A stretch of 30,631 bases of DNA from a virus. Both the position numbers and the translations under genes were made by a program. Positions 1 through 30,631 of the stretch are shown here, piece after piece (position 1 is the first letter of the stretch; each line of letters begins with the position of its first letter). The DNA lies in IMG/VR virus record IMGVR_UViG_3300010938_000108, positions 1-30,631 of that record; one strand, 5' to 3'. The notes beneath the pieces are model-generated. The model ran no database searches, had not been told where the DNA came from, and was given only the letters and a program-made list of their open reading frames with translations.

Positions 1-162
1 CTATTTCTCCGAACTGCTGGGGCGACAAGAAAATGGGGCAGGCTAACATCTCGCTGAGAGCGTTCGCCTGAGTCGCCGGCTGAATCAGGAGGAGTAAGAA
101 TACGGCAATGCAAGATATGACAAAGGAGAAAAGAAGCCTATTCTAAAGGAAGGAGAAAGGGA

Positions 163-519
163 ATGAGAATCATTAACACGAGGCCGCATGCCATCACATT
201 TATCTATCAGGATGGGCATGAGGAAACTATCCCGCCCGCCGGGATAGTCATCAATGCCATCCCGGAAGAGGAAGTAGTGGAATCCCGAAACGGGATCCAG
301 ATTGTCAGGACGGCCTTCCGGCCGGACCCACAGACGGAGAAGCTGCTGGAGGCCCTTATTCAGCCAGATGCCTTAATCGTGGGCAGCGTCATTGCTGCCC
401 AGGCATACCCTGGCAAGATCTTAGGTCTGGTCCCGGCGCCAGGATACGAAAGAGTTCCGCCGGAGAAGCGTCGGATGAATCCTTATAAGTTCATCACGTT
501 CGCGAGGAAGCCGTCATGA
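163..519 (+). CDS. Conserved hypothetical phage protein, 118 aa
   Basis: A 118-residue soluble protein preceded by a strong AGGAAGGAG Shine-Dalgarno sequence. It contains a short proline-rich turn (PPAG, about residues 25-28) followed by beta-type segments. A central stretch (about residues 63-83) has the pattern ALIVGSVIAAQAYPGKILG, then a G-V-P-A-P motif. I recall small phage proteins with the same layout (an N-terminal 'PPSG'-like turn and a central 'VVSxxVAQA' stretch) but cannot attach a function. The stop overlaps the next start by four bases, so it is probably co-translated with the nuclease. Existence is well supported; function is unknown. Confidence 0.75.
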   Translation: MRIINTRPHAITFIYQDGHEETIPPAGIVINAIPEEEVVESRNGIQIVRTAFRPDPQTEKLLEALIQPDALIVGSVIAAQAYPGKILGLVPAPGYERVPPEKRRMNPYKFITFARKPS

Positions 520-821
520 GCACCTGGAAGGCCGTCGAGAAACGGATCGCAGCCCGCTTGGGAGGACAACGGACCAGCCAGTTGGGAAAGTCCACTCCCG
601 ATATAACCACCTCATGGCTGGTCTGCGAGGTCAAGTATCGCCGGAAACTGCCGCAGTGGATCATGCAGGCGCTGCGGCAGGCTCGCTCGGTAGCCTCCGA
701 GAGCCAATTGGGGATCGTAGTCCTCCAGGAACGCTACGCTCGCGATGGCCTGGTCGTCTGCTCTCTTCGGGATTGGGTGGACTGGTTCGGAGGGCTCAAG
801 GAGGAGGAAGGGGAAGTTTAA
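516..821 (+). CDS. PD-(D/E)XK-fold nuclease, Holliday-junction-resolvase-like
   Basis: A 101-residue protein with the compact arrangement of Hjc-like or VRR-like PD-(D/E)XK enzymes. Glu8 lies in the first helix (KAVEKRIAARLGG), Pro28-Asp29 sit in the next strand (STPDI), Glu38-x-Lys40 form the catalytic E-x-K strand (CEVKYRR), and a later helix carries the expected Gln (MQALRQAR). Known members cut branched or mismatched DNA and are common next to phage replication or packaging genes, where they may resolve concatemers. Substrate is inferred. The start overlaps the previous stop (ATGA). Confidence in the fold is good; the exact role is uncertain. Confidence 0.75.
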   Translation: MSTWKAVEKRIAARLGGQRTSQLGKSTPDITTSWLVCEVKYRRKLPQWIMQALRQARSVASESQLGIVVLQERYARDGLVVCSLRDWVDWFGGLKEEEGEV

Positions 822-862
822 AATAGAGTTATCTGCTCTGTAAGACCCTTGTAACATGGATG

Positions 863-871
863 TGGTATAAT
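863..871 (+). promoter_or_regulatory. Extended -10 promoter (TGGTATAAT)
   Basis: TGGTATAAT is a perfect extended -10 element about 90 bases before the 964 gene. No good -35 lies at 17 bases; TTGTAA at 849-854 is too close. The same TGGTATAAT occurs at 1483-1491 and on the - strand at 29748-29756, suggesting a shared promoter class. The leader that follows can pair GAAGGG with CCCTTC. Confidence 0.6.
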
Positions 872-916
872 AGAGGTAAGAAGGGAGGCGAGGTCACTTG
901 GGTGGCCCTTCCCGGT

Positions 917-939
917 AAAAGTAAAAGGAGAAGAACGAT
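917..939 (+). repeat. Duplicated ribosome-binding leader (copy 1; copy 2 at 1527-1549)
   Basis: A 23-base stretch containing GTAAAAGGAGAAGAACGAT is identical at 917-939 and 1527-1549. In copy 2 the final AT begins the ATG of the 1548 zinc-ribbon gene. In copy 1 the corresponding position reads ATA, so no protein starts there, and a second RBS (AAAGGAGG) serves the gene at 964. Both copies lie downstream of a TGGTATAAT promoter. This suggests that a promoter-leader-RBS cassette was duplicated. Confidence 0.7.
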
Positions 940-963
940 AGTATCATAAAGGAGGAAATTAAA

Positions 964-1233
964 ATGAAGAAAGAAACCCGATGCCGATATTGCGGCCGCC
1001 CCCTTCTTTCAGAAGGGGGCGTCCCCGATTGGGCCTACTGCCCAGACTGCGGGCGGCCTACCTTGGTAGCTCCCTTGAAGAGCACAGGTAGGGTTTCCAA
1101 GCCCTGCCCCCGGTGCAACACCGTCGTGGAGGCCAAGGATTTCCCTGGCCATAACATCTGGGATTATTGTCCCCAATGCGGCGCCAGAGTCCTCGTGGCC
1201 TGGCGACACCTGGAGGTACCAATTCGCCAATGA
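964..1233 (+). CDS. Double zinc-ribbon small protein, 89 aa
   Basis: Eight cysteines are arranged as four CxxC knuckles: C7/C10, C26/C29, C48/C51 and C69/C72. This makes two consecutive zinc ribbons with CRYCG, CPDCG, CPRC and CPQCG signatures. An AAAGGAGG Shine-Dalgarno sequence precedes the ATG. Such proteins are often nucleic-acid-binding or protein-docking modules, but no function is evident here. The stop overlaps the ATG at 1230 of the following small ORF. It is the first of a series of small zinc-binding genes in this region. Confidence 0.8.
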   Translation: MKKETRCRYCGRPLLSEGGVPDWAYCPDCGRPTLVAPLKSTGRVSKPCPRCNTVVEAKDFPGHNIWDYCPQCGARVLVAWRHLEVPIRQ

Positions 1234-1424
1234 AGAAGAGGAAGAATACAAAGAATACAAAGACCATCTGGGATGCCGCGTATTGGGAGATCCAAAGAGA
1301 GGAGCGGATGGCATGGTTGAGCAAGAATGCAGCGTGGCATCCAGAAATCGGCTGGATCGAGGTATATCCTGGATGTGCAGATACTGCAAAGTGTGGAGAA
1401 GGCTGGTTCCAACCTGGAGAGTAG
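1230..1424 (+). CDS. Small ORF, 64 aa; possible 5' half of a frame-disrupted zinc-ribbon gene
   Basis: It starts with ATGA overlapping the previous stop, a common coupling geometry. The N-terminal part is lysine-rich, followed by a plausible tryptophan-rich helix (TIWDAAYWEIQREERMAWL). The last 20 residues look less protein-like. From about 1350 the -1 frame instead carries a convincing zinc ribbon (see 1313-1534). The two ORFs may be the halves of one gene broken by an indel, or a short real gene with an overlapping neighbour. Confidence 0.4.
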   Translation: MKKRKNTKNTKTIWDAAYWEIQREERMAWLSKNAAWHPEIGWIEVYPGCADTAKCGEGWFQPGE

Positions 1425-1534
1425 AATGCAGCGAGTGCTCCCAAAAAGAACCGAAATCCAGGTCAACAAGCGGCTTAAAACATGGTATAATACTATCAGA
1501 GGGGGGTTGTACCCTCCCCCAAAATAAAAAGTAA
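1313..1534 (+). CDS. Small ORF with CxxC-11-CxxC zinc ribbon, 73 aa
   Basis: In the frame -1 relative to the 1230 ORF, an ATG at 1313 preceded by AGGAG gives 73 residues. They contain a zinc-ribbon motif, W-x-C-R-Y-C, then an 11-residue spacer, then C-S-E-C. The motif fits the zinc-ribbon theme of the whole locus. The C-terminal third overlaps the 1463-1491 promoter and its leader and is unlikely to matter. It may be the true C-terminal half of a frameshifted gene beginning at 1230. Confidence 0.35.
   Translation: MVEQECSVASRNRLDRGISWMCRYCKVWRRLVPTWRVECSECSQKEPKSRSTSGLKHGIILSEGGCTLPQNKK
1463..1491 (+). promoter_or_regulatory. Promoter with extended -10 (TCAACA-N17-TATAAT)
   Basis: The -35 is TCAACA (1463-1468, four of six matches to consensus), the spacer is 17 bases, and the -10 is TATAAT (1486-1491) with an upstream TG (1483-1484). 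The leader has a GGGGGG-TTGTA-CCCTCCCC hairpin (about 1501-1519) before the RBS of the 1548 gene. It shares ACATGGTATAAT-type bases with the other extended -10 promoters here. Confidence 0.7.
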
Positions 1535-1547
1535 AAGGAGAAGAACG

Positions 1548-1811
1548 ATGGCTAAACACTCTTGCGAATTCTGCGGATTCCCCCTGGAAGGCAAACAAAC
1601 TCGACTCTGCCGCTATTGCCGCTTCCGGGAGCAAATGGCCCGCGAGCGCAGCCACGGCTGGCGAGGGGCGGACCCTTCGGAGGTAGTGGAGGATCGGAAG
1701 CGGGAAGTTGAACTTTACCTCCAGTATCCAGAAGGGGATCGCCCCTTCTGGTGGACTTCCGACAAACGGGAGGCCAGGTGGTTGGCTTCCCAGACCGAGC
1801 AACCCTTCTAA
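1548..1811 (+). CDS. Zinc-ribbon small protein, 87 aa (paralogue of 2946 gene)
   Basis: Cysteines C6/C9 and C21/C24 form one CxxC-11-CxxC zinc ribbon. The rest carries the pattern DPSEVVEDRKREVELYL followed by RPFWWTSDKREARWL. The same C-terminal pattern (DPSQIVATRRRRVAFHL, RPYWWTDDTTEAAWL) occurs in the 2946 gene, so the two are paralogues. Start choice is clear (AAAAGGAGAAG RBS). The WW-T-x-D signature looks like a conserved small domain of unknown function. A strong hairpin follows the stop. Confidence 0.75.
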   Translation: MAKHSCEFCGFPLEGKQTRLCRYCRFREQMARERSHGWRGADPSEVVEDRKREVELYLQYPEGDRPFWWTSDKREARWLASQTEQPF

Positions 1812-1820
1812 ACAGCCGAA

Positions 1821-1849
1821 ATGTCCCCGCCCCGCTGGGGCGGGGACAT
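1821..1849 (+). promoter_or_regulatory. Perfect 13-bp intergenic hairpin without T-run
   Basis: ATGTCCCCGCCCC (1821-1833), a three-base loop, and GGGGCGGGGACAT (1837-1849). There is no T-tract on either side, so a classical intrinsic terminator is unlikely. A processing, stabilising or attenuating hairpin between the 1548 and 1911 genes fits better. Confidence 0.7.
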
Positions 1850-1910
1850 CCGCCGGGGATGGCCTCCCGGCGCTGAAGAGGTAGGCCATATTCAAAATAG
1901 GAGGACAACA

Positions 1911-2603
1911 ATGAATCAATTGAAGCTCGAACCGATCCCCATGATTGTTGATCAAGAGGCATGGCCAGTCCCGCCCTACCCTTATGTTCTCTCTGATCAA
2001 GTTGAGTTGGTATGCCGTCTCCGCTCCACCCGGAGTGGTGCGAATGCCCGGTGGTGGGCTGGAGAACAGGCGAAACAGTGTCTGAACGATAGCCGTTACC
2101 AGCCCATTTTCCGGGCAATCGTTGAGGACTTTTCATGGGCCCCAGCCCATACGAAGGACAATCATAACCCTTTGTGGGAACCCCCGCGATCAGAGGCTCG
2201 GATTTTCCAGGGTGGGTCAGCCGTCCTGAACTGGACCGCTAAGGTCGTTTCTCCCCTGCCCGATGAGGGCAGGAAGATAATCGCTCTCGTAATTACGCTT
2301 GAACCCCGGGAAGAAAAATCCCAAGGCAGCTTAAAGGTACGTCCCATCGCTCCATTTTTCCCGGAGGATGCAGTTCCTTGGGCGGGGAGTGGGGTCAAGT
2401 GGTTGTATAACCACATGGTATACCCCTGTTCCCGGTACTTATGGCGCGTCATGGGCGGCATCGCCCATGCCATAGTACAGGCCAGCGATGATACCTGGAT
2501 TTTGTCCCCGGATCACCCAGGGGACCCCATCCGCCTAGAATATCGGTCCTGGTACTGGCTGAGCCATCCGCTCCCGCGAAATGACATAGGAGGAACCGAT
2601 TAA
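1911..2603 (+). CDS. Hypothetical protein, 230 aa; full-length parent of a decayed copy at 3336
   Basis: The ATG at 1911 is preceded by AGGAGG at ideal spacing. An in-frame upstream ATG (1821) would lie inside the 13-bp hairpin and is rejected. The protein is tryptophan- and proline-rich with no recognised domain. It begins LKLEPIPMIVDQ and ends RLEYRSWYWLSHPLPRNDI. A CCTGCCC-GATGA-GGGCAGG palindrome lies inside the gene at 2255-2274. Both ends and this palindrome recur at 3336-3455, where they form a deleted duplicate. No signal peptide or membrane segment is seen. Function is unknown. Confidence 0.7.
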   Translation: MNQLKLEPIPMIVDQEAWPVPPYPYVLSDQVELVCRLRSTRSGANARWWAGEQAKQCLNDSRYQPIFRAIVEDFSWAPAHTKDNHNPLWEPPRSEARIFQGGSAVLNWTAKVVSPLPDEGRKIIALVITLEPREEKSQGSLKVRPIAPFFPEDAVPWAGSGVKWLYNHMVYPCSRYLWRVMGGIAHAIVQASDDTWILSPDHPGDPIRLEYRSWYWLSHPLPRNDIGGTD

Positions 2604-2606
2604 ACC

Positions 2607-2930
2607 ATGACAAAATGTGATGTTTGCAACGATCCTATATGGGTCCGGCCCATTGAATGGGCTGGCAAGACCCTCTGTAGCAGGTGTGCCCCCCCAAAAG
2701 TTGTAACTTGGGGCTACTTGGACTATACCATCGGTAGCCAGAAACCTTGGTATGTTAACGTGGCCGTCCGGGCCCGCGGTACACCTGTTACTGGATTCTT
2801 TGAGGGTTTTTATACCCTCATCGAAGACTACGCCTTTGACACAGAGAAAGAAGCTGCAGACAAAGTCTGCGAACTGCTACAAGACCCTGATTATCGTTTG
2901 GCCTCTGGCCAGGTCATGCCCGAATCCTAA
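2607..2930 (+). CDS. Zinc-ribbon protein with small C-terminal domain, 107 aa
   Basis: An N-terminal zinc ribbon uses C4/C7 and C24/C27 (CDVC, CSRC). A mixed alpha/beta domain of about 70 residues follows, with an acidic stretch and a helix that reads DTEKEAADKVCELLQD. The gene starts three bases after the stop of the 1911 gene, with AGGAGG upstream, so the two are in one transcript. It is one of the array of small zinc proteins. Partner and function are unknown. Confidence 0.65.
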   Translation: MTKCDVCNDPIWVRPIEWAGKTLCSRCAPPKVVTWGYLDYTIGSQKPWYVNVAVRARGTPVTGFFEGFYTLIEDYAFDTEKEAADKVCELLQDPDYRLASGQVMPES

Positions 2931-2945
2931 TGGAGGTAAGATAAA

Positions 2946-3332
2946 ATGTTTTACATCCTAAACAGCGCTGTTGTCACGGCCCCTGGCCTGTATTGCTTTC
3001 CCTGGTGGCGTTGGCTGCTCTGGCTGAACCCACTAAGGAAAACAACCATACAAGCCCAATGTGCTCTCTGTGGCATTTCCATCCCACTCACTCGAGCCCG
3101 GCTCTGTGGCATTTCCATCCCACGCATCCGAGCCCCGCTCTGTCGCCACTGCCAAGTCCAAGCTCGAAAAGGCATAGACCCTTCGCAGATCGTGGCTACC
3201 CGTCGGCGTAGGGTCGCCTTCCATCTGAAATATTCCAAGGATCCGCTCCGTCCATATTGGTGGACGGACGATACCACGGAGGCCGCTTGGCTTCTGGGCC
3301 AGTCGACCCCTACGAACCTAGGAGACCACTAG
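2946..3332 (+). CDS. Zinc-ribbon paralogue with 12-aa internal duplication and acquired N-terminus, 128 aa
   Basis: Residues from about 38 match the 1548 protein: CxxC (C39/C42), C66-x-x-C69, DPSQIVATRRRRVAFHL and RPYWWTDD. A 36-base tandem duplication (3066-3137) repeats LCGISIP plus five residues inside the zinc-ribbon loop and adds an unpaired cysteine (C54). Where the paralogue has its ATG, this copy reads ATA (3048), preceded by AAGGAAAACAACC. Translation would therefore have to begin at 2946 (GGAGG nearby), adding a hydrophobic tryptophan-rich leader of about 34 residues. The copy may be decaying or neo-functional. Confidence 0.55.
   Translation: MFYILNSAVVTAPGLYCFPWWRWLLWLNPLRKTTIQAQCALCGISIPLTRARLCGISIPRIRAPLCRHCQVQARKGIDPSQIVATRRRRVAFHLKYSKDPLRPYWWTDDTTEAAWLLGQSTPTNLGDH
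3066..3137 (+). repeat. 36-bp tandem duplication inside the 2946 gene
   Basis: Units 3066-3101 and 3102-3137 both begin CTCTGTGGCATTTCCATCCC, and a partial third (CTCTGTCGC) follows. In protein terms each adds a 12-residue LCGISIP-containing block. The first 21 bases are identical, and the second halves have diverged slightly. Confidence 0.85.
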
Positions 3333-3335
3333 CAA

Positions 3336-3455
3336 ATGCGTCTAACACTGCAAGGACCAATCCCACTCATTACTGACTCCTGCCCGATGAGGGCAGGATC
3401 AGGTTGAAGTACGGGGCCTGGTATTGGCTGAGCCACCCGCTCACACGAAATGACA
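3336..3455 (+). pseudogene. Deleted duplicate of the 1911 gene
   Basis: Preceded by AGGAG, an ATG at 3336 starts a peptide containing LTLQGPIPLITDS, which resembles LKLEPIPMIVDQ at the N-terminus of the 1911 protein. Then comes the same 20-base palindrome (3379-3398; parent 2255-2274). After that, in another frame, RLKYGAWYWLSHPLTRNDI matches the parental C-terminus. About 85% of the gene is missing, and the reading frame closes at 3405-3407. Together with the 2946 paralogue this shows that the 1548-1911 gene pair was tandemly duplicated and the second copy decayed. Confidence 0.75.
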
Positions 3456-3485
3456 TAGTCGGTTGTCGGTTAAAGGAGCTTATGG

Positions 3486-3722
3486 ATGATGGAAACGTAT
3501 CGGTGGCCTTGTGGTTGTGTTATCTGGGTTAAACAATCGAACCTTAGCCGCAGCGCGGGCAGGTCACATGTAAGCGCCTGGCCCTGCCCGGAGCATTCGG
3601 CTGTCCCCCAGTCCGTCCATGACTGGGTCTGGTTGCAGTCCGGGGCCCGCGATGAAGCTGAGGTTGCCCATTATCTGGGACTGGACCTCGGCGAAGCCGA
3701 GGTAATGGAGATGAGCAAATAA
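3486..3722 (+). CDS. Small Cys/His protein, 77-78 aa
   Basis: A GGAG at 3474-3477 precedes two adjacent ATGs (3486, 3489). The N-terminus has a C-x-C pair (PCGC) and later C-P-x-H (PCPEH), a likely single zinc site of the type seen in small phage proteins. The C-terminus (ARDEAEVAHYLGLDLGEAEV) is acidic and helical. A strong intrinsic terminator follows nine bases after the stop, so this gene closes the transcript that began at 1463 or 863. Confidence 0.55.
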   Translation: MMETYRWPCGCVIWVKQSNLSRSAGRSHVSAWPCPEHSAVPQSVHDWVWLQSGARDEAEVAHYLGLDLGEAEVMEMSK

Positions 3723-3731
3723 TAGCAATCC

Positions 3732-3766
3732 GATGGCCATCCCTTTAGGGATGGCCATCTCTTTTT
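3732..3766 (+). terminator. Rho-independent terminator
   Basis: A 12-bp perfect stem, GATGGCCATCCC (3732-3743) and GGGATGGCCATC (3748-3759), with a TTTA loop, followed by TCTTTTT. Confidence 0.9.
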
Positions 3767-3805
3767 ATGGTGACATCAGATCTTTTTGGAGATGGAGAGC
3801 AAGCA

Positions 3806-4033
3806 ATGAAGATCACACATTGCGTCCGTTGTGGACAGAGCACTGATGACAAGCTCCTCTGCGATCAATGCCATCTCAAGTATCGCCTGTTCGTTAAACA
3901 ATGCCCAGATATGGGGCCAGAGGGGTTGGAGGCGTATCTGAACCAACTTCGCTATGAAATGATTGAACGTTGGAGCTATTTCGACGAGTGGCGGCAAAAC
4001 CTGGAGTGGCAGCAATTCCTGGATTATCAATAA
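3806..4033 (+). CDS. Zinc-ribbon small protein, 75 aa
   Basis: The start at 3806 is chosen because GGAG lies eight bases upstream; the longer form from 3767 would begin in the terminator's T-run. Cysteines C6/C9 and C19/C22 make a compact ribbon (CVRC, CDQC). It is followed by a helical, tryptophan-rich tail (RWSYFDEWRQNLEWQQFL). It is the last zinc protein of the array. It follows a terminator yet has no clear promoter of its own, so it may depend on readthrough. Confidence 0.65.
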   Translation: MKITHCVRCGQSTDDKLLCDQCHLKYRLFVKQCPDMGPEGLEAYLNQLRYEMIERWSYFDEWRQNLEWQQFLDYQ

Positions 4034-4047
4034 AACTCTTAAGAGTC

Positions 4048-4076
4048 TTGACAGGTACATGTAAATCTACTATAAC
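4048..4076 (+). promoter_or_regulatory. Strong sigma70-type promoter (TTGACA-N17-TATAAC)
   Basis: A perfect -35 (4048-4053), a 17-base spacer, and TATAAC (4071-4076). A transcript starting near 4083 would meet the 4117-4149 terminator after about 65 bases without any ORF. Confidence 0.85.
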
Positions 4077-4082
4077 ATACCT

Positions 4083-4149
4083 CCTGGAATAGAACTCCCT
4101 CCAGCTTCTTGCTGGGAAGGCGGAAGCCTATAGGCTTCCGCCTTTTTTT
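4083..4149 (+). ncRNA. Putative small RNA of about 65 nt with two hairpins
   Basis: It is bounded by a strong promoter (4048-4076) and a strong terminator (4117-4149) with no coding capacity between. Hairpin 1 is CCAGC-TTCTT-GCTGG (4101-4115); hairpin 2 is the terminator. The single-stranded segment CTCCCTCC (4095-4102) is complementary to GGAGG-type ribosome-binding sites, so pairing with Shine-Dalgarno sequences is conceivable. It could instead be a promoter decoy, or the leader of the next gene with attenuation at the terminator. Confidence 0.5.
4117..4149 (+). terminator. Rho-independent terminator
   Basis: AAGGCGGAAGCC (4117-4128), loop TATA, GGCTTCCGCCTT (4133-4144), continuing as a run of seven T (4143-4149). 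Confidence 0.92.
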
Positions 4150-4157
4150 ATTGCCTC

Positions 4158-4186
4158 TTGACAGAAGCATACGAATCTGTTATAAT
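4158..4186 (+). promoter_or_regulatory. Consensus promoter (TTGACA-N17-TATAAT, extended -10)
   Basis: TTGACA (4158-4163), 17-base spacer, TATAAT (4181-4186) with TG at 4178-4179. The last bases read AATCTGTTATAAT, identical to the 12155 promoter. It begins nine bases after the previous terminator and drives the beta-propeller gene and probably the packaging genes. Confidence 0.9.
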
Positions 4187-4218
4187 ATTGCATTGATTGC
4201 CCCCACTGGGAGCGCAGG

Positions 4219-5652
4219 ATGTTTGCATACCTGGCTTATGGACATGAGATAGGTTACACCGGCAATCATTTCTATTGGGTCCTGGCGGGCCGGGACTGGA
4301 CCGGGAAGGTCGTTCTGCCGTTGCCTCAAACTCCGCCGAGTGCAGGCAGTAATTCTGCCACGAGGCATGTCCTCCGGCGGCATGGGAGCATAGACTATAA
4401 GTTCGTATGGGGCCTTGATCCCGCATATCCTGGTGGGCCTTGGGGAATGGGCATGGGGGACCTGGATCCGGCCACGGGAGCCGTTACGAATATCTTAGAG
4501 AACCAAGAGGCGGACTATGTAAGGAACAACTACGGGGCCATCCTGGGAGAAGATAAGATTTGGGTTTCCGACCCCCTTTGGTCGGGATCGATCAAGGAAT
4601 ATGACATTGAGACGCTGGACCTCCTCACCTCCTATTCCATCAATCCCTCTCGCTGGCCTAGCGTGATCGCCAACCTCCCCAGTGTCCCGGGGAAGATTCT
4701 GACGCAGTACCAGGCCGGAACTTACTATGATCGGCGGGGGGAGCTGGACCTTTCCACCGGAGGCTACTCCTACATCGGCCCCTCGGGATGGTATCTGGAC
4801 ACTCAGACCGCAATTGCCGCCTGCGGCCATACAGATGCCCGTGTCATCCAGTTGGCAGGCCCATACGGGGCTACCGAAAAATATCAATGCACTTTTTACT
4901 TCACCCCTTGGGACGATTCAGAAGACTTGAAATATTGGGGGATTACCGGCTGGAATTACCCCAGCAATCTCTATTATACTGAACCCGAAGGAACCAAATT
5001 TTACCCCTACCTGGAGAATGGGATCAATTCCATTTTTTCGGAAGATTTTGTTCCTCACTTGGCTGTCAACCCTGTTACTGGCAGGATTTACAAGAGCTGG
5101 ATTGAGGTGGGCAGAGACCCCAGCTACCTGAATGCTTACAAAGTCGCCCAATACTGGGCTTATTCCGACGATGTGGGAGAGACCTGGAAGGGAACCACCA
5201 ACCTGGGGTACATCACTTCAGATCTTGTTCCAGAATTCATTGTCCCCGGTCCTGACGGAAGCCTTTACCGGCATACCGCCAGAGGCCCCATCTACATTTA
5301 CCGGTCCGCAGACGGTGGAGACACCTGGTCGGTCTATGGATCCGATTCTGGGCTCGGTTCTGGAGTCGGCCCAACCTCTTTATGGATAGATTGGCTAACC
5401 GGCCGGTTCTACTATGCCCGCTATAGTCATCGGGACATTCGGTTCAACTATGGGCCATCTGGCGGCAGTGATTTCTATAGCCGCCCCACCCAAACTATCG
5501 TTGAAGCCCCTGATCTATGGTATCCTACCGCCTTTGGTGCGGGTCGGCTTCCCGACGGGAAGTTTGTGGCCTTCTGGCGAGACTGGCGGGATGGGTTCCA
5601 GGTCTGCTATAGCAGCAGCGAGGAGAGCGGAGAATGGCAAGTGGGGCCATAG
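4219..5652 (+). CDS. BNR/Asp-box beta-propeller protein (sialidase-like fold), frame-broken near the end
   Basis: Two clear Asp boxes (S-x-D-x-G-x-T-W) are present at residues 316-323 (SDDVGETW) and 363-370 (SADGGDTW), with a degenerate one near 468 (SSEESGEW). The many YWG, DLDP and LDPATG strand motifs fit a six-bladed propeller. Known relatives bind or hydrolyse glycans, but I see no certain sialidase catalytic set, so glycan binding is as likely as hydrolysis. GGAG sits seven bases before the ATG. There is no signal peptide. The frame stops at 5652, but the -1 frame continues the fold to 5855 (next entry). Confidence 0.7.
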   Translation: MFAYLAYGHEIGYTGNHFYWVLAGRDWTGKVVLPLPQTPPSAGSNSATRHVLRRHGSIDYKFVWGLDPAYPGGPWGMGMGDLDPATGAVTNILENQEADYVRNNYGAILGEDKIWVSDPLWSGSIKEYDIETLDLLTSYSINPSRWPSVIANLPSVPGKILTQYQAGTYYDRRGELDLSTGGYSYIGPSGWYLDTQTAIAACGHTDARVIQLAGPYGATEKYQCTFYFTPWDDSEDLKYWGITGWNYPSNLYYTEPEGTKFYPYLENGINSIFSEDFVPHLAVNPVTGRIYKSWIEVGRDPSYLNAYKVAQYWAYSDDVGETWKGTTNLGYITSDLVPEFIVPGPDGSLYRHTARGPIYIYRSADGGDTWSVYGSDSGLGSGVGPTSLWIDWLTGRFYYARYSHRDIRFNYGPSGGSDFYSRPTQTIVEAPDLWYPTAFGAGRLPDGKFVAFWRDWRDGFQVCYSSSEESGEWQVGP

Positions 5653-5855
5653 ATCCCAAAACAGGAAGATTGCATTTGATTTACTGGGATGCGGGCTACA
5701 TCAAGCATGCCTACTACGACCACGCAGGGGACTGGACGGAGGAGAATGTGGAGGCATGCCCCATCTACTGTGAGCCTGCGATGGTGCTCTTGAAGGACGG
5801 CAAGATCTTTGTGACCTGGACGGTGGACCGAACATGGTACCAGAAAATCCTTTAA
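5646..5855 (+). pseudogene. C-terminal part of the beta-propeller protein in the -1 frame
   Basis: Shifting by -1 at the GGGG run (5643-5646) continues WQVG into AIDPKTGRLHLIYWDAGYI, with a typical propeller-strand pattern and another W-containing repeat (DHAGDWTEEN). The repaired protein would have about 545 residues. The TerS start (5834) overlaps this frame's end by 22 bases, as expected if 5855 is the true stop. The heptamer is not a canonical slippery site (only GGG re-pairs). A point indel, a sequencing error or a non-canonical shift are all possible. Confidence 0.65.
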
Positions 5856-6358
5856 AATCAAAGGTTTTGGAGTTAAGGAAGGCGGGGGTTGCTTATACGA
5901 AAATCGCCGAGCAACTGAATATCCCCTGGGGAACGGTGTATAGCTGGTGTCGTAAGGCCGGGCTGGTGGTCAGCCGGTCCTCCCCCGACAATCCCGACCA
6001 CCCCGACAATCCCGACCACCCCGACAATCCCGACCACCCCGACAATCCCAACCTTCAACTTGAACTTCCCCAGCCGGAACTTCCGTCCCTTGAAGAATCT
6101 TCTTCCCAGGAGGAGATGGCCAAACGCATCCTAATCGCGGCCTTACCGGATGCCGCCAAGAAGCTCTGGGATGCTGTCCGCCAGGGCGGGAGGCCGACCT
6201 ACACTTCGATCCGGGCCGCTGAACTGATCCTCCGGGCCATGCGGATCCTGACCGATAAGCAGGAGGTGGCCATCGGGGTGACCATGCTCCAGCGGGCCAT
6301 CGAGGAGATCGTGAGCGAAGAGGCCGAAAAGCTGAATGCTGGATCAAACAACCATTGA
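5834..6358 (+). CDS. terS: Terminase small subunit
   Basis: A 174-residue protein with an N-terminal helix-turn-helix (residues about 8-42: VLELRKAGVAYTKIAEQLNI, then a recognition helix with GTVYSWCRK). It is joined by a PDNPDH repeat linker to a helical C-terminal region that should form the oligomerisation and TerL-binding part. TerS binds the packaging site and loads TerL. It lies directly upstream of terL with a 23-base overlap, the usual order. The repeat linker is unusual. Confidence 0.85.
   Translation: MVPENPLKSKVLELRKAGVAYTKIAEQLNIPWGTVYSWCRKAGLVVSRSSPDNPDHPDNPDHPDNPDHPDNPNLQLELPQPELPSLEESSSQEEMAKRILIAALPDAAKKLWDAVRQGGRPTYTSIRAAELILRAMRILTDKQEVAIGVTMLQRAIEEIVSEEAEKLNAGSNNH
5984..6052 (+). 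repeat. 18-bp tandem repeat (PDNPDH) in terS linker
   Basis: Three full 18-base units CCCGACAATCCCGACCAC (5984-6037) and a partial fourth (6038-6052). They encode a Pro/Asp/Asn/His linker between the DNA-binding and core domains. Unit number could easily vary by slippage without breaking the frame. Confidence 0.9.
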
Positions 6359-7817
6359 TGGAATTCGGGCCAAGGTGACGGAATTATTGGCGGAAGGTCT
6401 GCCCCCAGAACAAGTGAGCCACTTCCTCAAGGCCGGATATTATCCGCTGCCGGGCGGCCAGCGGAAATTCCATATTGCGGCCCGAGCTGCCGATTGGCCG
6501 AACCAGCCACGGTTCATCCTCATCGAGGGCAACCGAGGCGGCGGGAAAACCCATGCGGCTTTGGCTCAAGTCCTGCTGGATGATTGCCATCGGGCCGACG
6601 TCAATGCCTTGATCCTGCGTCGGATCGGGCTCGCCATGCGGGAGCAGATGGAGAGCCGCCAGTCGCGATTTTTGTTGCCCGGAACCTCCATGGAGTATGC
6701 CCGCAACACCGGAGTTATTCGCCTGGGCCAGTCCATCGTTCGGCTGGGTCATTATCATTCGGACCGCGACGTGGATCGCTACTTAGGACAGGAATATGAT
6801 GTCATCCTGGTGGAGGAGCTGACCCAGCTGACATTGAATAAGTTTCTGGACATTGTTTCCTGCTTGCGGACTTCTAAGCCCGGCTGGAGGCCGCGGCTAT
6901 ATGCCACCACCAACCCAGAGGGGATCGGATTTACTTGGGTGAAACGACTCTGGATCTCTCGGCGATACTCCCAAGGTGAATTCCCCGGCGACTATACCTC
7001 CATCCGCGTCATGCTGAATGAGAATCCCTATCTGGATCAGGAGGAATATCTCCGCTCCCTGGGGAGCCTTTCAGAGGTGAAATACAAAGCCTGGGTGGAG
7101 GGCTCCTGGGACATCGCGACCGGCCAGTTCTTCGATTTTGACCGGAGCCGGGTGGTCCGGCCCAAGATGGAAGAGGTCCCCCACTATTGGCAGACCTGGG
7201 GGGCTTACGACTATGGCTGGACCCATCCTTCCGCTTGGCTCTCCTTCGCCATGGACAGCTTCAAGAATGTGTGGACCATCCGCGAATGGGGCGGCCCGCG
7301 GAAGCCGCTCTGGGAGCAGGTGGCCGAGATTGCCGCTTGGCCGGAGGCCAAGCGATGGCGATTCGTCGCATGTTCCCCCGATATGTGGGGACATTACGAC
7401 GATGAAGGCAATACCATTGCCGCTAAGCTGGAGAAGGCTTTGAGGGAAGTGGGGATCCATGCTGTTCTGCGGCCGGCTTCCCCCGGCCGGATTCAGGGGG
7501 CGGCTGAAGTGCTCCATCGGCTGGGCGGGATGGGGAAAGAGCCGACCTGGTTCATCTGCGAGAATTGCGTTCGGCTCATCGAAACCTTGGGCTACCTGCA
7601 GCATGACCCTCATCAACCGGAGGATGTGCTCAAGGTGAACGCGGATGACCAGGGGGAAGGTGGAGATGACTTCTACGATGCGGCCCGCTACGGGCTGATG
7701 GCGATCTCCCAGGGAGCCGCCCCTTATCGGCCCATGATGCCAGGATATGCTCCTAAGCTGGCTCCGGCCCGATTGGGGGTCCCTCGACGCCGGAATGTTG
7801 CCATTGTGAGGAGTTAA
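6336..7817 (+). CDS. terL: Terminase large subunit (ATPase-nuclease)
   Basis: A 493-residue packaging motor. The Walker A variant is GNRGGGKT (residues 65-72), and Walker B is VILVEE (156-161) with the catalytic glutamate. The C-terminal RNase-H-like nuclease has candidate metal-binding acids Asp292 (AYDYGW), Asp349 (CSPDMWG) and Asp448 (DDFYDAARY). Length and layout match the SPP1/T4-like family. It pumps genomic DNA into the prohead and cuts concatemers. The start overlaps terS. All motifs are intact. Confidence 0.95.
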   Translation: MLDQTTIDGIRAKVTELLAEGLPPEQVSHFLKAGYYPLPGGQRKFHIAARAADWPNQPRFILIEGNRGGGKTHAALAQVLLDDCHRADVNALILRRIGLAMREQMESRQSRFLLPGTSMEYARNTGVIRLGQSIVRLGHYHSDRDVDRYLGQEYDVILVEELTQLTLNKFLDIVSCLRTSKPGWRPRLYATTNPEGIGFTWVKRLWISRRYSQGEFPGDYTSIRVMLNENPYLDQEEYLRSLGSLSEVKYKAWVEGSWDIATGQFFDFDRSRVVRPKMEEVPHYWQTWGAYDYGWTHPSAWLSFAMDSFKNVWTIREWGGPRKPLWEQVAEIAAWPEAKRWRFVACSPDMWGHYDDEGNTIAAKLEKALREVGIHAVLRPASPGRIQGAAEVLHRLGGMGKEPTWFICENCVRLIETLGYLQHDPHQPEDVLKVNADDQGEGGDDFYDAARYGLMAISQGAAPYRPMMPGYAPKLAPARLGVPRRRNVAIVRS

Positions 7818-7820
7818 GCC

Positions 7821-9095
7821 ATGAGCAATGCTGAATACATCGCGACCTATCGGAGATACTTCAATGGGCAATTCTCCGAATTTCAGAGATCCATTACGGA
7901 TCGGCAGAGGCAGTATGTCTTCCAGGCTGAAGCCTTAGGTTGGAACCTCTGCCGCAAGGCTGTCCAGAGCTTCGCCAATCGGCTGCAGCTGGTCAACCTT
8001 TCTCCCTTGCAGGAAGTGGATGCCGATGTCGCTCGGCAGATCTGGAACTGGCTCGCTAACTCCCGAATCGACATGCTCCAAAAGCAGCTTTACGAGGCCA
8101 CAATCCGGGACGGAGCGGCCTACATCTTGGCTTATTTTGATCAAGAGCCGCGGATTACAGTCCACGAAGCCTATGACGGCCGAGCCGGGTTCGTTACGGT
8201 TCGGGATGGTACGACCAACGAAGTTCGCATGTTCCAGCATTTCTTCCAGCAGGAAGAAGCGGATGGGCTGGCGGACATTCGGGTGGAATATCATCCCGAC
8301 CGCATCCTAGTTTATCGCGAGGATGAATTGGATTCGGAACAGGACTGGCCTTTGGGGTTTCCAGTCTTCGAGTTCCAATATCCAGGCGGAAGCAAGCTCC
8401 ATCCCCTCCTGGGCATCCAGGATTTGCTGAACAAGAGCCTGATGGATCTCATGGAATTTGCCGACAAAGCGGTTTATCCGACGAAGTTCGTCTTTGGGGC
8501 CTCCCGCAGCTATGATGAATCGACCGGAGAGCCCATCCCCTTCGAGGTGGGCCCGGATGTGGTCTGGTCTTCCAGCAATCCGGCCGACAAAGATGTCCAA
8601 ATCGGCCAACTGGAGCCCGCTCCACTGGATGCCCTGAAAGGCGTTATCGATACTTATCGGAAGATCTTCGTGGAGGTGGGCAACTTAAGCCCTATTGACT
8701 TCATGCATTTTGGGACTGAAGCCTGGTCGGGGATAGCCTTGGCGACCCTGGAAAGCAGCTTCCTGGCCGAGGTCACTTCAATCCAGATCGCTTGGGGCAA
8801 TATCTGGGAAGATATTGGCCGCTATTTGGTTAAGCTCTATAATGCCCAACAGACCGGGCCCAAACTCGTGGAGGATGCCGGTTTGGATGCTCAGTGGAAG
8901 GATCCCCGGGTGAAGGATGAATCCTTCTGGAATATCCTGCAGCTGAAGGCGACTACCTTGGGCTGGAGTATCGAGCAGATCCAGCGGGAGGCCGGGTTGA
9001 CGGAGGAAGAGATCAAACGAATGGCCTCGGAGCGGGCCTTGGCCTCTGAACCCCGGATGCGGCAGGTCCAGTCGCTATTCCCGCCGCAAAGTTAA
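7821..9095 (+). CDS. Portal protein (SPP1 gp6-like)
   Basis: 424 residues immediately downstream of terL with GGAG before the ATG. Typical portal features include an N-terminal region ending in helices (CRKAVQSFANRLQLVN), a central beta-rich wing (TVHEAYDGRAGFVTVRDG), and a helical stem and crown (LGIQDLLNKSLMDLMEFADKA; GIALATLESSFLAEVTSIQ). The dodecameric portal forms the head vertex through which DNA passes. It is shorter than some relatives but complete. Confidence 0.9.
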   Translation: MSNAEYIATYRRYFNGQFSEFQRSITDRQRQYVFQAEALGWNLCRKAVQSFANRLQLVNLSPLQEVDADVARQIWNWLANSRIDMLQKQLYEATIRDGAAYILAYFDQEPRITVHEAYDGRAGFVTVRDGTTNEVRMFQHFFQQEEADGLADIRVEYHPDRILVYREDELDSEQDWPLGFPVFEFQYPGGSKLHPLLGIQDLLNKSLMDLMEFADKAVYPTKFVFGASRSYDESTGEPIPFEVGPDVVWSSSNPADKDVQIGQLEPAPLDALKGVIDTYRKIFVEVGNLSPIDFMHFGTEAWSGIALATLESSFLAEVTSIQIAWGNIWEDIGRYLVKLYNAQQTGPKLVEDAGLDAQWKDPRVKDESFWNILQLKATTLGWSIEQIQREAGLTEEEIKRMASERALASEPRMRQVQSLFPPQS

Positions 9096-9147
9096 TATAA
9101 GAGAAGTTATCGGACGTCGAGATCCGATTCCCAAATCGTGAGCTTTT

Positions 9148-11058
9148 ATGAGGAACTTCAGCATAGCACGGATCGTGGCGAGCCTTCGGACCCTGGATGA
9201 GCCCCTGGCCGAGATGGAAATGTTGGCCGAGGATTTCATGGGATTCCGGGCCTACGATTTGGTCTATATCGCCACGGCCAACCATCCGCTGCTAGGCACG
9301 AATGGACTCTTCGATTCCGACTGGGAGGCCATCCAGTTCCTGGATGAGCTTCAACCCGCCGCTGAGAACCTCTTCTTTGCGGCTTCTTGGCTGGGGCGGC
9401 AGAGACAGCCTTCCGTCAAAATCTACCAACTGGCGGTCCAAAGCAATATCGGTGAATGGCGGAATCGGATGCTATCCCTGGCATATCGCCAGAGGGCGGA
9501 TACGCCCGAGTTGCTCCCCAATCTGGATCGGAAGCCGACTCGGGCCGAGTTCGCGAATATGGCCGGCAATCTCACCGCCGGATTGACCCGGAAATCCTAT
9601 TATACCGCCCGCTTCCATGATTCCTCCGGGCCGGTGATCCGGCTCATGTCACCGGTGGAGCATTGTACGACCTGCCCCACCAAGGCTCGGCGTTACCCCT
9701 CCTGGGCAGATATGGTCCAGGAGGCCGGAATCCCCGGAGATGGCAGTGACGAATGCTTCTTCAATTGTAAATGTCGAGTCATCTTCCCGGAGGAGGTAAA
9801 AGATAAAGGCCGGGAGGCCAACAAATATCTGGACCTGGAAGATTTTGATGAGATGATCGCCGAGATCCGGGCCAAGGTGGGAGCCAAGCTGGGCGGAGCT
9901 AAAGTTCCCGGCGCGAAGAAGGCGAAACAACCTTCCGCCCCCTCCCCTCTTGCTAAGCAGGCGATGCAGATTATAGATGAAGAAATGGAGAGGATTTATC
10001 AGGAATACATGGCCTCCCCTCGGGACCGGTCGGCCGAGAAGAAGTTCATCAAGGCCATCCAGGAGAAGCGTGAGGAGAGGAAGGCTTTGGGAGTGGATGT
10101 TCCGGTCCGGCGGGCCGATGGGAAGGTTCGGTTCGCCGCTTATGCTCATCTGGACATCGAAACGGCTATCCAAAGATATATGGAAGAGGTCTGGCCGGAA
10201 GTTCGGCAGTGGGCCATGGATCGGTTCCGGCGGGCGGGCTGGGAGTTCGACTCCTGGGAGCAGATGATGGAGGATACTGCTCAACTGGTGGAGAAGGCTT
10301 TAACGACTTCCGAGCAAATACAGACCGAGACGGATCTGGAAGCTCAAGGCAAGTTGATCCAGAAATATTGGGAATACCGCGATGAGCTTTCCGAAAGGGA
10401 ACGGATCTTGAATATGGCGATCCTGCATTTTATAGATGACACCACCGAGAAGGGGATGCCGTATATCCAGCAGTTTTCAGCCGAGACGGACATTACCAGG
10501 AAGGCCAAAACCATCTATGAGACCCCCGGGGAATGCAATTGGCAGAAGTACCACACCATCAGTCCTATAAATCTAGAGGAGGACCTCTCCGGGCCTGCAC
10601 GATACCAGGCTTTGGGTGATGTCGGAGGCCACGATACGATCTTCCTAAATGATGAGACGAAGGACCCCATTCACTGGCATGAATACGCCCATCATGTGGC
10701 CGATACCTGCCCTTGGGTTCGGCAGCGGGAGATCGAACTGATGGATTCGCGTTGCGCCAATGAGCCGGTACAAACTTTCAAAGTTATCAATACGACCTGG
10801 AAGGGACGTCGGGACAAGTTTCCTTCCGCATACATGGGGAGGGATTATCTGTCGCCCCAAGGGACAAGGATCGCCACCGAAATCATGTCGGAAGGGGCTC
10901 ATATCATCTACGGGAGCCTGGGCCGGGGCGGGTTCTCATCCATCAATTATGGATTGCATTATCGCGACCAGTTCAACTACAGTGTACTGATCAACATTGC
11001 AGAAGGCCGGGAAGACTTCATCGCCTTCTTCATTGGCATGTTTCAGGGGGTTTTCTGA
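9148..11058 (+). CDS. MuF-like minor head protein fused to a zincin-like metallopeptidase domain
   Basis: The N-terminal half (about residues 1-230) is MuF-like. It has the C-x-x-C (EHCTTCP) and PGDGSDECFFNCKCRV segments typical of the minor capsid protein that sits near the portal. A charged helical linker follows (about 230-450). The C-terminal domain has HEYAHH at residues 511-516, an HExxH zinc site, and a later TEIMSEG (Glu578) as candidate third ligand. It ends with EDFIAFFIGMFQG. MuF proteins with C-terminal enzyme or toxin domains are known. Here the domain would be a peptidase acting in the head or delivered with DNA. No good RBS precedes 9148, and a GTG at 9138 opens a 20-codon ORF in another frame. 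Confidence 0.85.
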   Translation: MRNFSIARIVASLRTLDEPLAEMEMLAEDFMGFRAYDLVYIATANHPLLGTNGLFDSDWEAIQFLDELQPAAENLFFAASWLGRQRQPSVKIYQLAVQSNIGEWRNRMLSLAYRQRADTPELLPNLDRKPTRAEFANMAGNLTAGLTRKSYYTARFHDSSGPVIRLMSPVEHCTTCPTKARRYPSWADMVQEAGIPGDGSDECFFNCKCRVIFPEEVKDKGREANKYLDLEDFDEMIAEIRAKVGAKLGGAKVPGAKKAKQPSAPSPLAKQAMQIIDEEMERIYQEYMASPRDRSAEKKFIKAIQEKREERKALGVDVPVRRADGKVRFAAYAHLDIETAIQRYMEEVWPEVRQWAMDRFRRAGWEFDSWEQMMEDTAQLVEKALTTSEQIQTETDLEAQGKLIQKYWEYRDELSERERILNMAILHFIDDTTEKGMPYIQQFSAETDITRKAKTIYETPGECNWQKYHTISPINLEEDLSGPARYQALGDVGGHDTIFLNDETKDPIHWHEYAHHVADTCPWVRQREIELMDSRCANEPVQTFKVINTTWKGRRDKFPSAYMGRDYLSPQGTRIATEIMSEGAHIIYGSLGRGGFSSINYGLHYRDQFNYSVLINIAEGREDFIAFFIGMFQGVF

Positions 11059-11061
11059 AAA

Positions 11062-11316
11062 ATGATATACATCTTGGAGTGGCGAGGCTACATTTTGAGG
11101 TTTGACGCCGAGGCCAGGAAGTTCATCGATCCGCCTATTGATGTTTCCTTTATGGAGTGGGAGATCCCTATTGCCATGTCCATTCTCACTCCGATATGGC
11201 CCAAGGGGGCCCTAGGGGTTCACCTTCTATGCGAGAAGTATCACATGAGATGTCTCAATTCGCCTCGTTTCAAGGCGGGACCAAATCCCGACGAGTTTGT
11301 GCCTGATGAAGGGTAA
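11062..11316 (+). CDS. Hypothetical protein, 84 aa, directly downstream of the MuF-metallopeptidase
   Basis: It starts three bases after the MuF stop, with only a weak upstream purine stretch. The start MIYILEWRGYILRFDAEARKF suggests a small beta-rich domain; a cysteine pair (C57 and C64) is present. No family is recognised. Its place immediately after a gene carrying an enzyme domain is where immunity or inhibitor genes usually lie, but that is inference only. Confidence 0.55.
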   Translation: MIYILEWRGYILRFDAEARKFIDPPIDVSFMEWEIPIAMSILTPIWPKGALGVHLLCEKYHMRCLNSPRFKAGPNPDEFVPDEG

Positions 11317-11507
11317 CTTTCCAGAGATGAGCAGGCTGAAGAAAGGCAGCCTTCCGGCAAAGCCCGGTAAAGATGACGAGAGATGCCATTCCGATCAGAA
11401 AAGCAACGAAGATGGATGTGGGTCCACCATCCCGATATTGCGCGACGATGGGCCCACAAGTATGGCAGTAAGCCGCGACCATTGCGCCGTGGCAAGAAGA
11501 GGAGGAA
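11317..11507 (+). other. Non-coding gap of 191 bases holding a 23-bp repeat
   Basis: No convincing + strand gene. The segment at 11333-11355 is identical to 27918-27940. After the stop at 11316 the same frame would continue with AEERQPSGKAR before another stop, recalling AEERQPS at the end of the 27.9-kb methyltransferase. On the - strand a reading frame has a hydrophobic segment but no supporting RBS. The stretch may be the remains of a lost gene. Confidence 0.55.
11333..11355 (+). repeat. 23-bp direct repeat, copy 1 (copy 2 at 27918-27940)
   Basis: It contains GGCTGAAGAAAGGCAGCC, a GGCTG/CAGCC hairpin. It is identical over 23 bases to a stretch 16.6 kb away and read in the same coding frame (AEERQPS). 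Confidence 0.85.
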
Positions 11508-11510
11508 ATG

Positions 11511-12158
11511 ATGGCCGACATTTCCATCTATAATGAAGTTGTTGCCAGCGGCATCGAGGGTTTCTCTGGGCCGCGGCAATGGGCCTTCTTCTCCTGGGCC
11601 GCCGAGAATTTGCCATGCCAGCGGATCCTCATGCTGGGGGTATATCGCGGCTTCGACATTGCACTACTGGCCAAGCTGCTCCTGGCCGCGGGCCGGGAAG
11701 AATGGCATATCGATGGGGTGGACCTTTTCAAGGATGCCCCGATCTCCGACTGGACCGAGGAGCAGAAGAAGAAGAAGAAGTGGCAATCGGCAATGGGGGT
11801 CCCGCCGCCTTCCCTCCAGGCCAGCCGCCAAAAGCTCAAGAAGGCCCTGGGCCCCCACTATGGCCAGGTGACATTATACCAGACTTCGGCTGAATCCTAC
11901 CTGGCCCGCCGGCCGGAGGGGAAGTATGATTGGGTGTACATCGACACCAGCCATGACTATGAGAGCACCTTGCGGCAGATCGACCTTTCCATCCCGGTCG
12001 TCAAGCAAGGTGGCTGGCTGGCCGGGGATGACTTCGCGGAAGGCCCCCAGTGGCCCACTTGGGGGGTTCCGCGAGCGGTCAAAGAGAGATTTGGTGAGAA
12101 GTATCGACTTTTCGCCAACTGGGTTTGGTTGGCGAGAAAAGAAGATTATCTCTCTTGA
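11511..12158 (+). CDS. Class I SAM-dependent methyltransferase (Methyltransf_24-like)
   Basis: 215 residues. Motif I is ILMLGVYRGFDIALLAKLL (about residues 40-58), followed by an acidic strand end (HIDGVDLF). Motif IV/post-IV is YDWVYIDTSHDYESTLRQID, then a strand containing GGWLAGDDF. The pattern matches the family that methylates sugars, glycan-linked or small-molecule substrates, not the DNA methyltransferases (no DPPY or PC motif). It sits between the minor head protein and the scaffold gene, which suggests a virion-related substrate. ATGs at 11508 and 11511 are both possible; the second has better spacing from GGAGG. Confidence 0.8.
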   Translation: MADISIYNEVVASGIEGFSGPRQWAFFSWAAENLPCQRILMLGVYRGFDIALLAKLLLAAGREEWHIDGVDLFKDAPISDWTEEQKKKKKWQSAMGVPPPSLQASRQKLKKALGPHYGQVTLYQTSAESYLARRPEGKYDWVYIDTSHDYESTLRQIDLSIPVVKQGGWLAGDDFAEGPQWPTWGVPRAVKERFGEKYRLFANWVWLARKEDYLS

Positions 12159-12183
12159 CTTTTCTTGACAAATCTGTTATAAT
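12155..12183 (+). promoter_or_regulatory. Promoter for scaffold/capsid unit (TTGACT-N17-TATAAT, extended -10)
   Basis: TTGACT (12155-12160), 17-base spacer, TGTTATAAT (12175-12183). It overlaps the end of the methyltransferase gene. The predicted start near 12190 places GGAGG (12190-12194) at the very 5' end of the message, eight bases before ATG 12203. It shares AATCTGTTATAAT with the 4158 promoter. Confidence 0.85.
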
Positions 12184-12202
12184 AAGGATGGAGGATTTCG
12201 AC

Positions 12203-12787
12203 ATGCCCGATACTGATCCGGTTGATCAGCAACCGATTCCGCCTGAGCCGGAAGGCGTTGACAATCCGCTTCCCGCTGGTGAAGAGGCCAGCGTCCCCAA
12301 GATGATCCCTAAGGCCCGCTTCGATGAGGTGAACAACAAGTATCGCGAACTGCTTCGTTGGAAGCAGGAGATGGAGTCCAAGCAGGCCAAGGAAGAAGAG
12401 GAGAGGTTGAGAGCTCAGGCGGAGTGGAAGGCCCTGGCCGAGAAGCTGGAAACTGAAAGGAACGAATTCCAGCGGAAGGCCCAGGAACTGGAAACGGCAG
12501 TCCTGGAAAGGGACCGCCAGACAGCCTTCTGGACTGAAGCTGGAAAGGCGGGCATCCCTGGCGACCGGATTCCAGATGCCTACCGCCTGGTGGATTGGGT
12601 GGAAGGTTTGGATCCGGCAACTGCCGTCAAAGAACTGATCCAGAAGCGCCCCTGGCTGATCGGCCCTTCTTCTCCTTCCTTGCCACATCATCCAGAAGCG
12701 GGCAAGGGGCCCGGCGGGGCCAACCGCAGCGGGTTGGCTTCCGGGATTCGATACTTGCCGCCTGGAGTGATCCCTCCGCGGCAATAG
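12203..12787 (+). CDS. Capsid scaffolding protein
   Basis: 194 residues from ATG 12203. Earlier in-frame starts (12125) would put the promoter inside the gene. The protein has an acidic, proline-rich N-terminus, then a long coiled coil (about residues 30-115: RFDEVNNKYRELLRWKQEME and KALAEKLETERNEFQRKAQE). A C-terminal helix and a Gly/Pro tail follow. This is the standard layout of phage scaffolds (GP20-like), which template prohead assembly and then leave. It lies just before the decoration and capsid genes, as expected. Confidence 0.85.
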   Translation: MPDTDPVDQQPIPPEPEGVDNPLPAGEEASVPKMIPKARFDEVNNKYRELLRWKQEMESKQAKEEEERLRAQAEWKALAEKLETERNEFQRKAQELETAVLERDRQTAFWTEAGKAGIPGDRIPDAYRLVDWVEGLDPATAVKELIQKRPWLIGPSSPSLPHHPEAGKGPGGANRSGLASGIRYLPPGVIPPRQ

Positions 12788-12802
12788 GAAGGAGAGAAAC
12801 TC

Positions 12803-13243
12803 ATGGCTGATCAAACTGTAACCGCCGCCAATGTCAAATGGCTGGGCGGGACACCCCTCTTGCGCTTCAAGGCTGGGGAGACGCTCACCCACGGCATGGC
12901 GGTCGTCCTCGGAACCTCTGCCGATACAGTCCTCGCCGCCGACGCAGATGCTCAGGCCCGGGCTGGGGTCATCGGGATTGTTGTGGCCCACATGCCCAAC
13001 CTGGCGGCCGATGCTTCCGTTGTCTCCGGGGAGATGGTGGACGTTGCTGTTTCCGGTAGTGTTATCACGGGCTTCTCCGGCATGACAACCGGAGCAGTTT
13101 TATATGCCTCCACCAACTCTGGCAAGATCTGCCCCTATTCCGACTTCACTTCGGGGGATTACGCTTGCCAGGTAGGTGTTGCCAAGAACGCAACGGATCT
13201 TCTGATCCTGTGCGGTGCCCGACCGGTAGCCGCGATTGCCTAG
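12803..13243 (+). CDS. Head decoration/capsid-stabilising protein (DUF2190-like)
   Basis: 146 residues, Ala/Gly/Val-rich and beta-structured. It has a typical 'FKAGETLTHGMAVVLG...ADTVLAADADAQARAGVIGIV' run and a GEMVDVAVSG strand. This composition and the position directly before the major capsid gene match small decoration proteins that bind the capsid surface after expansion. A GGAAGGAG RBS is present. Confidence 0.8.
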   Translation: MADQTVTAANVKWLGGTPLLRFKAGETLTHGMAVVLGTSADTVLAADADAQARAGVIGIVVAHMPNLAADASVVSGEMVDVAVSGSVITGFSGMTTGAVLYASTNSGKICPYSDFTSGDYACQVGVAKNATDLLILCGARPVAAIA

Positions 13244-13264
13244 CTAGGAAGGAGGAAACGAACC

Positions 13265-14329
13265 ATGTTTGGATTAAACGATATTGCAACCCTCAAGCTT
13301 GGCGATGGCATCGATTCGGCTATCCTGCAGCGCCAAGCTCTAAAAGATGGGACCACTTTTGAGTGGGTTCTCAACGAGATCCAGAATGCCGTCAATGCCT
13401 TCAATGCCGCGACGGATCCATTGATCGCCTCCCTTTGTGGGGTGACCGATGACCTGTTCGTTCAAGTCCCCCAAGGGACCTTGGAGTTCAGTGCCGCCAG
13501 CGAAGAAGCCCGGCCCTACGCCCAGCGGACTTCGGTCCAGGGCTGGATGCTGGAGCCGGTCCAGGAGGATCTGGAGCTTCGCTTCACTTGGCAATATCTG
13601 CGGAATGCCACCCGCAGTCGTGTCCAGGAGCAGATCCAGTTGGCGATCCAAGCCGCCCGCGACGCGATCCAATATCATGTCCTGCGGCGGCTGATGGTTT
13701 CGGCGGAAACCGCTGTGGAATCCGGTTATTCCCCCGGCCTGGCGAGTGGAAGTTCGCTGGTTCCCTATACGCCTCCGAAATATATGGGCCAGACCTTCCT
13801 TTCCACCCACAGCCATTATAACCGGGCCGATGGTCTGGATGATTGCGCGGCTGCAAATTCGGCGGACCTGATTGAGCATGGCTTCGCGCCGCCCTTTGTG
13901 CACTTAGTGTCGGCCGCCGACCTCACTTCCTGGCAGAGTGAAACAAACTTCATCAAGCCACAAGTGGGGCCGGTGATCCCATCCACGGCCGCGGCCTCGG
14001 TACAAGGGACTGAGTTTGAATACGGTCCCTTGGGGCTGTGGAACATCGGCTATTGCGCCGACGGTTATGTCCAGCCGGTGCCGCGGATCCCCAGCCAATA
14101 TACCGCGACGGTGAAGAGCTTTGGGATCAACAACCCTCAGAACGTCCTGGCCGTCAAGTTCTCGGACGACTTGAAGGTTCCGCTGGCCGTGCGCCCAGAT
14201 CGGGATCTGGTCTATGATGGCATCTATCTCTATCTGGAATTCTGGATCGGGGTCAAGAACCCCATTGGGGGTGCCTGCGCTTACAATGCCAGCTCCGGCA
14301 ATTACACCGATCCAACGGTGAATCGGTAA
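13265..14329 (+). CDS. Major capsid protein
   Basis: 354 residues with a very strong RBS (GGAAGGAGG). HK97-fold features can be inferred. An N-terminal helical arm is followed by an extended loop region (PQGTLEFSAASEEARPYAQR). A long spine-like helix reads RSRVQEQIQLAIQAARDAIQ, and the C-terminal beta segments contain DRDLVYDGIYLYLEFWIGVKN. Position after scaffold and decoration genes and before connectors supports the call. No N-terminal protease site is obvious. Confidence 0.85.
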   Translation: MFGLNDIATLKLGDGIDSAILQRQALKDGTTFEWVLNEIQNAVNAFNAATDPLIASLCGVTDDLFVQVPQGTLEFSAASEEARPYAQRTSVQGWMLEPVQEDLELRFTWQYLRNATRSRVQEQIQLAIQAARDAIQYHVLRRLMVSAETAVESGYSPGLASGSSLVPYTPPKYMGQTFLSTHSHYNRADGLDDCAAANSADLIEHGFAPPFVHLVSAADLTSWQSETNFIKPQVGPVIPSTAAASVQGTEFEYGPLGLWNIGYCADGYVQPVPRIPSQYTATVKSFGINNPQNVLAVKFSDDLKVPLAVRPDRDLVYDGIYLYLEFWIGVKNPIGGACAYNASSGNYTDPTVNR

Positions 14330-14334
14330 GATCA

Positions 14335-14368
14335 GGAGGGATTTTGCCCATTAGGGCAAAGTCCCTCC
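14335..14368 (+). promoter_or_regulatory. Post-capsid 15-bp hairpin (no T-run)
   Basis: GGAGGGATTTTGCCC (14335-14349), loop ATTA, GGGCAAAGTCCCTCC (14354-14368); one G-U pair. It is followed by an A-run and an RBS rather than T residues. It probably stabilises or trims the capsid message instead of fully terminating it. Confidence 0.75.
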
Positions 14369-14396
14369 CCACTAAAAAAAAGGAGGATCCAAGAAA

Positions 14397-14750
14397 ATGG
14401 GCCGCAAACCCAGGTCCAGCAGTGAAGAGTATGAATCCCTGGAGGGCCAAATCGAATATCAGCGGGGATCATGCATCCTCTATTATGATCCGGCCACTTA
14501 CTATCTGGAACCGAATACGAAGTGGGCCTTTACTGCCCCGGGGCGGAAGAGGCAACTGGACGAGAATGGGAAGGCCGTTCTGGACCCATCGGGCCGGGCC
14601 TTGACCCAGGAGGTGGAGGTCTCCCTGGTGGGGAAAGTCAAGCAAAACATCGCGGGCTGGGCCCTCCATGTCGGGGATGTCCCCGAGTGGGAACTGATGA
14701 ATGGAGAGCGGATCGCCGTTAAGGACTTCCGCCGCTGGCTGGGAGATTGA
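14397..14750 (+). CDS. Hypothetical protein between capsid and connector genes, 117 aa
   Basis: It starts after AAAAAAAAGGAGG. It has a basic N-terminus (MGRKPRSSSEEYESLEG), then a beta-rich body (SCILYYDPATYYLEPNTKWAF; VEVSLVGKVKQNIAGW) and a C-terminal W-E-L-M-N-G-E-R segment. No family is recognised. Its position suggests a head or neck accessory protein. It is co-transcribed with its neighbours, three bases before the next ATG. Confidence 0.65.
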   Translation: MGRKPRSSSEEYESLEGQIEYQRGSCILYYDPATYYLEPNTKWAFTAPGRKRQLDENGKAVLDPSGRALTQEVEVSLVGKVKQNIAGWALHVGDVPEWELMNGERIAVKDFRRWLGD

Positions 14751-14753
14751 GCG

Positions 14754-15191
14754 ATGTGGCTTTCCACCGATGACCTCGCTGCCCGCTGGCCTGGCTGGCA
14801 GAACTTTTCGCCCTACCCTTCTGAATTGACAGAGGCGCAAGCCTGGGCCGAAATCCTTTCCCAAGATGCCCAGGCCGAGCTGGAGACTTTGATCCCGGTC
14901 CAATACCAGGATGAAGCCGCAACGGACCCGACTCCCTCGGCCCTGGTTGCCGCCTGTTATGCCCTGGTTCGATCCAAGATCAAGGACTGGTTCTATAACG
15001 CCACGGGCCGCGGCTCCCTGGAGGAATGCCAAGCCCTCCAAACCCTGGCCGAGACCATTGTTCGACGCTGGATCGAAGCCCAGGTTTCGGCCGAGGAGCG
15101 GGGCGGGATTGTTATGGATCGCATCCGGCGGAAAGATCCGTTCTGGGCCACGGATCAGGAAGAGGAAGTGGCCGATTACGACTTAAGCTAA
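14754..15191 (+). CDS. Head-tail connector, gp6/DUF1320-like
   Basis: 145 residues with an N-terminal 'STDDLAARWPGW' motif. Several helices follow (AQAWAEILSQDAQAELETLI; SALVAACYALVRSKIKDWFY; ALQTLAETIVRRWIE) and a disordered C-terminal tail. This alpha-helical layout, beginning with a short strand, is usual for the first head-completion protein bound to the portal. The stop overlaps the next ATG by one base. Confidence 0.7.
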   Translation: MWLSTDDLAARWPGWQNFSPYPSELTEAQAWAEILSQDAQAELETLIPVQYQDEAATDPTPSALVAACYALVRSKIKDWFYNATGRGSLEECQALQTLAETIVRRWIEAQVSAEERGGIVMDRIRRKDPFWATDQEEEVADYDLS

Positions 15192-15682
15192 TGCCTATTG
15201 CAATGCGGATCAGGATGAGGAGAGATGGAACCTCCATCGCCCTGGACCTGAATGGGATCCGGGCGCGTCTCAGGGACCTGACCCCGGCCATGGAAAGGAG
15301 CGTGGCCCGCATCCAGCATGCCTACTCTGTGATCTTCAAGGCTTCTGGAGGGCATTTCGGGTCTATGACCGGTTGGCCGCCCCTTTCCACAAAGTATGCC
15401 AAGTGGAAAGCACGTCGAGCTCCGGGGGCTCCATTGCTAGTCCTCACGGGCCAATTGAGGGCTTCTCTCACTCGGAAGGACGCCCCTGGAGCGATCCGTA
15501 TCATCGACCAAAAGGGGCTGATTTTCGGGACCGGCGTATCCGTGGGGAAGTGGAACCTTTATCAGATCCATAGCGAAGGCTTGCCGCCGGTACCCCGCCG
15601 GGATCCCACCCCCTCTGAAGAAGGGGTGGCCCTGATCGTCCATCGGGAGATCTTGCGACATCTACATCGGAGCATGTTCTGA
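15191..15682 (+). CDS. Neck/virion morphogenesis protein (Mu gpG-like)
   Basis: 163 residues from ATG 15191; the longer upstream frame lies inside the previous gene and is rejected. The core motif 'GWPPLSTKYAKWKARRAPGAP' followed by 'LLVLTGQLRASLT' is characteristic of the phage virion morphogenesis (gpG/gp10-like) family, which joins head and tail. The stop overlaps the next ATG by one base. A C-terminal stretch carries HSEGLPPVPRRD, another common family element. Confidence 0.8.
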   Translation: MPIAMRIRMRRDGTSIALDLNGIRARLRDLTPAMERSVARIQHAYSVIFKASGGHFGSMTGWPPLSTKYAKWKARRAPGAPLLVLTGQLRASLTRKDAPGAIRIIDQKGLIFGTGVSVGKWNLYQIHSEGLPPVPRRDPTPSEEGVALIVHREILRHLHRSMF

Positions 15683-16176
15683 TGGGGACCTACGAAGTAT
15701 TCAGCGACTTCATCGATGAGGGGGTCCGTACGGCCATTGATACCGCACGGGACGAGAAGGGTATGGCGCCCCTGGCGGCCTGGCAGGATGATCTACCCAT
15801 TGTCCCCCTGAGGTTTGAGGAGTGGGAACAGTGGCTTCCCTTGGTTCCCACTCCATTTGGCATTGTCCTCTTAGGCGAGAATACCACTTCCCAGCTGATC
15901 GGCAGTGGCCGGATGCGCCGAAGCATGACGCTCTACGTTGCCGTCTCCGTGGAGGCCGCCAATGCGAACGAACGTTCGCAAAAGTTCGCCAAGACGGAAG
16001 ACAGCACCGTGTCGGGCGTGATTGCGGCCCTGCCTGATTACTTTACAGCCGATCCACGGTATCCCCGGGCAGAGTATCAAGGTTGCCAGTATCTACCCTT
16101 TGAGACCCGGAGGGCCGACAAGGAGATCGGCCTTTGTGTCACACAGTGGGCCATTGAGATCATGGAGGATGTATAA
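15682..16176 (+). CDS. Tail terminator-like protein
   Basis: 164 residues, alpha/beta. The strands (SMTLYVAVSVEAAN; ETRRADKEIGLCVTQWAIEIM) and position between the gpG-like protein and tail genes fit the tail terminator or tail-to-head joining protein. No sequence motif is decisive. One-base overlap with the next gene (TAATG). Confidence 0.6.
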   Translation: MGTYEVFSDFIDEGVRTAIDTARDEKGMAPLAAWQDDLPIVPLRFEEWEQWLPLVPTPFGIVLLGENTTSQLIGSGRMRRSMTLYVAVSVEAANANERSQKFAKTEDSTVSGVIAALPDYFTADPRYPRAEYQGCQYLPFETRRADKEIGLCVTQWAIEIMEDV

Positions 16177-17723
16177 TGGAGCCGGTGGCAATCTGCTCCC
16201 TGTTGGATGATAGCAAGAAGGACCTGCTGCCCATCGTCATGCAGGCCGCTGGCAGGGTGGATTGGGGAGGCAATCCAGTCGCCTGGATCATTGCTGTTGC
16301 AGATGCCTCCCAGGAGGTCCGCGAAGCCTTCGATCCGCCTTGCCCGGCCATATTCGTGGATTTCCCAGAGGAGCAGAAGAGGGAGTTCCCGCCCCATCAC
16401 CGAGCCCAGGATGCGAACCATTACCGCTGGATGGCTCGGCTCCGGGAACTGGTCCGATTGCAGGTGCTGCAGACGGACGCCCGGTGGGTTCTCTGGTGGG
16501 ATCTGGATGTGGAACCTATTCATCCGGCTCCGGCTTTCTCCCTGCTACGAGAGGAACTGTTGGCCACCCAGGGGCCGCTGGCTCCCAAGCAGATCACGGC
16601 CCTGTTCCCGGACCGCTGGGTGGGCTATCCCCAGCCACGGATGTGGCGCTCGCTCATCAGCCCCAAACCAACAAAGGAAGATGTGAGCTATACCTTCATC
16701 TACCCTCCCAACTGGAGTCCGCTCAATCCCCGCGGGCTCACCCCGGTTTCCTTTTGTGGGTTTGGTTTCCGACTGATGGGCCGGGAAGTCCTGGAGAACA
16801 TCAGCTGGCAGCAGTTCGATAAGGTCGCCAACTTGCTCACTGGAGAGGACGTATATTTCGACCGGCTCTGCGAACGGATTTTCGGGGTTCCGCTCTACTG
16901 TCATAGCCAGGTTCCATGCCGCCACTACCGGGACGATGGAAGCTATTTCGAGCCCTTCCTGCCGGACCATGGCATTGCCTGGGACTTCCGATATGTGGGC
17001 GGCCCTGAGGTATTGCTTTCCGTTGCTATAGATGCCAAGGGCCGGGACATCCGACTGCCGGTCCAAGCGGTGCTGGACCAATTGAAGCCGGAAGAGGAAT
17101 TGATCATCCTGGACGGGGGCGGCAATATTTTCCCGAACTGGGATCAAATCCCGGAAAATATCCGAATCATTGATGTCCGGCACCTCCTGGATGGCCCTTA
17201 CTTCCCGGAGGCCCGGCTGAAGAACCTGGCCGTCCACCTTTCCCGGCGGGACTATATTGTGCTGTTGAATGCCGACATTGTTCTGGGGCCGAAGGGACTT
17301 TCCCAGATCCGCCAACAATTGAGTGCGGATCCCAAAGCGCTGCTCACCGCCGCTACGGTTTTCCTGGATTGCAGTACAACCCAGAAATGGCTGGAGGAGG
17401 GCCAGCCAACCTTTCATGATCTACCACCTCTGCAGGCCACCGGAGATGCTTACGGCAGCCTCATGGCTGCCAGGAAAGACCTGATCGAGGAGGCCGGAGG
17501 CTTCTGCGAGGATTTCGTGGGTTGGGGAGCCTGGGACGATGACTTCGTCGAACGTTGGACCGGCCCCCACTATCAAGCCAACAACGTTTTTCATCTTTGG
17601 CATTGGGAGAAGGCTTTCCCCAAAGCCGCCCAACCGAATGCCATCGAGAACTTCCGACTGCTCCATGAACGCCACTGGGAGCGATTTCTGAAGAAGGAGG
17701 AACTGAACTATGCCTGCCCCTAA
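16176..17723 (+). CDS. Two-domain glycosyltransferase embedded in the tail operon
   Basis: 515 residues. The N-terminal GT-A-like domain (about 1-290) has WVLWWDLDVEP with a D-x-D site at Asp109/Asp111, and GEDVYFDRL (about 228-236). The C-terminal domain (about 291-515) resembles GT2/chondroitin-polymerase-like transferases. It has RRDYIVLLNADIVLGP (Asp367) and GWGAWDDDF (449-457), then a conserved H-x-W segment (FHLWHWEK). It has no signal peptide or membrane anchor, so it acts in the cytoplasm. It overlaps the tail tube gene by 14 bases, which makes virion protein glycosylation the simplest guess. Donor and acceptor are unknown. Confidence 0.8.
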   Translation: MEPVAICSLLDDSKKDLLPIVMQAAGRVDWGGNPVAWIIAVADASQEVREAFDPPCPAIFVDFPEEQKREFPPHHRAQDANHYRWMARLRELVRLQVLQTDARWVLWWDLDVEPIHPAPAFSLLREELLATQGPLAPKQITALFPDRWVGYPQPRMWRSLISPKPTKEDVSYTFIYPPNWSPLNPRGLTPVSFCGFGFRLMGREVLENISWQQFDKVANLLTGEDVYFDRLCERIFGVPLYCHSQVPCRHYRDDGSYFEPFLPDHGIAWDFRYVGGPEVLLSVAIDAKGRDIRLPVQAVLDQLKPEEELIILDGGGNIFPNWDQIPENIRIIDVRHLLDGPYFPEARLKNLAVHLSRRDYIVLLNADIVLGPKGLSQIRQQLSADPKALLTAATVFLDCSTTQKWLEEGQPTFHDLPPLQATGDAYGSLMAARKDLIEEAGGFCEDFVGWGAWDDDFVERWTGPHYQANNVFHLWHWEKAFPKAAQPNAIENFRLLHERHWERFLKKEELNYACP

Positions 17724-18102
17724 CGAGTATGTCTGGAAAAGCGGGACTGTCACCTTCCGAGGGACATCCATTGGAAACTGCCGGACCGCCCGGCTGACCT
17801 TGACTGTGGATATGGCCGATTGCACGGCGGCTGGGGATAATGCTCCCCAGCAGACGGTGCTCCGCCTTGGCGGGGGCTCGCAAGTGGTCATTGACGGGCT
17901 GGAGACGGATCGAGCCATTGAAACCCTAATGGGCCAGCGAGGAACCTTGGTCATCCTGGATTCCTCGAGTGTGACCCAGTTCAGCTGCTCGGATTGTATC
18001 TGCAGCAATCTGGACAAGACGGACAGCTACAATGACGCCACGACCGTTGCCTTTACATTCTTGTTGAATACGCTGCCGACCACACCTGCGATCTCATTAT
18101 AA
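17710..18102 (+). CDS. Major tail tube protein
   Basis: 130 residues with a strong RBS inside the glycosyltransferase end. The pattern (WKSGTVTFRGTSIGNCRTARLTLTVD; VVIDGLETDRAIETLMGQRGTL; VAFTFLL) is the beta-sandwich-plus-helix of siphophage tube proteins. It lies directly before the tail chaperones, as expected. Four cysteines near residues 34-104 are unusual. The protein is small for the family. Confidence 0.75.
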   Translation: MPAPNEYVWKSGTVTFRGTSIGNCRTARLTLTVDMADCTAAGDNAPQQTVLRLGGGSQVVIDGLETDRAIETLMGQRGTLVILDSSSVTQFSCSDCICSNLDKTDSYNDATTVAFTFLLNTLPTTPAISL

Positions 18103-18114
18103 AAGGAGGAGGAA

Positions 18115-18972
18115 ATGTCCCGGATTGCCAACTTTTCCGCATTCCGGGCGTTGCTGGAAGCGCCTTTCCGGGTTGCCAGGCGGATCGATCCCATCGGAGT
18201 CGAGATCTATGTCCGGGGCTATTCCCTGGCGGAGCGGCTCCGTTGGAAAGATTCCTGGTTTTCCTGCCGCAAGGAGGAGGAACGGAGGATCTTCTCGCCG
18301 GAGCACTTCGTGGCCCATGTGCTCATTCGGACTACTTCCTGGGATGCCGATGGCCAATCGCCCTTATGGGATTCAGTTGCCGCCGGATTGCCTGAGCTGC
18401 TCAACCCCAATGAGCATCGGGGGCTTCCCGGCGGAGTTCAAACCGATCTCTTCGCAGCAGGCCAGATGGCTGCGGGATTGCCGCCTATGCCGGTACGGGT
18501 GGATGGCATGGGCGTAGGGGTGGAACCGCGTTCCGCCCCTACATCCGCCCCTACGCCCCTCGAGAGGCTGCGGGCAGCTTACTCCAAACCGGCCTGGTTT
18601 CGGCAGCTCATGCCACCAATCCAATCTGGGAATGAGCTCCTCATGGACGATTGGGTCCGGGCCGAATTCCGCATTCGACCCATGACCACGAAGGAATACT
18701 TCGAGGATATTTCGGCAATCCGCCCGGTGGATGGGGGACAGGATCGGGACTTCGCGTTGCCCGCCTTGATTTCGGCGGTACTCCTCACGGAGGACGGCGT
18801 CCCGCTGATCCCGCCGGGGGAGGAGGAATGGGTCTGGGAGCGGCTCCCTTATGGGGCCGCCCTAGCCATTCGGGAGGCTTCGGCTCAAGCAGCGGGCCTT
18901 ACCGGAGGGGAGATCGAATTTTTTTTCAAAGGAAGAGGGAGCTCCGAAAGGACCGATGGCGGCGACAACTGA
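18115..18972 (+). CDS. Tail assembly chaperone, short form (gpG-like)
   Basis: 285 residues with an AAAGGAGGAGG RBS. The protein seems to contain two related helical parts, about 1-100 and 150-270, joined by a Pro/Ser/Thr linker that coincides with a palindromic repeat (18514-18542). The last residues are encoded across a T8 tract that forms a canonical slippery site. Most ribosomes should make this form, which coats the tape measure before tube assembly. Confidence 0.8.
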   Translation: MSRIANFSAFRALLEAPFRVARRIDPIGVEIYVRGYSLAERLRWKDSWFSCRKEEERRIFSPEHFVAHVLIRTTSWDADGQSPLWDSVAAGLPELLNPNEHRGLPGGVQTDLFAAGQMAAGLPPMPVRVDGMGVGVEPRSAPTSAPTPLERLRAAYSKPAWFRQLMPPIQSGNELLMDDWVRAEFRIRPMTTKEYFEDISAIRPVDGGQDRDFALPALISAVLLTEDGVPLIPPGEEEWVWERLPYGAALAIREASAQAAGLTGGEIEFFFKGRGSSERTDGGDN

Positions 18973-19106
18973 TTGAATTCTGCGTGGAAAAGCTGGGGCG
19001 GCTCCCTAGTGAGATCGAAGCCCCCTTCTCCGAGCTGTTGACGGCAGCGGCGGCCTTTGTGGTCAGCTACGAGGAAATGGAAGATGCCCGAAAAGATCAT
19101 CTTTGA
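18115..19106 (+). CDS. Tail assembly chaperone, -1 frameshifted long form (gpGT-like)
   Basis: A -1 shift at T TTT TTC (18921-18927) changes EFFF to continue as QRKRELRKDRWRRQLIEFCV and on to a stop at 19104-19106, giving about 330 residues. The added 59-residue domain (FCVEKLGRLPSEIEAPFSEL, then AAAAFVVSYEEME) has no adequate start of its own and overlaps the tape measure start. This matches the G/GT arrangement conserved in long-tailed phages, in which the T domain links the chaperone to tail tube subunits. Confidence 0.85.
18514..18542 (+). repeat. GTAGGGG...CCCCTAC palindrome inside the chaperone gene
   Basis: GTAGGGGTGGAAC (18514-18526), CGC, GTTCCGCCCCTAC (18530-18542): 13-bp arms with one G-T mismatch. 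A further half-element, CCGCCCCTAC, follows at about 18545-18554. It encodes the linker between the two chaperone parts. It resembles dispersed REP/MITE-like palindromes of bacterial chromosomes. Confidence 0.75.
18921..18927 (+). promoter_or_regulatory. Programmed -1 frameshift site (TTTTTTC)
   Basis: The in-frame codons TTT TTC are preceded by T, so both tRNAs re-pair after a -1 slip. The site lies inside T8 (18919-18926). A GGGAGCTCC palindrome about ten bases downstream could give a weak stem. Confidence 0.88.
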
Positions 19107-21645
19107 CATCCAGGCCAACGACCAGGCCAGCACGGAAGTGGAACGCACCATCCATGAATTGGAGCGGTTGAACGATTCGCTGGGGAAACTCAACCAGACC
19201 ATGAATCGGACTTCTGCATCCGGCAACAAGGTCAAATCGAGCTTTCGAGGGACGCTGGAGGGCCTGGAAAGCCTGGGGCGGGCATCGCGAAATGTGACCT
19301 TAGCTTTGGGTGGGATCGGCGGCCTGGCCCTTAAAACGGCCATGGATTTCGACAAATACATGCGGATGCTGAAAGTCGTAACCGGAAGCCAGGAAGCCGC
19401 AACCCGGGAATTTCAGCAACTGCAGCAGATGGCGAAGTTGCCGGGGCTGGATTTAGAGCCTCTTCTGCAGATGATCCCTTCCCTTCAGATGATGGGGTTT
19501 TCTTTCCAAGAGGCTTCCACCATGATCCAGGGGTTCGGCCAGGCCATTGTCGCCCGGGGCGGGGATGCCGAGGAATTGTCGCGGGCCATGCTACAAGTCC
19601 GGCAATCCTTGATGTCGAACCGCTTCGCCATGGACGACATCCGGTTCGCCGAGGAAAACATGTTGCCGGTGACCCAAACTCTAAAAGAAGCTTTCGGCCT
19701 CACGGTGGATGAAATCCAGAAGCAGATTCAGTCGGGGAAGTCGGCCAAAGAGGTTTGGCTGGCTCTAGGGCAAGCTATGCTGGACAACGGCCGATATGCT
19801 CAAGCGGCGGCTGAAAACATGAATAGCCCCACCAATGCCATTGTCAACTTCATCTCCGCCCTGAAAAACTTGGCCTACCAAGGGGCCAACCAGTTCCTGC
19901 CTCCGTTGCAGGAACATCTGGATCAACTCACCAAAATTGTTGAGAACCTGGATCCCCAACAAGTGATGCAGTTCGCCAAAGCTTTCACTTACCTCTTGGG
20001 AGCCTTCGCGGGGGTCACGGTTTTGGGAACAGCCGCCGGATCTTTGAAGAATATCCTGGATCTGGCCGGGAAACTGGCACCGGCTCTGACAGCCCTGCGA
20101 GGCGCTGCCGGCTTTCTACAGCCGGAGTTCCTGGCAATCTATGCCGCGGCTTCGGTTTTGGGATATGCCTTAGGCCAGGACATCAAAGCTATCAAGGAGA
20201 TGAGTGCGGCTTTAAAACAGGCATCCGACAATGCCCAGCGCTACAATGCCACCCTCTGGCAATTGGAGCAGCAGGGGGTCCTCCGCCGTGGAGCTGCCCA
20301 GCGGCAGAGGATGCCGGAACCTCCCCGTTGGTGGGAATTGATCCTCCCAGGGGAGCAGGCCGGAGAGAGGCAATATCGCGAGGCGATGGAGCAGCCCCTA
20401 TTGCAAGAATTCACCGGGAAGCCGGTGGGAGTCCGACAGAAGATCATAGCGGAGCAGCAACAACAAGCGAGGAAGGCCGCCGCCGCCCAGAGAGCCGCAT
20501 TGTCGAAAGCCAAAGCCGCCCCCCAAGTGAGGATAGGGGCGGAAGGTAGGGGCGGAGGGGCCCTCTCCCCCTATGCCCCTCCTGAGACCACTTCCTGGAT
20601 GGCATATCCCGAAGCTCGATATGCCGCTTCCCAGTTGGAATCCCTGGATGAAATCCAGCGGGAAAATGCCGCTGCCGAACAAGAGCGGCTGCGGCAGCAA
20701 TGGGAAGCCTGGCAAGCCTGGCAGCGGGAAGTCCGAAGGGCTGGAGAGCTACTGCAGGAGTATGGGCTGTCCAGGGCCAGGGAAGCTTTCCAAGAAGCAA
20801 GAAGCCGGCAGGAAGTCCAGGTTGCCTGGGAAGCATACGCTGCTAAGGTTGCCGAGAGGATTCAGTATCTGCAGCAGGTCGAAGCCGAGTCGATGCAGGC
20901 CGGAGAATATACCCAGGGGGTCCAGGCCCGCATAGAAGCCGAAAGGCTCATCCTCAATTCCTTGGATCTGCGGAAGGCCAAGCTGGAGGAACTGGCCCGG
21001 GCTGAGGAGGAATTGGCCCGAAAAACGGATCGGGCCGTTCAGGATGTCGTTCATACTTACGAAGATTTCGACCGACAATCCACTGAAGTTTCCCTGCATA
21101 TACTAGAGAGCTTGGATCACATTGAGAAAGCCCTTGCAGGGCCGCAGATTGCCCCCAATCTGGCCCGGACCTACATCGAATTCCTGAAAGGGATCGGCGG
21201 CCCATACGCCCAAGAGGAGGCCCGTCGGGTCTTCTATGCAGCCTTTCCGCAGGCCCCCCAAGGGACTCCTTGGGGGCAACTTAAAGGTCAGATCCAACTG
21301 TTTCAGGCCCAAAAGTGGCTCCAGCGGGGCGGGCCGGCCGGCTGGGAGCAAGGTTTGCGGTGGCTGGAAGAGTATGCCACCGCGGGCCCGATGACGCCTG
21401 AAAAGCAACAACAGATCCAGGCGGCCTTGGCCATGCTGGGCCAGCCCGCCGGTGGGACCATGCTGCCCAGCGGCGAATATACCTGGCTTCCGCCACAAAC
21501 CGTTCAGGGGATCTATAGTCAGATCACGATCCCGATCCAATTCAATGTTGACCCGGATTCCTTGGCTCGAGCGATCAGCCTGAAACTGCAGGGGGATCTG
21601 GCGAATTGGCTGAGGCCCATCTTCCAGAATTTGATATTATACTGA
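19084..21645 (+). CDS. Tape measure protein
   Basis: 853 residues from ATG 19084, overlapping the chaperone T-domain end. N-terminal coiled coil (VERTIHELERLNDSLGKLNQ), then the conserved tape-measure region (AMDFDKYMRMLKVVTGSQEA; MMGFSFQEASTMIQGFGQAI; DIRFAEENMLPVTQ). Hydrophobic segments lie around residues 300-370, and long Gln/Ala/Arg-rich helices follow at about 450-650. Length sets tail length; at about 1.5 angstrom per residue this predicts roughly 130 nm. No lysozyme domain is seen. A GTAGGGG-type repeat interrupts the helical part near residue 484. Confidence 0.92.
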   Translation: MPEKIIFDIQANDQASTEVERTIHELERLNDSLGKLNQTMNRTSASGNKVKSSFRGTLEGLESLGRASRNVTLALGGIGGLALKTAMDFDKYMRMLKVVTGSQEAATREFQQLQQMAKLPGLDLEPLLQMIPSLQMMGFSFQEASTMIQGFGQAIVARGGDAEELSRAMLQVRQSLMSNRFAMDDIRFAEENMLPVTQTLKEAFGLTVDEIQKQIQSGKSAKEVWLALGQAMLDNGRYAQAAAENMNSPTNAIVNFISALKNLAYQGANQFLPPLQEHLDQLTKIVENLDPQQVMQFAKAFTYLLGAFAGVTVLGTAAGSLKNILDLAGKLAPALTALRGAAGFLQPEFLAIYAAASVLGYALGQDIKAIKEMSAALKQASDNAQRYNATLWQLEQQGVLRRGAAQRQRMPEPPRWWELILPGEQAGERQYREAMEQPLLQEFTGKPVGVRQKIIAEQQQQARKAAAAQRAALSKAKAAPQVRIGAEGRGGGALSPYAPPETTSWMAYPEARYAASQLESLDEIQRENAAAEQERLRQQWEAWQAWQREVRRAGELLQEYGLSRAREAFQEARSRQEVQVAWEAYAAKVAERIQYLQQVEAESMQAGEYTQGVQARIEAERLILNSLDLRKAKLEELARAEEELARKTDRAVQDVVHTYEDFDRQSTEVSLHILESLDHIEKALAGPQIAPNLARTYIEFLKGIGGPYAQEEARRVFYAAFPQAPQGTPWGQLKGQIQLFQAQKWLQRGGPAGWEQGLRWLEEYATAGPMTPEKQQQIQAALAMLGQPAGGTMLPSGEYTWLPPQTVQGIYSQITIPIQFNVDPDSLARAISLKLQGDLANWLRPIFQNLILY
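20534..20573 (+). repeat. Second GTAGGGG-type repeat, inside the tape measure gene
   Basis: Direct copies of TAGGGGCGGA at 20534-20543 and 20547-20556, with a reverse CCCCTA at about 20568-20573. It encodes a Gly/Pro linker (GAEGRGGGALSPYAPP) in an otherwise helical region. It resembles the element at 18514 but is less regular. Confidence 0.55.
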
Positions 21646-21863
21646 TGGAGAAGGGGATGAGTGAAGACATTCTGAATGCCCTGTTCATGTATTATCAATT
21701 CAAATCCCTGTGGCTCAACAGGGCAGCCCATAGAATGGGGGAAGCCAATGGAGATCGAACACCTGACGGTAGCGATTCGCGAAGGAACGGAAGCCACGAT
21801 CCGCCAGGTGCTGGCTACGGAAGCGCTCTCTGCAAATTTATCGCAGATCCGCGAAGAACTTAA
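21645..21863 (+). CDS. Small ORF overlapping the tape measure stop, 72 aa
   Basis: An ATG overlaps the tape measure TGA by one base. The first 34 residues (MEKGMSEDILNALFMYYQFK...) look like a real helical peptide. The rest overlaps the following coiled-coil gene in another frame and looks random. It may be a genuine short gene with an over-long tail, or a gene disrupted by an indel. Confidence 0.35.
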   Translation: MEKGMSEDILNALFMYYQFKSLWLNRAAHRMGEANGDRTPDGSDSRRNGSHDPPGAGYGSALCKFIADPRRT

Positions 21864-22044
21864 GGCGGCCAACGACATGCTGGTCAAGCATGCCACAGAT
21901 TGCCAGCAATGCCAGCGGAACATACAGGAGCTGAGGGACCAACGGGAATATGCCTTCCGCCGTCAAGAAAAAATATATGTTCCGATTATTGTCGCTATCA
22001 TATCGGCTGGGATCATCCAGTTCATCTTGCAATGGATTAAGTGA
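21748..22044 (+). CDS. Coiled-coil protein with C-terminal membrane anchor (XhlA/holin-like)
   Basis: 98 residues from ATG 21748 (GGGGAAG upstream). An amphipathic coiled coil (ANLSQIREELKAANDMLVKH; IQELRDQREYAFRRQEK) ends in one transmembrane helix (VPIIVAIISAGIIQFILQWI). This is the layout of XhlA-like hemolysin/holin accessory proteins, which lie at the inner face of the membrane. Its place between tape measure and distal tail genes is unusual for lysis, so a tail-membrane role is also possible. A CQQC pair is present. Confidence 0.6.
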   Translation: MEIEHLTVAIREGTEATIRQVLATEALSANLSQIREELKAANDMLVKHATDCQQCQRNIQELRDQREYAFRRQEKIYVPIIVAIISAGIIQFILQWIK

Positions 22045-22226
22045 TGGAGAAGGCTTTCTGTGAAGTCTGCGACCGGGAAGTCCCGATCCGGGGGAAACCC
22101 CAAGGGGTTGTCCTCTGCCCAGATTGCCGGAGAGCCTTTAAGGACCGGAGGAGCGGCCGGTTCTTCGACCCGCTGAAGGCTGAACTCAAGTTCCATAGGA
22201 AGAAACCTTCATGTCGCAAGCTCTAA
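22044..22226 (+). CDS. Zinc-ribbon small protein in the tail module, 60 aa
   Basis: Cysteine pairs CEVC and CPDC, 15 residues apart (KAFCEVCDREVPIRGKPQG... VVLCPDC), form one ribbon. A basic tail follows (FKDRRSGRFFDPLKAELKFH). The ATG overlaps the previous stop, and the end overlaps the next gene by 16 bases. It belongs to the same broad type as the left-end array, though not clearly homologous. Confidence 0.65.
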   Translation: MEKAFCEVCDREVPIRGKPQGVVLCPDCRRAFKDRRSGRFFDPLKAELKFHRKKPSCRKL

Positions 22227-24286
22227 TCCAAGCTAAAATCTACGCCGCCGGAGCTGAAGGCTATGCTTCATTGGAGGACTGCTTCCTGCATGAGTATCTG
22301 CCGCAGTCCCGCTTCTCCAGCACCCGGTCCAAGTGGAAAGGGATCGTGTTGGATGATTTGGTATTGATCCCGGATGGGGAATGTGTCCGGCCCCGCCTAC
22401 TGCGAAATCCAGTGGACCAAAACCTCTCCGACTGGACCACTTCCGGCGGCACCTGGGAGGCCATCCAGTTCCCCTATTATGAAAAGAAGGTCCTGGTCCA
22501 AAAGGAGGTTTTGACCAATGGCGAATGGGAGGCTTCTACGGACCTCCCGGAGAACCCCCGCTTTGAACTCTTCTTCTATCGTTACGCTGCCCCCACGGGG
22601 CAGAATTGGACCCTATATCCACCTTATTCCCTCATCGAAATCTCGGAAACTTTCAGGATCTACGTGTCCGACGAGACGGTGGTAACCTACCTTTCCGATG
22701 AAGGCGAAATTGAGATTACCCACTTCCGCTGGGAAGTGGAGAACATGCCAGGATTCCTCTGGTTCGATCCGCTGGATGGGGGGATCTCCCTCTCCACCGA
22801 TTGGGGGAATACTCGAATCTACTGGAAGCCCGACCCGGAGGCGGACCTGATCGTCCCGGCGGGGCAACTGAGGGTCTGGTCCCAAGGGCATGCCGCGATC
22901 TTGGCCCTGAATGAGCTTCTTCCCCTGGAGGAGAATGCCACCCTCACCTCGCCGGTGATCGGAACCTACGACAACTATCCTGATAGCTGGACCGTGAACG
23001 TTTCCAACTGGAGCCGATTGGAGCCGGAAACCCAACTGGCCGGGAGCGATCTTTCGGCCCTCACTCCGCCCGGCAGCCTGCAATACAAGGTGGACTTCTC
23101 CTCCCATATCGTTTCGGCCGGAAGCGATGACAATCCCGCCTTCATCCGTATTGCTCGAATCCCAGAGCTAAAGGCGGTGGACATCTATCAGACCGGGACC
23201 CTGATGGCCCCTTTGGACTGGGATGATCCCGACAATTACACCCTGGAGACCCAGATCCGATCCATTCAGATTGATCATTCCGCGGAGGCTGGCTGGACCG
23301 CTGCCCAGACTGCCCGGGTAGAAATCCCTTGGACCGACCGGGGCAACTTCCCAGGCAATTTTCAGTTCCGGCTAGGCATTGTCCAGCTGGACGATTACCG
23401 AGAGACCGGATTCAGCAATGCCTTCGTGGGGATCATCACGAGCTTTGAGGAGGTGGAGGGGCGGGATGGGAAGTCCTTGGTACTGCAGCTGGCCAACAGC
23501 CTGTTTTACCGGGCTTCCCGGATCAAGCAGGAGGAGTACTGGAAGCCCTTGGCGGGCATGAGTGATACCGCCGCCCGGAACCAATGGCTCCGTTTTATCG
23601 GGCTGCCCACCAGCCGGGGCAGTTGGACCAGCCGCGGGATCACCTTGCCTTGGGGGACAGCTCGGGAACCCTGGGGGGCTCCCGCGCATGGGGTCGAAGC
23701 CCTGGAGCTCCTGGGCCGGATCGATGCCGCCACCCAGTGCCTCACTTATTTTGATGTCCGCGACGGCAAGGCGTATAATATTTTCGCCGAAGACTTCGCG
23801 ACCATCGGGACGACGATCACCTTCTATTCCAGCCGCAGCGAGGCCGAGGCCGCGGGGGACCGCTGGCTGGTCTGGCAGGATTTGAAAGTTTCCGCGGACC
23901 AGGACCTGATCACCCGCTGGAAGGCCATCGGGGAAAGTCCGGCGGGAACTTTCACTGAACGGTTGACGGACTGGGACCGGGAGAGAAACCCCAATGCCAA
24001 TCCCTTCCTGGGCTTCCCGGCCTTGAATGTATTGGAGCCGACCTTCCCGGATCGTGCCTGTGCTCGGCTGGCCCTGCTTGCAGCCTACGATAGCAGCAGT
24101 CAAGCCTGGCGGAAGGTTTCCTGGATCTCGCCCGGGATCAAAAATGCCATCCCGCCCGCTTGGGCTTATATCCAAGGGAGCGACCGGATCGGGCCGAGCG
24201 ATCCGATCCGGGTCATCGGTCTCACCCATATCTGGGAGGCGGGCCAATGTCGAACCGAATGGCAAGGCATCGCCTGGATAAATTGA
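22211..24286 (+). CDS. Distal tail/hub-like structural protein, 691 aa
   Basis: A long beta-rich protein directly after the tape measure block, in the position of Dit/Tal or hub proteins. It contains many W-bearing strands, a DWDDPDNYTLETQIRSIQID segment, and FRLGIVQLDDYRETGFSNAF followed by GIITSFEEVEGRDGKSLVLQ. The last fits the 'path and range' beta-barrel of hub-type tail proteins. No lytic or peptidase motif is seen. The start at 22211 overlaps the zinc-ribbon gene. Confidence 0.7.
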   Translation: MSQALIQAKIYAAGAEGYASLEDCFLHEYLPQSRFSSTRSKWKGIVLDDLVLIPDGECVRPRLLRNPVDQNLSDWTTSGGTWEAIQFPYYEKKVLVQKEVLTNGEWEASTDLPENPRFELFFYRYAAPTGQNWTLYPPYSLIEISETFRIYVSDETVVTYLSDEGEIEITHFRWEVENMPGFLWFDPLDGGISLSTDWGNTRIYWKPDPEADLIVPAGQLRVWSQGHAAILALNELLPLEENATLTSPVIGTYDNYPDSWTVNVSNWSRLEPETQLAGSDLSALTPPGSLQYKVDFSSHIVSAGSDDNPAFIRIARIPELKAVDIYQTGTLMAPLDWDDPDNYTLETQIRSIQIDHSAEAGWTAAQTARVEIPWTDRGNFPGNFQFRLGIVQLDDYRETGFSNAFVGIITSFEEVEGRDGKSLVLQLANSLFYRASRIKQEEYWKPLAGMSDTAARNQWLRFIGLPTSRGSWTSRGITLPWGTAREPWGAPAHGVEALELLGRIDAATQCLTYFDVRDGKAYNIFAEDFATIGTTITFYSSRSEAEAAGDRWLVWQDLKVSADQDLITRWKAIGESPAGTFTERLTDWDRERNPNANPFLGFPALNVLEPTFPDRACARLALLAAYDSSSQAWRKVSWISPGIKNAIPPAWAYIQGSDRIGPSDPIRVIGLTHIWEAGQCRTEWQGIAWIN

Positions 24287-24287
24287 G

Positions 24288-24479
24288 ATGAGGGTTTATG
24301 ACTTGAGACGTTTGTGGCGGAAGGACATCCGGGATTATGGGCCAACCCCTATCCTGGCAAGGCAGGAATGGATTCAGAACCCACCGGAATCCGATAGTCG
24401 CCGCGAAATGAATTTGGATGGGATGGTCTGGATCATAGGATACCATTCCATGGACGACACGACCTTCAAGGCAGGATAA
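24288..24479 (+). CDS. Hypothetical protein, 63 aa
   Basis: It begins one base after the previous stop. Basic, Trp/Tyr-containing (LRRLWRKDIRDYGPTPILAR), no membrane segment. Position before the fibre-like genes suggests a small tail accessory protein, but there is no recognisable domain. Confidence 0.5.
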   Translation: MRVYDLRRLWRKDIRDYGPTPILARQEWIQNPPESDSRREMNLDGMVWIIGYHSMDDTTFKAG

Positions 24480-24483
24480 GAAG

Positions 24484-25671
24484 ATGGCATATCCGCGTGG
24501 ATCCTGGTCAGGAAGGATAGGAATTTCTTCCTATGCCGCCGATGGCGACCCCATGTCGGCGGCCGATCTAGAGGCCGAAATGACGGTCATCCGGGCTTTG
24601 GCCCGTGGCCTGGCGAAGCTGATGGGCCCTTCGGCTGCGACCGGTTCCCAGATCGCCGGAACGAAATTCTCTTCCGGCTCCTCCGTCCCGGCCGGAGCCT
24701 GGGTCATCTTCGATAATTCCGGCTATCCCCACTATCGGGAGATCGGTGGGTCTACTCCCATTTATGCTGGAGCCTCCGGGACTTCGATGAAACTCTATGC
24801 CGTCCTCAAGCTGGAGAGTGGGATCAGTCCCGACTTGGTAGATTCGGACCTGGATGCGATTGAGTTTTGGGCTTACGGCCTGTCGGATCCGGCTCCCAGC
24901 CATTCCCTCTTGCTGGGCCAGGGGACAGGGGCTGTGTCTGGAAATCTTTTTAATTTCACCAGCTTCACTTGGCAGAGCGGGGCTTACCAGGTTTCACTGG
25001 ATGATATTGCAGGCTTCGGGTTGGAATATGACACCAATGGCCGCCTAGCAGTGAATGCGGGAGCCCTGGCAGGAACGGGGCTGGAAGAGCATACCGATGG
25101 GACCCTGCGGATTGCCTCCAGCGCCGCCGGATTCGGCCTGAACGGAGGTTCCGGTGCAGCCTTGGAAGTGGACCTAACCGAGATCACCGGCGACGGGCTC
25201 ACGGTAGATTCTAGTAAAATCAAGGTCCTGCCGGACGGGACGTCTCTTTCCGTATCTGCCGCCGGAACCACCATCGCATCCGGCGGAGTGGAGCCCATCC
25301 ACCTGGCCTCGGACCTGTCGGCCCGAATCTGCCAATGCTCCATCACGGCGGGGGCGGAGAGTTCGGATGTTCGCAGGATCACGGTCCAGTTCCAGAATGC
25401 CGCAGGGAACAACATTGCTTATGCCTGCGGCGCCATCATCTGGCTATCGGATACCGACTACTCGGCGGCATTGACGTCCGTTTCCCCCTCGGCCTGGTCT
25501 GCCATTACCGGTAATCAATCTTTCATCGTCACAAATAAGTACGCGAACTTCGCCACGGGCAGCGGGGGATATTACCAGTTCGACTTAACCATCTCTGGAG
25601 CCGCTACCATCTACGTTCTTGTGAGCATCGGAGGGCGGATCTATTCTTCGGGAGCTCTATCATGGGCATGA
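24484..25671 (+). CDS. Tail fibre-like protein A, 395 aa
   Basis: An N-terminal region (about 1-170) is followed by a Gly-rich repeat core: GFGLEYDTNGRLAVNAGALA, GTGLEEHTDGTLRIASSAAG, GDGLTVDSSKIKVLPDG. This is the short-strand repeat pattern of trimeric fibres and collar-like appendages. A C-terminal beta domain ends in GGRIYSSGALSW. It is paralogous over its full length to the next gene, whose start it overlaps by ten bases. It probably binds a host receptor or glycan. Confidence 0.75.
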   Translation: MAYPRGSWSGRIGISSYAADGDPMSAADLEAEMTVIRALARGLAKLMGPSAATGSQIAGTKFSSGSSVPAGAWVIFDNSGYPHYREIGGSTPIYAGASGTSMKLYAVLKLESGISPDLVDSDLDAIEFWAYGLSDPAPSHSLLLGQGTGAVSGNLFNFTSFTWQSGAYQVSLDDIAGFGLEYDTNGRLAVNAGALAGTGLEEHTDGTLRIASSAAGFGLNGGSGAALEVDLTEITGDGLTVDSSKIKVLPDGTSLSVSAAGTTIASGGVEPIHLASDLSARICQCSITAGAESSDVRRITVQFQNAAGNNIAYACGAIIWLSDTDYSAALTSVSPSAWSAITGNQSFIVTNKYANFATGSGGYYQFDLTISGAATIYVLVSIGGRIYSSGALSWA

Positions 25672-26870
25672 GAACCTTTCCAGAACGCGGAATCTACCTT
25701 CCCCACGGGACTGGAACCACGAGGATTGGATTGCTCCCCATGCCCGCTGCCGGGGAGCGGATGGCAGCGCATGACCTCCTGGATTATTTCTGGTCCTGGA
25801 AAAGCTTCTCCCGGGCAGTCTTGAGGAGGATCCATGACCAGGAAGGTTTCCAGCTGGGCGGATCGAAGTTTGCTTCAGGTACACAATTCCCAGCGGCTGG
25901 CTTCTTCTTCTTCGATGAAGCCGGTTTCCCTTATTATCGCGAAACCTCGGCGGCTCAGAATATCACTTTCAACGATACCGACGGTACCCTGGCCCTCTGG
26001 GTGGTCCCGACCACCCAAGAGGCTCCCCTCTCCCGCTTGATCACTTCGGACTGGAGTGAAGTGGAGTTTTACGCCCAGGATGCAACCCTCTCGGATCCAC
26101 CTGGAAAGGCGGGATTCAAGCTGGGTCAAGGGACGGCCGGCGGCTCTAGCTTCTCCAGCTTCACTTACGATTCCGGGAGATGGTATCCCGGCTACTACGA
26201 CCTGGCTGGCCTTAATTTGGAGTATGATTCCAACATGAGGCTCCAAGTCAATGCAGGTGACCTCGCGGGGACCGGCCTGGAGGAGCATGCCGATGGGACC
26301 CTGCGGATCGCTGCTGCTGCCGCTGGCCTGGGCCTAGGAGGGGGAAGCGGTTCGGCCCTAGCATTTGATGGTTCGGAAGTCGTGGGAGACGGCCTGGAGG
26401 TGGCCTCCTCCCAGCTGCAAGTGAAGCTGAATGGATCGAACCTGTCACGCAGTGCTTCTGGATTGAAGATTGCCGATGGGGGCGTTTACTATACCCGAAT
26501 CAACGATACCCTCCAGGATTTCTTGCCCACGAGCCCAGCCTGGACCATCGGGAGCGAAGTGGGGGACACGATCCGGGTTTCCTGTCAGTTCCGGGATACC
26601 GCCGGAAACAACCTTTCCCAGTATTGCACCGCATTTTTCAATATCTCTACGGGGTCGGGTGGAATGGCCCAGGGGACGGCCCTTACAGATGTCACCGTCG
26701 TCACCGGAACGGCCTATTGGTACATTGCCAAGTTCACCGCCCATATCGTTACCAATTCAACCGGCCTATTCGAGATTAACTTGAAATATACCGGCGGGGC
26801 GTTGACCCGCTATTGCAATGTCAACATCCTGGGGCGCAGGTATGCGTCCCCGGCGATTAATTGGACATAA
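25662..26870 (+). CDS. Tail fibre-like protein B, 402 aa (paralogue of A)
   Basis: It shares with protein A the opening pattern (G-S-K-F-A-S-G-T-Q-F-P-A-A-G...), the W-S-E-V-E-F-Y-A strand, the repeats GTGLEEHADGTLRIAAAAAG and GDGLEVASSQLQVKLNG, and a C-terminal domain with TAGNNLSQYCTAFF and LGRRYASPAINW. The N-terminus and the tip region have diverged most. Tandem duplication followed by divergence suggests two receptor specificities or a hetero-oligomeric fibre. Confidence 0.75.
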   Translation: MGMRTFPERGIYLPHGTGTTRIGLLPMPAAGERMAAHDLLDYFWSWKSFSRAVLRRIHDQEGFQLGGSKFASGTQFPAAGFFFFDEAGFPYYRETSAAQNITFNDTDGTLALWVVPTTQEAPLSRLITSDWSEVEFYAQDATLSDPPGKAGFKLGQGTAGGSSFSSFTYDSGRWYPGYYDLAGLNLEYDSNMRLQVNAGDLAGTGLEEHADGTLRIAAAAAGLGLGGGSGSALAFDGSEVVGDGLEVASSQLQVKLNGSNLSRSASGLKIADGGVYYTRINDTLQDFLPTSPAWTIGSEVGDTIRVSCQFRDTAGNNLSQYCTAFFNISTGSGGMAQGTALTDVTVVTGTAYWYIAKFTAHIVTNSTGLFEINLKYTGGALTRYCNVNILGRRYASPAINWT

Positions 26871-26876
26871 ACACCG

Positions 26877-26904
26877 CTTATCGGTTATCAGTTATCGGTT
26901 ATCG
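26877..26904 (+). repeat. Heptanucleotide tandem repeat (GTTATCG-type)
   Basis: Four seven-base units CTTATCG, GTTATCA, GTTATCG, GTTATCG lie between the fibre and methyltransferase genes. Similar heptads are known as short tandem repeats in cyanobacterial and some other genomes. A TCGGTTGTCGGTT relic occurs at about 3459-3471. Confidence 0.75.
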
Positions 26905-26956
26905 GTTGGAGCCGCGACCATAAGGGGAGCAGTTATTGGTGGGAGCGGGGCACATA

Positions 26957-27958
26957 ATGCAGAATGACCCCCAATTGATTCCGCCGTTCCCCTATCCAGG
27001 GGGAAAGAGACGGATTGCGCCTTTGATATGGCGGTTATTCGGCGATCCCGACGTTTATTTGGAGCCGTTTTTGGGGGGTGGCAGTGTTTTCCTGGCCCGT
27101 CCCTTTTTCGGTGGAGGGCGACTTGAGATCATCAACGACAAGAACGGTTTCGTGTCGAACTTCTGGCGATCCGTGAAGTATAAGCCCGATGAAGTCATAG
27201 AGGCCATGGATTGGCCCAATATCGAAAATGACTTCCATGCCCGGCATATTCGGCTGACGATGGAATACGAGAACCTGGTCCAGCGGCTGGAAGGCGACCC
27301 GGCCTATTGCGATCCCGTCCTGGCCGGATGGTGGGCCTGGGGCGCATCCTTATCGTTACCTTATTTCCCTTGGGGGGCGTCCACCAATGGGCCTTGGGTG
27401 GTGCGCGATAATCTTTTATGTCGGAGAAGCGACCCATCCGAAATCGGGATCCATCGTAGCCACCCAGAGTTCAGGCCGTATTTTGTCCCGGAGCTGTTGA
27501 TTCGGTGGTTGTCGCAGCGATTAAAAGGGGCTGTGGTTCTTTCTGGGGATTGGAAACGGAGCGTTCCCAGCAATATGCTTCGCTGGAAGAAGATGAGCCG
27601 GGAAAGGGTTGCTGTTTTCATGGATCCGCCCTATACTCAAAATCCCGAATGGGACAGGGAATGTTATCTACATAACAATGTTGATGGGAGCGAAATTTTA
27701 GAATGGTGTTCCAAGGCCGGAGCCATGCCTGGCGTCCAAATCATACTTTGCGGATACGATAGGGACTGGCAGGAGTTGGAGGCATTCGGATGGAAGCCCT
27801 TGCGCTGGAAGATCCAGAATGCAATGAGAACAGCGAACAGAAGTTCGCAAACCTATCGCCAGGAGTGTTTGTGGCTGTCCCCCCACATAAAAGGGGTTAT
27901 GCAATTGAGTTTGTTCGAGGCTGAAGAAAGGCAGCCTTCCAGCTCTGCTGTAGCTTAG
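26957..27958 (+). CDS. D12-class adenine-N6 DNA methyltransferase (Dam-like)
   Basis: 333 residues from ATG 26957; the TTG or GTG a few codons upstream is less likely. The AdoMet site is FPYPGGKRR plus LEPFLGGGSVFL, and the catalytic DPPYTQNPEWD lies near residues 222-232. The order PGGK, EPFxGGG, DPPY is that of D12 (alpha-group) enzymes such as Dam. It may protect phage DNA or mark it for packaging. No restriction partner is seen. The last residues, AEERQPS, coincide with a 23-bp repeat shared with 11333. Confidence 0.92.
   Translation: MQNDPQLIPPFPYPGGKRRIAPLIWRLFGDPDVYLEPFLGGGSVFLARPFFGGGRLEIINDKNGFVSNFWRSVKYKPDEVIEAMDWPNIENDFHARHIRLTMEYENLVQRLEGDPAYCDPVLAGWWAWGASLSLPYFPWGASTNGPWVVRDNLLCRRSDPSEIGIHRSHPEFRPYFVPELLIRWLSQRLKGAVVLSGDWKRSVPSNMLRWKKMSRERVAVFMDPPYTQNPEWDRECYLHNNVDGSEILEWCSKAGAMPGVQIILCGYDRDWQELEAFGWKPLRWKIQNAMRTANRSSQTYRQECLWLSPHIKGVMQLSLFEAEERQPSSSAVA
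27918..27940 (+). repeat. 23-bp direct repeat, copy 2
   Basis: Identical to 11333-11355. It lies in the C-terminal codons of the methyltransferase and carries the GGCTG/CAGCC hairpin. A CTGGT-AAA-ACCAG hairpin follows after the stop (about 27965-27977). Confidence 0.85.
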
Positions 27959-27983
27959 GCAGGACTGGTAAAACCAGGTTAAG

Positions 27984-28160
27984 ATGGAGAAGCCATGGTA
28001 CACATCCAAGACGATTTGGGGAACGATCCTGGCGAGCCTGGGAACGGCTCTGGAGAAGGTCCCCGACCAAAAAGTGGCCCAAGTTGGCCATGCCCTCAAA
28101 GTGCTGGGCATGCTCTTGGCTGGGATCGGGGTTCGCAGTGCTATTGGGAAGCTATACTGA
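27984..28160 (+). CDS. Small holin-like protein, 58 aa
   Basis: M-E-K-P-W-Y-T-S-K-T-I-W begins a 58-residue peptide with two moderately hydrophobic helices (TIWGTILASLGTALEK; LKVLGMLLAGIGVRSAIG). The 'PWYxSKTIW' opening is common in short phage proteins found near lysis genes, which supports a holin-like or holin-associated role. The RBS is weak (AGG eight bases upstream of AAG-ATG). Confidence 0.65.
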   Translation: MEKPWYTSKTIWGTILASLGTALEKVPDQKVAQVGHALKVLGMLLAGIGVRSAIGKLY

Positions 28161-28174
28161 AGCTCCCCTTATGC

Positions 28175-28267
28175 TTGTTGTGGATTGTTATTTGCCTGGT
28201 AGTGATTGTTATCGCTGCCCCGTTTCTGCTATGGGAATATCTGGAGGAAAGGCGAAATGCTGTTTGA
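28175..28267 (+). CDS. Possible single-span membrane peptide, about 30 aa
   Basis: Between the holin-like gene and 28257, one frame encodes WIVICLVVIVIAAPFLLW followed by a charged tail (EYLEERRNAV) and a stop that overlaps the next ATG. No ATG exists; TTG 28175, TTG 28178 or CTG 28157 would be needed. The membrane segment is convincing, the start is not. It could be a second lysis component. Confidence 0.35.
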   Translation: MLWIVICLVVIVIAAPFLLWEYLEERRNAV

Positions 28268-28655
28268 GTATGGCGAGGATTATAAAATCCATCCTGAGGG
28301 AAACTACGTTGGATCCCTGAAATCCTGGAACTCCTGGGAGACCGACTGGGGGCTGCGCGTTCAATGGGTTTTCGAGACGCCGGAAGGTGAAGTCTCGGTT
28401 TGGACCGGCAGGAAATTCCATCCAAAAGCCAGCCTCTACAAGCTGGTATCGGCCCTGGGAGCAACGCTGCCCAGGAGCCCGCAGGAGGCCGAGAAGTTCG
28501 ATCCTGAAACCCTGATCGGCAAGAAATGCGGCCTCAAGGTCATCCACCGGGACAAGAATGGAGCCATCGTTGCGGCGGTGGAGGACTTCTTCCCGATCAT
28601 TGGAGTATCCTCCTCGGGAAGGCAGCAGGCTTTGGATTATAAGGAGACGACATGA
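28257..28655 (+). CDS. Conserved phage protein, DUF669/ssDNA-binding-like, 132 aa
   Basis: The start at 28257 is fixed by GGAGG; the in-frame upstream ATG is rejected. The pattern 'YKIHPEGNYVGSL', 'VSVWTGRKFHPKASLYKLVSALGA', 'LIGKKCGLKVIHRDKNGAIVAAVEDFFP' resembles OB-fold-like phage proteins annotated as DUF669 or single-strand-binding. It would normally sit with replication genes, so its place within a lysis block is odd. The stop overlaps the endolysin ATG (ATGA). Confidence 0.6.
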   Translation: MLFEYGEDYKIHPEGNYVGSLKSWNSWETDWGLRVQWVFETPEGEVSVWTGRKFHPKASLYKLVSALGATLPRSPQEAEKFDPETLIGKKCGLKVIHRDKNGAIVAAVEDFFPIIGVSSSGRQQALDYKETT

Positions 28656-29113
28656 CCCCGGAGAAAAAGAAGGAACTGGTGGAAGTCGCCAAGAAGATCG
28701 CCCTGCGAAAAATCACCTCATATCGCACCCCAGGCTCAAAGAAGAAGCCGGTGACCTTTGAATGGCGACCTGGGTATTGCGCTCGGTTCATCCGGCAGCT
28801 CCACGAAGCGGTTCTGGACTTGGATAGCCATACTTGGAAGTACCGAGCTGACTCGGCCCGGGGAATGGCCAAGCTGCTCTATGCCGACGGGAAGAAGGCA
28901 GCGGTTGGCGAGAAAGTGGAGTTATCGGACCTCCAACCGGGCGACTTGCTATTCTGGAATACCGGCAAACATGGCCACGTGGCCATTTACGTCGGGAATG
29001 AAACAACGGTCGAGAATACCTCCTATCATTATGATCCCGCCCAGGGCGCGATCCGCTCCCGAAGGCTCACTCCCGAACGGCTGAAAAGCATCCGGTTAGT
29101 GGCGAGGATCTAG
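28652..29113 (+). CDS. NlpC/P60-CHAP-type endolysin
   Basis: 153 residues. A cysteine nucleophile, Cys43, lies in the helix PGYCARFIRQLHEAV. The motif DLQPGDLLFWNTGKHGHVAIYVG carries His109, followed by a polar third residue region (VENTS, Asn122). This is the catalytic triad layout of papain-like NlpC/P60 and CHAP amidase/endopeptidases that cut peptidoglycan peptides. There is no wall-binding domain or signal peptide, so it needs a holin for export. Confidence 0.85.
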   Translation: MTPEKKKELVEVAKKIALRKITSYRTPGSKKKPVTFEWRPGYCARFIRQLHEAVLDLDSHTWKYRADSARGMAKLLYADGKKAAVGEKVELSDLQPGDLLFWNTGKHGHVAIYVGNETTVENTSYHYDPAQGAIRSRRLTPERLKSIRLVARI

Positions 29114-29114
29114 C

Positions 29115-29282
29115 ATGAAGATGTGGACAGGCCAATACTTGGTGGAGAACACCCAAAGCGTCTTGGTGGTCTTTGGTGGGGTCGGAAAGGAGGATGTAAA
29201 GAAGGACATGAAGCCTGCAGAAGACGCGAAGGATGGGAGGAAATCCCCGGAGGGAGGAATAGGAGAAACACAACGGCGCTGA
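29115..29282 (+). CDS. Small hydrophilic protein, 55 aa
   Basis: It starts two bases after the endolysin stop, with GAGG seven bases upstream. MKMWTGQYLVENTQSVLVVF is followed by a highly charged tail (KEDVKKDMKPAEDAKDGRK). The end lies inside the terminator stem. It may be a small lysis or accessory gene; function unknown. Confidence 0.5.
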   Translation: MKMWTGQYLVENTQSVLVVFGGVGKEDVKKDMKPAEDAKDGRKSPEGGIGETQRR

Positions 29283-29300
29283 ATTTCAGCGCCGTTGTGT
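29268..29300. terminator. Bidirectional terminator between convergent genes
   Basis: ACACAACGGCGCTG (29268-29281), five-base loop, CAGCGCCGTTGTGT (29287-29300): 14-bp perfect stem. Downstream CTTATT on the + side and TTTCTCC on the - side are weak T-tracts, fitting a shared end for the + lysis transcript and the - gene at 29302. Confidence 0.8.
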
Positions 29301-29301
29301 C

Positions 29302-29724
29302 TTATTGGCCATGCTTCTGGGAGAGAAAACCATAGTGTATGGCACGGTCTTCCCAGAAAATATATTGATTCCGGTCGCCATGATCCTTATAGATTTTAGC
29401 GATATTCTCAGCCTCTTCAGAAGCCCCACCCCACCACCCTTGCGATACATAAAACGCAACAAGGCCAATCTTATGCTCAACTTCAGCTTGTTCTTCCGGC
29501 GCGAGGGCAACAGGAACTGATACCGATTCCGCCATTAGTGGCGTCGGCTTCCTTTCAGAAAGACCGATCTTAACTGCCAGCATAGCTGCAATGAGCACCA
29601 GCACAAAGGCAAACCAGGGGGAGACCTCAGTACCCCATCTGGAGGGCTTCTCTTTAATTGGGCCTCCCAGGTGGACAAGTTCAGATCTTTCTTTCTTCCT
29701 TTTCAATTGTCCGATGTATGCCAT
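29302..29724 (-). CDS. Single-pass membrane protein, 140 aa
   Basis: Read from 29724 to 29302. It has a basic N-terminus (QLKRKKER), one transmembrane helix (PWFAFVLVLIAAMLAVKIGL, residues about 36-55), then an external domain of about 85 residues rich in aromatic and acidic residues (VAFYVSQGWWGGASEEAENI; NQYIFWEDRAIHYGFLS). The RBS is AAGGAGG. It has its own promoter and a possible operator, opposite in direction to the late genes. It could be a lysogeny-expressed membrane protein such as an exclusion factor, but no family is recognised. Confidence 0.7.
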   Translation of the reverse strand: MAYIGQLKRKKERSELVHLGGPIKEKPSRWGTEVSPWFAFVLVLIAAMLAVKIGLSERKPTPLMAESVSVPVALAPEEQAEVEHKIGLVAFYVSQGWWGGASEEAENIAKIYKDHGDRNQYIFWEDRAIHYGFLSQKHGQ

Positions 29725-29747
29725 TTCCCGATACCTCCTTCAGGAAC

Positions 29748-29756
29748 ATTATACCA
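29748..29756 (-). promoter_or_regulatory. Extended -10 promoter for the 29302 gene
   Basis: On the - strand the sequence reads CATGGTATAAT (29758-29748), the same extended -10 as at 1481-1491. No clear -35. The -10 lies about 25 bases before the start codon, and the RBS AAGGAGG falls in between. Confidence 0.65.
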
Positions 29757-29761
29757 TGCCA

Positions 29762-29774
29762 ATGTTACAAACAT
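29762..29774. promoter_or_regulatory. Putative operator palindrome ATGTT-ACA-AACAT
   Basis: A perfect inverted repeat with five-base arms lies just upstream of the - strand -10 (on the -35 side), the place for a repressor or activator site. Only one copy is present. Confidence 0.45.
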
Positions 29775-29841
29775 GTTTCGTCCCCCTTAATGGTGCTTTA
29801 ATCCCATCGCCGGGGAGAAGGGGACCGTAACGAGGGAGAGT

Positions 29842-29978
29842 GGGAGAACGGTGAGAATGGTGAGAATCGGGAGATTCTATAAAACTCCTATGCACATACC
29901 CCCCCCTTCCTCCCCTTTCTCTCCTCCTCTTGTACCGTAAAACTTATGTGGATTCTCACCATTCTCACCATTCTCACC
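29842..29978. repeat. Inverted-iteron element, copy 1
   Basis: Left arm: GGGAGAAC then two GGTGAGAAT nine-mers (29850-29867). Right arm: three ATTCTCACC (29952-29978). The arms are perfect inverted repeats over at least 18 bases and are 84 bases apart. The core has CTATAAA (29877-29883), CTATGCACAT, a C8 tract (29899-29906), and a long polypyrimidine tract whose - strand is G-rich. It lies between two - strand genes. The core is homologous to copy 2 in reverse orientation. Confidence 0.8.
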
Positions 29979-30016
29979 ATGCTGTTTTCCTCCCCCTTAG
30001 CCTGGCCTCCTCCCCC

Positions 30017-30298
30017 CTACTTTGGGTTGTTCCCCTTAAGGCCATAACGCTGCTGTCCCGGTGTTAATTCGGTCCAGCGGCCTCCATATATTAAGATGTA
30101 GCCCCTATCGGCATTGGCGCAATGCCCGATCCGATGTCCCAGGAATTCCATGGGATCACCATTGGCGGGGCCTGCCCCATGGGTGTGCCACTTGCCGCAC
30201 GGCTCGCACCATACCTTCCATACTCTCTCATTCTTCCCTTCCACCAGATAGGCGGGCAGTTCTGGGAAGTTGTCGTGGATCTCTTGAAAATATTTCAT
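30017..30298 (-). CDS. Small Cys/His-rich conserved protein, 93 aa
   Basis: Read from 30298 (ATG with AAAGGAG upstream; GTG 30301 also possible). The motif WCEPCGKWHTHGAG followed by GHRIGHC matches a small family I recall from actinobacterial and phage genomes (W-C-x-x-C-x-x-W-H-x-H-G ... G-H-R-x-x-H-C), which probably binds zinc. A C-terminal beta part ends in GYILIYGGRW. It lies between iteron elements 1 and 3. Function is unknown. Confidence 0.7.
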   Translation of the reverse strand: MKYFQEIHDNFPELPAYLVEGKNERVWKVWCEPCGKWHTHGAGPANGDPMEFLGHRIGHCANADRGYILIYGGRWTELTPGQQRYGLKGNNPK

Positions 30299-30363
30299 CA
30301 CAGTCTCCTTTCTGGATTGGAATTAATACTCTATCCAATACATACCATGTCGTTATAATATGG

Positions 30364-30425
30364 CCCCCCCTTCTCTCCCCAATTGCGATAACTTCACAAA
30401 AGAATCGTTCTCAAGATTCTCAAAT
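30364..30425. repeat. Partial third copy of the iteron element
   Basis: A C7 tract (30364-30370) followed by TTCTCTCCCC, then a spacer and a right arm GTTCTCAAGATTCTCAAAT (30407-30425). It lacks a recognisable left arm. It is in the same orientation as copy 1 but has the nine-mer type (TTCTCAAGA) of copy 2. Confidence 0.6.
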
Positions 30426-30485
30426 CCCAAGGTTCATCGGCCATCCCCCGCAAAGCCACTCCCCATGCGGCTTTTGCATCCCCCC

Positions 30486-30628
30486 CCTTGAGAACTTTGA
30501 GAATCTTGAGAATCTATATAAGTAAGCATATAATACTTTTCTATGCTATGGGGGAGGGGGAGGGGGGGCATGTGTATATAGAGATTTATAGGTTCTCAAG
30601 ATTCTCAAGATTCTCAAAGTTCTCAAGG
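30486..30628. repeat. Inverted-iteron element, copy 2 (30-bp perfect arms)
   Basis: Left arm 30486-30515 and right arm 30599-30628 are a perfect 30-bp inverted repeat made of TTGAGAATC nine-mers; the right arm extends to 30592 with another unit. The 83-base core holds a GGGGGAGGGGGAGGGGGGG tract (about 30550-30568) with at least three long G-runs. Read from the - strand, the core shows CTATAAA, CTATATACACAT, a C-tract and ACTTATATAGATTCTCA, parallel to copy 1. It lies at the window edge. Confidence 0.85.
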
Positions 30629-30631
30629 CGG

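Follow-up and report, generated by a model that had tools for sequence, protein, structure and literature searches.

Replication origins are unknown for most uncultivated phages. We have studied a locus at one end of a viral contig that raises this question directly: what is the function of two inverted arrays of short repeats, each surrounding a core of about 80 bp, that occupy its final 0.8 kb?

The Contig and Its Genes

The window, i.e., the whole stretch of DNA analyzed, is an IMG/VR virus record of 30631 bases with a GC content of about 56%. It carries the late genes of a tailed phage, encoding the terminase large subunit, portal, capsid, a tape-measure-like protein, a DNA methyltransferase and an NlpC/P60 enzyme. 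A search of IMG/VR with four of its proteins gave no close phage relatives, and no DNA similarity of the window to known phages was found. Neither a replication initiator nor a primase-helicase could be recognized anywhere in the contig.

Other features of the contig were recorded. The + strand late genes are separated from the first gene on the − strand by an inverted repeat (29268-29300; ACACAACGGCGCTGAA/TTCAGCGCCGTTGTGT), probably a two-way terminator, whose 16-bp arms match perfectly around a loop of 1 nt. A 477-aa ORF with BNR/sialidase-like repeats (SADGGDTW, SDDVGETW; 4219-5652) lies upstream of the terminase genes, an unusual location, and a putative small terminase (5834-6358) combines an HTH with tandem (DNPDHP)n repeats in its interior. 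A 515-aa ORF, glycosyltransferase-like by sequence (16176-17723), is found within the block of virion structural genes, and two neighboring ORFs of about 400 aa with similar sequences (24484-26870) correspond to duplicated tail-fibre-like proteins. The window has no tRNA, and an association of the repeat elements with a tRNA or att site was rejected.

Two Modules and a Half Module

An earlier note on this DNA had described two elements and a half copy, and we confirm their positions, with a repeat content that is far beyond chance. The features are collected in Table 1. The constant unit of the arms is TGAGAA, recurring with a 9-bp step, and the three bases between units (the spacer) are TGG in copy 1 and CTT or TCT in copy 2. 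The arms of copy 1 (29844-29975) are 25 nt long with 82 nt between them, and those of copy 2 (30483-30631) are 33 nt long with 83 nt between them. Long inverted arms are thus present as the note had claimed, but each element contains one mismatch, so to call the repeats perfect was a slight overstatement. Copy 1 has two exact iterons and further, degenerate ones on the left and three on the right; copy 2 has three and four. The cores align in opposite orientation and share the motifs CTATAAA and TATRCACATR and a C7-8 (G7) tract. That of module 2 also contains a quadruplex-type motif G5AG5AG7 on the + strand, and TATAAAT on the − strand. The cores are only mildly AT-rich, with a GC content of 48% (module 1) and 40% (module 2) compared with that of the genome.

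Table 1. Features of the repeat region, in window coordinates
Feature	Position	Strand	Description
Module 1, left iteron arm	29844-29868	+	GAGAACGGTGAGAATGGTGAGAATC; TGAGAA each 9 bp
Module 1, core	29869-29950		82 bp; CTATAAA, TATGCACATA, C8, polypyrimidine tract; presumed melting/loading region
Module 1, right iteron arm	29951-29975	−	Three TTCTCA units, the third ending at 29976
Half module	30364-30424		C7/polypyrimidine tract 30364-30380 (C7 at 30364-30370) and two-iteron arm 30408-30424; left arm absent
Module 2, left iteron arm	30483-30515	+	Three TTGAGAA units
Sigma70-like promoter match	30506-30534	+	TTGAGA-17-TATAAT, 11/12; overlaps inner left iteron of module 2
Module 2, core	30516-30598		83 bp; orientation opposite to module 1; G-rich on + strand
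Module 2, right iteron arm	30599-30631	−	Complement of left arm; reaches contig end; fourth iteron just inside at 30592

With up to two mismatches allowed, TTCTCANNATTCTCA has 11 matches in the window, all of them between 29843 and 30625, compared with 0.66 expected. A blind scan for clusters of two-way 7-mers returned nine members at this site, while 40 Markov copies of the window never gave more than five. Neither the rest of the window nor shuffled sequences contained anything comparable.

The Same Design in Other Replicons

Relatives were sought with a pattern that required TGAGAA and equal spacing in both arms but left the spacers free. The mirror-arm design was found in several unrelated viral lineages and on one Lactobacillus plasmid; that TGAGAA is common to these relatives is in part a consequence of having searched for it. 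A related but less symmetric iteron cluster is present on an L. delbrueckii plasmid. In most of these replicons the repeats are found immediately 3′ of a gene for a primase-helicase, of the TOPRIM-AAA, DUF3987 or P4-family type. In two viral records (L006 and L009) the design begins no more than about 20 bp from the end of the gene for a 616-aa TOPRIM-AAA primase-helicase, whose product scores as 'DNA primase/helicase'. In L008 it is located 3′ of a DUF3987 helicase gene, and the order of parts matches that of the window: one-sided array, G/C tract, array, core, array. Two plasmids (L010 and L023) have TGAGAA iteron clusters 3′ of a P4-family primase. An open ORF at 6751-6969 suggests that in L010 this gene continues across the point where the plasmid record starts. 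In two groups of marine phages (L011-L013/L015 and L014), however, the neighbor of the element, about 80-180 bp away, is the gene for the terminase small subunit and not a primase. Evidently the gene neighborhood is not invariant.

The repeats occur at that single place only in the related viral records. The possibility of a common host repeat was rejected, because the iteron pairs are limited to one place in each. One further record (L007) matched the pattern, but what it carries at a contig end is a structure of another kind, made of direct repeats, and it was excluded from the counts. A pattern search with the core motifs matched one unrelated contig, which had no iterons.

Iteron Clusters 3′ of Primase-Helicase Genes

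Is a location 3′ of a primase-helicase gene general? A survey was made that is independent of the TGAGAA sequence. Among 149 genomes belonging to the order of G001, 49 contained P4-family primase genes (TIGR01613); 49 of the matches and two DUF3987 genes, with their surroundings, were scanned for any two-way 7-mer (n = 51). Clusters of at least five such 7-mers start between −100 and +400 bp from the stop codon in 34 of the 51 loci, where about 0.4 would be expected; outside those intervals there are 10 in the other 617 kb. With a threshold of at least six, the numbers become 23 of 51 and none. The iteron sequences nearly all differ from one locus to another, and the inverted arms are short (median 14 nt).

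The conclusion that emerges is that two-way iterons are a general feature of the sequence immediately beyond the 3′ end of primase-helicase genes. A blind rule of this kind finds candidate origins in about two-thirds of the P4-family primase loci that were scanned, and the clusters at the 3′ ends of these genes (L032-L078) are candidate origins for many Lactobacillales prophages and plasmids. The window is the mirror-arm form, with two modules. In the S. thermophilus phage Sfi21 the origin lies downstream of a primase gene. The rule has exceptions: at the threshold used no cluster was seen at the gene 3′ end in the Bacillota DUF3987 loci L079 and L080, or in several DUF3987/AAA phages (L017-L021).

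A Putative Origin of Replication

The reading that we favor, with a probability of roughly 0.77, is that the region is the DNA replication origin of the phage. This putative origin would comprise two opposite-facing inverted-iteron modules and a half module, bound by a self-loading primase-helicase that is encoded off the contig. Several observations count in its favor: the iterons are confined to one place in the genome; the TGAGAA arrays of L006, L008, L009, L010 and L023 are found 3′ of primase-helicase or helicase genes, with L008 repeating the order of parts in the window; and the PICI/SaPI, P4 crr and pRN1 origins lie directly 3′ of primase-helicase genes, as do the clusters of the survey. 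An origin had been among the roles suggested in the earlier note, and is the best supported of them. On the other side, the contig has no recognizable primase-helicase, so the key partner of the proposed origin is unseen, and GC skew at the 1-kb scale makes no clear switch in the contig, which counts against an origin. The position of the marine elements beside the terminase small subunit gene, and the weak AT bias of the module 1 core, also count against it, and part of the sharing of TGAGAA reflects the search pattern.

From the arrangement of the sequence we infer a Rep protein and its action as follows. The gene for a phage-encoded self-loading primase-helicase would probably lie just beyond the contig end. 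The DNA-binding domain of this protein would bind the TGAGAA sites, and two helicase rings would assemble, one on each side of the core of about 80 bp; because the arms are mirror images the rings would be oppositely oriented. They would then melt the core and depart in opposite directions, so that forks would run both ways.

Arrays of short repeats can also serve as transcription operators, and initiators often repress their own promoters too. It is unlikely, in our judgment, that the arrays are operators bound by a phage repressor or activator of the leftward − strand genes and of a rightward promoter overlapping module 2. There are − strand ORFs between and beside the modules, and the strong sigma70-like match overlaps an iteron of module 2. 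However, the number of promoter matches in the region is at the chance level (2 found, 1.7 expected), and no promoter of this type is present at module 1. Several of the relatives are found at the 3′ ends of primase-helicase genes, and not at the promoters of regulators, and operators would have no need of mirror arms round a core of 51-83 bp.

Protein Site or Stem

Do the arms match because a protein reads them, or because they pair? The earlier note had observed that the arms match within a copy while the sequence differs between copies, and this holds. Among seven elements the spacers of the two arms of one element agree at 29 of 30 positions, compared with 29% between elements (permutation P = 0.0002, in a test covering few lineages). 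Identity of the spacer letters was not demanded by the pattern search, so the test is not circular, and the arms evidently change together. The note had taken this as selection for a cruciform or an RNA stem more than for a fixed protein site, and we consider slightly less probable than operators the corresponding explanation, that the region is a structured DNA or RNA element, a cruciform or a stem with a quadruplex loop, selected for its fold, such as a stem-loop origin in the sense of pRN1 or a termination signal. Shuffled sequences fold far less well than either element (z-scores of −6 to −12 for the elements), and there is a precedent in the pRN plasmids, which keep the stem but not its sequence, and in pRN1, where replication needed an intact stem (PMC4234260).

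Nevertheless, TGAGAA is invariant in both copies in the window and in unrelated replicons, and only the spacer varies. Several elements have extra one-sided arrays that have no pairing partner (the half copy, L008, L010 and L011), and the clusters of the P4-family survey persist despite their short arms. Taken together, these properties make a purely structural reading unlikely; the constancy of TGAGAA points to a fixed protein site, and the preference of the note for a cruciform over such a site is not supported. The four-tract G motif of the proposed quadruplex is present in copy 2, on the + strand, and is absent from copy 1 and from L006, L008, L009 and L011. Rfam gave no match at curated thresholds; those below threshold were to long hairpins, plant miRNAs among them, and fell on both strands.

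If TGAGAA alone were read, the spacers of the two arms should drift apart, and their match is a residue that this does not account for. It may arise from homogenization of one arm by the other, or from an added selection for pairing, an additional need for a stem as argued for pRN1. A folding requirement on top of an iteron origin is possible.

A packaging site of the pac or cos type, bound by the terminase small subunit, is very improbable: it would suit the position of the marine elements close to the gene for that subunit, but the terminase genes of the window are 24 kb from the elements on the contig, a primase-helicase is the nearest gene upstream of the element in L006, L008, L009 and the plasmids, and a plasmid does not undergo packaging.

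Comparison with Known Origins

The earlier note knew of no named family with this design. The putative origin described here can, however, be set beside three.

The origins of PICI and SaPI elements (Rep/Pri-Rep) have been found by experiment to consist of two iteron sets round an AT-rich region, directly 3′ of rep (PMC6092414, PMC7581432). They resemble the window in the paired iteron sets that flank a melting region, a role that is presumed for the cores of the window, and differ in belonging to satellites that have their own iteron sequences. The PICI paper states that no other known bacterial replicon has such an origin organization. Contrary to this, we find a PICI-like organization beside P4-family primases generally.

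In P4, the annotated crr 3′ of alpha consists of a duplicated 120-bp unit in which two-way repeats recur every 9 bp, and contains TGTTCA-CAC-TGTTCA. As in the window, there are short two-way repeats at a 9-bp spacing and more than one module per genome (ori1 and crr). The duplicated crr is directly 3′ of the primase-helicase gene. The type 1 iteron of P4 is TGAACA with a GGTGAACA flank, and is not the TGAGAA iteron of the window. Moreover, the arms in P4 are not long inverted repeats (the best is 12 nt), and its two crr units are direct whereas the modules of the window are inverted.

The origin of pRN1 is an inverted repeat that was shown by experiment to be required. It lies immediately beyond the 3′ end of the primase gene, and has been described as a stem-loop without iterons, with a stem of 21 nt and a loop of 58 nt (PMC4234260). 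In the Sulfolobus plasmids pRN1, pHEN7 and pRN2 the arms are 14-23 nt, round 57-66 nt, just 3′ of the primase-helicase gene, which in origins of the pRN1 type encodes an archaeo-eukaryotic primase/SF3 helicase. Measured in the same way, arm and loop are 23/58 in pRN1, and 25/82 and 33/83 in the window with one mismatch each. We observe that the arms of the pRN1 origin (L089:5082-5185) read TGTCCA-TAG-TGTCCA, a hexamer that recurs after 9 bp, and TGTCAC-CAC-TGTCAC is present in the arms of pHEN7. The probability that a random 23-mer with the composition of pRN1 has a six-match run at a 9-bp step is 0.0017. The hexamers match between arms in pRN1 and pHEN7, and in pRN1 so does the spacer. In pRN2 the inverted repeat is weaker and the 9-bp hexamers are weak, and in pDL10 no 9-bp hexamer repeat was seen. 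The pRN1 type differs from the window in being an archaeal plasmid origin with one module, two repeats per arm and other hexamers.

These sequences suggest that the pRN1 'stem-loop' origin and iteron origins are the same thing. Tentatively, and at rather less than even odds, we would go further and propose a widespread class of origin, shared by archaeal plasmids, tailed phages and Lactobacillus plasmids, with 9-bp-spaced hexamer pairs, mirror arms, spacers that evolve in concert, and both protein sites and stem retained; this phage, with its two divergent opposite-facing modules, would have a bipartite origin. The elements of the window share the design of the P4 ori/crr, PICI/SaPI and pRN1-type origins, and most likely represent an origin of a kind already known, unusual in its symmetry and in having two modules.
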